Shown piece by piece: positions 1 through 43,481 of a DNA stretch of 43,481 bases; within the stretch, counting starts at the first letter, position 1; each line of letters starts with the position of its first letter. The stretch is from a virus: the IMG/VR virus record IMGVR_UViG_3300032893_000108, positions 1 through 43,481 of that record; one strand, given 5' to 3'. A program made the position numbers and the translations under genes. The notes under the pieces are model-generated. The model made no database searches. It was not told where the DNA came from and was given only the letters and a program-made list of their open reading frames with translations.

Positions 1-82
1 TGCTGTCGATTCAGCTCTTGCTAAATTAAGAGACTATACAATTAAACATATTTATAAAGCTAGATTAATTGAGAAAAATTAG
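1..82 (+). CDS. 3' end of hypothetical protein (complete copy at 43021-43254)
   Basis: The reading frame is open from base 1 and stops at TAG 80-82. It encodes the last 26 residues of the 77-aa protein that is complete at 43021-43254. It is truncated only because the contig starts here. Confidence 0.85.
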   Translation, partial: AVDSALAKLRDYTIKHIYKARLIEKN

Positions 83-309
83 TAATTATGAGCCAACACA
101 AACCAACAACTACAAAGAAGAATGGCAGTGGATCGCAAAAAAAGTAAATCTAGAAAACCTAAACCCTTTAAAAAACCAGGCTTTGATACACCATGCGCAG
201 GTGTATGCTCTGATACTGCTGTATGGACTGACTTTATATTCTTAGATAAGAATGAATGCAAGCTATTTAGCAAATGGTTAATGGAATGCGTGAAATACTG
301 GGAAACACA
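1..309. repeat. Left copy of the contig-end overlap
   Basis: These 309 bases recur at 43173-43481 in the same orientation and without gaps. Bases 1-127 are identical; substitutions fall at 128 (G here, A there), 185 (G/T), 250 (G/A) and 302 (G/A). The repeat lies within coding sequence of the replication block, which reads on across the junction. It therefore most likely marks circularity or circular permutation of the source molecule, not a specific physical terminus. Confidence 0.9.
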
Positions 310-328
310 CGATGTCGTTAAAAAGTGA
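122..328 (+). CDS. Hypothetical small basic protein
   Basis: This is a 68-aa protein with a Lys/Arg-rich N-terminus (RKKSKSRKPKPFKK) followed by a Cys-containing segment (CAGVC) and an aromatic C-terminal half. I do not recognise the family. The start is the first ATG and has no clear Shine-Dalgarno. It overlaps the HNH nuclease gene by 17 bases, consistent with a co-transcribed gene. A partial second copy at the right end of the contig (from 43294) differs at three residues (V3M, D22Y, E61K), reflecting the mismatches in the overlap. Confidence 0.65.
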   Translation: MAVDRKKSKSRKPKPFKKPGFDTPCAGVCSDTAVWTDFIFLDKNECKLFSKWLMECVKYWETHDVVKK

Positions 329-608
329 AAATAAACGGCGTGATAAATACCTTCGTAAGAAGTATAGCATTAGCTTGAAGGATTATAACAAAATGCTTAA
401 GAAACAGAATAATTGCTGTGCTATCTGTAAGAAGCATAAGTCTAAATTTGCCCGTTCCCTAGCTGTTGATCATGATCATTCAACTGGAGAGATACGAGGG
501 TTGCTTTGTTTCTGGTGTAACAAACGGTTTGTAGGGAGACATACTAAACTTAGTGTTTTAAAACTTCTAACTTATTTCTGGCCAACAGCAAGGGTGATAG
601 TCGAATGA
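312..608 (+). CDS. HNH / recombination endonuclease VII-like nuclease
   Basis: A 98-aa protein with the signature of the T4 endonuclease VII family (Endonuclease_7). A zinc knuckle C36xxC39 is followed by the catalytic DHDH at 53-56, the TGxxRGLLC signature, and a second CxxCN at 66-70. Family members bind and cut branched DNA or act as small HNH nucleases in phage replication and packaging. It sits between the helicase (across the contig junction) and the primase, which fits a role in recombination or in resolving replication intermediates. It is shorter than T4 gp49, so a simple HNH nicking role is possible. Confidence 0.85.
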   Translation: MSLKSENKRRDKYLRKKYSISLKDYNKMLKKQNNCCAICKKHKSKFARSLAVDHDHSTGEIRGLLCFWCNKRFVGRHTKLSVLKLLTYFWPTARVIVE

Positions 609-829
609 ATTATAAACTACATGTTTATATCCCGCCTATACCAGGCCTTTCTGGTTTTGGTAAGATTCCGCCAGTTCCACCAACTCCGGAACGTTGGATA
701 ACAACAGATATTTTCATAAAAGAAAAATACATACAAACCGTAGCTAAACATCCGAAAGGTTGGTCAGTTACACTAGTTTCTGGTGATAAATATATCATTT
801 CACCAAAACCTAAGATACGAGGGTTATGA
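605..829 (+). CDS. Hypothetical protein with Pro-rich N-terminus
   Basis: A 74-aa protein whose ATG overlaps the stop of the HNH gene (ATGA), so the two are probably translationally coupled. Residues 8-30 are rich in Pro and Gly (IPPIPG, KIPPVPPTP); the rest looks like a small beta-rich domain. I see no recognisable motif. It belongs to the replication block by position. Confidence 0.6.
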   Translation: MNYKLHVYIPPIPGLSGFGKIPPVPPTPERWITTDIFIKEKYIQTVAKHPKGWSVTLVSGDKYIISPKPKIRGL

Positions 830-1053
830 AAAGATTATATTGGTGGTGGTATCGTAAAACTCATGATTTGCCGCATCCTGATGATGTTTGGCATAAATTA
901 CAAAATAAAAAACCAAACTATGAATTAAGATATAATAAAATAGCTTTCTATTATACTCTTGGATTTACATTAGAATACATAGCAAATCGTTTTGTTGTTC
1001 CTAGAGAACGTGTTCGCCAATGTATAGCAAAAGCTTATAGAAATACTAAATGA
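826..1053 (+). CDS. Small helix-turn-helix protein (sigma region 4-like)
   Basis: A 75-aa basic protein, ATGA-coupled to its upstream neighbour. The C-terminal half (LEYIANRFVVPRERVRQCI) resembles the helix-turn-helix of sigma-70 region 4 or resolvase-like proteins: a helix, a short turn, then a recognition helix rich in Arg and Gln. A DNA-binding or regulatory role is inferred from this alone. The next gene but one also carries a region-4-like helix-turn-helix, so the block may carry two small regulators. Confidence 0.55.
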   Translation: MKRLYWWWYRKTHDLPHPDDVWHKLQNKKPNYELRYNKIAFYYTLGFTLEYIANRFVVPRERVRQCIAKAYRNTK

Positions 1054-1724
1054 AAACTATATGTCCTAATCATAATGACAGTACGCCGAGTCTCCATCAT
1101 TATTCAGATGGGGCGTATTGCTTTGTTTGTGGATATTCAACCAAAACACAGTATCCTAAAAATATTGGTCAAATTAAATCCACATCTGAATTTAAGAAGG
1201 AGCTTGAGTACATTGATTCGCTTCCAAAAAAGACAATTAGAGGGCTCGATTTTAGAACTGATGATGAAGGATTCTACGTATTATGGCCCGATCGTAGCTA
1301 CTATAAGAAAAGACTCTTCTCAGGACCTGTACGTTACTTGGCACCCAAAGGAGTCAGACAAAGTCTATTTATTTATGCCGATGGAGCCAAAGACATTCTG
1401 GCAGTGGTTGAGGGTGAAATTAACGCTATGTCTCTTGAGAAGTCTATCGCAAGGCCCGGTTTAGATATAGCAAGCCCGGGATCGGCGAATAACTTAGGTA
1501 AGTTCCTACCAGCTTATTTGCAGTACAACAAAATCTATGTTATAGTAGATAATGATGCTGCGGGTTTAGCTTACGGCTTAGATTTGAAGTTTAAACTTCT
1601 AAAACAGCAGAAAAATACAGAGTTAGTAGCAGTAGATAAAGATTACAACGATGTGTTAATGGAATCCGGCAACTATGGTGTTAAAAAAGCGTTCCAAAAA
1701 GAAACAGGTTTGGACCTGTTCTGA
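1050..1724 (+). CDS. DNA primase (zinc finger plus TOPRIM)
   Basis: A 224-aa protein. The N-terminus has a CHC2-like zinc-binding motif (C5xxH8, then C24xxC27). A TOPRIM domain follows, with the conserved Glu in VVEGE (E121) and the DxD pair at 167-169 (VDNDAAG). It would make RNA primers for lagging-strand synthesis and would partner the separate DnaB-type helicase at 42129-43031. Together the two correspond to the single T7 gp4 protein. It is ATGA-coupled to the preceding gene and overlaps the next by 50 bases. Confidence 0.85.
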   Translation: MKTICPNHNDSTPSLHHYSDGAYCFVCGYSTKTQYPKNIGQIKSTSEFKKELEYIDSLPKKTIRGLDFRTDDEGFYVLWPDRSYYKKRLFSGPVRYLAPKGVRQSLFIYADGAKDILAVVEGEINAMSLEKSIARPGLDIASPGSANNLGKFLPAYLQYNKIYVIVDNDAAGLAYGLDLKFKLLKQQKNTELVAVDKDYNDVLMESGNYGVKKAFQKETGLDLF

Positions 1725-2064
1725 ATGCAAAGATTTTAAGAATCGTAAGACTCCTTGTAAACATTTGGAGAAACTGATTTCTCCTGAGCGTAAAGAGCCT
1801 ATGTTTGAATCGGTGTATAAATATGTGGGATCTAAAACCGAACCTGTTCTTACAATAGAACAGACAGAGCAAGAATTGCGATTCGTTAAAAAGCTTAAAT
1901 CATTGAAAGTAGATCCTATATTATCAGACATACTTATTCTTAGATTTATTTATGATCTAACATTCTCGGAGATAACTAAAGAACTTGGGTTAATCAATGT
2001 TACTACAACTATGAAACTTTACGCAGAAGCAGCTAACTTCGTTAAAAAAGGATGGAAACAATGA
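1675..2064 (+). CDS. Zinc-finger / helix-turn-helix protein, possibly sigma-like
   Basis: A 129-aa protein with an N-terminal Cys/His cluster (CSECKDF..CKHL, residues 15-30) and a C-terminal helix-turn-helix (LTFSEITKELGLINVTT) like sigma-70 region 4. It overlaps the end of the primase gene by 50 bases; the Cys cluster lies at the edge of that overlap, which supports the early ATG. A role in transcription of phage genes is plausible but only inferred. There is no region 2 domain, so it cannot be a complete sigma factor. Confidence 0.6.
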   Translation: MVLKKRSKKKQVWTCSECKDFKNRKTPCKHLEKLISPERKEPMFESVYKYVGSKTEPVLTIEQTEQELRFVKKLKSLKVDPILSDILILRFIYDLTFSEITKELGLINVTTTMKLYAEAANFVKKGWKQ

Positions 2065-2861
2065 CAGCAGGAAATCCTAATGCACCTAACGATCCGTTGT
2101 ATACACAGCGCGAAGAGGATAAATTTATCATACCTATTAAATACTACGACAGAGTAGTTTCTGCTGTTGAAGAAAGGCTGAAGCCGTATTATCCTAATAA
2201 ATCTACGGAATTTAACAAACAGAGAAGTTTATATTTAGATACTCCAGATCTGAAGTTCATTCGGGATCATCTGTTTAATCTTAATAACAGATATAAGATT
2301 AGATTCCGCTGGTACGGCCCTAATGGTAAATACAACGATGAAGCTTTCATTGAATCTAAATACAAGAAAGATGGCGAATCGATGAAGGTTAGATTGCGAG
2401 TAGATAAATACTCTGTAATCCAAATCATGGGCGGTAAACCATTACCTGATAAATTACAGAAGTTGAATAAAGAAATCTCGGATGATGATTATCAAAAAGC
2501 CGTGCGCGTAATTAACAACTTGGCTACAAATTATGAATTACAACCTGCTGTTAATGTGGAATATCATAGGTTATGTTTTGCAAACAAAGATGAAACTATC
2601 CGTGTATCTATTGATAGAGATATAACAGTAACTTCTCTTAGAAAGAACTTAAGTGGTGATCCTCTTAAAGAGGATAATCTTTGGAATGATTTACAAGGCT
2701 ATCTTAAGAAGTATAATGCTAATCAGGATTTTATTGTAGAAATTAAGCATAAAGAAGACACTGATTGTCCCGATTGGTTTGAAAATCTTATGCAGCAAGT
2801 ACATGCAGATAATACCGGGTTTTCTAAGTATGCTTATGCTATGGCTGAGGTATTAGAGTGA
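2061..2861 (+). CDS. VTC-domain protein (polyphosphate polymerase-like)
   Basis: A 266-aa protein matching the VTC domain, a triphosphate tunnel metalloenzyme fold that in yeast Vtc4 makes polyphosphate from ATP. Visible features are an N-terminal KFIIPIKYYDRV strand-helix, a central basic strand NRYKIRFRWYG, the acidic/basic strand AFIESKYKKDG, the pair MKVRLRV, IRVSIDRDI, and a C-terminal IVEIKHKE with FSKYAYA. The alternating charged residues would line the tunnel. I chose the ATG at 2061, which overlaps the previous stop (ATGA) and follows AAGGA. It is whole-domain length and soluble, with no SPX or membrane part. Its reaction in a phage is unknown. Confidence 0.8.
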   Translation: MTAGNPNAPNDPLYTQREEDKFIIPIKYYDRVVSAVEERLKPYYPNKSTEFNKQRSLYLDTPDLKFIRDHLFNLNNRYKIRFRWYGPNGKYNDEAFIESKYKKDGESMKVRLRVDKYSVIQIMGGKPLPDKLQKLNKEISDDDYQKAVRVINNLATNYELQPAVNVEYHRLCFANKDETIRVSIDRDITVTSLRKNLSGDPLKEDNLWNDLQGYLKKYNANQDFIVEIKHKEDTDCPDWFENLMQQVHADNTGFSKYAYAMAEVLE

Positions 2862-3004
2862 AAAAGCACTTTTATTTTCTATGTGTATTAGGCGGAACTG
2901 TACTTGCTTTAACAGTTCCTAATCGATGGATGTGTTTGTTATACAGCTGTTTATACGGCATGATCTTGGGGGTAATCCATGGGATTTTTTTCAAAGACAA
3001 ATAA
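2858..3004 (+). CDS. Small membrane protein, GTG start
   Basis: A 48-aa open frame starting at GTG, whose bases overlap the stop of the VTC gene (GTGA). It has a hydrophobic stretch FYFLCVLGGTVLALTV, a short polar break with NRW, and a second hydrophobic stretch (LLYSCLYGMILGVI). This predicts one or two membrane helices. It overlaps the phosphoesterase gene by 26 bases. The tight coupling and hydrophobic pattern make it likely real; function unknown. Confidence 0.55.
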   Translation: MKKHFYFLCVLGGTVLALTVPNRWMCLLYSCLYGMILGVIHGIFFKDK

Positions 3005-3668
3005 TTCTATAGCCGTATTAGGTGATATTCATTTTCCATTTCATAACAAAAAGGCTTTAAAAGAAGCATTGAAAATTATTAACTCGGAAAAACCAGCTTA
3101 CGTTGTTCAAATAGGAGATTTATATGATCAATACAGCTTCTCTCGTTTCACTAGAAAAAATCTACTCCTTCCTCAACAAGAGCTTGAACGGGCTAGACTT
3201 CAAGCTTTACGTATGTGGGAAGCTTGTTATAGCAAGTCACGAAGATACCAGTTGTTTGGCAATCATGACGTACGACTCATTAAAAGACTTGCAGAATCAA
3301 TCCCCGAAGCCCAAGAGATACTAGGAGATAGTTTTAAGAAGGATTACTACACTTTTCCTAATGTGGAGACGATATTCGATGATCGTAAAGAGCTTGTTAT
3401 TAATGGGATTACTTTTATTCACGGTTATCGCTCTAGGCTTGGTGATCATAGCAAGTTTAACCGCTCTAGCACTGTTGTTGGCCATAGTCATGTGGGCGGT
3501 GTCGTATTTGAACAACTTAATAACAAGATCGTTTGGGAATTAAATGCTGGGTATCTTGCTGATGAGACAGCAGAACCAATGCGGTATCGTCCTCAATTAA
3601 CTAGCAAATGGACATTAGGGTTAGGTCTTATAGATGATAAAGGCCCTAGGTTTATACCTTTGGAGTGA
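2979..3668 (+). CDS. Calcineurin-like metallophosphoesterase
   Basis: A 229-aa protein with all metal-binding motifs of the calcineurin-like phosphoesterase family in order: GDIH (D16, H18), GDLYD (D47), GNHD (N95-D97), an HGY histidine at 148 and GHSH at 168-171. It would be a two-metal hydrolase of phosphomonoesters or phosphodiesters, perhaps a nuclease or nucleotide phosphatase. Its place right after the VTC-domain gene suggests a possible link in phosphate chemistry, but this is inference. A weak G-rich ribosome site precedes the ATG. Confidence 0.85.
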   Translation: MGFFSKTNNSIAVLGDIHFPFHNKKALKEALKIINSEKPAYVVQIGDLYDQYSFSRFTRKNLLLPQQELERARLQALRMWEACYSKSRRYQLFGNHDVRLIKRLAESIPEAQEILGDSFKKDYYTFPNVETIFDDRKELVINGITFIHGYRSRLGDHSKFNRSSTVVGHSHVGGVVFEQLNNKIVWELNAGYLADETAEPMRYRPQLTSKWTLGLGLIDDKGPRFIPLE

Positions 3669-3670
3669 GT

Positions 3671-3904
3671 ATGCAAACACTTTTGATTGTAGTTGGATTA
3701 TTAGGTGGGTTGCTAGGAACTATCTACACGCTGTATAATAAATACAAACAGGCGTTAGATAAACTAGCACAGTATGAAACTCAGGAGAAGGTTAAAGATA
3801 ACCTTCAGAAGATAGAAGAAGAGGTCAAGAATGTTCAAACTACGCAAGATAACTTTGATGATCTTGTTAAGCAGTTTCGTGATGAACACCCCGATAAGGG
3901 CTGA
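3671..3904 (+). CDS. Putative inner-membrane spanin-like protein
   Basis: A 77-aa protein with an N-terminal hydrophobic helix (LLIVVGLLGGLLGTIYTLY) followed by a charged, Gln/Lys/Glu-rich coiled coil to the end. This is the i-spanin layout (N-in membrane anchor, periplasmic coiled coil). I chose ATG 3671 because GGAG at 3661-3664 is spaced well for it; GTG 3665 is the alternative. The next gene overlaps it by 74 bases in another frame, as Rz and Rz1 often do. Assignment rests on architecture only. Confidence 0.55.
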   Translation: MQTLLIVVGLLGGLLGTIYTLYNKYKQALDKLAQYETQEKVKDNLQKIEEEVKNVQTTQDNFDDLVKQFRDEHPDKG

Positions 3905-4145
3905 TGATTGCGTTGCGGAATGTAAGAAAATCGTAGATGCGGCGGAGAAGACTATCTCTGCTAGAGATGAAGAAATAGCTACACAGAAGGATACAATTAA
4001 TGCTCTTATCAGTGATCTTGCTTCTGCTACTAATACTATTGATCGAGATAGAAATGAGCTGAATGCGTGGTATCGGAACCCGATTTTTGCGATCGGGCTG
4101 GGGTTTATTGTAGGCGGGGCTACTGTTCTTTATTTGAAGAAATAG
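3831..4145 (+). CDS. Secreted/membrane coiled-coil protein, candidate spanin partner
   Basis: A 104-aa protein: an N-terminal signal peptide (hydrophobic ITLMILLSSFVM, probable cleavage after IRA), a central coiled coil, and a C-terminal membrane helix (FAIGLGFIVGGATVLYL) ending in KK. It starts inside the preceding spanin-like gene with a good GAGG site. Two membrane-interacting ends joined by a coiled coil recall unimolecular spanins, but I see no lipobox; the Cys residues (DDC, AEC) lie just after the cleavage site. It may act with the upstream gene in outer-membrane disruption at lysis. Confidence 0.5.
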   Translation: MFKLRKITLMILLSSFVMNTPIRADDCVAECKKIVDAAEKTISARDEEIATQKDTINALISDLASATNTIDRDRNELNAWYRNPIFAIGLGFIVGGATVLYLKK

Positions 4146-4384
4146 TAGTGATAGACGGTGGCTGAAGCTGCTAGTAAAGCCATAATAGATATAATAGCCT
4201 TACTTAGCTTATTCCAGAAAAGATGAGATTGCTCAAGAGGTTGTATACGCTCTTCCAATAGAAGAGAGCGTTTAGTATGATCCTGAAGTTCGTGATTATA
4301 GATAGCTAATTGCTGACTCTGCACATTAACTGTTGTTTCAATTTTATCAAGCTTAGTAATTATTTCCTTCTTAAAGCCCATCAT
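4130..4384 (-). CDS. XhlA-like small membrane protein (possible holin accessory)
   Basis: An 84-aa protein with a long N-terminal amphipathic/coiled-coil region (KKEIITKLDKIETTV...LLLEERIQPLEQS) and one C-terminal membrane helix (IISIMALLAASATVYHYYF). This layout matches hemolysin XhlA-type phage proteins encoded near the end of virion operons and linked to lysis. It is the last gene of the leftward virion block. Its 3' end overlaps the convergent spanin-like gene by 16 bases, so no spacer terminator separates the two operons. Confidence 0.5.
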   Translation of the reverse strand: MMGFKKEIITKLDKIETTVNVQSQQLAIYNHELQDHTKRSLLLEERIQPLEQSHLFWNKLSKAIISIMALLAASATVYHYYFFK

Positions 4385-5063
4385 TATTTCTGCTTAATAT
4401 AGCAGCCTCCGTAACACTTGGCGCTCTTTTTAATACCTGTTGACCAACGGGTGTTCCCATTGCTTTAATTACAGGTTTAGCATAATTAGCGGCTTTTCCT
4501 AATTTAGATGCATTCATAGCTAAACCTAGTAATGCCTTTAATTTATCTTGATTATCAGGATTTGTTGCCGCTTCTGTAATTTCCTTAGTTATAGGTTGAC
4601 CATATTGATCTACAAGTGGGGTAGCTACAGTTTTTGTAACAGTTTCTGCAGCTTTAGGGGTAAATAAATCTGATAGTGTTTTACCGGCACCTGATAAAAC
4701 TTTTCCTCCTACTTCAGGAATTATTCCTGTCCTAACTACGTCTTTACCAGCCTCTGTTAAATTTACAGGATTACCCTCAGCCGAACCAGCTAATTGTTTT
4801 AACCCTGCTCCTAGTGCAGCACCGGCCGTCATACCTCCCGGAACCGGTGTAATAGCTCCTATCAATGATCCTAATTCTGGAGCTTTACTTACAAAACCTT
4901 TGAGTCTTTGCTCATTTTGTTCTGGAGATAGATTTGTAGGAGTGTAGATTCCACGTCCAAAAGCAGATGGTTGATACCCATATGAGATAGGCTGATTTTG
5001 TTGTTTTTGATAATTTTGATAATCAAGATAATCTTGGTATTCTCGTTCTTCTTTAGTTGCCAT
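4371..5063 (-). CDS. Probable internal virion / DNA ejection protein
   Basis: A 230-aa protein from the ATG that overlaps the preceding stop (TAATG). It has a Gln/Tyr-rich N-terminus (YQDYLDYQNYQKQQNQ), a Gly/Ala-rich hydrophobic middle (LIGAITPVPGGMTAGAALGAGL) and an Ala-rich C-terminus. Such low-complexity, membrane-active compositions are typical of podovirus ejection proteins (P22 gp7/gp16/gp20 type). Position at the end of the virion operon, after two similar proteins, supports this. There is no specific motif. Confidence 0.45.
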   Translation of the reverse strand: MATKEEREYQDYLDYQNYQKQQNQPISYGYQPSAFGRGIYTPTNLSPEQNEQRLKGFVSKAPELGSLIGAITPVPGGMTAGAALGAGLKQLAGSAEGNPVNLTEAGKDVVRTGIIPEVGGKVLSGAGKTLSDLFTPKAAETVTKTVATPLVDQYGQPITKEITEAATNPDNQDKLKALLGLAMNASKLGKAANYAKPVIKAMGTPVGQQVLKRAPSVTEAAILSRNNDGL

Positions 5064-5983
5064 TATTGTCCCTGTGATTGCTTCCATTTTTGAAATCCAG
5101 CAAAATCTAACCCTGGAGGGGGGCCTGCGGTAGTTGATTTAGATATTGCGGATTCTTCCGGAGAAGTTGTTAAGGCGTCTTTTATATCACCAAAAAATGA
5201 GTGTAACTTAGGCGGTGAAGTTGGATTAACAGGATTTTGATTAACGGGAGTTTCCTCTTTAGGAGTGGGCATTGCAGTATTGAATAATTTACGATAAGAT
5301 AAATCGGGAGTTTCGCCTTCTCTAATAGCTCTTTGATTAGCATGCCGCATTCTGATCTCATTCAAATTATCATTGTAAACACTCTCGGATTGGTCGATCA
5401 TGTCTTTTAAAAAGCCATAGTTATCTGGTGTTAATGTACCATGAGCAGCTTGAGTCATCGCCTGATTTAACCTTGTATCTAATCTTTTACCAGTTCCATA
5501 TTTAGCTATTAATGCAGGACTAGATGCTGCTCTAGCTGACCCTGTTTGGGCTTTATCCATTAATATAGGTAATACGTTATTGGCTATTTGATTACCTTTG
5601 GCTGCTAAATCTAAAAGACCATGGGCTTGTTTTATTTCACCTAAGCCTTTAGTAACAGGTTGCATTTCTTTATTTACAGCTGATTGATCTTGTTGCAAAC
5701 GTTGTATATCTTTAAATTGATTTTGTTGGTAGGCCCTAGCGTAAGGATCAGCACCTGTTGATACTTCTCCAACCTTAGCCTGTCCGCCTTCTTCTACAAG
5801 CCCCTGGTCTTTCATACGCTGCAGACGAGCTATATCCTCGTCTGTACTTTGACCTTTAAGCAGATTTTGTAATCTAACTAATTTTTCTTCATTAGCGTAT
5901 TTAGCCTGATCTTCATTACGTTTCTGTAAGAATTCAGAGAGCTTATCAATTTGATCAATTACTGGATTATTATAATCAGCCAT
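5063..5983 (-). CDS. Probable internal virion protein, helical
   Basis: A 306-aa protein, mostly polar and helical, rich in Gln, Lys, Asp and Ala, with a Pro-rich linker near residues 240-260 (NQNPVNPTSPP) and a C-terminal PPPGLDFAGFQKW segment. It is coupled at both ends (shared base with the 5983 stop and TAATG to the next gene). Composition and position suggest an ejected internal protein with the two neighbours. I do not recognise a specific family. Confidence 0.45.
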   Translation of the reverse strand: MADYNNPVIDQIDKLSEFLQKRNEDQAKYANEEKLVRLQNLLKGQSTDEDIARLQRMKDQGLVEEGGQAKVGEVSTGADPYARAYQQNQFKDIQRLQQDQSAVNKEMQPVTKGLGEIKQAHGLLDLAAKGNQIANNVLPILMDKAQTGSARAASSPALIAKYGTGKRLDTRLNQAMTQAAHGTLTPDNYGFLKDMIDQSESVYNDNLNEIRMRHANQRAIREGETPDLSYRKLFNTAMPTPKEETPVNQNPVNPTSPPKLHSFFGDIKDALTTSPEESAISKSTTAGPPPGLDFAGFQKWKQSQGQ

Positions 5984-6849
5984 TAAGTTATCCTATCGAA
6001 TAAATTAGTGTCACCGCCTGCTTGGGTACCTTTTACAGGGGGTTTATTATTATCTTTATTATCATCTCCACCACTCATTAAACCACCGCCCATAGCGCTC
6101 ATACCGGCTTTTAATCCCGATATAGAACCACTCAAACCCGCTGCTAAATCAGATGGAGTTTCTGTAGCACGTTGGCCTAGTGCTTGATTGTATACACCGC
6201 CGAAATAATTCTGGATATTCTTAGCTTGATTTTGCCTAGCTGTTTGTGTATCCAATTCTCTACCATACTCACCTTGAATAGCCTGTTGTGCACCAGAACC
6301 TAATTGACTTAGGAAGTTCCGGGTTTGCCCTAATCGCTGTAGATTCATCTGATATCTATTGTTAGCAATCTGTTGCTGGAGTTGAGCTAACTGCTCTTGT
6401 TTGTTACCTTCTAATCCAGAGAATTCCTTCCCTGCTACTCCTGAGGAACTTAATCCCCGGTCAGCCAAGGCTTGAGCTAAACTCTGTCCGCTCTCACCGA
6501 ATTGTCTAGATATATCACCTGAGATTTGTCCATACGCTGTTCTATCCTCGGGAGTTAGATTAAACCCTTGGCTAGCAAGCTGTTGTTCCTCAGCAGTCGT
6601 TCTGCCAAGAGTACCACCTTGACCATACAATTGACCAAATATAGGACTTTGTGTGACTGCTGTCTCTGCACCAGCTGATGTAGGAGCTTCAGACAAAAAT
6701 CCCTTAGCCATTGCATCGCTAAGCTGTTGGGACTGTTCAGGTGAAACGCCGAGGTTTCCTGTTACACCACCACTTTTTTGTTTACCTAATGCACCACCGA
6801 TAGCACCGGCGGCTGCTGCTGCTATAGGTATAGCTGCTGCTGCTGGCAT
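5983..6849 (-). CDS. Probable DNA ejection protein (Ala/Gly-rich N-terminus)
   Basis: A 288-aa protein starting with an Ala/Ile/Gly-rich hydrophobic segment (MPAAAAIPIAAAAAGAIGGA) that could insert in a membrane. A Gln-rich helical middle contains LADRGLSSSGVAG and QQIANNRYQ, and the C-terminus is Gly/Asp/Asn-rich (GGGLMSGGDDNKDNNK). A hydrophobic head plus Gln-rich helices is common in podovirus ejection proteins. AGGAG lies just upstream of the start. Function is inferred from composition and location. Confidence 0.55.
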   Translation of the reverse strand: MPAAAAIPIAAAAAGAIGGALGKQKSGGVTGNLGVSPEQSQQLSDAMAKGFLSEAPTSAGAETAVTQSPIFGQLYGQGGTLGRTTAEEQQLASQGFNLTPEDRTAYGQISGDISRQFGESGQSLAQALADRGLSSSGVAGKEFSGLEGNKQEQLAQLQQQIANNRYQMNLQRLGQTRNFLSQLGSGAQQAIQGEYGRELDTQTARQNQAKNIQNYFGGVYNQALGQRATETPSDLAAGLSGSISGLKAGMSAMGGGLMSGGDDNKDNNKPPVKGTQAGGDTNLFDRIT

Positions 6850-7248
6850 TTATAACTCCTTAATGAAACTAGAAATATTATTCAAAATATTAATAAAGCC
6901 CATTTCTTCATATCTAGCTTTAATTTTATCTTTATAGCCTAAACAGAATAGTTTTTTATACCCCATTTGTTTAGCAACTTTACTAATGTAATCTAGAAGA
7001 ATTAATCCCAGTTGTTTTCTTAATTCGCCTTTATATACAGGATTACCAACGAAATTCTCTACATAACAAATATCCTGAATGTTAGGTAATATCAAAGATA
7101 CTGCTAACACAGGCTGTTTCTGTAACTCTAATATAAAAGTAGTTGTTGGTATCATACCTTCTGTTGGACAAGTCTCATCATAGACCTTATGCCATTCAGC
7201 TAATATTTTGTAATCTTCTGGTTTATAAGGTCTAATATTTAAAGACAT
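6850..7248 (-). CDS. GNAT-like acetyltransferase domain protein
   Basis: A 132-aa protein with the order of a GNAT fold: N-terminal strand IRPYKPEDYKILAEWHK, a substrate-side loop, a central strand ICYVENFVGNP, a helix with LLDYISKVAKQMGYKKL, and a final GFIN strand. The usual acetyl-CoA loop Q/RxxGxG/A is not clearly present, so catalysis is uncertain. GNAT-like proteins recur beside ejection or tail genes in several podoviruses, where their role is unknown. It ends one base before the ejection gene begins. Confidence 0.6.
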   Translation of the reverse strand: MSLNIRPYKPEDYKILAEWHKVYDETCPTEGMIPTTTFILELQKQPVLAVSLILPNIQDICYVENFVGNPVYKGELRKQLGLILLDYISKVAKQMGYKKLFCLGYKDKIKARYEEMGFINILNNISSFIKEL

Positions 7249-7252
7249 TCAA

Positions 7253-7750
7253 TTACTGTGCATTCCATTCGAGGATAGGTATTGCATAATCTAGATTGAA
7301 CAACACACCGTCTGTGGATTGCCCTATACCAGTACCTGTTCCCTTAGCATAGGAATCACCGCCGCTTATACCTGAAAAATAAATGTTATTTAAATCAGAA
7401 CCATCAGCAAAAGCTGCCAGTGTAACTACCGCTGTAGTATTACCTGCGATACTATCCATTGATCCTACTCTACTACTACCAGCTAAATTAGGTAACTTAC
7501 AGTAATCAATAGTTAATCCAAATGGTAGAGTAATATACGCTACACTGTTTGCTAATGTAACACCGATGAAGGAAGCTTTAACAACAAGCGTATCACCGCA
7601 GCGTTTCCAAATCCCTCTGTTAGTACTAGGATCTGTTTCTATAGCAGCACTGGTAGTAACAATACTATCATCTCTATGCCAGATGTTATCTACTACAGGG
7701 AATGTAAAGCTACTTTTAGGATTTGAGAATAAATCACGATTGCTTGGCAT
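7253..7750 (-). CDS. Virion surface / fibre-tip-like protein
   Basis: A 165-aa beta-rich protein with Ser, Thr and Gly repeats and a compact jelly-roll look (GDTLVVKASFIGV, VAYITLPFGLTIDYCK, FNLDYAIPILEWN). Its style resembles C-terminal fibre or receptor-binding head domains. It lies among other small beta proteins of the tail region, so I infer a tail-fibre or decoration role. No family is recognised. Confidence 0.45.
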   Translation of the reverse strand: MPSNRDLFSNPKSSFTFPVVDNIWHRDDSIVTTSAAIETDPSTNRGIWKRCGDTLVVKASFIGVTLANSVAYITLPFGLTIDYCKLPNLAGSSRVGSMDSIAGNTTAVVTLAAFADGSDLNNIYFSGISGGDSYAKGTGTGIGQSTDGVLFNLDYAIPILEWNAQ

Positions 7751-7758
7751 AATACCTC

Positions 7759-8169
7759 TTAGTAATCACCACCAACTGCCGTACACATAATACCTGAGGC
7801 AATTGCAGTTCCAATGGTAACATTCAATTTATATCCAGCAGGAAGAACCAGATTAGCTCTAATATACATAGGAATACTAGCTGCTGTTTGTGAGGCAGTG
7901 TTAGCAGCCATAGTTACTTCGTAAACTAATGCGTTGTTAGCTGCTGTAGTATTAGTACTACCGTTGTTAACAAAAAACCTAACAACTGTAGCCACGTTGG
8001 TTCCTAAATGACGAAGATAAATATCATCTAGTTTAGAACCATTCGTTCCTGCAGTAAACACAGTTGCTACTGTACCTGTTCCATCGAATGCGGTATTGGC
8101 ATTAACTCCCGTAGTTATGTAGCTTGTACGGGGCGTCGCTGTAAAAATAGGATTAACGTTTGCTGACAT
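7759..8169 (-). CDS. Virion decoration / beta-sandwich protein
   Basis: A 136-aa protein almost entirely of Thr, Ala, Asn, Gly and Val with alternating strands (TVATVFTAG, VATVVRFFVNNG, LVYEVTMAANT, GYKLNVTIGTA). It resembles small immunoglobulin-like or jelly-roll virion proteins. AAGGAG precedes the ATG. It lies within the tail-protein run, so an external virion role is likely. Confidence 0.45.
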   Translation of the reverse strand: MSANVNPIFTATPRTSYITTGVNANTAFDGTGTVATVFTAGTNGSKLDDIYLRHLGTNVATVVRFFVNNGSTNTTAANNALVYEVTMAANTASQTAASIPMYIRANLVLPAGYKLNVTIGTAIASGIMCTAVGGDY

Positions 8170-8178
8170 TCTAGCTCC

Positions 8179-8925
8179 TTATAAGTTAATATACGCGTAT
8201 ATTTTAGCAGAGGTTACGCCCCCAGAGGGCCCTATCGTAAAACCTGTACTACCAGAATTAATCTGTAATGTATCGCCGGGATTATAACTCGAGAATACAA
8301 CTCTAATACCTGTACCACCCCGGGTAGGATCAAGAACAGGCTCAGAAGACATCTTGCCGTTAGTATCATTAATCAATACCCAACCAGCCGGGTCAAGAGT
8401 TAATTTAGCGGATCTTGTTAAAGCTGTTGAATTACTACCGCCAGCTAAGTTTAATGCGCTAGCGATAGAAACCGTACTAGCACTAACCCCTGAAGCTGAT
8501 AGGTAAGGTTTAGCAGCAGAAGTAGTGGCATTAATCGCCGTAACTACTTGTGTAACAGTAGATACCCCATCTGCGATCTGTACAGTCACTGCTGTTCCTG
8601 TTACAGATACAACCTCACTACCAGCAGTACCGCCAGATGTAAAGGTTATAGTGATGTTATTGCCGTTACTGCCGAATCCTGGCTTAGCAGTTAATGTGAT
8701 ACCTTGAGTTACTAGTGTTGCCTGAGTTTCTGTAGCAGCAGTATTACTCTGGATGTTATCATCACCTAATCCAGTTGTAGTGCTTGTACCACCAGCCCAG
8801 TTAAGGCGGTTTTGGATATCTGTTTTATCCTGATTAGCATTAGCTGATAAAATTTTAGTAAAAGGTACGTATGGTGCTATTGTATAAACTAATGTAGTAG
8901 CTATAGAATTACCCTCGGCTAACTG
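8179..8925 (-). CDS. Virion protein lacking its own start; probable +1 continuation of 8909-9511
   Basis: On the minus strand the frame is open from 8925 to the stop at 8179. The 112 codons upstream of GTG 8589-8587 contain no ATG, GTG, TTG or CTG. The protein-like part includes NRLNWAGGTSTTTGL and the repeat domain GGTAGSEVVSVTGTAVTVQI. The GTG lies inside that domain, so it is not a credible start. The frame is +1 relative to the gene upstream, whose C-terminal codons CGA GGG TAA overlap it. Either a +1 ribosomal shift (or a base error) joins the two into one product of roughly 445 residues, or an unusual start is used. Confidence 0.6.
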   Translation of the reverse strand, partial: QLAEGNSIATTLVYTIAPYVPFTKILSANANQDKTDIQNRLNWAGGTSTTTGLGDDNIQSNTAATETQATLVTQGITLTAKPGFGSNGNNITITFTSGGTAGSEVVSVTGTAVTVQIADGVSTVTQVVTAINATTSAAKPYLSASGVSASTVSIASALNLAGGSNSTALTRSAKLTLDPAGWVLINDTNGKMSSEPVLDPTRGGTGIRVVFSSYNPGDTLQINSGSTGFTIGPSGGVTSAKIYAYINL

Positions 8926-9511
8926 TTAATATTGAAGACAAATCCTGGAATGATTGATTCGGAATTAAAGCAGGGTCGAATATAATACTGTTGTAGTTAT
9001 TACCGTCATTCCAGTTTAATGTAAATATACTTTCCTGATCATTCGTAGTTGTTTCTGACAGAGTTAAATAGCAATAGTCATCAGACAGCGTAATCGGGCT
9101 GCCAAACGATGTTTGAGTGTTACTGCCAGTTCCACTAACCAGGCAATAAACAAGCGCTGTAGCGGCCGCTGAGGCACGTATAGCAGTTTGTATCTGGGTA
9201 GCTGTAGATACTCCAGTTTGAATAGTAACTGTAATTGCTGATCCCGTGACAGATACAACTTCGGATCCGGCTGTTCCGCCGGAATTATAAATCACCGTAG
9301 GTGCTACAGTAGGATCTTTAGATATATATAGTAAATCCTGTATTACTATTCCAGGGGCAGCGATAGAGCGCTGGATTTTATTGATGTACACAGCATCAGC
9401 TGCGTTGATCTGTGATTTTCTTGGTTCAAACGTAAGTTCAGCTGTAGAATATGCATTCCCTAGCTGATCTTTGATTCTTAGCACGCAATCACATATAGTT
9501 AATACTGACAT
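8909..9511 (-). CDS. Virion protein with 'GSEVVSVTG' repeat domain (N-terminal part)
   Basis: A 200-aa protein with an N-terminal segment (VLRIKDQLGNAYSTAELTF), then the domain GGTAGSEVVSVTGSAITVTI followed by GVSTATQIQTAI, and a C-terminal beta region. The same domain occurs in the following frame (8179-8925), so a joined product would carry it twice. Proteins of this type are found among phage tail or capsid-associated proteins. The gene stops at TAA 8911-8909 inside the open frame of the next gene. Confidence 0.6.
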   Translation of the reverse strand: MSVLTICDCVLRIKDQLGNAYSTAELTFEPRKSQINAADAVYINKIQRSIAAPGIVIQDLLYISKDPTVAPTVIYNSGGTAGSEVVSVTGSAITVTIQTGVSTATQIQTAIRASAAATALVYCLVSGTGSNTQTSFGSPITLSDDYCYLTLSETTTNDQESIFTLNWNDGNNYNSIIFDPALIPNQSFQDLSSILTVSRG

Positions 9512-9519
9512 TCTATACC

Positions 9520-11538
9520 TTAAGCTATCTGTTGTGTAGGAATAGGTAGATTGCCTACTTCTTCCCAGTCAATTGCAAAAGCATGTATCCGAACAGGGGC
9601 TGAGCCTTCAAGCTGCTCGAATTTAAGTTTCAGTGAGGTTCCTACATTGTTATTCTCGTATGAATGTAGGTTAAACTCTATAGGACTGATATCAGGAACA
9701 TAGTCATCCCAGAAAGCTTGATCCCATAAGGCTATATCCCATAAAGCAGGTTGTGCACCTTTAGACGGGGCCATAGAAACTTTAACTACTGATTGATATT
9801 CCATCCTGATACGATTATCAGCCCAATAGTAACATGTTAGATCATTTGGCGTAAGTCTTTCAATCCAGACTAGCACTCTATTGAATTGTTTCAATGTATC
9901 AGGATTACCCATATGAAAACTTTTAGTTTCATAATCAAAACTTACAGCTGTTGGAGCATCGCTGTAATGTTGATAAATATTCCCTGATTGATCTCCAGCT
10001 AAGAGTATCTCTTGGAAGTTAGACTGGCGAAAGGATAACAACCCGCTGTATTGATTACTGTCTGAATCGAATATAAAAACACCATCCATCTCAGGCTGTT
10101 CAAGGTTTTGACCTGCAGCACTGTTGGTATTCCGAATATCCATTTTTATACTGAATTTATTAACACCTTTAGTATGATGACTCAATCGCCATATAACCTG
10201 GTTTTTAGATTCGTAGAATGCTCCATAACCGCGGTTTAAGTTACCAAGGTCTAAATCACCATCTGGAGCGAACAATGCGAATATAGGACGAGATACTCTA
10301 GAAGGTCTACCTTTACCATCCCATATAAAAATACCATTAATTCCAATCCAGGTTAGGAAACCATTGAAAGGAACTATCAAAGTTTGAATCTGACATCCTG
10401 TTTTATCAACAATCTTCAGCTCCCAATCATCAGAACTAGTTCCTTGTAGAATCCAAAGCTCTCTTTCCTTGAATATACAGAGATATTCTTCAGCACCGGT
10501 TGTGTATTCCGAAGGTATACCCAGGACTGCTAATCCAGTTATAGGACCACCTGTAGCTACGGTTATTTCATTCTCTAAAGGCCAGCTCTCAGGTTTATTA
10601 AGATCTGAGAGTCTGATAGTACTGTTATATGCTGTTACGAGTCTACGTTTAAAGACTGTGATGTACTTATAAGTATTTGCCGTATCTAAGGCTGAATTAT
10701 CTAATACCGTATTTCCGGCTCTAGCAACATTCTGCGAACTTACTATTGAGTCTCCAGTATCTACGTACGTTGTAGAAGTAGAAGCAAGTTTAGCAATAAT
10801 ACTGCCAGTAGTAAAACCACTGGATCCATTAACTGCACTCCTGTATATCCAAATTTGATCGTAAAGGGTTGTATCGTTATTCGTAATACCTGTTAAATCT
10901 ATAGTAACTTGATCAGTCGTAGCAGATATGGTTGCTGAAACATCTAAAGCTACGTTAGAGAAGGTTTGTGTTGATAATTTCCTGTATTGAACAGCATAAT
11001 AATATGTACCTGTAGTGACGAAAGTTCCACTATCTGAAGCCTGGGTAGCTGTTATATTACCTGTAGGAGCTGGTACTCCGTTTTTAGTTACTTTCGAACC
11101 ATAATATCCGTAAATACCATTCATACCGCCACCAGCCATCCATAATTGTGTTCCCCCAGTTAATGTATTGAATGGTGAGAAAACTACAGGCTGAATTGAG
11201 CTGGAGTTTAAGAAATCAGTGTTAGCGGCAGTAGTATCATCCGTAAGATTCGTCGCTGTGTTTGATGATAAACTAAAGGTTTGAAGTTTAGTACCTGCAG
11301 CTCTTACTACAGTTCGTGTATCTGTAGCTACATCATGCCAGGATCCTAAACCTAAAGTGTTAAGTTGCGCATCAGGACTTGAATTTAATTGCTTAGCTGC
11401 CAATACTTTAGTAATAGCACCTGTTTGTGCATATTCGTAGTTATAACTCTGTCCTGTAGCTGCATTATCTGCAACACTCAAAGGGCTGGAGCTGATATCT
11501 ATACCCCCTAGATTATGGGAGAATACAGTAATAGGCAT
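9520..11538 (-). CDS. Large tail protein, beta-propeller nozzle/stabilisation-like
   Basis: A 672-aa protein starting at the ATG preceded by AAGGA (11538); a longer frame to 11589 lacks a good site. The middle holds repeated strand segments with Gly-Trp and Asp-Lys-Thr motifs (RLSDLNKPESWPL, ERELWILQGTS, FLTWIGINGIFIWDGKGRP), which suggest a beta-propeller or beta-rich hub. Length and position after the adaptor fit the tail nozzle (T7 gp12) or P22 gp10 stabilisation protein of short-tailed phages. The C-terminus (FKLKFEQLEGS..FAIDWEEVG) resembles domains in such proteins. Confidence 0.6.
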   Translation of the reverse strand: MPITVFSHNLGGIDISSSPLSVADNAATGQSYNYEYAQTGAITKVLAAKQLNSSPDAQLNTLGLGSWHDVATDTRTVVRAAGTKLQTFSLSSNTATNLTDDTTAANTDFLNSSSIQPVVFSPFNTLTGGTQLWMAGGGMNGIYGYYGSKVTKNGVPAPTGNITATQASDSGTFVTTGTYYYAVQYRKLSTQTFSNVALDVSATISATTDQVTIDLTGITNNDTTLYDQIWIYRSAVNGSSGFTTGSIIAKLASTSTTYVDTGDSIVSSQNVARAGNTVLDNSALDTANTYKYITVFKRRLVTAYNSTIRLSDLNKPESWPLENEITVATGGPITGLAVLGIPSEYTTGAEEYLCIFKERELWILQGTSSDDWELKIVDKTGCQIQTLIVPFNGFLTWIGINGIFIWDGKGRPSRVSRPIFALFAPDGDLDLGNLNRGYGAFYESKNQVIWRLSHHTKGVNKFSIKMDIRNTNSAAGQNLEQPEMDGVFIFDSDSNQYSGLLSFRQSNFQEILLAGDQSGNIYQHYSDAPTAVSFDYETKSFHMGNPDTLKQFNRVLVWIERLTPNDLTCYYWADNRIRMEYQSVVKVSMAPSKGAQPALWDIALWDQAFWDDYVPDISPIEFNLHSYENNNVGTSLKLKFEQLEGSAPVRIHAFAIDWEEVGNLPIPTQQIA

Positions 11539-11545
11539 GTGATCC

Positions 11546-11842
11546 TTAGATTGCGATGTACTGAATAATATATGTAGCGCCCGTTCCACCTACATCTGCG
11601 TAAACGCCTTTAGTACAGCATACGGGGATGTTGAATGTAACAAATTGCGGGGCAGCAGTACTTGCTGGTATACTTAAACTAGCAATAAGCACACCTGAAG
11701 TAGAAGTACCATCATATACACTTAATGTAGCTGCGTTGGTACCATCTGATTTTAATTCAATCGATGTCACTGCACATTCAAGTGCTACTGCTTGTCCATC
11801 GGCATTTTGACTGCCTGTAGAGGTTGCGTAAGGTAAATGCAT
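11546..11842 (-). CDS. Small beta-sandwich virion protein
   Basis: A 98-aa protein (98 from the second ATG, which best fits the AAGGAG site). Strands VTSIELKSDG, ATLSVYDGTST, GVLIASLSIPA, FVTFNIPV and GVYADVGGT form a compact sandwich. It is clearly similar to the 99-aa protein at 13762-14061 (FELNP.. ATLNIYDSGSG.. GIYAVLTGT), so the two are paralogues. A capsid or tail decoration role is inferred. Confidence 0.5.
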   Translation of the reverse strand: MHLPYATSTGSQNADGQAVALECAVTSIELKSDGTNAATLSVYDGTSTSGVLIASLSIPASTAAPQFVTFNIPVCCTKGVYADVGGTGATYIIQYIAI

Positions 11843-11851
11843 CATTTCTCC

Positions 11852-12571
11852 TTAGAAGGGTTCGAAAGTATTGACATACTGGGGCGCTTTACTACGCTCC
11901 ATGAGTTGGTGACGAAATTGTCGGAATAAATCTACCATCCTGGTATTAGCAAGAGCATACCCTTGTCCTTGGCCGGATAGATCATCTTTAAACTTAGCTT
12001 TAGCTATGATATAACTAACAATCAACTCTTTAAACAACGGACTCATTCCATTATCAAGAGTATCACTGCCATATACTAATACAGCGGGATACGCAGTGTA
12101 TTCCATTATAAGACCTACAGAAGGATAATTACCAGGAGTAGTCTGAGTTGTAGTCTCGGAAGCCCCAGGAATAGGTCGTAGTACTAGTTTATTACCTCTG
12201 AAGTAATAATAAGGTTCATAGCTTGAGGACCCCTGAGAAGATTGTGAAAGATCATAATCATTCACTATATTCTGGTGGTATTCCAACCTTCTAGCTATCG
12301 TACCTTGAACTTTATGAACAGTCTTAACAGAGAAACAGTCAGAGGGTAGATCAACAGTTTCCACACCACCTACAATACTTAGGTTAACAGTTTTATCGAA
12401 CTGACCCTCACCTGCTTCATTAACAGTTAAGAATATTTGCTGCAAAGCATCATTAGCGTATCCCGTCAGCTCTGCATCAGAAAATCTACTGTTTTCTGCC
12501 TTGGGCTGGTTTAGTGCTATCCTCGCGTCTCGGATCAGTCGATCCAGACTCGGTGCCACTAGTGTCGCCAT
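11852..12571 (-). CDS. Head-to-tail adaptor protein
   Basis: A 239-aa protein with an N-terminal helical part (LDRLIRDARIALNQ, FSDAELTGYANDALQQIF) typical of podovirus adaptor or tail-tubular-A proteins (P22 gp4, T7 gp11). A beta region (VNLSIVGGVETVDLPSDCFSV) and a C-terminal helix pair (LFKELIVSYIIAKAKFKDD) follow. It would bind the portal and carry the nozzle. It lies between MCP/fibre genes and the large tail protein. Its start overlaps the preceding gene by 86 bases. Confidence 0.65.
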   Translation of the reverse strand: MATLVAPSLDRLIRDARIALNQPKAENSRFSDAELTGYANDALQQIFLTVNEAGEGQFDKTVNLSIVGGVETVDLPSDCFSVKTVHKVQGTIARRLEYHQNIVNDYDLSQSSQGSSSYEPYYYFRGNKLVLRPIPGASETTTQTTPGNYPSVGLIMEYTAYPAVLVYGSDTLDNGMSPLFKELIVSYIIAKAKFKDDLSGQGQGYALANTRMVDLFRQFRHQLMERSKAPQYVNTFEPF

Positions 12572-13016
12572 CTAATCCCAATTCCTTTCTAATAAGTTCA
12601 GCATTGCTGAGTGCTTGTTTTGAAATCTCGCCTCTGAGTGTGTTAAGCTCTCTAATAGCTTCAACATCACCTTTTGATGCAAGAATCAACGGGTCAACTT
12701 TTAATCCCTTAACTTCAAGATCAAGCCTTAAGCTTGACATAAGATTATGTTTTTGCCATTCAAGCTTTTGAACACGTTTATTAACACCTTCACGGCGCTT
12801 ATCTTCAAGATACTGGATGCGCTCAGGATTATCTTTTTCAAGTTCCATAATAGAGTCTGGTATTTCAACCAACCCCTCTTCACCTCTTAATTGACCCATA
12901 AATCGAGCTAATTCAGGGATATAGAACATCTTGATTTCACGGGGCTTGAATGTAAACCATTTCCCGTGAGCTTGTGTTGATACTTGTTTGTCGAGACAAT
13001 TCATTACGAACGGCAT
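12486..13016 (-). CDS. Hypothetical virion-block protein
   Basis: A 176-aa protein with an N-terminal KWFTFKPREIKMFYIPELARF segment that looks like a small beta domain, a long charged helical middle (RREGVNKRVQKLEWQKHN) and a disordered Ser/Thr/Gly-rich tail. The tail is what overlaps the adaptor gene, in another frame, for 86 bases. A GGAGG site precedes the start. Its role in the virion or in assembly is unknown. Confidence 0.5.
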   Translation of the reverse strand: MPFVMNCLDKQVSTQAHGKWFTFKPREIKMFYIPELARFMGQLRGEEGLVEIPDSIMELEKDNPERIQYLEDKRREGVNKRVQKLEWQKHNLMSSLRLDLEVKGLKVDPLILASKGDVEAIRELNTLRGEISKQALSNAELIRKELGLDGDTSGTESGSTDPRREDSTKPAQGRKQ

Positions 13017-13041
13017 GTGAACCTCCTACGGTTAGTGAGCC

Positions 13042-13587
13042 TTATTGTTGTTTCTTGTCTGAGAAAAACCAGAATGGGTTAAATCCTGATTGAGTATAAT
13101 CTTTTAAATCGCCGAATGCTTTCTTATAATGTTTAGCAGCGTAACGGATACTATCTTCTTCTTGCTTTTCTAAAGCTATTTGCTGCTCTAGAGCTTTTGT
13201 ATCATCATCTTCCCAAAGCTGACGACCTGTCTTCTCTTTATAAGCCCAAGCATCCATACTGCGTAGTTTTTTGATGAAATTAATATCTAGATAATCTAAG
13301 TCTGCAACCCAATGTTCGAAACTAGAAAGTTTTGTTTTAGCAATAGGACGTTGCCAAACTTCCCAGCAGCCTCGGCCTTCTTTTTTATAAGGATTCCAGC
13401 CTACAAACAACCTATCCCAATAATCTGTCAGCGCTTTTTCGAAGGTTTTGCGGTTACAGTCAAAGATCGAACCTTTACAGGTATGGCCCGGCCCTTTGGG
13501 TAAAACAGGTTCTCGATTACGTCTAATAGCAGTTTCGTAAGCTTCTTCAACATGCCTTCTTTTTATGATTTCATCATTGCTGAGCAT
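13042..13587 (-). CDS. Hypothetical helical protein
   Basis: A 181-aa protein rich in Lys, Glu, Trp and Tyr, with two Cys (HTCKG, FDCNRK) near residues 36-44 and a long C-terminal helix (LEQQIALEKQEEDS). The aromatic-rich centre (YWDRLFVGWNPYKKEGRGCWEVW) is unusual. I do not recognise the family. It overlaps the small membrane protein gene by 14 bases and belongs to the virion operon. Confidence 0.5.
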   Translation of the reverse strand: MLSNDEIIKRRHVEEAYETAIRRNREPVLPKGPGHTCKGSIFDCNRKTFEKALTDYWDRLFVGWNPYKKEGRGCWEVWQRPIAKTKLSSFEHWVADLDYLDINFIKKLRSMDAWAYKEKTGRQLWEDDDTKALEQQIALEKQEEDSIRYAAKHYKKAFGDLKDYTQSGFNPFWFFSDKKQQ

Positions 13588-13765
13588 TATTTACCATTCG
13601 TCGATGCATATAATTCATATTACTTGCTGCGAAAGCGAGTAGAGGTCCCCAATCAATAGTAGGGGCTGTGAGGATTTTGACAAGCACAGCTATGAATGCT
13701 ATAGTTGTCCAGCTTATACCTCCATCATTATCTAAAAGCTTAAAAAAGTCAAGTATTTTTATCAT
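13574..13765 (-). CDS. Small membrane protein
   Basis: A 63-aa protein with a hydrophobic region WTTIAFIAVLVKILTAPTI and a second, shorter hydrophobic segment (WGPLLAFAASNM), ending in a basic RR motif. It may have one or two membrane helices. It is ATGA-coupled to the beta-sandwich gene before it. A holin-like role is possible but the operon position (mid-virion) gives no strong support. Confidence 0.5.
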   Translation of the reverse strand: MIKILDFFKLLDNDGGISWTTIAFIAVLVKILTAPTIDWGPLLAFAASNMNYMHRRMVNNAQQ

Positions 13766-14061
13766 CCTAAGCTAAAACCAATTGTGTAAGTTGTTGTACC
13801 CGTTAATACAGCGTAAATACCTGAATTTGCTGTTCTAAGTGAGGGAAATTCGCAGTAAATACTGTTCTGCCCTGCAGCTACCGAAGCTGTTGTTATAAGT
13901 AATGTAGTATCACCACTACCGCTATCGTAGATATTAAGAGTAGCGTATCCTGTAGAAGGTGGGTTAAGCTCAAATCCATGTAAGTATCCGCCAGTTGAAG
14001 TAATTTGTGATGTAGCAGATTTAACTCCGCTTGATGTAGCGGTAGGTCTTATATAAGCCAT
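13762..14061 (-). CDS. Small beta-sandwich virion protein
   Basis: A 99-aa protein paralogous to 11546-11842: both have the order FELxxxxxGYATLNIYDSGSG, a central LLITTASVAAG strand and a closing GIYAVLTGTTTYTIGF. This is a compact Ig or jelly-roll fold. Its start overlaps the stop of the upstream 47-aa gene by 13 bases. A decoration or tail-associated role is inferred from location. Confidence 0.5.
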   Translation of the reverse strand: MAYIRPTATSSGVKSATSQITSTGGYLHGFELNPPSTGYATLNIYDSGSGDTTLLITTASVAAGQNSIYCEFPSLRTANSGIYAVLTGTTTYTIGFSLG

Positions 14062-14192
14062 TTAAATAGTCTTTTATACCAAGATTGTTTCTTTATAAAC
14101 CCCGGTTGTACTAATTTACCATTAATAAACAACGTGTTGTTAGGATTAGTGACTACTTCTGTATCTGAGTAAACTATAACTGTGTTATTCAT
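14049..14192 (-). CDS. Small protein of 47 aa, tightly coupled
   Basis: The minus-strand frame begins at an ATG that overlaps the previous stop (ATGA at 14192-14189) and ends at TAA 14051-14049. It encodes 47 residues with a beta-like start (NNTVIVYSDTEVVTN), LFINGKLV, and a basic aromatic tail (WYKRLFKWLI). The coupling on both sides and protein-like composition support it as real. Function unknown. Confidence 0.6.
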   Translation of the reverse strand: MNNTVIVYSDTEVVTNPNNTLFINGKLVQPGFIKKQSWYKRLFKWLI

Positions 14193-14464
14193 GCTGGTGT
14201 TACACTAATTTTTATTGAATTAATTTCATCTCTGGCAGTTTGCCTATCTGTCTCAGCCAACTGGGGTACTTCTACACCCTTCATGATATCTTTTATATAA
14301 TCAGTTATTCTATCACAAACAAAATCCATAGGTGCTTGGGGATTAGGAATAGGATTGCCATTATCATCAGTACCGATAATTGCTTGGTATTTATAAGCAA
14401 CACAAAAATCCTGTAAAATTCTTTGTGCTTGATCATCAGGTAGAGATGTTAATAGTTGTGCCAT
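14189..14464 (-). CDS. Hypothetical small virion-block protein
   Basis: A 91-aa protein with an N-terminal helical segment (LLTSLPDDQAQRILQDFCVAYKYQ), a loop GTDDNGNPIPNPQAP, and a C-terminal helix with VCDRITDYIKDIMKG. Its start shares one base with the stop of the fibre gene. It may be a small chaperone or fibre-associated protein, but this is only positional. Confidence 0.5.
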   Translation of the reverse strand: MAQLLTSLPDDQAQRILQDFCVAYKYQAIIGTDDNGNPIPNPQAPMDFVCDRITDYIKDIMKGVEVPQLAETDRQTARDEINSIKISVTPA

Positions 14465-15732
14465 TATAAAGCCTCTAATTTAAGATGAGCTGCGTATTGC
14501 ATAGCAGTTACTCCAACTGATGTATAATCTATAGCGTACTTTATGGCTACGCCGGTTCTTGCATAAATTGTACATCTACCATTTAAATTAGTAGTTGTTG
14601 TATTACCAGCTGAACTTATACCAGATGTGCCTGTGTTAGTATTCATAAGCATAGTGACAGATTGCGCTACGTTCCCGTCACCATCATTATATGTTATAAC
14701 AACACCAGTTGTGCCGCCTAGCACAGAAGAAGTGCTAGCAGCTGTTGTTACTTGTAGATACGCTGAAACTCGATATAGCCCTGTTGCGGTTGGCGTATAC
14801 AGTGTTGTAGCGGATTTAGCTGCTGTCTGGGCTGTTAAATCAGCTGTGGCTAATTCTGATGGTACGCCGTTAGATACCGTAGCTATGTTGTTATATTTAG
14901 TAATTAAATTACCGAGTTGTATTTCACCACTAGCTCCCGTTCTAAGAGCTATGTTAGTTGATCCTTTCGTAAGAGAAAGGATATCAACACCTATCTGTGT
15001 TGTTAAAGTACCTGATCCACTTCCATCAACAACTACATATCCAGATCTGGTGCCCCATGTGACACCTGTGTTAATTGTGAATGCCGACCTATAACCACTG
15101 TAAGCTGATGATGAATCCCATGTACCGCTACTAGCCACACTAAATATAGGTCTATCATGATGTGAACCTAAGGATCCTAAAAATATGTTGTTACTTGAAT
15201 TAGAGGATACATAAGTTGGATTAGAGAAAAATATCTGACCATTAGCTAAGTTATTATTAGAACTAGCGAATGTTACTGTCGGATTAAAAGTGCACATATA
15301 CGGCATAACACCAAATGATGCGCCGTTCGAAAAAGTTATAGCACTGTTAAATATATTTAATCCTAGGTTAGCACTAGAACCAAGGGTTATTGTACCTCCT
15401 AAAGTAACACCTGTTAATATGGATGTTAAGGACTCTGTTTGTGAAGCCCAAAAATTAAGCATTCCATTATTATCAATGGATGATCTTTTTATTGCACCGC
15501 TGTTTAATACCTGTAATGCATCTGCTGATTGTGATGCTGCTAATTGTACTAAATGCCCTATTGTGGATGCCGAAGCACATATTATATCAAGTTGTGCTGT
15601 AGCAGCAGATGTACCACCAACACTTAATGAGAATCCACCAGTGTTACCATAAATATGAGTTATACCGGTGGATCTGGGTATTATATCTGTTGTATTGGCT
15701 AGTTTAAATGGCGGTATTATATTTAAAGCCAT
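14464..15732 (-). CDS. Tail fibre / receptor-binding-like protein
   Basis: A 422-aa protein, Ser/Thr/Asn/Gly/Ala-rich, with repeated short strands expected of a trimeric beta-helix (GHLVQLAASQSADALQVLN, SNLGLNIFNSAITFSNG). Motifs such as SIDNNGMLNF and GEIQLGN recur in phage fibres. The C-terminal third (TGLYRVSAYLQVTTAAS.. VTYNDGDGNV) looks like a C1q/TNF-like jelly-roll head. A receptor-binding role is inferred. It lies between the 290-aa protein and the adaptor cluster. Confidence 0.6.
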   Translation of the reverse strand: MALNIIPPFKLANTTDIIPRSTGITHIYGNTGGFSLSVGGTSAATAQLDIICASASTIGHLVQLAASQSADALQVLNSGAIKRSSIDNNGMLNFWASQTESLTSILTGVTLGGTITLGSSANLGLNIFNSAITFSNGASFGVMPYMCTFNPTVTFASSNNNLANGQIFFSNPTYVSSNSSNNIFLGSLGSHHDRPIFSVASSGTWDSSSAYSGYRSAFTINTGVTWGTRSGYVVVDGSGSGTLTTQIGVDILSLTKGSTNIALRTGASGEIQLGNLITKYNNIATVSNGVPSELATADLTAQTAAKSATTLYTPTATGLYRVSAYLQVTTAASTSSVLGGTTGVVITYNDGDGNVAQSVTMLMNTNTGTSGISSAGNTTTTNLNGRCTIYARTGVAIKYAIDYTSVGVTAMQYAAHLKLEAL

Positions 15733-16605
15733 TTATGCATACCCCATAGCTACCAATAATCCTGTAGAAGGAGCTGAGCCGCCTGTTATAGTAGTTGTAG
15801 CAGCTATCGTTATAGCTGTGGAGAACGAAAATGGTGCCCCATCAAAACTACCATCTAGTACACCACCTGCCGGTATAGCTAATGTTAAATCAGGAGTAGT
15901 AGTACCAACAGTAACACTACCTTGTGCTACGTTATAAAGTTGTAAAAAAGCATCCGCAGCATTTGAATTATATACATGATAATAATATAAATTTCCAGCC
16001 GAAGCTTTAACAGCTGTTGCAGTATTAGACAACGCAGTATTGCGGAATCTTGTCATACCGCCAGTAGTTGCAACTGCTGTTGATACTGTTCCTCTTAAGT
16101 TACCATTCGTTATATTAGTATTTATAGTACTTAAGGATGAATCAGTCGCAGCTCCGGTAGGTAAAGATATAGTTCCGGAAATATTAGTTATATTCCAAGT
16201 ACCGGATTGAGCAGCTGAAACTGAATCCGTACCTGAAGATAATGTCCAGGTACGACCTGTAGTCCAACTACCGCTCTGAGTAGCTGCCACTGTCCAAGAT
16301 CCTGATTGGGATGCCGGAATAGCTGTTTGATCAGTTGGTAAAACTACCCGCAGAGTCTGAGCTGATGTAGTACCTGAGTTAAAGGCAGCAGCACCTGTAG
16401 AATTACCAATTTGAGCTGCAGTGCGTATAGTTGAGGCACCGACTGTGCCATAATTTGTATCTACTGTTGTTGGTAGATTTGTAACAGATACTGAGCCGGA
16501 TATTGTGACAGTACCTACGACATTAACATTAAGCTTATCTGTATTAAGATCGCCAGTTGTGACGTTACGTAAATCGTCTAATACTGTAGTGTAAGGTCCT
16601 GCCAT
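15733..16605 (-). CDS. Fibre/neck-like virion protein
   Basis: A 290-aa protein with a repetitive N-terminal half (GSVSVTNLPTTVD, then three copies of a Q-S-G-S/T-W unit: SQSGSWTV, TQSGSWTT, AQSGTWNI) and a C-terminal beta sandwich (NLYYYHVYNSNAADAFLQLY). The C-terminal domain resembles the small sandwich proteins at 11546 and 13762. It sits directly after the major capsid gene, so it is probably a head decoration or fibre protein. Confidence 0.5.
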   Translation of the reverse strand: MAGPYTTVLDDLRNVTTGDLNTDKLNVNVVGTVTISGSVSVTNLPTTVDTNYGTVGASTIRTAAQIGNSTGAAAFNSGTTSAQTLRVVLPTDQTAIPASQSGSWTVAATQSGSWTTGRTWTLSSGTDSVSAAQSGTWNITNISGTISLPTGAATDSSLSTINTNITNGNLRGTVSTAVATTGGMTRFRNTALSNTATAVKASAGNLYYYHVYNSNAADAFLQLYNVAQGSVTVGTTTPDLTLAIPAGGVLDGSFDGAPFSFSTAITIAATTTITGGSAPSTGLLVAMGYA

Positions 16606-16625
16606 ATATTCTTTTTGATATATAA

Positions 16626-16648
16626 GCGGGTTTTGAATAGGAACCCGC
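16626..16648 (-). terminator. Hairpin after the capsid gene (weak terminator or attenuator)
   Basis: On the minus strand GCGGGTT and AACCCGC pair perfectly (7 bp) around a 9-base loop, 15 bases after the capsid stop. The downstream sequence is TTATATATC, only weakly T-rich. It may reduce expression of downstream genes relative to capsid, or protect the capsid mRNA 3' end. Confidence 0.5.
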
Positions 16649-16663
16649 CAGAAACCTAATTAA

Positions 16664-17881
16664 TTAAGCGATACCTGATGGAGTCGCAAGCGATGTAATT
16701 TTACCGTGTGCGTTTCTCTTATCTGTACCGAAGTTAACATACTGATACCAGTAAGCTTGGAATTTATCGAAGTTACTAGCACGTAGCCATGTATCAGACC
16801 CATCGAGTCCGCCCATAGCCATAGGAGCTACTTCAAAGCGATAAATCCTAGATTTACTGATTGCGTAAACTTGGTTACGTTGACAATCAACATCCAACCA
16901 GAGCTCGATTCCATTGAAGCTAAGCTTCTGGAATCCAGCGTCTAATCTAAGATCTTGGAAGCGCTTTTCAGGGACCACAAGATCCAAATATTTACGTCTT
17001 TGGAGCTTATGGGTGATAAGCGTATCAGGATCTTGTCCACCAAGTGTACCAACATCATCCAACAATCGTTGGAGGAGGTCGGAAGTCAAGTTAGCAGACG
17101 ATGCGTTAATAACAACACCTCTCCAGATACGTGTCGTAGAAGCATTGATATTTTGGAAAGTTGTGAGCTGAGTAGCATCATCAATGATACCATCCAATCC
17201 CATCATTTCCTTACCATCAGAGCTAGCTGCAGAACGTACGTTTTCTTTCGAGATAATATCTGTCGTGATCAAGCTCACGCCAACAGAAGCTGACAAGTAA
17301 ATAACGTTATTTTGCTTATCAACATCTGTAATTCTCAAGTGAGAAACAGACAATTCGTTACCGTTTGATTGCATATCAACAACCATGTTAGCTCTAAAGT
17401 ATTGAGCTGAAGCTACGGTAAAGCTTGTGAGGTTAGAAGCGATATTAGCATTAGGATATCCAAGAACACCTTGACCAATTCCGAAGAACTGACGGTTCAT
17501 ATCCTTTCTAAGACGCTTCTTAGCACCTTGTACTTCCTTAAGTACTGCTTCTGCGAATGATTCTTCATCAGAATCAGCCGCTTTAGCTGCCAAACCTGTA
17601 ATTTCACAAGGTCCGTTCATTACTTTAGGAACTACTTTATATTGAACATAATCTTCGCTATCGATCGTGCGGAATTGCTCAGTTTCATTCAATGCACCAA
17701 CAGATTCGTTACCGTAATCGTTGATAGCGCCAAAGAAACCTTGACCACCGTTGTTGTACTTCTTAGCGGATTTAGCAATTTCATCCATTGCTCTCGCTTC
17801 GAGGTTTTGCTGATCGACAACTTCGCCAGACTGAATTCTTTTCAGAAGTCCGGCTAGTGTAGTCAAATTAGCTGATGCCAT
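16664..17881 (-). CDS. Major capsid protein (HK97-fold)
   Basis: A 405-aa protein directly after the scaffold gene. The N-terminus is helical (LAGLLKRIQSGEVVDQQNLE), followed by a long helix with many Ala/Glu/Lys (KAADSDEESFAEAVLKEVQGAKKRL) and a C-terminal beta region (IYRFEVAPMAMGG, ASNFDKFQAYWYQY) typical of podovirus HK97-fold capsid proteins. Order, length and the upstream scaffold fit. A hairpin follows its stop. Confidence 0.75.
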   Translation of the reverse strand: MASANLTTLAGLLKRIQSGEVVDQQNLEARAMDEIAKSAKKYNNGGQGFFGAINDYGNESVGALNETEQFRTIDSEDYVQYKVVPKVMNGPCEITGLAAKAADSDEESFAEAVLKEVQGAKKRLRKDMNRQFFGIGQGVLGYPNANIASNLTSFTVASAQYFRANMVVDMQSNGNELSVSHLRITDVDKQNNVIYLSASVGVSLITTDIISKENVRSAASSDGKEMMGLDGIIDDATQLTTFQNINASTTRIWRGVVINASSANLTSDLLQRLLDDVGTLGGQDPDTLITHKLQRRKYLDLVVPEKRFQDLRLDAGFQKLSFNGIELWLDVDCQRNQVYAISKSRIYRFEVAPMAMGGLDGSDTWLRASNFDKFQAYWYQYVNFGTDKRNAHGKITSLATPSGIA

Positions 17882-17906
17882 TTAAATTCTCCATAACTGT
17901 AGAAGA

Positions 17907-18698
17907 TTAAAGAGTCTTCTTACTTTCTCTCATTTTATCAGCCAACCATTTAATAGCTTCTGGAGAGTCAATACTTGAAAACTTCGGAATAGCAGGAGCT
18001 GCAGCACCGCCGCCAGTAGCACCTGAGGGCGCTTGGTCAGCTTTCTTAGAAGTTACATATTTTGCTGTAAGCTTACGCTCACGTTCTTCTAAGGCTTTCG
18101 AGTATTTATCGTGGAATCCAGAGAAAATAGCATCAAGGTCTTTCAGCCCTAGCTTTTCTCCCCGCATTTCTCTACGATAAACTTCAGCTTCTACTGCTAA
18201 TCTATAAATTTCCTTATCAGTAGGATCCTCTATTTTAGAGGAAGCAAGTAATCCATCAAAATGGTTATATGCTTTTTGAGCAAACTGTTGATTTTCATAT
18301 TGTTGCAACCGTTGCTCGATCTGATCTGCTTTTGCCGCTTTCTCGTAAATTGTTTTTAACGATTTAGCGTAAGCAGGATTGACTTTCTCTAGATCTGCTA
18401 GAAAAGGGTCTTGTGGCTCCTCCTTTTTAGGAGCAGCCTGCTGTCTAAGCGATTCCATATCATACTGTAATCGCTGGATTGCCTGCTTGTAATTCTCAGC
18501 TTCCTGTTTAGCTTGCTTATTTTGTTCAATAAGCTCTCTAAACCTTGGATGCTCATGAAAAGGAGCAGGCTTCTCTTCCGGCTGTGTTTCTGGTGCAGCT
18601 TCTTGCTGCTCCGCACCACCTGACTCGGGTTGCGACTCCGAATTTTCAACCTCTGGTGTAAGGTCCGATTGTTCGCTTGACTCGTATTCTTCTGACAT
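17907..18698 (-). CDS. Scaffolding protein
   Basis: A 263-aa highly charged protein. An acidic, disordered N-terminus (SEEYESSEQSDLTPEVENSE) is followed by a long coiled coil rich in Gln, Lys and Glu (FRELIEQNKQAKQEAENYKQ) and a Lys/Ser tail. Composition and its place directly before the major capsid gene are typical of scaffolds. A GAGG site precedes the ATG. Confidence 0.75.
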   Translation of the reverse strand: MSEEYESSEQSDLTPEVENSESQPESGGAEQQEAAPETQPEEKPAPFHEHPRFRELIEQNKQAKQEAENYKQAIQRLQYDMESLRQQAAPKKEEPQDPFLADLEKVNPAYAKSLKTIYEKAAKADQIEQRLQQYENQQFAQKAYNHFDGLLASSKIEDPTDKEIYRLAVEAEVYRREMRGEKLGLKDLDAIFSGFHDKYSKALEERERKLTAKYVTSKKADQAPSGATGGGAAAPAIPKFSSIDSPEAIKWLADKMRESKKTL

Positions 18699-18832
18699 AA
18701 ATACCTCTATACGTCTAACCTGACGAAGGGCTGCGAGGAGCAGCGGTTAATAAGATAGCAGAGAGTAATTACTAACTCCAGTAACCACTTTGCTTGCCTA
18801 GGAGCGAATAGGCTTGAACGCTCCAAAAATTA
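18699..18832. other. 134-bp spacer with two hairpins
   Basis: The gap upstream of the scaffold gene holds two perfect small inverted repeats: GCTGC-GAGGA-GCAGC at 18730-18744 and GGAGCG-12 bases-CGCTCC at 18801-18824. A smaller CTACC/GGTAG pair overlaps the glycosyltransferase stop. Neither has a minus-strand T-run, so they are not clear terminators. The gap could hold a promoter or RNA-processing site; I do not see a convincing promoter. Confidence 0.4.
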
Positions 18833-19606
18833 CTACCTATTTGGTAGGATTAAATTAGATTTAGGCTTAGGAACAGTCATGCGTTTCAGTTGTTCCTTAG
18901 CTATAATTTGACGAATAGTTCTATCACAAGTATCGATAACTAACTGTTTCTGATGTTCAAGATAGTTAGATACGTCTAACAGACTTACTTTTTTGAAATG
19001 ATGACAAATCATTGAATAATCTATAAAAAACTTAAAACCAAGATCAGATGCTTTCTTACAGAAATACAAATCTTCGCCTTCTGTCATTTCCCGCGTTTCT
19101 TCGTTGTACGAGAACTTAAAGTAAGGCTTTGACATAGCTTCAAGTACTTTTCTTCGAATAAATATGCAACCTGTGGCGATACCATCCACAAAGTCTGTCC
19201 CCGATTCAGGGATTGCTCCAGGCACCATTCCCTTAGTTTTGTCGGGTCTGTTATACACACAATACGTAACCTGGGGCCCATCGAAACCATTTTGTTTCAT
19301 CCAAACAGGATAAGGAGCGCCTGCGAGATCCCATTTGTCTCCGTGTATTGTTATTAAATCAAGTACTCTCTCAGATGGCACTATATCTGAGTCTAAAAAC
19401 CAAAGTATATCACAATCTGATTTAAGGAACTGTTCTACGTAGCTATTCCTTGCAAAATCATGAAATATTCTACCAACATAAATCTCTGGATAGATAAATT
19501 CTATTTTATCACCATAAGATTTCTCCATCCTACGGAGGAAGTAGTTTTGCGAGTCGGTTCTATCTCCGGTGCTGCAAATCCCCATATACACCTTGATTCT
19601 AGCCAC
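18833..19606 (-). CDS. GT-A glycosyltransferase
   Basis: A 257-aa protein of the GT-A type: an N-terminal nucleotide-binding region, then the metal/sugar-nucleotide motif DSD at 72-74 in CDILWFLDSDIVPS, a GATGC-like loop (GIATGCIFIRRKVL), and the acidic EGEDLYF motif typical of the catalytic centre. It would transfer a sugar from a nucleotide sugar. It lies between portal and scaffold genes and overlaps the portal start region by 8 bases, so it is expressed late with virion genes. It may modify virion proteins or the host envelope. Confidence 0.8.
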   Translation of the reverse strand: MARIKVYMGICSTGDRTDSQNYFLRRMEKSYGDKIEFIYPEIYVGRIFHDFARNSYVEQFLKSDCDILWFLDSDIVPSERVLDLITIHGDKWDLAGAPYPVWMKQNGFDGPQVTYCVYNRPDKTKGMVPGAIPESGTDFVDGIATGCIFIRRKVLEAMSKPYFKFSYNEETREMTEGEDLYFCKKASDLGFKFFIDYSMICHHFKKVSLLDVSNYLEHQKQLVIDTCDRTIRQIIAKEQLKRMTVPKPKSNLILPNR

Positions 19607-21848
19607 GAGTACCAGTGCCTCCGCCAGTTAAATCAGGACTTAAAGCATTCTGAACTTTAGTAGAGATACCTTTTCCTTTACGAATAGGCTCTTGTGGAGC
19701 ACCTGGACCCATAGGTGGCGGGCCTTGTTGAGGCGGTTGAGCTGGCTGCCCTGTCATCTGTGATTGCATAGCAGCTTGCTGCATCTGCATCATCTGAGCC
19801 TGCTGTTGCATCTGTTCATGCTGCATTTTATGCTCAGCATATGCCTGTTGAACTTCAAACGGCAGTTCCTGGAAGCTAGGTTCTTTCTCACGGTCGTTAT
19901 GTATAGCTAAGTGGATATCATGGTTATCAGAATCCATTACAATAGGTCTACGACCTTGAGGGTTCTGTGCGAGATTATCAAGCATATCATTTTCATATGC
20001 TGCACGGTTGGCATCTTTACCATATCCACCATCGAATCCAAGAATATCTAGTCGTTCTAAGAACTCAGAACGATTAGCTGGATCTTGGAGGTTAAGAACA
20101 CCAATCTGAGCTAATTCCATAAGCTTAGCTTGTTCAGCTGCTTTCATTTTAGGCACAGAAGAAGCAGGGTCGATGATAACATTACAGTTATCATACAGAT
20201 CTTTACCGATGAAATTCTTAATTTGGTCTTCTGTAAGCTCGGTATTCATACTCATCAATTTCTGTATGAAGTATGGCCTCGGTTCACGGTACTTGTTGGC
20301 TGTAAGTTGTAGCTGTTTACGCTGGTCGCTCTCGATAAATCTCTTCCATCTGTCCGCGATAGGGAATAACTTACCTGCCCCGACCTCAAAGAGAAGGTTA
20401 AGCGCAGAGAAAGCTGTAACTCCTGGAGGACGGTCACCTTTAAGGATATCGATAGCTCCGGTAATTGATTTAATATCTTCAACTTTCTGGGCTCTTTCTT
20501 GCATTACTTGAGGATCAACACCAGTTGGTGGGAGATTCTCAGGCTTCTCGCCATTACTACCAGGAGTGTAAAATACTTTCTGTCCAGGACGGCCTGTCCA
20601 GCTATCATTGACTGCCATTGTTCCGCGGGGGATCAGTTTTTGTGGGATAGCAGTAGTTTTTCTTGATAAAATAATTACAGAATCTATTGAATTAATGTGC
20701 TTTTGGATCTCTGAACTGTCATCAAAGGGACTTTTTCCCCAAAATCTACCTGGTACAACTTCCCACCGGCATGCAGAGTAAGGATGCCAGTCACCTTGCT
20801 CAGGTCCTGAATACGGGGAAGGTCCCGCGTATATACACTTATTGTTAGCCACGACGAAGAGACGTCCATGCGGATTTTGACGGGTCGGTCTTTCATAATA
20901 TTCCTTAATTACAGCGGCTTCATCAATCATTGAGCTCTCACCGCTTGAAACAGAACTGCCTAATCCAGAAGAAAGTATACCTTTTACACCTGAAGAGGAC
21001 TTTAGCTGGAAGAATCTACGCATACTAGTAGACAAGTTAGCTTCCGGCTTAACGTTTACTGCTTCCCCCGTGTAATACGGCTCTTGTTTATCATAATTCT
21101 CTACAATCCATGTCAAAGGGCGAATACTGTATTCCATTACCCAACGAATATCATGAAGATTGGATGCTAATGGATCTAAAGCTATCCTATATGGTTCAAT
21201 AACAGCTGTGTTGATGTCACCTAATGGCAATTCATCAAACATGTATTCACCAGTCTCAGGATTAACTTCCTGAACTTGTTCTGATTGTCCGGTTGGCAGC
21301 CCCGTAGAAGGATCCATTACGGGGCGCTGTACCATCCGTGGAACCTTTACGAGGGATGTATATGAGGTATCCCAGTAACTCTTCTTGAAGACGGTTCCAT
21401 AAGTAACAAGGCATGACAAAGCGTATTCGTAGTTATCAATTTCTTGTAGCCTTTCGTAATTCGTATTGGCTACTAACTCAGCGATTTTCGCGGCAGTCTT
21501 GTCCCTATTCTGTGAAGTATTAGGCCTAACTGTAATCCTAGGCTTATTTTTTAATATATAACCTTTTAACGTCTGGTATGCATCAAACAGGTAGTTTGTA
21601 ACAGGACGAGGTATGAATTCATTCTGAGGAGATGGCTGTAATCTCTGCCACTGTCCACCAGTCTCTCTGTTACCTTCGAATGTAAGCCATTGCTGGCCAT
21701 CAAGCATAAGATGGTTAAGTTCCCATTTATAGCTTAATGCATTTTTTGTCCCGCTATCTTGTTTATAATAGCCTTCAATCTGAGCTACTACGGCATCTAA
21801 GTCTGTAGTCTGCGTTTTTGTTAAATCTAAATCTGTAACGCGTGCCAT
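19599..21848 (-). CDS. Portal protein (P22-type)
   Basis: A 749-aa protein in the position and size of P22-like portals. The N-terminus has WELNHLMLDGQQWL and PRPVTNYLFDAYQTLKGYI, the middle a clip/stem region, and the C-terminus a long Gln/Met-rich barrel helix (HKMQHEQMQQQAQMMQMQQ) followed by a Pro-rich tail. Portals form the dodecameric ring at the capsid vertex through which DNA is packaged. It follows the terminase and small genes. Confidence 0.8.
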   Translation of the reverse strand: MARVTDLDLTKTQTTDLDAVVAQIEGYYKQDSGTKNALSYKWELNHLMLDGQQWLTFEGNRETGGQWQRLQPSPQNEFIPRPVTNYLFDAYQTLKGYILKNKPRITVRPNTSQNRDKTAAKIAELVANTNYERLQEIDNYEYALSCLVTYGTVFKKSYWDTSYTSLVKVPRMVQRPVMDPSTGLPTGQSEQVQEVNPETGEYMFDELPLGDINTAVIEPYRIALDPLASNLHDIRWVMEYSIRPLTWIVENYDKQEPYYTGEAVNVKPEANLSTSMRRFFQLKSSSGVKGILSSGLGSSVSSGESSMIDEAAVIKEYYERPTRQNPHGRLFVVANNKCIYAGPSPYSGPEQGDWHPYSACRWEVVPGRFWGKSPFDDSSEIQKHINSIDSVIILSRKTTAIPQKLIPRGTMAVNDSWTGRPGQKVFYTPGSNGEKPENLPPTGVDPQVMQERAQKVEDIKSITGAIDILKGDRPPGVTAFSALNLLFEVGAGKLFPIADRWKRFIESDQRKQLQLTANKYREPRPYFIQKLMSMNTELTEDQIKNFIGKDLYDNCNVIIDPASSVPKMKAAEQAKLMELAQIGVLNLQDPANRSEFLERLDILGFDGGYGKDANRAAYENDMLDNLAQNPQGRRPIVMDSDNHDIHLAIHNDREKEPSFQELPFEVQQAYAEHKMQHEQMQQQAQMMQMQQAAMQSQMTGQPAQPPQQGPPPMGPGAPQEPIRKGKGISTKVQNALSPDLTGGGTGTRG

Positions 21849-22096
21849 TAATTACCGCCGGTATTCATTGAAAATATAAGATCTTGTTCCCGCTGCAATC
21901 GTTCGTTTTCTTTCTGTTCAGCTTCTTCATCTATCGTGATACGCTCGGTATTCCCGCCAGAGAGAAGATTATCAGCTTCAAACTCGTATTTATTAACTCT
22001 GGGTGCTGGATTTAAAACATTACGTAAATGCTTAATCTCTTCTTTAAGATCAGAAATTCTAGCATCTTTTTCAGCACAGACTTTGCAACGAAACAT
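21848..22096 (-). CDS. Small coiled-coil protein with CxxC
   Basis: An 82-aa protein starting MFRCKVCAEKD (a CxxC pair) followed by a coiled coil (RISDLKEEIKHLRNVL) and a polar tail. It shares one base with both neighbours (stop/start overlaps at 21848 and 22096), so it is translationally coupled to the portal. It may assist portal assembly. Family not recognised. Confidence 0.55.
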   Translation of the reverse strand: MFRCKVCAEKDARISDLKEEIKHLRNVLNPAPRVNKYEFEADNLLSGGNTERITIDEEAEQKENERLQREQDLIFSMNTGGN

Positions 22097-22488
22097 TATT
22101 TCTCACCGCCGATAAACTGCTTCTGTTGATAAACCTGAGGTTGTAAACTACGGTACAGCGACTGTCCTGGCATATAGGGATTATTCTCTCTATTAGGCGA
22201 AGGCATCGTAGGTTCAGGATTGGGTTGGGGATTAGGTTGCTGATTGACAGGTCGTAAGCTATCATTTGTTGTAACAACAGGATTAGATGCAAACTCAGGT
22301 GATACACGTAATGGCTCATTAGATGGAGCAAACATGTTGTCTCCATTAGGAGACATGGGGGATTGAGGTCCACCGGACGCCGGCCCGAGCCCGGCTGACG
22401 CCGGGGGGCCTGCGGTGGGTCGTTGTGTCGACTGGTTGAGGAATCCACCACTTGTTGCACTTAATGCGTTGTATAAAGGAGTAGCCAT
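22096..22488 (-). CDS. Pro/Asn/Gln-rich disordered protein
   Basis: A 130-aa protein of low complexity: Gly/Ala/Pro-rich (TAGPPASAGLGPASGGP) near residues 24-40, then Asn/Pro/Gln repeats (QQPNPQPNPEP). It is probably disordered. The Gly/Ala/Pro segment is encoded by a GC-rich patch (22370-22431) unlike its surroundings. Function unknown, perhaps a flexible virion or assembly protein. Confidence 0.5.
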   Translation of the reverse strand: MATPLYNALSATSGGFLNQSTQRPTAGPPASAGLGPASGGPQSPMSPNGDNMFAPSNEPLRVSPEFASNPVVTTNDSLRPVNQQPNPQPNPEPTMPSPNRENNPYMPGQSLYRSLQPQVYQQKQFIGGEK

Positions 22489-22493
22489 TAAAA

Positions 22494-22727
22494 TTATTGA
22501 CCTTGCATCCTGTTGAAGAAATTAGTCGCAGTTCCTGCTAAATTCTTACCACGATTAGGATCTTGGGAAGTTGGAGCAGCAGCAGCTGCTTCACCCGCAG
22601 GAGAAGAGAAATAATTAGCTAGTTGATGCCATAAACTAGGTTCTACAGGTTGTTGGGGTTGTGGTTTAGCTCCGAATGCTCCAGCTAATGCTTGATGCAA
22701 AGAAGGATCAATTTGAGTATTAGCCAT
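22494..22727 (-). CDS. Hypothetical small protein
   Basis: A 77-aa protein with a helical N-terminus (LHQALAGAFGAKPQPQQP), a WHQLANYFSSP segment and an Ala/Asn tail ending FFNRMQGQ. The composition resembles the neighbouring low-complexity gene. It is in the virion operon and otherwise unassigned. Confidence 0.45.
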   Translation of the reverse strand: MANTQIDPSLHQALAGAFGAKPQPQQPVEPSLWHQLANYFSSPAGEAAAAAPTSQDPNRGKNLAGTATNFFNRMQGQ

Positions 22728-22736
22728 ATAAACCTC

Positions 22737-23012
22737 TTATCGGCCGAACAGAATAACTTGAGCTTTTACAGTAGCTGCTGGATCGGTGAATGCGAAAGTA
22801 GCAACATTGCTTGAATACGTAGGGAATGCTGTTTGAACAACATCACCAACAAGAATAGCATAGTCTACTCGACTAAGTCCTTGTGCAGTTGCTGTAGCTG
22901 CGGTATTACCAGATACAATTCCGAGCTCCTGGATTTCGATTTTTACATCGCCGATAGAGCGCGTAGGTGCGCCGAGGTTAGTAATTGCTGTAGTTGATGT
23001 GGCTGTTGACAT
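22737..23012 (-). CDS. Small beta-rich virion protein
   Basis: A 91-aa protein starting with a Thr/Ala-rich segment (STATSTTAITNLG) and strands GDVKIEIQELGIV, VDYAILVGDVV and VKAQVILFGR. An AAGGAG site precedes the start. The fold and position suggest a decoration or connector protein. A 127-bp spacer separates it from the terminase. Confidence 0.45.
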   Translation of the reverse strand: MSTATSTTAITNLGAPTRSIGDVKIEIQELGIVSGNTAATATAQGLSRVDYAILVGDVVQTAFPTYSSNVATFAFTDPAATVKAQVILFGR

Positions 23013-23082
23013 TCTTTAACTCCTTTATAAATTAATTGATGTCTCACTCTCCTGATGGAAAGCTTTATATTTGATTTGAAGA

Positions 23083-23098
23083 TTACCAAAATTGGTAA
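23083..23098. other. Palindrome in the spacer after the terminase gene
   Basis: TTACCAAAATTGGTAA is a perfect inverted repeat in the 127-bp gap downstream of the terminase gene. It can form a short hairpin or be a dimer-binding site. There is no T-run, so it is not a clear terminator. Confidence 0.4.
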
Positions 23099-23139
23099 CT
23101 AATTGTTATTCTTAAAGAAGATTTTGTTGGACAAAGTTA

Positions 23140-24606
23140 TTAAATACCGTCATTAAATGGGTCTTTAGAATCTTTAGGGCGCTTTAATTCAGCGATAGTA
23201 TCCTGTAGGTTTATCTCTATATTCTTGTATTTCTTCCACCGTTCTTCCTCTTTAACGAGCGGTGTATAGCGATCAGGAAGGTCTACAACCATATAACGAA
23301 GGGCATCTAAAGCATGATCATCAACCTTTATAGGTTTTTCTTCCTCAGCTTTAGATCCAACTTGATTAGGTTTAAGATCAGGATATCTGTAAGTAGTTAT
23401 TTCTTCTAGTAAATTAACACAAGTATCAAAAATATAAAGTAAAGGCTTATTAGTCCTAACATCTGGCTTAAGATATGATTTAACACGATCTATACCTAAT
23501 TGCACATCATTTTTAGCCATTTGTAATGGCGGTAGGGATTCTGGCCAGTGTCTTCGGTATTCATCGAAATCCGATTCACCGCTTGTACCTCTACGTGCTT
23601 TAGTTGAGGGGTCTATCTTCGCTGTACGGAAACTATCAGTCCCCTGAAGATACGAGATAATACCATGTTTTGATTCAGCTTTATTCCCTTTTACTATTTC
23701 TTTAATAAGCCATTCGGTGACATAGATCTCACGAAAGACATAGCATTCACCATCAGGACTGATTGCAAAGAAAAGAACTGCTGCCGGGTTTCTAAATCCG
23801 TGGTCAATACGGATATGTCGTTCCCAGTTGGCTGGTATTCTAAATGGCCTTACAACATGAACATCTCGGCGAAAGTCACTGTAAACTTGGCCTTCGAAAG
23901 CATCGAAATCACCTTGGATTTCACGCTTAATCCTGACATCATCCCAGGCTGCCATAACAGATTGGAGGTATCCATCGGGGAGATGGATATTCTCAGTAGA
24001 AGGGGCTTTAATTAAGTAATAGTGGCCTTTGACTTCTTCGTATTTTATATGATCTTTTTGCAGAAACCAGCGGTATATCCAGTCATGACCTTTAGGGTTG
24101 GTGGTTATGATACCCTTACGAATCCCACCGCCCCGTAGACGGCCTTGTAACAGCATAAAAGCTTCTTCAGATACCTGGTTAGCTTCATCGATATAGAAGC
24201 CAGAGAGGTTCATGGATCTGAATTTATCAGCTTCTTCTAACTGTCTGAAATAAATGGTAGAAATCTTGTTGTTAGCCCCTTTAACTCGTATGAGCATATC
24301 AGCAACTCTATGCTCTACTATAAGCTCAGGTGGGCATATTTCTAAGAACGTCTTGTAAGTCGTGGTTTTAAGTTCAGGAGCGAACTGTCTACCAACAAGG
24401 TAGTCTCCGGGATAGAGGACAGCCCATGATAAAACGGTGATACAGCCTATCAGACTCTTACCAGATCCGATACCACCTACATAAGCTATGTATTTAGGAC
24501 CTTTAGGATCTAATGCTTTATCTAGGAATTCTCGCTGTTTAGGAAGTGGACCACGAGGATGCCCACTTAATGATTCAGGAAAACAGAGGTTTAGATCGAG
24601 GATCAT
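23140..24606 (-). CDS. terL: Terminase large subunit
   Basis: A 488-aa packaging motor. The ATPase shows Walker A GGIGSGKS (44-51), Walker B FYIDE (137-141) and coupling motif IITTNPKG (166-172). The RNase H-like nuclease begins at IRIDHGF (D268), with later acidic residues and a C-terminal DHALDALRY motif. It would pump DNA into the procapsid through the portal and cut it. Its start overlaps the small upstream gene by one base. A candidate small subunit lies far away at 36078-36530. Confidence 0.9.
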   Translation of the reverse strand: MILDLNLCFPESLSGHPRGPLPKQREFLDKALDPKGPKYIAYVGGIGSGKSLIGCITVLSWAVLYPGDYLVGRQFAPELKTTTYKTFLEICPPELIVEHRVADMLIRVKGANNKISTIYFRQLEEADKFRSMNLSGFYIDEANQVSEEAFMLLQGRLRGGGIRKGIITTNPKGHDWIYRWFLQKDHIKYEEVKGHYYLIKAPSTENIHLPDGYLQSVMAAWDDVRIKREIQGDFDAFEGQVYSDFRRDVHVVRPFRIPANWERHIRIDHGFRNPAAVLFFAISPDGECYVFREIYVTEWLIKEIVKGNKAESKHGIISYLQGTDSFRTAKIDPSTKARRGTSGESDFDEYRRHWPESLPPLQMAKNDVQLGIDRVKSYLKPDVRTNKPLLYIFDTCVNLLEEITTYRYPDLKPNQVGSKAEEEKPIKVDDHALDALRYMVVDLPDRYTPLVKEEERWKKYKNIEINLQDTIAELKRPKDSKDPFNDGI

Positions 24607-24797
24607 TATTTCTTACTTACTGCCTTAGCTATAGATTCCATGATATGCTTGGCTCTGGATTTCTTAGGCGCAGATTCAGGTAAATCTTTACCTTTAGTAG
24701 CAGTGTCGTATTCTTTAACCATAGCGGGAGTAATACCGGCTTTCTTAGCCGTATCGGTGTGGAAGAAGCGACGTTGCTTATCACTTTTATAAGGCAT
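24606..24797 (-). CDS. Small basic 'MPYKSDKQRRFF' protein
   Basis: A 63-aa basic protein starting MPYKSDKQRRFFHTDTAKK, a short motif seen in small phage proteins often found close to terminase or structural genes. The rest is Lys-rich with LPESAPKKSRAKHIMESIA. It is directly upstream of and shares a base with the terminase gene. It may bind DNA or assist packaging; the role is not established. Confidence 0.6.
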   Translation of the reverse strand: MPYKSDKQRRFFHTDTAKKAGITPAMVKEYDTATKGKDLPESAPKKSRAKHIMESIAKAVSKK

Positions 24798-24822
24798 GTT
24801 TAAGCTCCTATACGGGCTAAGG

Positions 24823-25332
24823 TTAGGTTTTTGAGCCCTTCTTAGACTCAGGTGCTCTAGCGGTGAACTTTTGGCTTACAGAGGTTTTAGGACGCGCCTG
24901 CTCGTTCTTAGCGGTAGTAGCCTTAAAATCCTTGCTTTGGGAAGGTGAGGAAGCTGATGATACTTTCTTACTACCTTGGTAGGTTTGATCTCTTTCAGGC
25001 TTTTGAGCAGCTTTAGCTACTTCTCTCATGATTTTCATAGCTGGGCTAAGTTCTTGAGAGTTGAATTTACCTGGTTCTCCTGGAGTCTTAGATTTAAGAC
25101 TTCCTCTGTCTTTACGATGAGTTGAGGCATCATCGAACTGTTGATCCGCCATATCTGCATCGCCAATATTATCGATATCACCCGGTTCGCTGTCTACTTC
25201 ATTATCTGCTAAATGGCCTTTATCATGAGAAGCGCCCTTATTAGCTTTATTTGTTCCCCTTGGTGTTGCTAAGTTTTTTGCCTTTGTGAACTGTTCGTCC
25301 TTTGGCCCTGGATTGATCTTGTCCTTCTTCAT
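24823..25332 (-). CDS. Charged disordered protein
   Basis: A 169-aa protein rich in Lys, Asp, Ser, Gln and Gly, with an acidic stretch (NEVDSEPGDIDNIGDADMADQQ) and Lys/Ser tracts elsewhere. It is probably disordered. It is the second gene of the leftward block and overlaps the gene at 25247-25465 by 86 bases in another frame. No family recognised. Confidence 0.5.
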   Translation of the reverse strand: MKKDKINPGPKDEQFTKAKNLATPRGTNKANKGASHDKGHLADNEVDSEPGDIDNIGDADMADQQFDDASTHRKDRGSLKSKTPGEPGKFNSQELSPAMKIMREVAKAAQKPERDQTYQGSKKVSSASSPSQSKDFKATTAKNEQARPKTSVSQKFTARAPESKKGSKT

Positions 25333-25465
25333 TACTGTTCCTCTCCGATCGTGGTGATAACCACTTGTATTTCTGTTTACTTATAAGATAGTTGTGGAAG
25401 TTATAGCTTTCGAAAAGCTCTTCCCATTCCTTGATTGCTTTAGATTTATCGTATTTTAAGGACAC
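25247..25465 (-). CDS. First gene of the leftward virion block, GTG start
   Basis: A 72-aa protein starting at GTG 25465-25463, with AGGGA seven bases upstream. The first 44 residues (KAIKEWEELFESYNFHNYL...) look protein-like and are not overlapped; the remaining Lys/Arg/Ser-rich tail overlaps the next gene. Some of the tail may be a by-product of the overlap, so the call is moderate. Function unknown. Confidence 0.45.
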   Translation of the reverse strand: MSLKYDKSKAIKEWEELFESYNFHNYLISKQKYKWLSPRSERNSNEEGQDQSRAKGRTVHKGKKLSNTKGNK

Positions 25466-25530
25466 CTATAGTTCCCTGATGCTACCTCAGCCCGCCGTCT
25501 CGTCCGCTTATGGTCCTCAGCGCACCACAG

Positions 25531-25713
25531 CACCGTCACTTTCCGGTGGGTATGGCGGCCAATCCGCCTATGCCTACCCGATATGTATTCCTGGCTATTG
25601 CTATCCCTGGCCTCATCTCTGAAGCTGCCATTAGTCTGTGGCTAACAGATTAGAATCGGACATACCGAATCGGTGGGTTACAGTAAAGTAACTAGCCCTC
25701 TGACATCACAGAG
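25531..25713 (-). ncRNA. Structured late leader: six consecutive hairpins
   Basis: Downstream of the leftward promoter and before the first gene lie six simple perfect or near-perfect stems: 25698-25713 (CTCTG/CAGAG), 25677-25692 (GTTAC/GTAAC), 25664-25674 (ACCG/CGGT), 25631-25653 (9 bp with two or three wobbles around TCTGT/ACAGA), 25554-25568 (GGCGG/CCGCC) and 25531-25548 (CACCG/CGGTG). They would lie in the late mRNA 5' leader. A regulatory leader, antiterminator RNA or packaging signal is possible. It is not a tRNA: no proper T-arm or 7-base anticodon loop is present. Confidence 0.45.
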
Positions 25714-25765
25714 TAGCCCTACACTCTTAGGATTATATAGTATATATTCGTTGTAAGCAAGTAGT

Positions 25766-25796
25766 ATTCTTTAGCTAACAGAGATTCTTTAGTTAA
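25766..25796 (-). repeat. Direct repeat at the late promoter
   Basis: ATTCTTTAGCTAA (25766-25778) and ATTCTTTAGTTAA (25784-25796) differ by one base and are 18 bp apart. On the minus strand each contains AAGAAT; the upstream copy supplies the proposed -10 of the late promoter. This could be a duplicated -10 or a paired operator. Confidence 0.5.
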
Positions 25797-25812
25797 TACA
25801 ATTAGTTGTCAA
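25784..25812 (-). promoter_or_regulatory. Sigma70-like promoter for the virion block
   Basis: On the minus strand TTGACA (25812-25807) is followed after exactly 17 bases by AAGAAT (25789-25784). The -35 is perfect and the -10 matches four of six positions. Transcription would start near 25777 and run through the hairpin leader into the virion genes. Confidence 0.55.
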
Positions 25813-25987
25813 TGTAAGATTTTGTTTACAGAATTAGCTGAGGTTAGTCAATTAACCGCCCGTACAGTTTTGTACTAGATATTAGGAATCATAAATAAGT
25901 TATTGACATTCTTAGGCAAACATGCTGTTTTAGGGGTAAAACCTAAAAATTAGGAAAAATTTGTGAGCGATTAGTGCACTTCTTTTT

Positions 25988-26015
25988 CTCCTCCCCATTT
26001 TCTCCCCTACCCCCT
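25988..26015. other. C-rich tract (G-quadruplex potential on minus strand)
   Basis: The plus strand has C-runs in CTCCTCCCC, then CTCCCC and TACCCCC. The complement has G-runs of 5, 4, 4 and 2, which could form a two-tetrad G-quadruplex. A similar pattern occurs in the loop of the hairpin at 27677-27732. Confidence 0.5.
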
Positions 26016-26222
26016 ATTAGCTAATACATATAGGCTAATAATAATAAGCTCTTAGCTTATGCAATAAGCATGCCAAGAATATTAAGTCTTATGTGTCTAT
26101 CCTATTATGTATGTATTACTATGTTATAACTGGTATTAAATAATTAGTGTTTTATGAGGAGGAGGCGCTGTTAAAACCTATGATTATTCAATCTCTATCT
26201 ATTATAGTCCCAAAAGTAATAC

Positions 26223-26262
26223 TGTCAAAGTGCTGACATGTTTATTCTTATACTTCTACTAT
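26223..26262 (+). promoter_or_regulatory. Possible rightward promoter with overlapping inverted repeat
   Basis: CTGACA (26233-26238) and TACTAT (26257-26262) are separated by 18 bases, a moderate sigma70 match. The -35 is part of an inverted repeat TGTCA-AAGTGC-TGACA (26223-26238), which could be an operator. This is a weak call. Confidence 0.3.
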
Positions 26263-26366
26263 CCAATACTTACAACTACTAGCTATAACTTTTACAATTA
26301 TTTCCAAATTGTAATATGGAATATCAATAACTTACAGTTGGCATACCGGATGCATTACTATATATT
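26261..26366 (+). promoter_or_regulatory. Rightward promoter P1 with conserved upstream boxes
   Basis: TTGGCA (26338-26343), a 17-base spacer and TATATT (26361-26366) form a sigma70-like core. The same bases also fit the sigma54 -24/-12 pattern: GG at 26340-26341, ten bases, then GC at 26352-26353. Upstream boxes ATCCAATA-TTACA (26261), TTTACAAT (26291) and TCAATAACTTA (26324) recur at identical spacing at 27539-27644. A perfect inverted repeat TTACAATT-7-AATTGTAA lies at 26292-26314. It would drive the gene at 26383 and those after it. Confidence 0.55.
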
Positions 26367-26382
26367 TGAAAGGTAGGTGGTT

Positions 26383-26544
26383 ATGAAAGTAAGTTATCAA
26401 GGATTAGTTAAAGTATTTAGAAATTTTAAAAAAGATAACATTCCTGTAGAAGATTGGGCGGATGCTTTAGACATAGATTCAGATCAAGAAGTTGATTATA
26501 ACGATATATTGAATGCTATTGATCAAGTTACAAAAGAAAATTAA
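26383..26544 (+). CDS. EF-hand-like small protein
   Basis: A 53-aa protein. Residues 30-41 (DIDSDQEVDYND) match an EF-hand calcium loop: Asp at positions 1, 3, 5, 9 and 12 with a hydrophobic residue at 8, though Gln replaces the usual Gly at 6. Helices on both sides (VEDWADAL and ILNAIDQV) complete one helix-loop-helix. It is the first gene after promoter P1, with an AGGTGG site. A calcium-binding or pseudo-EF-hand regulator is possible. Confidence 0.6.
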   Translation: MKVSYQGLVKVFRNFKKDNIPVEDWADALDIDSDQEVDYNDILNAIDQVTKEN

Positions 26545-26585
26545 GGAGTTATAAAATGATGCATTAATATGTATATGAGGTGATT

Positions 26586-26801
26586 ATGAAAAACCAAGAA
26601 GCTTACAACTGGTTAACTGAAATAAACGCTCACTGGGGTAGACAAGATAGCAACCATATCTATGTATGGGTTAGTGGTTATAAACATGCAGATTGTTATG
26701 AAGTTTATGCCAAAGCTTTAAATAAAGCTGGTATGAGACTTATTAGTGAAAACTTTGATAAGATTTGTGGTAAAACTAAACTTATGTTTAGACATAAATA
26801 G
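26586..26801 (+). CDS. Hypothetical small protein
   Basis: A 71-aa protein with a strong GAGGTG site before ATG 26586 (GTG at 26580 is a less likely start). It is rich in Tyr, Lys and His (AYNWLTEINAHWGRQD, IYVWVSGYKHADCYEVYAKAL) with an alpha/beta pattern. No family recognised. It is the second gene of the accessory block. Confidence 0.55.
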   Translation: MKNQEAYNWLTEINAHWGRQDSNHIYVWVSGYKHADCYEVYAKALNKAGMRLISENFDKICGKTKLMFRHK

Positions 26802-26810
26802 GGGTGTAAA

Positions 26811-27089
26811 ATGAAGATATTAAATCATAAGTTCTTAATTGAATTCAACAGTTTACAACCAATCACACACTTCCGACTCCACAGATACCCACATTATTCT
26901 CATTTAGTTTGGTGGAAGCTTAGTGTGTTATTCGGAGTCGAGAATACTTGCAATGAATGCAACGGCGAAACAGAGCTTGGTGAAACAGTATGTCAATCCT
27001 GTTATGAGAATAATCATTGTGAATGCGGACAGCGGTTGGAGGATGCATACGGAACTCCAGGTGATGGGTTCTGCGTTCAATGCCGATGA
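26811..27089 (+). CDS. Zinc-ribbon-like protein
   Basis: A 92-aa protein with an N-terminal hydrophobic/basic half and a Cys-rich C-terminal half: CNEC, CQSC, CECG and CVQC, enough for two zinc sites. It may bind nucleic acid or protein. It overlaps the kinase-like gene by four bases (ATGA). Confidence 0.55.
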   Translation: MKILNHKFLIEFNSLQPITHFRLHRYPHYSHLVWWKLSVLFGVENTCNECNGETELGETVCQSCYENNHCECGQRLEDAYGTPGDGFCVQCR

Positions 27090-27508
27090 AAATTATCTAT
27101 CTACTCATAGGATGCCCGGCTACAGGGAAGAGCTGGGTTTGCAACCAACTAACAGATCTGTATAACTATATCCCACATGATAATTATTTAGGTAAATCTG
27201 AGCAATATCATTTAGATACTATAGAACAGTCTGCTAACGCTTCAGATAAACCAACCTTAATCGATACGCCATTATTTATTTCTAAGTTTAAAGTTAACCT
27301 AGAGGCTAAAGGTTTTAAAGTTATCCCTGTATTCATCAACGAGGATCCGTTTGTCATCGCTCAAAGATACCTTCAGCGTGAGCATAAACCCATCCCTAAG
27401 GGTCATTTGACCCGTCAGCGTACATTCATTCAAAGAGCTAAAGAGTGGGGCGCGTTCATTGGTACATCTACGGAAGTTCTTGAGTATTTAAGGAAACAGG
27501 TGTCATGA
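27086..27508 (+). CDS. P-loop kinase-like protein
   Basis: A 140-aa protein with Walker A GCPATGKS at 9-16, an adenylate/polynucleotide kinase-like layout (IPHDNYLG, TLIDTPLF), and an Arg-rich region near the end (RYLQREHKP, RQRTFIQRAKEW) like a lid. It probably phosphorylates a nucleotide, nucleic-acid end or small substrate. I chose the ATG that overlaps the previous stop. It ends ATGA-coupled to a possible 43-aa gene. Confidence 0.7.
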   Translation: MKIIYLLIGCPATGKSWVCNQLTDLYNYIPHDNYLGKSEQYHLDTIEQSANASDKPTLIDTPLFISKFKVNLEAKGFKVIPVFINEDPFVIAQRYLQREHKPIPKGHLTRQRTFIQRAKEWGAFIGTSTEVLEYLRKQVS

Positions 27509-27636
27509 AAGTAACATGTCTAACAACTACCTTCAGGTATCCAATAGTTACAGATAGTATCAATACTATTTACAATATCCGAAACATTCAAGACAGTCTA
27601 TTCAATAACTTAAGATTGGCACTCAAGTTGCATTAG
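27505..27636 (+). CDS. Possible 43-aa protein overlapping promoter P2
   Basis: The frame starts at ATGA overlapping the kinase-like stop and is open for 43 codons (start MKVTCLTTTFRYPIV, end LALKLH). It lies over the conserved boxes of promoter P2. The corresponding P1 sequence is also an open frame with a similar pattern (YPI.T, NNL.LA), so some of the shared sequence could come from an old coding duplication. It may be a real small gene or a remnant. Confidence 0.35.
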   Translation: MKVTCLTTTFRYPIVTDSINTIYNIRNIQDSLFNNLRLALKLH

Positions 27637-27644
27637 TGTATATA
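27539..27644 (+). promoter_or_regulatory. Rightward promoter P2, partner of P1
   Basis: TTGGCA (27616-27621), a 17-base spacer and TATATA (27639-27644) form a sigma70-like core. TTGGCAC-TCAAG-TTGCA also gives a near-ideal sigma54 -24/-12 element (GG 27618-27619, GC 27630-27631). The upstream boxes ATCCAATA-TTACA, TTTACAAT and TCAATAACTTA are shared with P1 and, like P1, box 1 begins 77 bases before TTGGC. It would transcribe the long hairpin at 27677 and the small genes after it. Confidence 0.55.
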
Positions 27645-27676
27645 TGTAAGTTGTATGTAAGCGGAAGAATAAACAA

Positions 27677-27732
27677 GAGCAGTAAGTTAGCTACCTATCC
27701 CTACCCCCTGCCCCTTAGTTAGCTTACTGCTC
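27677..27732 (+). other. 17-bp stem hairpin with C-rich loop
   Basis: Bases 27677-27693 pair with 27716-27732 over 17 bp, allowing two G.T pairs (left arm starts GAGCAGTAAG, right arm ends CTTACTGCTC). The 22-base loop is almost all C and T, including CCCTACCCCC. It lies in the leader of promoter P2, upstream of AGGAGG and the gene at 27753. It is not followed by a T-run, so not a simple terminator; a regulatory RNA, replication or packaging element is possible. Confidence 0.6.
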
Positions 27733-27752
27733 TAATTACATAGGAGGCTGTC

Positions 27753-27845
27753 ATGCTTAACAACATTATTAAGATACTAAGTGTATGGTTTAACAGCCCT
27801 CGTAATATGAAACGCCGTTGTAGTGGTTTAGACATCACTGCGTAG
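27753..27845 (+). CDS. Small 30-aa protein
   Basis: A 30-aa protein after a good AGGAGG site. It has a hydrophobic N-terminal half (LNNIIKILSVWF) and a basic Cys/Arg-containing tail (RNMKRRC). It lies just after the large hairpin. Function unknown; it may be membrane-associated. Confidence 0.5.
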   Translation: MLNNIIKILSVWFNSPRNMKRRCSGLDITA

Positions 27846-27862
27846 CCAACATAGTTGGTTGA

Positions 27863-27877
27863 TCGAGCTTTGCTCGA
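27863..27877 (+). other. Short perfect hairpin
   Basis: TCGAGC-TTT-GCTCGA is a perfect 6-bp stem with a 3-base loop, between two tiny genes. It lacks a T-run. It may modulate translation or RNA processing. Confidence 0.4.
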
Positions 27878-27889
27878 AATAGAGGATTT

Positions 27890-27979
27890 ATGAATATCAT
27901 AATTTATGGATTACTTGGAATAGCAGCATGGACTGGACTTGAAATGTTACTAGATTATATATTTCTGAGGAAACAATGA
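27890..27979 (+). CDS. Tiny membrane peptide, 29 aa
   Basis: A 29-aa peptide with one hydrophobic helix (IIIYGLLGIAAWTGLEMLL) and a short RKQ tail, preceded by GAGG. Its stop overlaps the next start (ATGA). It is one of a run of tiny membrane peptides and may alter the host membrane or a membrane protein. Confidence 0.5.
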   Translation: MNIIIYGLLGIAAWTGLEMLLDYIFLRKQ

Positions 27980-28083
27980 TTATAGCGCTTGTTGGAAGTT
28001 TAATAGGGTATTTAATAATCCACAGCATTGTATCCAAACTTGATACAATCTGTATAAAAGAGGAGAAGCACCATGAATACTAA
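27976..28083 (+). CDS. Tiny membrane peptide, 35 aa
   Basis: A 35-aa peptide coupled by ATGA to its upstream partner. It has an N-terminal hydrophobic helix (IIALVGSLIGYLIIHSIV) and a charged tail with KEEKHHE. It overlaps the next gene by 11 bases. A membrane-targeting role is inferred. Confidence 0.5.
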   Translation: MIIALVGSLIGYLIIHSIVSKLDTICIKEEKHHEY

Positions 28084-28255
28084 CGTAAAACCATTGTTTA
28101 ATTACAAATTCGAGAAGCAAACTGTGTTATATCATATCTACGAAGGAGCTTATAGAATAACTAGTAAGCCGATGAGTTTAGTTGCGATTAAAACGCTTAC
28201 TAAAACTATACGTAGACTTGAGGCATCTGGATATCGTATTATCCGTGCTAACTAA
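28073..28255 (+). CDS. Hypothetical small protein
   Basis: A 60-aa basic protein with a strand-like N-terminus (YKFEKQTVLYHIYEGAYRI) and a C-terminal helix (IKTLTKTIRRLEASG). An AGGAG lies upstream of the ATG. Unassigned. Confidence 0.5.
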   Translation: MNTNVKPLFNYKFEKQTVLYHIYEGAYRITSKPMSLVAIKTLTKTIRRLEASGYRIIRAN

Positions 28256-28273
28256 CTTTTTAGGAGGTGGATT

Positions 28274-28333
28274 ATGTTAATAGATTTAGTAATCGCATGG
28301 TTTATATACATCACTTGGATTCGACCGAATTGA
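28274..28333 (+). CDS. Tiny membrane peptide, 19 aa
   Basis: A 19-aa peptide (hydrophobic LIDLVIAWFIYITW, then RPN) preceded by a strong AGGAGGT site six bases before ATG. The ribosome site is much better than chance would suggest for such a short frame. Third member of the tiny membrane group. Confidence 0.45.
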   Translation: MLIDLVIAWFIYITWIRPN

Positions 28334-28340
28334 GGTTGGT

Positions 28341-29276
28341 ATGAAATACAAACTTATTAATAAAACTAAAGTTTTTAATGGCGTTACATTGTATCAAATA
28401 CAAGCCTTAGTTTCATTTTCTAATATTCAAAAAGGTGAGCTAGGTGGGTGGATAGAAAAAGAAAGTAATCTTAGCCAAGAAGGCAATGCATGGGTCTATG
28501 GCAATGCACAGGTCTATGGCAATGCACAGGTCTGTAACTATGCACGGGTCTATGGCGATACACAGGTCTATGGCAATGCACGGGTCTATGGCAATGCACG
28601 GGTCTATGACAATGCACTGGTCTATGGCAATGCATGGGTCTATGGCGATGCACGGGTCTATGGCGATGCACAGGTCTATAGCAATACACGGGTCTCTGAC
28701 AATGCACTGGTCTATGGCAATGCATGGGTCTATGGCGATACACAGGTCTATGGCGATGCATGGGTCTATGGCGATGCACGGGTCTATGGCAATGCACAGG
28801 TCTATGGCAATGCATGGATCTATGGCGATACACGGATCTATGGCAATGCATGGGTCTATGGCGATGCACGGGTCTATGGCGATGCGTGTATTATTTACGG
28901 AAAGTGTGATTTTGATATAAAAAATAATTTACGAAAATTAATAAGTTGTAGTTTGAATATTGTTCCTTCACACTATGTTAAAGGCATAGCTATTTATAAA
29001 TTATACAAAAAAGTTCGAAAAGTACACAAAAATACTTACGTTTCATTATATGATACTAGCTTTCAATATTCTGATGGAAAGGTAGTGACACAGTCTATAA
29101 CAACTGATGATCCGCTAGTCTCCTGTTCATCAGGTATACATGTGTCTACCCCTAATTATCGGAATGGAGGAGATACATTAATAGAAGTATTAGTTAAAGA
29201 AACAGACATCTTTTGTTGCATGGACGGTAAGATCAGAGCATCTAAAGTCAAAGTAATTGGTGAGGTAAAATTATGA
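28341..29276 (+). CDS. Hexapeptide-repeat (left-handed beta-helix) protein with C-terminal domain
   Basis: A 311-aa protein in three parts. The N-terminal part (YQIQALVSFSNIQKGELGG) is shared with the protein at 30429. Residues about 48-182 are about 22 hexapeptides of the type A-x-V-Y-G-N/D, with Val and Ala at the spacing of a left-handed beta-helix, so about seven coils. The C-terminal domain, ending SGIHVSTPNYRNGGDTL and KIRASKVKVIGEV, resembles the DUF5758/DUF7666 type found after such repeats in phages. It probably trimerises. Function unknown, perhaps a surface, anti-defence or scaffold protein. Confidence 0.7.
   Translation: MKYKLINKTKVFNGVTLYQIQALVSFSNIQKGELGGWIEKESNLSQEGNAWVYGNAQVYGNAQVCNYARVYGDTQVYGNARVYGNARVYDNALVYGNAWVYGDARVYGDAQVYSNTRVSDNALVYGNAWVYGDTQVYGDAWVYGDARVYGNAQVYGNAWIYGDTRIYGNAWVYGDARVYGDACIIYGKCDFDIKNNLRKLISCSLNIVPSHYVKGIAIYKLYKKVRKVHKNTYVSLYDTSFQYSDGKVVTQSITTDDPLVSCSSGIHVSTPNYRNGGDTLIEVLVKETDIFCCMDGKIRASKVKVIGEVKL
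28482..28886. repeat. 18-bp tandem repeat array 1
   Basis: About 22 copies of an 18-bp unit close to GGCAATGCACGGGTCTAT, varying at a few positions (AAT/GAT, CAC/CAT, GGG/AGG, TAT/TGT). It encodes the hexapeptide repeats in frame; because the unit is 6 codons, copy-number changes keep the frame. All other frames are also largely open, producing spurious long frames on both strands. Confidence 0.9.
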
Positions 29277-29746
29277 ATAGATATCATATTAACACTAAAA
29301 TATTAACTGCCTTAAACCCTTGCCCGGATAGGCTAGATAATTGGGTTAAACACTATAACAACTTTAACGGAAGCATATTCCGTTTCCTAAAACTAAAAAA
29401 GATTACCGCAAAAGATAAGATTTGGGTATTCCTAAAATTAACTTCCCGAGAAAATAAAGAGTACTTTGCAATTGATTGCGCTTTTTCAGCTATCAACCAC
29501 GTGAACAATGCTGCTGCTTCTGCTGATGCTGCTGCTGCTTATGCTGCTGCTTATGCTGCTTCTATTTATGCTGCTACTGCTGCTGATGCTGCTTATGCTG
29601 CTGATGCTGCTGCTGCTGCTTATGCTGCTGCTTATGCTGATGCTGCTTATGATGCTACTTATGCTGATGCTGCTTATGATGCTGAAAGATCGAGACAAAT
29701 AGAAGCTATTATTTATTTACTTAGAACAAAGTATGATAGTGACTAA
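29273..29746 (+). CDS. Ala-rich repeat protein
   Basis: A 157-aa protein. A normal N-terminal domain of about 78 residues (RYHINTKILTALNPCPDRLDNW, FRFLKLKKITAKDKIWVFL) is followed by an Ala/Asp/Tyr repeat helix of about 60 residues, then a charged C-terminal helix (RSRQIEAIIYLLRTKY). Such Ala-rich helical proteins occur in phage accessory regions; a relation to the 'putative immunity' type is possible but unproven. It is ATGA-coupled to the preceding gene. Confidence 0.6.
   Translation: MNRYHINTKILTALNPCPDRLDNWVKHYNNFNGSIFRFLKLKKITAKDKIWVFLKLTSRENKEYFAIDCAFSAINHVNNAAASADAAAAYAAAYAASIYAATAADAAYAADAAAAAYAAAYADAAYDATYADAAYDAERSRQIEAIIYLLRTKYDSD
29509..29684. repeat. GCT-rich codon repeat
   Basis: About 175 bp made almost only of GCT, GAT and TAT codons, a near-trinucleotide microsatellite encoding Ala with scattered Asp/Tyr. 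It also keeps other frames open (Leu/Met-rich and Ser/Ile-rich), which are not genes. Prone to slippage in multiples of three. Confidence 0.8.
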
Positions 29747-29800
29747 ACATAAACTAGTGGGAATATTTTTAAGCATTTCACTCTGTGAAGGAGAGAGTTT

Positions 29801-29986
29801 ATGAAAACGGAACGTATGCTTATAATCGCATTAGAAGAGCTTAAACGAGCCGTGGCTGACAAGAATTTGCTTCGCGTACGTGATTTGTTAAGCTACATAG
29901 CAATGCTACGTAGAGAACGTATAGAGAATTTAGAACATGAGAATGCTTTATTACGATTAAATAACAGATATAGGAAGGTATCATGA
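29801..29986 (+). CDS. Small coiled-coil protein
   Basis: A 61-aa protein, almost all helix, with heptad-like Leu spacing in the second half (MLRRERIENLEHENALLRLNN), suggesting a leucine-zipper-like dimer. A GGAGAG site lies upstream. It is ATGA-coupled to the next gene. Function unknown. Confidence 0.55.
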   Translation: MKTERMLIIALEELKRAVADKNLLRVRDLLSYIAMLRRERIENLEHENALLRLNNRYRKVS

Positions 29987-30213
29987 GAATAAATGCTAAA
30001 AAGCAACATAAAAAAAGAATGATAGAATACCATAAAAGAAGAAAAAAAGAAAGGAAAGGAAGGCCTTATTATGATATACCATCTATACAGATTTACAGAT
30101 CGCGAATAACTGGCAAAGTTTTAGGAGATCCAGAAAAAGTAATAAATAAACTTTTAATAGAAATAAAAAGATTAAAAGAATTGAAAGGGGCTTTTTATGC
30201 CATATATTCATAA
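29983..30213 (+). CDS. Small very basic protein
   Basis: A 76-aa protein with a Lys/Arg/His-rich N-terminus (KKQHKKRMIEYHKRRKKERKG) and a helical C-terminus (VINKLLIEIKRLKEL). It probably binds nucleic acid. It overlaps the DUF6899-like gene by 17 bases. Confidence 0.5.
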   Translation: MRINAKKQHKKRMIEYHKRRKKERKGRPYYDIPSIQIYRSRITGKVLGDPEKVINKLLIEIKRLKELKGAFYAIYS

Positions 30214-30436
30214 ATCTAGACGAGACTATAATATAGATCATGAAACTACGCCCGGTGATTTGAATTACATGATTACTATATTGTTAGTTAAATACTGGAA
30301 GTTCTCGGAACGGAATTATCAGTCTATTAATGATATCATAGGCGCTCTTGAAGGTGCGAAACTTGAGTTTTATCGCAGAATAGCTGTGCCATATGAGAAT
30401 ACTAAGCTTTCGGAAAATGGAGACGTATATGAATAA
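30197..30436 (+). CDS. DUF6899-like protein
   Basis: A 79-aa protein with the pattern of a widespread small phage family: MPYI near the start, PGDLNYMITILLVKYW, YQSINDIIGALEGAKLEFYRR, and a C-terminal PYENTKLSENGDVY. The family is common in phage genomes and of unknown function. It is probably all-helical. Its end overlaps the next repeat-protein gene. Confidence 0.75.
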   Translation: MPYIHKSRRDYNIDHETTPGDLNYMITILLVKYWKFSERNYQSINDIIGALEGAKLEFYRRIAVPYENTKLSENGDVYE

Positions 30437-31265
30437 ATATATATTAACAGATGAAACTAAAGAAGTTTTTGGAACAAAACTTTATAGAATTAAAGCTATT
30501 AAATCCTTTGCAAATATCAAAAAAGGCGATTTAGGAGGATTTATAGAAAAAAAGACTAATCTTAACCAAGAAGGCAATGCATGGGTCTATAGCAATGCAC
30601 AGGTCCATGGCAATGCACGGGTCTATGACAATGCACTGGTCTATGGCAATGCATGGGTCTGTGGCAATGCACGGGTCTCTGGCAATGCACGGGTCTCTGA
30701 CAATGCACAGGTCTATGGCACTGCACGGGTCTGTGGCACTGCACGGGTCTGTGGCAATGCACGGGTCTCTGGCAATGCACGGGTCTGTGGCAATGCACGG
30801 GTCTATGGCGATGCACAGGTCTCTGGCAATGCACAGGTCTGTGACAATGCACGGGTCTTTTACAATGCACTGGTCTATGGCAATGCATGGGTCTGTGGCA
30901 ATGCACGGGTCTGTGACAATGCACGGGTCTATGACAATGCACAGGTCTATGACAATGCACAGGTCTATGGCAATGCATGGGTCTATGGCGATGCACAGGT
31001 CTATGGCAATGCACAGGTCTATGGCGATGCACGGGTCTATGGCGATACAAAAATTAAGTTAAAACATCAACTTATTAATTTAATTAATTTACAATTTAAC
31101 ATTACCATAACCCCACAAAATATAGTTATAGGTTGTTATTTAAAAACATTCAATGAATGGAAGAAAATCACATTAAAGCAAGCATTAAAATTAGGTTTAG
31201 AAAAGAATCAATACAAACTACTTAAAACAATTATTCCACTACTTTATAAGGAGGTATGCAAATGA
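30429..31265 (+). CDS. Second hexapeptide-repeat (left-handed beta-helix) protein
   Basis: A 278-aa protein from ATG 30429 (12 codons inside a longer frame). The N-terminal domain (YILTDETKEVFG, KAIKSFANIKKGDLGG) is paralogous to that at 28341. About 26 hexapeptides follow (AQVYGNAxV type), about eight to nine coils. The C-terminal region (LKHQLINLINLQFNI, QALKLGLEKNQYKL) is unrelated to that of the first protein. The two genes thus share a repeat module with different ends, as if the tail was exchanged. Confidence 0.7.
   Translation: MNKYILTDETKEVFGTKLYRIKAIKSFANIKKGDLGGFIEKKTNLNQEGNAWVYSNAQVHGNARVYDNALVYGNAWVCGNARVSGNARVSDNAQVYGTARVCGTARVCGNARVSGNARVCGNARVYGDAQVSGNAQVCDNARVFYNALVYGNAWVCGNARVCDNARVYDNAQVYDNAQVYGNAWVYGDAQVYGNAQVYGDARVYGDTKIKLKHQLINLINLQFNITITPQNIVIGCYLKTFNEWKKITLKQALKLGLEKNQYKLLKTIIPLLYKEVCK
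30573..31048. repeat. 18-bp tandem repeat array 2
   Basis: About 26 copies of the same 18-bp unit as array 1 (GGCAATGCACGGGTCT followed by AT, GT or CT). Units are nearly identical between arrays 2 kb apart, which suggests recent duplication, gene conversion or recombination between them. It is not CRISPR: there are no unique spacers. Confidence 0.9.
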
Positions 31266-31456
31266 GTATTACATTTTGGAAGAAAGAAACAGGTAATTTA
31301 ATGAATGCTAAACAAGGGTTGACTGCAGAGCAAATTGAATTTCTTCAGTCCTTAAAACAAGGAGACCGATTGATTCTTTGGTTTGAAAATCAGAAATCTT
31401 CTGATAACTCTCCTGATTTTCGCATGAAGAAATACGCAAAGGAAAAACCAGAATGA
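31262..31456 (+). CDS. Hypothetical small protein
   Basis: A 64-aa protein from the ATG with the best spacing to AAGGAGG (an ATG 6 bases earlier is too close). It has a helix GLTAEQIEFLQSLKQGDRLI and a charged C-terminus. Coupled by ATGA to the previous gene and to the next. Unassigned. Confidence 0.5.
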   Translation: MSITFWKKETGNLMNAKQGLTAEQIEFLQSLKQGDRLILWFENQKSSDNSPDFRMKKYAKEKPE

Positions 31457-31641
31457 CTCCAGCACTGTTAGTTTACTTAGAAATACTGTTAAAACCACAT
31501 TGTGATGTTAACAGAGACTATGAACGAATCGTAGCAGCATCGCGCATAGAACCAATGAATTACAGGATGTTACTCGTAGCTAAACAAGAATTGATACATA
31601 AATGTGGTTATAGTAAATACCAACGAGGTAATGATGAATAA
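31453..31641 (+). CDS. Hypothetical small protein
   Basis: A 62-aa protein with a helical pattern (PALLVYLEILLKPH, YRMLLVAKQELIHKC). ATGA-coupled upstream. Its last bases contain the ribosome site and start of the PagL-like gene. Unassigned. Confidence 0.5.
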   Translation: MTPALLVYLEILLKPHCDVNRDYERIVAASRIEPMNYRMLLVAKQELIHKCGYSKYQRGNDE

Positions 31642-32125
31642 ACTAGCATTAGCAGCTATTTTTCTTGGAAGCTTACAATCTTCCGGTGAAGAAGTGACAT
31701 TCAAATACGGCTTAGGATTTGGTCAGCCAAATCAAGACGGTGTAGCAGAGACTAAATACATCTCATTCGGATATCAGAATGGTATGTCTAATGTGTTTGA
31801 TTACAAGCTAGATCTCGGCGCCTGGTTTGATAGCTTAGATCCTGATAAAGAAAAGCGTAGCTCAGGATTTGCTAGTTCATCAATCGGCGTTAGAGTCAAC
31901 CCCAATTGGTTTTATGCAGAGACATTCTTTGGTGTTAGTTATATCACACAAGTAGATACTCAGCTTAGCACACAGTTTGAGTTTACAGAAGAATTAGGAA
32001 TAGGGATTAAAGATGAATACGGAAAAACAATAGGATTTGAATACCGCCATTTTAGTAACGCTGGAATAGCTTTGCCGAATAAAGGCCGAGATTTCTTTCT
32101 TGTCAACGTAGGAGTACCATTATGA
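31634..32125 (+). CDS. PagL-like lipid A 3-O-deacylase
   Basis: A 163-aa protein with a signal peptide (NKLALAAIFLGSLQSSG) and an alternating amphipathic pattern of an outer-membrane beta-barrel ending in a hydrophobic strand FFLVNVGVPL. Near the C-terminus H139-F-S141-N-A-G-I and P-N-x-G-x-D153 align with the PagL catalytic motif (His126, Ser128, Glu140 in P. aeruginosa), with exact spacing, but Asp replaces the catalytic Glu. PagL removes the 3-linked acyl chain of lipid A. In a phage it could remodel LPS during infection. I chose the ATG five bases after GAGG. Confidence 0.75.
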   Translation: MNKLALAAIFLGSLQSSGEEVTFKYGLGFGQPNQDGVAETKYISFGYQNGMSNVFDYKLDLGAWFDSLDPDKEKRSSGFASSSIGVRVNPNWFYAETFFGVSYITQVDTQLSTQFEFTEELGIGIKDEYGKTIGFEYRHFSNAGIALPNKGRDFFLVNVGVPL

Positions 32126-32304
32126 AAGACTTTTTTAGAGTAATGAATCAAGATGCTATTAATGAGAACATGAAACTATACGAAATATTCCTAGAAGAAT
32201 ACGGATTAGAGGATAATAAACAGAATTGGGATACATTCGTAGATCACTATGCTAATAAATTTGATAGCTTCATGTATGATTATTATGATAGAATGGAGAA
32301 ATGA
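32122..32304 (+). CDS. Small acidic helical protein
   Basis: A 60-aa acidic protein with many Asp, Glu and aromatic residues (LYEIFLEEYGLEDNKQNW, FVDHYANKFDSFMYDYYD). Probably helical. ATGA-coupled to the PagL-like gene and to the next gene. Unassigned. Confidence 0.5.
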   Translation: MKDFFRVMNQDAINENMKLYEIFLEEYGLEDNKQNWDTFVDHYANKFDSFMYDYYDRMEK

Positions 32305-32534
32305 TTATGACTGTATTGAATTATACCTCACCTAAATTTAATCATCCTTGGCGAGGTAAAAACGAAGGATTACATACTCAACAAGATAACAGGAAGTTTT
32401 ATCAATGCAAAGCATGTTTGGATTATTACGACATCCACAGGCTTAAAAGCTTAGCTGGACAATGGATTTGTGATGTATGTTTAACCGATTTGGATTTAAA
32501 TGGAGTGCACGATGTACAAAATAGTAAGAAGTAA
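32301..32534 (+). CDS. Zinc-ribbon-like small protein
   Basis: A 77-aa protein with a CKAC pair and a CDVC pair 24 residues apart, separated by a polar helix; a zinc ribbon is likely. ATG 32301 overlaps the previous stop, and ATG 32307 is an alternative with better spacing to GGAG. A nucleic-acid-binding or protein adaptor role is possible. Confidence 0.5.
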   Translation: MIMTVLNYTSPKFNHPWRGKNEGLHTQQDNRKFYQCKACLDYYDIHRLKSLAGQWICDVCLTDLDLNGVHDVQNSKK

Positions 32535-32727
32535 CTTGAATAGCGATAAATATTCACTGACATGGATTGTTGACGGTAAGCCTGCTTGGATGATTGAGAA
32601 CGCAGATGCTGCTGAGTTATCTGAATATCTAACTAACAGCGGATTCTCTGAACAGACAGCTGAGAATTTGTTTGATGTTCTTGATAGCCATAATGAAGTT
32701 GGATTTGTAGTAACTATTACGGAGTAA
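32512..32727 (+). CDS. Hypothetical small acidic protein
   Basis: A 71-aa protein starting at ATG 32512, seven bases after GGAG (the frame extends to 32500 but that ATG lacks spacing). It has a beta-hairpin-like start (YKIVRSNLNSDKYSLTWIV), an acidic helix (ADAAELSEYLTNSG) and a final strand VGFVVTITE. It overlaps its upstream neighbour by 23 bases. Unassigned. Confidence 0.5.
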   Translation: MYKIVRSNLNSDKYSLTWIVDGKPAWMIENADAAELSEYLTNSGFSEQTAENLFDVLDSHNEVGFVVTITE

Positions 32728-32729
32728 TT

Positions 32730-33101
32730 ATGAAACCATTTTTTAAACCTGAGGATTTTATTAGATGCTATATTGGTACAGATGAGCAAAGATTCGCTGC
32801 CAATGCAGCAAACGAAAAGCTTGAACGTGAAGGGAGAGTTGTTTATTCTAAGTTACAGTTTCCTTTCAACAGCCCATTATTTACTGATTGGGGTTATGCG
32901 ACTATAAATCCTACTCATATAGCCCTTCTCATCAATATAAGGCCAATCGAGAAATGTAAGCATCCAAAAAATAAAATAACAATTCTTACTGAAGGGGAAA
33001 CCATTATCAGGTTGGATGAAAAAAATTATCCATATTTTGAATGCGAGTGCGGAGCGAAGCTAGAAATTGGTGGATTTGTGGAGAAGGAAGGTAAAAGATG
33101 A
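32730..33101 (+). CDS. Hypothetical protein with Cys-rich C-terminus
   Basis: A 123-aa protein with a KPFFKPEDFIRCYIG start, an Ala/Asn helix (FAANAANEKLEREG), a beta region and a C-terminal C-x-H plus CECG pair (KCKHPKNK ... ECECGAKL), perhaps one zinc site. A GGAG site precedes it. ATGA-coupled to the next gene. Unassigned. Confidence 0.5.
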   Translation: MKPFFKPEDFIRCYIGTDEQRFAANAANEKLEREGRVVYSKLQFPFNSPLFTDWGYATINPTHIALLINIRPIEKCKHPKNKITILTEGETIIRLDEKNYPYFECECGAKLEIGGFVEKEGKR

Positions 33102-33400
33102 CTCCAAGTGAACGGTTGAACGAAATTACAAATAGGTTCTATTCTTTTATTGCCGAAAATCCTAAAGAAAATTTAGATGATCAGTGCAGTGATGACGTTA
33201 TTTGGCTTATCAACCGAGTGAAGGTGCTGACTGAAGCGCTAGAGTTTAATAAAGAAGCTTGTTGGGATGGATATAATGAATTGCAAGCGCTTACTTCGAC
33301 TGCGACTCAGGACAGTTTATGGTCAGATCAATTCGCAGTATTAGAACATTTAAAATTAGCATATGATAAAGCACGCAAAGCCCTTGAAGGTGATGAATAA
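33098..33400 (+). CDS. Hypothetical helical protein
   Basis: A 100-aa helical protein (PSERLNEITNRFYSFI, VIWLINRVKVLTEALEFN, FAVLEHLKLAYDKARKAL). Its stop and the next start share a base (TAATG). It may be a small partner of the glycosyltransferase by position only. Confidence 0.5.
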   Translation: MTPSERLNEITNRFYSFIAENPKENLDDQCSDDVIWLINRVKVLTEALEFNKEACWDGYNELQALTSTATQDSLWSDQFAVLEHLKLAYDKARKALEGDE

Positions 33401-34419
33401 TGCATTTCAATATAATCTTTCTTGATACTACAGCTAATAAATACTATGATTCCACAACCTTGGAACGTGAGCCACTGGGCGGAACAGAAGCTACAATTAT
33501 TCGTATAGCTGAAAGTCTTGCCCAAGTTGGTTTATCTGTTGCTGTAGTGCAGACTACTTGCCCGCCGTTTGAACCCGTGATGGGTCAATACTGCTTCTTC
33601 ATGCATAACACCTCACTCCCATCGAATGTTACCTGTGATTACTTCATCCAAATACGGGGGATTAGCAACTCTCATCTGTTTCCCGAGGCTAAGAAATACG
33701 TCTGGATGCATGATTTAGGTCATGAGAAGATGAAAGATTGGCCTGATAAGTTGAATAAGTACAACATCAAAATGATTGCGGTAAGTCGCTGGCATAAGAA
33801 GAATCTAAAGAAATACCTGGAAGGGTATGATAACATCACTTACATCTACAACCCTGTTCCAGATAGTTTATTCATACCACCGGATAAACGATCAGCTTAT
33901 GATAAGAATCTTATCGCTTGGCTTTCTAGTCCGCATAAGGGATTAGGGAATGCCACAAGACTTTTCAAAAAACTTCATGAACTGCGGCCGCAAATGAAGT
34001 TCCTAATCTTTAATCCTGGGTACTTACAGATAGACACAGTAGCATTGTCATCTAACAAAAATGTGTATTATTCAGGACCTGAGAACTGTAAAACAGTATG
34101 GTCAGTCCTCCAACGCTGTTTGTGTGTGTTTTATCCTACAAACTGGGAAGAAACGTTTGGCTGTGTGGCTTCTGAAGCTAATGCCTTGGGCGTTCCATTA
34201 GCTACATACAAAAAAGGTGCACTTAATGAAGTTGTTACGTCTAATGATCAACTACTAGAAGACGGTGATGAGGATGGCATTATACAACGAGTAATCGATT
34301 GGTATGACAGTGGTAGACCATTGATTCATGGTAACGAAGAGTTTAAACTATCAGTTGTAGTCGATGATTGGCTTAGTATGTTCAAGCGTTCATCTCCCAA
34401 AATCATTACAAAAAAATAG
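33400..34419 (+). CDS. GT-B glycosyltransferase (GT4-like)
   Basis: A 339-aa protein with the GT4/GT-B layout. The N-terminal Rossmann half carries LGGTEATIIRIAESL (glycine loop). A linker NPVPD at 151 and a C-terminal donor half follow, with EETFGCVASEANALG at about 251-264, which is the E-x7-E signature region. It would use a nucleotide sugar. Near the PagL-like gene, a role in host surface (LPS) modification is a reasonable inference. It is the last gene of the rightward accessory block. Confidence 0.8.
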   Translation: MHFNIIFLDTTANKYYDSTTLEREPLGGTEATIIRIAESLAQVGLSVAVVQTTCPPFEPVMGQYCFFMHNTSLPSNVTCDYFIQIRGISNSHLFPEAKKYVWMHDLGHEKMKDWPDKLNKYNIKMIAVSRWHKKNLKKYLEGYDNITYIYNPVPDSLFIPPDKRSAYDKNLIAWLSSPHKGLGNATRLFKKLHELRPQMKFLIFNPGYLQIDTVALSSNKNVYYSGPENCKTVWSVLQRCLCVFYPTNWEETFGCVASEANALGVPLATYKKGALNEVVTSNDQLLEDGDEDGIIQRVIDWYDSGRPLIHGNEEFKLSVVVDDWLSMFKRSSPKIITKK

Positions 34420-34670
34420 CGGCCAAGATTTTACCTCAGCCGCTACTACGACACGTCTCAGGTGCCGGCGTAAGAGCTACTTACGTCTATCCGCTTTTAC
34501 TGTGCGAATTGCAACAAACTCACTTCAGTTAACCGCTGTGAGCCACGGTTATTTAACAATGCTACAAGAATTCTAAAGATCATTACTAGCCGTAAGCAAC
34601 CTAGATTTGCCTGCTGTTTTCATGCTGCGCATTCACACATTGTTAAAAATGTCAGCCTCGGGATTAGGCT
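34417..34670 (+). other. Cluster of four hairpins after the glycosyltransferase
   Basis: Four perfect inverted repeats: TAGCGGC/GCCGCTA (34417-34445, containing the stop codon), CGTAAG/CTTACG (34469-34485), TAACCG/CGGTTA (34530-34551) and AGCCT/AGGCT (34654-34670). None is followed by a clear T-run. The GC content is above average. It may be a structured 3' region or bidirectional termination zone between the convergent operons. Confidence 0.4.
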
Positions 34671-34769
34671 TAGGTGCAGCCGTTCCCGTGCCATTAAATG
34701 TTCCTTCAATCACTGTTAGTAACCTTCACTATCTTTTTAGTTATTTTAATCATGTAACCACAATTACAC
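34420..34769. other. 350-bp non-coding region between convergent blocks
   Basis: No convincing gene on either strand; a short plus-strand frame (34607-34810) has no ribosome site and mixed composition. It holds the hairpin cluster and lies between the ends of the rightward accessory and leftward lysis blocks. Confidence 0.6.
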
Positions 34770-35153
34770 TTAAGCCAGCCAGGGCTCGTCTTGCTCTCCT
34801 GCATCCATGACATGCACTTTGGACACACTGGACTCGGTTCTACGTGGTTTTTCTTGTAAGTCATTCAATTCTGGCTTGTTATCAGCCATCCATATTAAGA
34901 AAACAATATTACAAAGAGCATGGCCCAGATGACTAAGGCCAGATTCAGGATCAATAGATTCACCGGACTTATAAGCATATAAATGTCGCAAGCACGCTGC
35001 AAAAAGCCGACTATGTTCAATACCCTTTTGCCAATTATCTGCACCGTATTTTTTAGCGCCATAAGTCAGAACCTCAGCAAGGAGCCGCATACCCTGCGCC
35101 GGGATCAGATCCATCCTGAGCTTCTGTTGGTCGTGCTTTATTCCCTTGTTCAT
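34770..35153 (-). CDS. DUF5664 / MazZ-like dATP/dGTP pyrophosphohydrolase
   Basis: A 127-aa all-helical protein with the DUF5664 pattern: KHDQQKLRMDLIP near the start, LLAEVLTYGAKKYGADNWQKG, RLFAACLRHLYAYKSGE, and the acidic ESGLSHLGHALCNIVFL helix. The family (MazG-like fold) includes MazZ, which converts dGTP to dGMP in some Z-genome phages; related proteins occur in many ordinary phages. It may adjust the dNTP pool. It overlaps the upstream gene by 80 bases. Confidence 0.7.
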   Translation of the reverse strand: MNKGIKHDQQKLRMDLIPAQGMRLLAEVLTYGAKKYGADNWQKGIEHSRLFAACLRHLYAYKSGESIDPESGLSHLGHALCNIVFLIWMADNKPELNDLQEKPRRTESSVSKVHVMDAGEQDEPWLA

Positions 35154-35280
35154 CCAAGTTTACCTCCATTAGTTTCTTAAGTATATCTTGGTAATGGGAG
35201 TTTTGCAACGGTATTTGTGAATCGATAACTATTAAAATAAGATCTTTACTTCCAGAGACTGTCATTCTGTAGTTAATCAT
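35074..35280 (-). CDS. Hypothetical small protein overlapping the MazZ-like gene
   Basis: A 68-aa protein. The first 42 residues (RMTVSGSKDLILIVIDSQIPL) look like a small beta domain outside the overlap; the tail is low-complexity and overlaps the next gene for 80 bases. ATGA-coupled to its upstream neighbour. Unassigned. Confidence 0.45.
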   Translation of the reverse strand: MINYRMTVSGSKDLILIVIDSQIPLQNSHYQDILKKLMEVNLDEQGNKARPTEAQDGSDPGAGYAAPC

Positions 35281-35483
35281 TTTCTTTTCCTTCTGTTAGC
35301 ACGATTCAGCCAATAAAACTCACGAATTACAGGATTCCAATACACCGGGGGGTTACTAGCAACTCCTGGTTCTTTACTATGAGCTTCTGCCCATTGTTTA
35401 ATCCTATCAGCGTTGTTAACAAGATAAGCTTGAAGCTTCAGCAACTGCTCTTGTTGTTCAGGTGTGAGATTCTTATCATCCAT
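35277..35483 (-). CDS. Hypothetical small protein
   Basis: A 68-aa protein with an N-terminal helix rich in Gln/Leu (LTPEQQEQLLKLQAYLVNNA), a Pro-rich middle (NPPVYWNPVIREFYW), and a basic NRRKRK end. It follows the endolysin gene by one base. Could be a lysis partner by position only. Confidence 0.5.
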   Translation of the reverse strand: MDDKNLTPEQQEQLLKLQAYLVNNADRIKQWAEAHSKEPGVASNPPVYWNPVIREFYWLNRANRRKRK

Positions 35484-35484
35484 A

Positions 35485-36006
35485 TTAACTCAAAAACAGG
35501 AACTTTTCTGCATTCCTACGAGCAAGAAGTCCTGGCACTACCTTACCTTTAACTTTACACCAATCAGGGAATCTTTCAGCTACAACTTTCTTTCTAGTTT
35601 CAGGGCTAAGAGTAAAACTATTCAATTCTTTCAACAGAGTAGAAGTCTTAAAAGCCTCTAATCCTATGTTGTAAGCTAAACTAACACAGGCGCTGAATTG
35701 ATTATCTGTTACTCTCGAAGTTATTAATTTATCAACACCCTGTTCCGTCATCTGTACATCCTGCTTAAGAAATTCTTCAGCCTCTTCTTGTGTAATGGTT
35801 TGATTCGCAGTAACACCTTTAGTATGGCCATATCCTATTGTCCAAATCCCACCAATATCTTGATAAGATGTTAAGCACAATCCTTCGTACTTTTTAATCA
35901 CATTAAGACCAGCCTGATTGATCTTCCGGCTCACTGGCTGTGTCTGGCTCGAGGTTAGGAACTTCTTTAATAAGCTCAGTAAGAACTGAAATAATATCTT
36001 GATCAT
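35485..36006 (-). CDS. GH24 endolysin (lysozyme), possibly membrane-anchored
   Basis: A 173-aa muramidase. The GH24 catalytic triad has correct spacing: E41, eight residues, D50, five residues, T56, in a GLNVIKKYEG ... TIGYGHTKGV context. The N-terminus has a hydrophobic segment (ILFQFLLSLLKKFL) that may act as a signal-arrest-release anchor. It cuts the glycan of peptidoglycan at lysis. It overlaps the upstream gene by 104 bases. Confidence 0.85.
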   Translation of the reverse strand: MIKILFQFLLSLLKKFLTSSQTQPVSRKINQAGLNVIKKYEGLCLTSYQDIGGIWTIGYGHTKGVTANQTITQEEAEEFLKQDVQMTEQGVDKLITSRVTDNQFSACVSLAYNIGLEAFKTSTLLKELNSFTLSPETRKKVVAERFPDWCKVKGKVVPGLLARRNAEKFLFLS

Positions 36007-36097
36007 CTAAACCTTCTTCATGCTCGAGATACACCAGGAATGCGCCTTCATCTCGATAAACATCAGCCAATAGATTCTTAATCTTCTGTTTTTTCAT
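35903..36097 (-). CDS. Small acidic protein overlapping the endolysin
   Basis: A 64-aa protein with a basic N-terminus (KKQKIKNLLADVYRDEG) and an acidic C-terminus (EVPNLEPDTASEPEDQ). It overlaps the endolysin start for 104 bases in another frame. Either a real gene with a long overlap or partly a by-product of the overlap; the non-overlapped 5' part is protein-like. Unassigned. Confidence 0.4.
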   Translation of the reverse strand: MKKQKIKNLLADVYRDEGAFLVYLEHEEGLDDQDIISVLTELIKEVPNLEPDTASEPEDQSGWS

Positions 36098-36530
36098 TCA
36101 CAGCTCTTTCTGCAGGAGCAGCAGCTCCGGGTAAAACAACAGTTAAGGATTGAGCTTGATTCGATTGTGTATCAACATTGTCTAGTCCGACTATCTTCAG
36201 AGCATGGGGAACAGCATTGATGTTACCATCTTGTAATGCTTTAGTCAGGGCAGGTGCAATCAGAGGAACTACAGTTTCTACAACTTCCTTCTGCAACCGA
36301 GAATGCGAAGCTTTAACAACATTATCTGTGTATTCCTTATACACACGAACATAGACATCATGCATTCTCAGACGTTCTACTTGGCTTCTAGTGAAGTGAT
36401 ATCCAAACTCTTCTGTCAAGATCTGCACTTGTTTATTAATACCAACACCTGTGATACTTAGCTCAGCAGCCCTAGCAGCAGCTTCTATTTTGTTAACTTC
36501 TTTGTAATCTGTTTTAATAATTTGAGCCAT
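36078..36530 (-). CDS. Possible terminase small subunit
   Basis: A 150-aa protein with a helix-turn-helix-like N-terminal half (ARAAELSITGVGINKQVQILTEE, YHFTRSQVERLRMHDV), a helical middle (LQKEVVETVVPLIAPALTKAL) and a C-terminal beta tail (SNQAQSLTVVLPGA) like that of several small terminases. If so, it is far from the large subunit, in the lysis block. The start shares a TGATG with the protease stop. Moderate guess only. Confidence 0.4.
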   Translation of the reverse strand: MAQIIKTDYKEVNKIEAAARAAELSITGVGINKQVQILTEEFGYHFTRSQVERLRMHDVYVRVYKEYTDNVVKASHSRLQKEVVETVVPLIAPALTKALQDGNINAVPHALKIVGLDNVDTQSNQAQSLTVVLPGAAAPAERAVNEKTED

Positions 36531-37150
36531 CAAAGACTTTCTGCAAACTCATACAGATCTTCATACGGCACAGCATAGCTCCTACTTTGATACCCAGCAA
36601 AAGCTACACCGACTACATTACCAAAGTTATCAACAACAGGAGAACCTGAGTTACCACCAAGAACCTGTGCAGTCATACTCATTACGTTAATTTTATAGGG
36701 AATTGTTATTTCAGTATAATCAGAGATTTCCCCTTCTGTAATCGTTGTAGGCTCAAGAAGTGGATGGCCGATGATAAAAATCCGTTGATGGATTGAATGC
36801 CATCTAGCAATACTAAGTCCTGATGTTTGCTCAGCTGGGGCATTAATCGCACACAGATCACTGTAAGGGTATATTTTATACACTGTAGCACCGTATGTAT
36901 AAATTTTATTACTAATAATTAACAATCCTTGAGTTGCTAAATTACAAACATGTTGGTTAGTGATAATATAAACTTTACCGCGATGCTTAAGATAAAATCC
37001 TGTACCACCACTAGTTCCAGCAAGATTTTCTACCTTAACAACATATTTGCTGAAGTAATTTATATAACTCCAATGAATCTGTTTCAAGGTTGGTAGAAAG
37101 AATACTAGTAATACAGCTACAGAGGCTAATCTAACAAGATGTCGTAACAT
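36530..37150 (-). CDS. Membrane-anchored trypsin-like serine protease
   Basis: A 206-aa protein from an ATG preceded by AGGAG. The N-terminal hydrophobic helix (LVRLASVAVLLVFFLP) anchors or exports it. The trypsin fold shows the triad H67 (ITNQHVC), D98 (YSDLC) and S168 (GGNSGSP). The oxyanion GNSG is intact. Substrate unknown; it may act in the periplasm on host or phage proteins. It is the first gene after the leftward promoter at 37296-37324. Confidence 0.75.
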   Translation of the reverse strand: MLRHLVRLASVAVLLVFFLPTLKQIHWSYINYFSKYVVKVENLAGTSGGTGFYLKHRGKVYIITNQHVCNLATQGLLIISNKIYTYGATVYKIYPYSDLCAINAPAEQTSGLSIARWHSIHQRIFIIGHPLLEPTTITEGEISDYTEITIPYKINVMSMTAQVLGGNSGSPVVDNFGNVVGVAFAGYQSRSYAVPYEDLYEFAESL

Positions 37151-37295
37151 AACTCTCCTAAGGTTAATGTTTACATAGAATATCATAAGCTTAAAGAATA
37201 GTCTAGCTAATAATTCTGTAACGACCCTCTAAGGTACTTATTTACATGCTAGCCTTATATTAGCTATATTAGCTTCCCCCTCAAGCACTTCGTTC

Positions 37296-37324
37296 ACTAT
37301 AGCATGTAATATTCAATCTGTCAA
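37296..37324 (-). promoter_or_regulatory. Strong sigma70-like promoter for the leftward lysis block
   Basis: On the minus strand TTGACA (37324-37319), exactly 17 bases and TATAGT (37301-37296) form a near-consensus promoter. It would transcribe the protease, the possible terminase small subunit, endolysin and MazZ-like genes. Confidence 0.65.
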
Positions 37325-37351
37325 CAGTGAAATAACACTAGTTTTATTAGT

Positions 37352-37370
37352 TTAAAACTGGTATTATAAT
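37352..37370 (+). promoter_or_regulatory. Promoter-like element with TATAAT before the replication block
   Basis: A perfect TATAAT at 37365-37370 is only 3 bases upstream of the first ATG; the -35 region is weak. The element TTAAAACTGGTATTA (37352-37366) is shared 14 of 15 with 26124-26138 in the other control region. If TATAAT is used, the mRNA would be leaderless or start inside the gene. Confidence 0.4.
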
Positions 37371-37373
37371 CTA

Positions 37374-37598
37374 ATGCAATATATTTACGTATGCGAATGT
37401 GATGACAATGGTTGCTACGATGACACTAAAGCTTCTAAACTTAAACCAACAACAGTAACTAAAGATGGTAGATGTCATGGATGCGGTCATTATGCATATT
37501 TAACTAAGAAAATACAATCTAATCGAGTAGTTGTACATGATGTATTCCATACTTATACTAATAATACACAAGACCTTGAGGCCTGGATGAATGGATAA
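37374..37598 (+). CDS. Small zinc-ribbon-like protein, no ribosome site
   Basis: A 74-aa protein with CECDDNGC near the start and CHGCGH at about 35-40, a likely zinc ribbon. There is no Shine-Dalgarno and TATAAT lies just upstream, so a leaderless mRNA is possible. It is the first gene of the replication block and overlaps the nuclease gene by 8 bases. Confidence 0.55.
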   Translation: MQYIYVCECDDNGCYDDTKASKLKPTTVTKDGRCHGCGHYAYLTKKIQSNRVVVHDVFHTYTNNTQDLEAWMNG

Positions 37599-38301
37599 CA
37601 AAATATTCCGCTATTCAATGATTTCGACAGCTTATGAATGTTATCGTAAATACAAACATATATACATTGATAAAATTCAAATAGAGAAAGAATCCTCGGC
37701 TCTTCTGTTTGGAACTGCTATGCATCTTGCTATAGAAGATTTGTTAACAGGCGGTGATGGAGATGTTGTGTTTATAGCATTCTGGAGCTCTATACGGTCC
37801 AAAGAGCTTGATTATCATCGGTTCTCATGGGAAGACCTACTTGAACTAGGAAAGTTGTTTATAGCCCGTTTTAGGAAGCTACACGCTAAGAAGTTCACTC
37901 CTTTTAAATTAGAAGAGACTATAGAGATTCCGTTTGAGGGATACATTCTCCAGGGTACACCTGATTTTATTGGCACATATGAAGGTAAGCCTAGTATCTT
38001 CGATTGGAAAACCTCAACTAAAAAGTATACACATTGGAAGATTAAAACTAACGAACAGATGTATCTCTACGCTTATCTTGCTAAGGAAAAGTATGGCTTC
38101 ATACCTGAGCAAATAGGATACAAAGTATTTATAAAATCTGAAGAAAGAATACAAACTGAGATTTTACCATTGACAGATTCTAAACTTAATGACATGATAG
38201 ACAATGTAAGATTAATGGTTCGGGACTTGGCTAACAGGCAGACTTGGCCGAGAAATCCAAATTGCTACTGCCCTTCTCCTGAAAGGTGTTTTAAAGAATG
38301 A
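37591..38301 (+). CDS. PD-(D/E)XK exonuclease (RecB/Cas4-like)
   Basis: A 236-aa nuclease with motifs in order: H45 (LLFGTAMHLAIE), D125 (GTPDFIG), D138-W-K140 (FDWKTS) and the Q156xxxY160 motif. The C-terminal NCYCPSPERC Cys group may bind an iron-sulfur cluster as in Cas4/AddB-like nucleases. It would trim DNA ends to give single strands for the adjacent annealing protein. It is ATGA-coupled to that gene. Confidence 0.8.
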   Translation: MDNKIFRYSMISTAYECYRKYKHIYIDKIQIEKESSALLFGTAMHLAIEDLLTGGDGDVVFIAFWSSIRSKELDYHRFSWEDLLELGKLFIARFRKLHAKKFTPFKLEETIEIPFEGYILQGTPDFIGTYEGKPSIFDWKTSTKKYTHWKIKTNEQMYLYAYLAKEKYGFIPEQIGYKVFIKSEERIQTEILPLTDSKLNDMIDNVRLMVRDLANRQTWPRNPNCYCPSPERCFKE

Positions 38302-39041
38302 GTCAGCAATTTACAGAAGAGCAACTTCAACAAATTCAGCAAGCAAGACTTGCAGTTCGAGCAGAGCTTGATGCTGATATTAATGAAAAAGATATTAAAT
38401 ATAGACCTAAAGATAATAGGTTAAGCGCCGAAGAGTTTAAGCAGCTGTCCCGTAAAGAACAAAGGGAACTGGGTTTAAGTTATTTTGAAACTTGGCAAGT
38501 TATTGATAGATTGAATCAGATTCTAGGTACAGAAAACTGGAGCCACCAAGTTCTTCAGATTACTAAACTTGAGGCTGAAAAGCCTACGTACATGGCTCAT
38601 GTACGTTTGACAGTCAATGTCGGTGGGGTAGTCACAGTAAAGGATGGTATCGGATATGGTACTGATAAAGGCAAGTATAATCCTCATGAAATGGCAATTA
38701 AAGAAGCTGAGTCTGATGCTCTTAAACGTGCAGCTAAAAACCTTGGACGTAGTGTGGGTTTGGCGCTCTATGATAAATCCCAGGAATATGTTTCAGACGA
38801 AGATAGCTCTAAAACAACAACTGCTAATCTCCAGGATGCTTCTAAATCTGACTCAGCAAGAAATCCTAAAGATAGAATTAAACAAGCTTACGCAGAATTA
38901 TTAGCTAATGGTAAAACTACTAAATCAGATTTTTCCGCGAAGTATTTAAACGGTGGAAAAGTAGCTGATTTAAGTAACACAGATACATTGCTTACATTGA
39001 GAAAACTTAGCCAGGATTTTCCTGAGCTAAACCTTGTATAG
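38298..39041 (+). CDS. Rad52-type single-strand annealing protein
   Basis: A 247-aa protein of the Rad52/22 family: LSYFETWQVIDRLNQILG, a beta sheet (VRLTVNVGG), the DGIGYG and AIKEAESDALKRAAKNLG helix typical of the annealing core, then a disordered linker and C-terminal tail. With the adjacent exonuclease it forms a Red-like recombination pair used in phage replication. The family usually acts as a ring that anneals complementary strands. Confidence 0.8.
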   Translation: MSQQFTEEQLQQIQQARLAVRAELDADINEKDIKYRPKDNRLSAEEFKQLSRKEQRELGLSYFETWQVIDRLNQILGTENWSHQVLQITKLEAEKPTYMAHVRLTVNVGGVVTVKDGIGYGTDKGKYNPHEMAIKEAESDALKRAAKNLGRSVGLALYDKSQEYVSDEDSSKTTTANLQDASKSDSARNPKDRIKQAYAELLANGKTTKSDFSAKYLNGGKVADLSNTDTLLTLRKLSQDFPELNLV

Positions 39042-39050
39042 GAGAAGAAA

Positions 39051-39317
39051 ATGCCAGCACAAAACACTAAGAAAACAAGTAAGAATTTCAATCCAACTTT
39101 TGGTGTATTTTTTCCAGATGATCGTTTTGGAAAAGGTGCATTAGTCTCAGCCCCACTTAATGAGACTCAATATCAAGCTATTATGCAAAACATTGAATTA
39201 GGCAGAAAACTTGTTATTAAACCAGCTAAGTCTAAGTCTGGTAAAGCGGTTAGTTTTGGTGAAATCCTCCCTCAATTTACAGGCAAAACTAGTAAAGAAA
39301 CTAATTCTGATATTTAA
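39051..39317 (+). CDS. Hypothetical small basic protein
   Basis: An 88-aa Lys-rich protein (TKKTSKNFNPTFGVFF, LGRKLVIKPAKSKSGKA) with a possible beta core and an AGGAG ribosome site. It could bind DNA by composition and neighbours. The family is not recognised. Its stop overlaps the next start. Confidence 0.5.
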   Translation: MPAQNTKKTSKNFNPTFGVFFPDDRFGKGALVSAPLNETQYQAIMQNIELGRKLVIKPAKSKSGKAVSFGEILPQFTGKTSKETNSDI

Positions 39318-39535
39318 TGTTTACCATAGACGAACGTAATATCAATATAGAACCAGCGCCCGTTTATGTGCAGGATAATTTCCCAGGTCTCTCACATAAA
39401 CAGTATTTCGCAGCAATGGCTCTTCAGGGGCTTCTCGCAAGGAATCGCGATTGGCCTCCTGAGGATGCCTCGAGATTAGCAATGCAGTATGCTGAAGCTA
39501 TGGTTAAGGTATTTGGGATAGAAAATGACAAATAA
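39317..39535 (+). CDS. Hypothetical small helical protein
   Basis: A 72-aa protein with SHKQYFAAMALQGLLA and EDASRLAMQYAEAMVK helices, a pattern found in small phage proteins of unknown function. It is TAATG-coupled to the gene before and overlaps the next by 11 bases. Confidence 0.55.
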   Translation: MFTIDERNINIEPAPVYVQDNFPGLSHKQYFAAMALQGLLARNRDWPPEDASRLAMQYAEAMVKVFGIENDK

Positions 39536-39812
39536 GCTGTTTAATAAAAAAGTTAAGCCAGAGTTTTATTCTACAACTAAAAGAAATAAAATCTGGTCAG
39601 CTTTTTCTAATCCTGATACACCTATTACTGAAATTAGTCATGTAACAATAGAAGTTAATATCAAAGATTTGCAACGTTTATACAAATCAATTAACAAACG
39701 GTTGAGATACTTCAAGAAATGGTCTACTAAACGCAAGAAACAGAAATTACCGGATTGTAGATGTTATTTCGATCATCTTAGTCCTGATGTAAGTTTTTTT
39801 ATTAAATATTAG
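39525..39812 (+). CDS. Hypothetical basic protein
   Basis: A 95-aa basic protein with many Lys/Arg (NKKVKPEFYSTTKRNK, KWSTKRKKQKLPDCRCYF). It could bind DNA. It lies just before the polymerase gene. Family not recognised. Confidence 0.5.
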   Translation: MTNKLFNKKVKPEFYSTTKRNKIWSAFSNPDTPITEISHVTIEVNIKDLQRLYKSINKRLRYFKKWSTKRKKQKLPDCRCYFDHLSPDVSFFIKY

Positions 39813-39818
39813 GATAAT

Positions 39819-41591
39819 ATGGAATATCGTGTAATACACACGGTATCCGAAGCACAAGAATTAGCATATGAATTACCCAGCATCATTAGCTTGGATACTG
39901 AATACTCAGAACTTAATGTTAGAAAAGCAGAGTTGCTTTCTATTAGTATTGGTCTTTCCGATAACAAAGCTGCAATAATCCGTCCCCATCTTCTTCGTTA
40001 CATTTCAGAATCTTTAAAATCCCGTAAAATTATATTCATGCAGAACTTCGTAGTTGACTACTATATGTTAGCTAAGAATGGTTGTGAATTAATTAATTAT
40101 AATATCCTAGATGTGATGTTGATGCATCATCTTATAGATGAAAATGCTGAACATAGCCTAGGATATATGGCTAACAAATATTTCCAGGATAACTATAAAC
40201 AAGAATTCTGGGATAAGTATGAGTCTTTCGCTGTAGCTGAAACTGAGGATTCTAACCAGTATGAGATGAGAGATGCTGTATATACTTACCGCTTAGGTAT
40301 GCAATTCCTACAACAATTTGACAAACGGTTAGAATTAGTTAATCATGTACATAGGCTTGCATTCTCTTTGATGCAAACTGAAGTATTAGGATTACGTGTT
40401 AATGAAGATTTGATAAGGAGAACTAGAGATGAAACAAAACAGAAGATTGAAGGTTACGAACAACGCCTCAGAGACGAGTTCTCCGGTGCGTGTCTTGTCT
40501 GGGAGAACGGTAAATGGGAAGAAGAAAAAGCTAAGCGTAAAACAGACAAGGGCAAACAAGGTGTACGAAAGCCAGTATTTAGCTTCACTTCCGCTAGTCA
40601 AGTTTCGTGGCTGGTCTATAACTACCTCAATGCTCCAGTCATCGAGAAAACTAAAAAAGGGTCGCCAAGTACTAGTTTTGACACAATTAAAGAACTTAGC
40701 AAACAGATTCCTGAATTGGGTACGTTAGTAGAATATAAAGATACGAGGGCATTGTATGAAATATTTATGGAAGGGTTACTTGAGCGAGTTGAATCTGGGC
40801 GAATCTATCCTAGATTTAATATCAATGGTACTACAACTGGGCGTATTAGCCATAGCAATCCTAATATGGGTAACATGCCTAGGGATGGCGTGGTCCGCAA
40901 TTTCTTCATACCTGAGCCTGGGAATGTCATTATAGGAGCTGATTATTCTCAGTTAGAGGTTATAGTTGAAGCTAATCTTACTGAGGATAAGAATCTTCTT
41001 AGTATTATCCTGGATGGAGCAAGTAAGCACGATATCACCGCAGAGGGTTTGGGGTTGTCCCGCGATCAGGCAAAAACCCTAAATTTCGCTTTACAATATG
41101 GTGCTGGTATAAATAAGGTTAGTAAAATCTTAGATATATCTTATCGCGATGCTGAAGAAGTGTTTGAGCAATATTGGGCATTATATAATGGTGTTAAACA
41201 GCTCAAAAATAAAACTGATGAAATGGTACTTAAAAACCAGCCTATAGTGAATATATTCGGTCGTGAGCGTCATTTCGCAGATAAGTTTGATAGCAAATAT
41301 GAACTTGAAAAAGCTAAACGACAGGCTTATAATTTTCTTATACAAGGTACTGGTGCTGATATTACGAATCGCGCATTTTATCTCTGGCATGAGTATCTTA
41401 AACGAACCGGTCGTGGAAGAAGTTGGTTCCATGTACATGATGAGTGCGTAGGCGAAACACGTCCAGAGATTGCTGAAGATGAAAAACAAGCACTCGTTAA
41501 GATAATGGAAGGAGTAACTCAGTATGTTAAATTCAAATATCCTTTACTTGCTGCTAGTTATGGCCCTTTTGATAAATGGCAAAAAGGTTGA
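39819..41591 (+). CDS. DNA polymerase, family A, with 3'-5' exonuclease
   Basis: A 590-aa replicative polymerase. Exonuclease motifs: D26-T-E28, N76/D80 and YxxxD (Y148-D152). Polymerase motif A is GADYSQLE (D375). Motif B runs from R415 through K419 and F423 to Y427; F423 equals E. coli Phe762. Motif C is HDE (540-542). It lacks a 5' nuclease domain. Phe at this position has been associated with lytic phages. The lytic transglycosylase gene starts inside its 3' end. Confidence 0.9.
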   Translation: MEYRVIHTVSEAQELAYELPSIISLDTEYSELNVRKAELLSISIGLSDNKAAIIRPHLLRYISESLKSRKIIFMQNFVVDYYMLAKNGCELINYNILDVMLMHHLIDENAEHSLGYMANKYFQDNYKQEFWDKYESFAVAETEDSNQYEMRDAVYTYRLGMQFLQQFDKRLELVNHVHRLAFSLMQTEVLGLRVNEDLIRRTRDETKQKIEGYEQRLRDEFSGACLVWENGKWEEEKAKRKTDKGKQGVRKPVFSFTSASQVSWLVYNYLNAPVIEKTKKGSPSTSFDTIKELSKQIPELGTLVEYKDTRALYEIFMEGLLERVESGRIYPRFNINGTTTGRISHSNPNMGNMPRDGVVRNFFIPEPGNVIIGADYSQLEVIVEANLTEDKNLLSIILDGASKHDITAEGLGLSRDQAKTLNFALQYGAGINKVSKILDISYRDAEEVFEQYWALYNGVKQLKNKTDEMVLKNQPIVNIFGRERHFADKFDSKYELEKAKRQAYNFLIQGTGADITNRAFYLWHEYLKRTGRGRSWFHVHDECVGETRPEIAEDEKQALVKIMEGVTQYVKFKYPLLAASYGPFDKWQKG

Positions 41592-41928
41592 AGCTAATGA
41601 AACGATTAAACAGCAAATTAGAGTATCCGCTAAGAAATACGGCATTGATCCACAGCTGGCTCTGGCTATTGCTGCTGTTGAATCTTCTTTTAATCCTAAT
41701 GCTCGCGGTAAATTGGGTGAAATCGGATTGTTCCAAACAATGCCAGGAACCTGTAAACAGCCAGGAACCGACTGTGCATTACGATTACTTAAAACTTATA
41801 AAACTGCATGTAAGGATTTAGGAGATGCCTGGTTCATCTGTTACAACAACGGCCCGCATCGTAGGCCTAAGCATCCGAAACTATTTCCTTATTATAAAAA
41901 AGTAAAATTGGCTATGCGGAATGTTTAA
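41524..41928 (+). CDS. Secreted lytic transglycosylase (SLT type)
   Basis: A 134-aa protein with a signal peptide (ILYLLLVMALLINGKKVEA). The soluble lytic transglycosylase core has catalytic E53 in AVESSFNP and GEIGLFQTMP at 65-74, followed by the C-terminal ICYNNGPH/YYKKV typical of the fold. It cleaves peptidoglycan without hydrolysis. It overlaps the polymerase by 68 bases, in another frame, so it is expressed early with replication. It may help entry, envelope spacing or lysis. Confidence 0.8.
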   Translation: MLNSNILYLLLVMALLINGKKVEANETIKQQIRVSAKKYGIDPQLALAIAAVESSFNPNARGKLGEIGLFQTMPGTCKQPGTDCALRLLKTYKTACKDLGDAWFICYNNGPHRRPKHPKLFPYYKKVKLAMRNV

Positions 41929-42139
41929 CCATTGTAAACATAACCATGGCGCGGTGTATAATCATACATTGAATCAATGGAGTTGCGCTAATTGTGGTAA
42001 AATTATAAAACCTACTGAAGAGCAGACTAAATTTAAACAAGCGGTAGATAACAGTAGTATTACCGCTAAGAAATGTGAATGCGGCGGGGATGCCGTGAAA
42101 TCAACACATACCAGATGGTGTCCGAAATATGGAATATAG
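41921..42139 (+). CDS. Zinc-ribbon protein
   Basis: A 72-aa protein with Cys/His groups: CKHNHG near the start, CANCGK, KCECGG, and a final WCPK. Two zinc sites are likely. It overlaps both neighbours by 8 and 11 bases. It may bind DNA in the replication complex. Confidence 0.55.
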   Translation: MFNHCKHNHGAVYNHTLNQWSCANCGKIIKPTEEQTKFKQAVDNSSITAKKCECGGDAVKSTHTRWCPKYGI

Positions 42140-43031
42140 TATCGTAAAAACTCTAGAATCTATTAAATCAGGGGCAATCACTTCTGAGGAGTTATTGTAT
42201 GATATCAAAGGCAGGAATCTTCATGATGTGGATCTTGATAACCTTCATATTAACATTATGGATTCGGGATTTAGCTCCCTGGATGATTATCTGTTCTTAA
42301 AAACTAACCGGAGTGAGCTAATTATAGTTGGTGGTAGGCCGTCCCATGGTAAGTCAGCATTTATGTTCCAAGTAGCCTTTAATGTGGCTAGGAAAGATCC
42401 TGTTCATATCTTTTCTCTTGAGATGGATCATGAGATGATAGTGGCTAGAATACTTGCTGGACTTCTTAATCGCCCTGTGGATGCGATCTTACGTGGATTG
42501 GTGGATAAACGTGAACTTAGACAGGCTCATGATAAGATTAAGGCTTTGAACTGTTTTATTGATGAGCGTGCTGGATTGAATGTAGCCCAGATAGCAGATG
42601 CAGCTAAACTTCGAGCTAAAAAACATGGTACAAAGCTTATAGTCATTGATTATCTTCAGATCATCGCTAGTAAGAAAGGGTATAGCAGGAATGATGAAGT
42701 AGCTGAGATTAGCAAGGCTTTGAAAGAGCTTGCTAAGGAACTTAAAGTTCCTGTTATTGTAGGTAGTCAATTAAACCGTCAGTGTGAAGCACGTGGATTT
42801 GCTACAGGAAATTATCAGCCCCTTCTTTCTGATCTTAGAGAATCTGGTAGTATCGAACAGGATGCTGATATTGTTGTTGCTGTACATCGTGAAAGTAAGT
42901 ATACTGGATTAAGACAGAACGAAGCTGATATTATTATACTAAAGAATCGTAATGGCCCTACAGGTGAAATAGCGATGAACTTTTTTCCTGCTCAAACATT
43001 ATTTCAGGATAAGTTTAAAGATGAAATATAA
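42129..43031 (+). CDS. DnaB-type replicative helicase
   Basis: A 300-aa helicase. The RecA-like core has Walker A GRPSHGKS (69-76), HIFSLEMD, Walker B LIVIDYLQ (170-177), VIVGSQLNR and a final DLRESGSIEQDADI, all as in DnaB and T7 gp4 C-terminal domains. The short N-terminal part lacks the full DnaB N-terminal domain. It unwinds the fork with the TOPRIM primase at 1050-1724, to which it is linked across the contig junction. Confidence 0.85.
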   Translation: MEYSIVKTLESIKSGAITSEELLYDIKGRNLHDVDLDNLHINIMDSGFSSLDDYLFLKTNRSELIIVGGRPSHGKSAFMFQVAFNVARKDPVHIFSLEMDHEMIVARILAGLLNRPVDAILRGLVDKRELRQAHDKIKALNCFIDERAGLNVAQIADAAKLRAKKHGTKLIVIDYLQIIASKKGYSRNDEVAEISKALKELAKELKVPVIVGSQLNRQCEARGFATGNYQPLLSDLRESGSIEQDADIVVAVHRESKYTGLRQNEADIIILKNRNGPTGEIAMNFFPAQTLFQDKFKDEI

Positions 43032-43254
43032 AAGAATAGTTAACTTAACTAGAACTCCAGTTCTTAGGTATCCGCATAAAGATGGTGGATATATGACAAT
43101 AGTACTCCAAGTAGCACATACAATTAATGTTTCCTTTCCATCAGATAAACCATCTGCTAAAGAAATTGAAATTGCTGTCGATTCAGCTCTTGCTAAATTA
43201 AGAGACTATACAATTAAACATATTTATAAAGCTAGATTAATTGAGAAAAATTAG
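43021..43254 (+). CDS. Hypothetical small basic protein
   Basis: A 77-aa protein with a beta-hairpin-like middle (GGYMTIVLQVAHTINVSFP), followed by a basic helical tail (IAVDSALAKLRDYTIKHIYKARLIEKN). The start overlaps the helicase stop by 11 bases. Its 3' end is repeated at 1-82 because the contig ends overlap. Unassigned. Confidence 0.6.
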   Translation: MKYKRIVNLTRTPVLRYPHKDGGYMTIVLQVAHTINVSFPSDKPSAKEIEIAVDSALAKLRDYTIKHIYKARLIEKN

Positions 43255-43481
43255 TAATTATGAGCCAACACAAACCAACAACTACAAAGAAGAATGGCAA
43301 TGGATCGCAAAAAAAGTAAATCTAGAAAACCTAAACCCTTTAAAAAACCAGGCTTTTATACACCATGCGCAGGTGTATGCTCTGATACTGCTGTATGGAC
43401 TGACTTTATATTCTTAGATAAAAATGAATGCAAGCTATTTAGCAAATGGTTAATGGAATGCGTGAAATACTGGAAAACACA
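43173..43481. repeat. Right copy of the contig-end overlap
   Basis: Matches bases 1-309 with four substitutions (43300, 43357, 43422, 43474). Three of the four are G to A relative to the left copy. Differences cluster in the last 182 bases, so they look like low-coverage read or strain differences at the contig end. Confidence 0.9.
43294..43481 (+). CDS. 5' part of the small basic protein (complete copy at 122-328)
   Basis: Truncated by the contig end. The visible 62 codons differ from 122-328 by V3M, D22Y and E61K plus one silent change. It is the same gene, not a second one. Confidence 0.8.
   Translation, partial: MAMDRKKSKSRKPKPFKKPGFYTPCAGVCSDTAVWTDFIFLDKNECKLFSKWLMECVKYWKT

Follow-up and report, generated by a model that had tools for sequence, protein, structure and literature searches.

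Does a bacteriophage carry its own enzyme for editing the lipid anchor of host lipopolysaccharide (LPS)? This question is raised by a gene located at 31634..32125 on the + strand of the window, i.e., the whole stretch of 43,481 nucleotides analyzed here (IMG/VR virus record IMGVR_UViG_3300032893_000108), for which an outer-membrane lipid A deacylase of the PagL type had been predicted. Enzymes of the PagL family trim LPS at its lipid A anchor, taking off a fatty acid, and LPS very commonly serves as the receptor for phages that infect Gram-negative bacteria. If active, the product of this gene would be a phage enzyme acting on the lipid anchor of LPS, making it possible to test for an influence of lipid A acylation on adsorption, superinfection or release.

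A PagL-family protein with a predicted eight-stranded barrel

The 163-aa protein is a member of the PagL family. Its match to the Pfam family PF09411 (PagL; E=4.5e-14, 53.2 bits, with a gathering cut-off of 23 bits) was the only one obtained from Pfam at E-values up to 10, LpxR (PF09982) being among the families without a match, and NCBIfam yielded none. Likewise, among solved structures, sequence searches retrieved only that of Pseudomonas aeruginosa PagL (2ERV), whether run with the single protein (phmmer, E=5.8e-5) or with the PagL family profile (E=9.4e-54). Identity to bacterial PagLs is about 20-27%, and about 17-20% over the whole length in the case of 2ERV. The two proteins are of similar length and share the C-terminal pattern HxSNAGxxxPNxGx(E/D), including the His and the Ser, as well as the eight-stranded barrel, which is predicted for the window protein; the latter differs in being phage-encoded, in carrying Asp instead of Glu and in its terminal Leu. 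Specifically, the C-terminus of the window protein, HFSNAGIALPNKGRD, contains the motif H139-F-S141-N-A-G ... P-N-x-G-x-D153 and aligns without gaps to HYSNAGLKQPNDGIE of 2ERV, such that H139, S141 and D153 fall on the His/Ser/Glu triad. Thus, the spacing attributed to this motif in the original prediction is indeed that of the PagL catalytic residues, with D153 on the Glu.

Structure prediction points in the same direction. An AlphaFold model computed from a 52-sequence alignment has eight strands (pLDDT 88.2, pTM 0.81), the barrel expected of a PagL-like protein, and in a Foldseek search of the PDB the model retrieved 2ERV at rank 1 (E=4.2e-6), with TM scores of 0.60/0.64, i.e., moderate similarity. 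OmpX, OmpW and Ail were also matched, at lower ranks, and could be taken to indicate an unrelated small barrel of the OmpX/Ail/Lom type with a PagL-like C-terminus arisen by chance. We find this scarcely credible, given that PagL is the best fold match, the only family match and the only sequence match in the PDB. The profile scores contradict it as well: a profile built solely from bacterial PagLs scored the whole protein at 67 bits and, once the motif had been removed, the remaining residues 1-138 at 25.5 bits, compared with 9.7 bits for the best shuffled copy. The prediction of an outer-membrane barrel of the PagL type, encoded by a phage and complete in its catalytic motif, is supported by the Pfam match, the alignment of the motif to 2ERV, the eight-stranded model and the Foldseek ranking.

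At the N-terminus, residues 1-19 (MNKLALAAIFLGSLQSSGE; 31634..31690, + strand) form a putative signal peptide, recognized in the translation as a hydrophobic stretch; its cleavage site is weak by eye, and the model shows a helix at residues 3-12.

Variability of the third triad residue

The predicted catalytic residues His139 (codon CAT, 32048..32050) and Ser141 (codon AGT, 32054..32056), both encoded on the + strand, coincide with the catalytic His and Ser of 2ERV and, along with N142, A143 and N149, are invariant in all 52 rows of the family alignment. In Salmonella PagL, the His and the Ser are essential (PMC4958258). The third triad position, 12 residues after the Ser, is occupied in the window protein by Asp153 (codon GAT, 32090..32092, + strand), and this replacement of Glu had been singled out as a special feature.

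Wider sampling shows that it is not. Among 79 distinct bacterial PagL genes recovered in a genome scan, which were selected by the HxSNA motif and not by the third position, this residue is Glu in 33, Asp in 32 and Asn in 14. A further phylum-level sample, picked by Pfam match and centered on a Desulfobacter genome, included 28 readable proteins, with Asn (17), Asp (7), Thr (2), Glu (1) and Ser (1) at this position, which changed at least 18 times on the PagL tree. Like the window protein, the PagLs of the Bordetella group have Asp at the third position, in 9 of the 9 genomes sampled within the genus of a Bordetella genome; there, the gene is chromosomal, the motif is mostly HFSNASIKRPNPGLD, and identity to the window protein is about 25%. 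In B. parapertussis, PagL removes the 3-linked acyl chain in vivo, and when pagL is deleted, lipid A retains its 3-linked C10-OH chain (PMC11895810); the Bordetella tally refers to members of the genus rather than to the strain of that study. Asp is thus an ordinary PagL state, Glu, Asp and Asn all being common, and D153 provides no grounds for expecting loss or novelty of function. The possibility of a novel catalytic variant was rejected in view of the tallies and of the number of changes on the tree, and an Asp at the third triad position can no longer be taken as the sign of an unusual enzyme.

An accessory gene in a probable variable slot of the phage genome

The pagL gene is embedded in a tightly packed run of + strand genes, overlapping both of its neighbors. 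Upstream, an ORF of 62 aa (31453..31641, + strand) ends 8 bases inside pagL, suggesting translational coupling; a second in-frame ATG, at 31631, directly 5′ of the pagL start, provides an alternative start site. Downstream, an ORF of 60 aa (32122..32304, + strand) shares 4 bases (ATGA) with the pagL stop. Neither small ORF has a match among the PHROGs. Given that pagL overlaps the ORFs on either side, within a record that also contains terminase, portal and capsid genes, contamination by a host gene was rejected.

Comparison with related phages shows what is peculiar to the window. The 66-aa gene on the left flank (31256..31456, + strand) has blastp matches in two related phages that lack pagL (46% in L186 and 36% in L187). 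On the right flank lies a glycosyltransferase gene (Glycos_transf_1; 33400..34419, + strand; PF00534, E=1.1e-12). Of the relatives of the window phage, two are near full length (G006 and G008, with terminases 53-57% identical); both keep the 66-aa flank gene and the glycosyltransferase and lack PagL. Most likely, then, pagL is an accessory insertion in a variable slot.

The same comparison bears on the proposed association of pagL with the glycosyltransferase in a block, which did not hold up: the glycosyltransferase gene is present in G001, G006 and G008, and PF09411 is absent from all three, so that the glycosyltransferase cannot be cited in favor of a combined LPS-editing block, and a functional unit of this kind is unsupported. 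The description of the phage as virulent is unproven. On the one hand, the window contains no tyrosine integrase, the only integrase type specifically sought, in a record that may be incomplete; on the other hand, the closest relative of the window phage, a 14-kb fragment with a 77% identical terminase, carries a short integrase. None of the genes of the window was identified as encoding an LPS-binding receptor protein.

Viral relatives and repeated acquisition of PagL

Searches of 50,697 deposited phage records with five PagL queries returned only chance matches, and a DNA motif scan of viral contigs in which P-N was held fixed gave no match. By contrast, a profile-guided scan of viral contigs recovered PagL relatives, 105 of them confirmed; the 80 that were retained comprise L002, L091 and 78 of the Pseudomonas type. 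L002, a 52-kb record, holds the single close relative in IMG/VR (74% identity over 144 residues), also with Asp at the third position. L091 (IMGVR_UViG_3300045996_002337, 349,660 bases) encodes a PagL homologue at about 9749-10237, with Asn at the third position, among PhoH-like, RNA-ligase and head-protease genes.

L002 represents another uncultivated phage, with structural genes unlike those of the window phage; only the capsid proteins of the two meet, in one distant PHROG. Apart from PagL, the two share a VTC-domain protein, a YdcK-type repeat protein and a 92-aa cysteine-rich protein (85%). Their pagL genes differ with dN of 0.24 and dS of about 1.9, giving a ratio of about 0.13, which is rough because dS is near saturation and which indicates purifying selection and maintenance of the gene.

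The pattern of conservation is informative about catalysis. A PagL-derived barrel that had fallen catalytically silent, serving only as a surface protein, for example in receptor masking, might be entertained, as phages encode many small outer-membrane barrels without known enzyme activity and the window protein is divergent and sits on a long branch. Yet L002 PagL keeps the triad, and the blocks FEYRHFSNAG and NKGRDFF, the former including H139 and S141, are identical in the two phage proteins despite differences at about 32% of all positions. Such conservation would be superfluous in a silent barrel, and we consider this explanation improbable. Taking all the evidence together, we put the probability that the window protein is an active PagL-type deacylase at roughly three in four.

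In the PagL tree, the window and L002 proteins form a pair of their own on a long branch (100/100), without a close bacterial neighbor, a placement that is tentative. The PagL of the 350-kb phage L091 falls in a Burkholderiales-like group, and those of the Pseudomonas prophages lie beside Pseudomonas chromosomal PagL. By this phylogenetic evidence, PagL was acquired by phages at least 3 times, namely, in the window/L002 lineage, in the 350-kb phage and in Pseudomonas prophages, and acquisitions at three places in the tree suggest a recurrent benefit. As for the source of the window gene, a first bacterial genome scan with the window and L002 proteins gave no relative, and in 398 Pseudomonadota genomes the best match was 37-39% identical over half the length, so that a donor was not identified.

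In the literature searched, subscription journals excepted, we came across no description of a PagL encoded by a phage. Another lipid A deacylase, LpxR (PF09982), belongs to a family different from PagL and acts at the 3′ position of lipid A. Like the window gene, it is phage-carried, having been reported near gene Q in lambdoid prophages of E. coli (PMC13192938, a 2026 preprint), so that lipid A deacylases carried by phages have a precedent. PagL is found here in an unusual carrier; the useful outcomes are that phages have captured PagL recurrently and that a PHROG can be given a name, as follows.

PagL in Pseudomonas prophages

At least 78 Pseudomonas prophage-type contigs (L092-L169; for example, L104:9629-10171 and L098:10001-10513) encode a PagL with Glu at the third position. 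The two such proteins that were checked are both full-length members of PHROG 15758, labeled ‘unknown function’, which provides a likely function for this unannotated family common in Pseudomonas prophages. The window protein and PHROG 15758 are alike in belonging to the PagL family and in being phage-borne, but the match of the window protein to the PHROG 15758 profile is weak (E=2.4e-4), and the PHROG members differ in having Glu at the third position, in their proximity to Pseudomonas chromosomal PagL and in their location between a Q-like antiterminator and lysis genes. Indeed, in the examined Pseudomonas contigs, a Q-like antiterminator gene is followed by pagL and then by holin-/spanin-like genes and the terminase; in 53 of the 78 contigs, pagL is followed downstream by a holin-like gene, at a median distance of 629 bases. 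In view of this location, the possibility that the viral-contig PagLs belong to the chromosomal flank of a prophage was ruled out for those examined.

The position of pagL before the lysis genes fits late expression and a role in release or vesiculation in the Pseudomonas prophages. Extended to the window, this would make the protein an active hydrolase of the PagL type that serves chiefly to weaken the outer membrane, or to turn it into vesicles, for lysis and release, as opposed to changing adsorption. In Salmonella, expression of PagL increases vesiculation, the activity itself driving vesicle formation (PMC4958258), which would suit such a role. We consider it unlikely for the window phage, however, because in both the window and L002 the gene is set among small overlapping genes and not beside the lysozyme gene, and because, according to the same source, PagL expression in Salmonella did not induce an envelope stress response. 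Judging from gene order, including the location of pagL behind an RNA ligase gene in L002, the position in these two phages agrees with early or middle expression and with an altered cell surface.

Proposed activity and benefit to the phage

By analogy with the family, an active deacylase encoded by the window would be exported via Sec after infection and would insert into the host outer membrane as an eight-stranded barrel, where, in the outer leaflet, H139, S141 and D153 would hydrolyze the ester bond that holds the 3-hydroxyacyl chain at position 3 of lipid A. The altered LPS of the infected cell, and of the vesicles and debris that it sheds, might then adsorb competing or sibling phages less well. 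That the benefit to the phage lies in such lowered adsorption is possible, although, resting as it does on analogy, we rate it at somewhat short of even odds. More tentatively, lipid A deacylation by PagL could be a recurrent phage strategy, taken up on each of the at least three acquisitions, in which remodeling of the outer leaflet spares progeny or excludes competitors. Under such a strategy, it is conceivable, with similar reservation, that progeny would otherwise be lost to siblings, debris and vesicles, and that the window lineage is a case outside recognized prophages.

Other genes of the window

Several further genes were noted. Two YdcK-type beta-solenoid repeat proteins are encoded close together, at 28341-29276 and 30393-31265; this repeat family, with at least 264 relatives, is very common in viral contigs. 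Next to the first of them, the gene at 29273-29746 encodes an alanine/tyrosine/aspartate-rich, low-complexity protein with AAAYAAAYADAAYDA repeats, and related phages encode Ala-rich proteins resembling it (L186:16647-17243 and L187:4490-5044). The VTC-domain protein (2052-2861; E=6.2e-40) has its counterpart in the otherwise different L002 phage record at L191:260-1078. Finally, a trypsin-like serine protease with an N-terminal hydrophobic segment is encoded at 36530-37186 on the − strand, where its gene adjoins a small-terminase-like gene, near the lysozyme.
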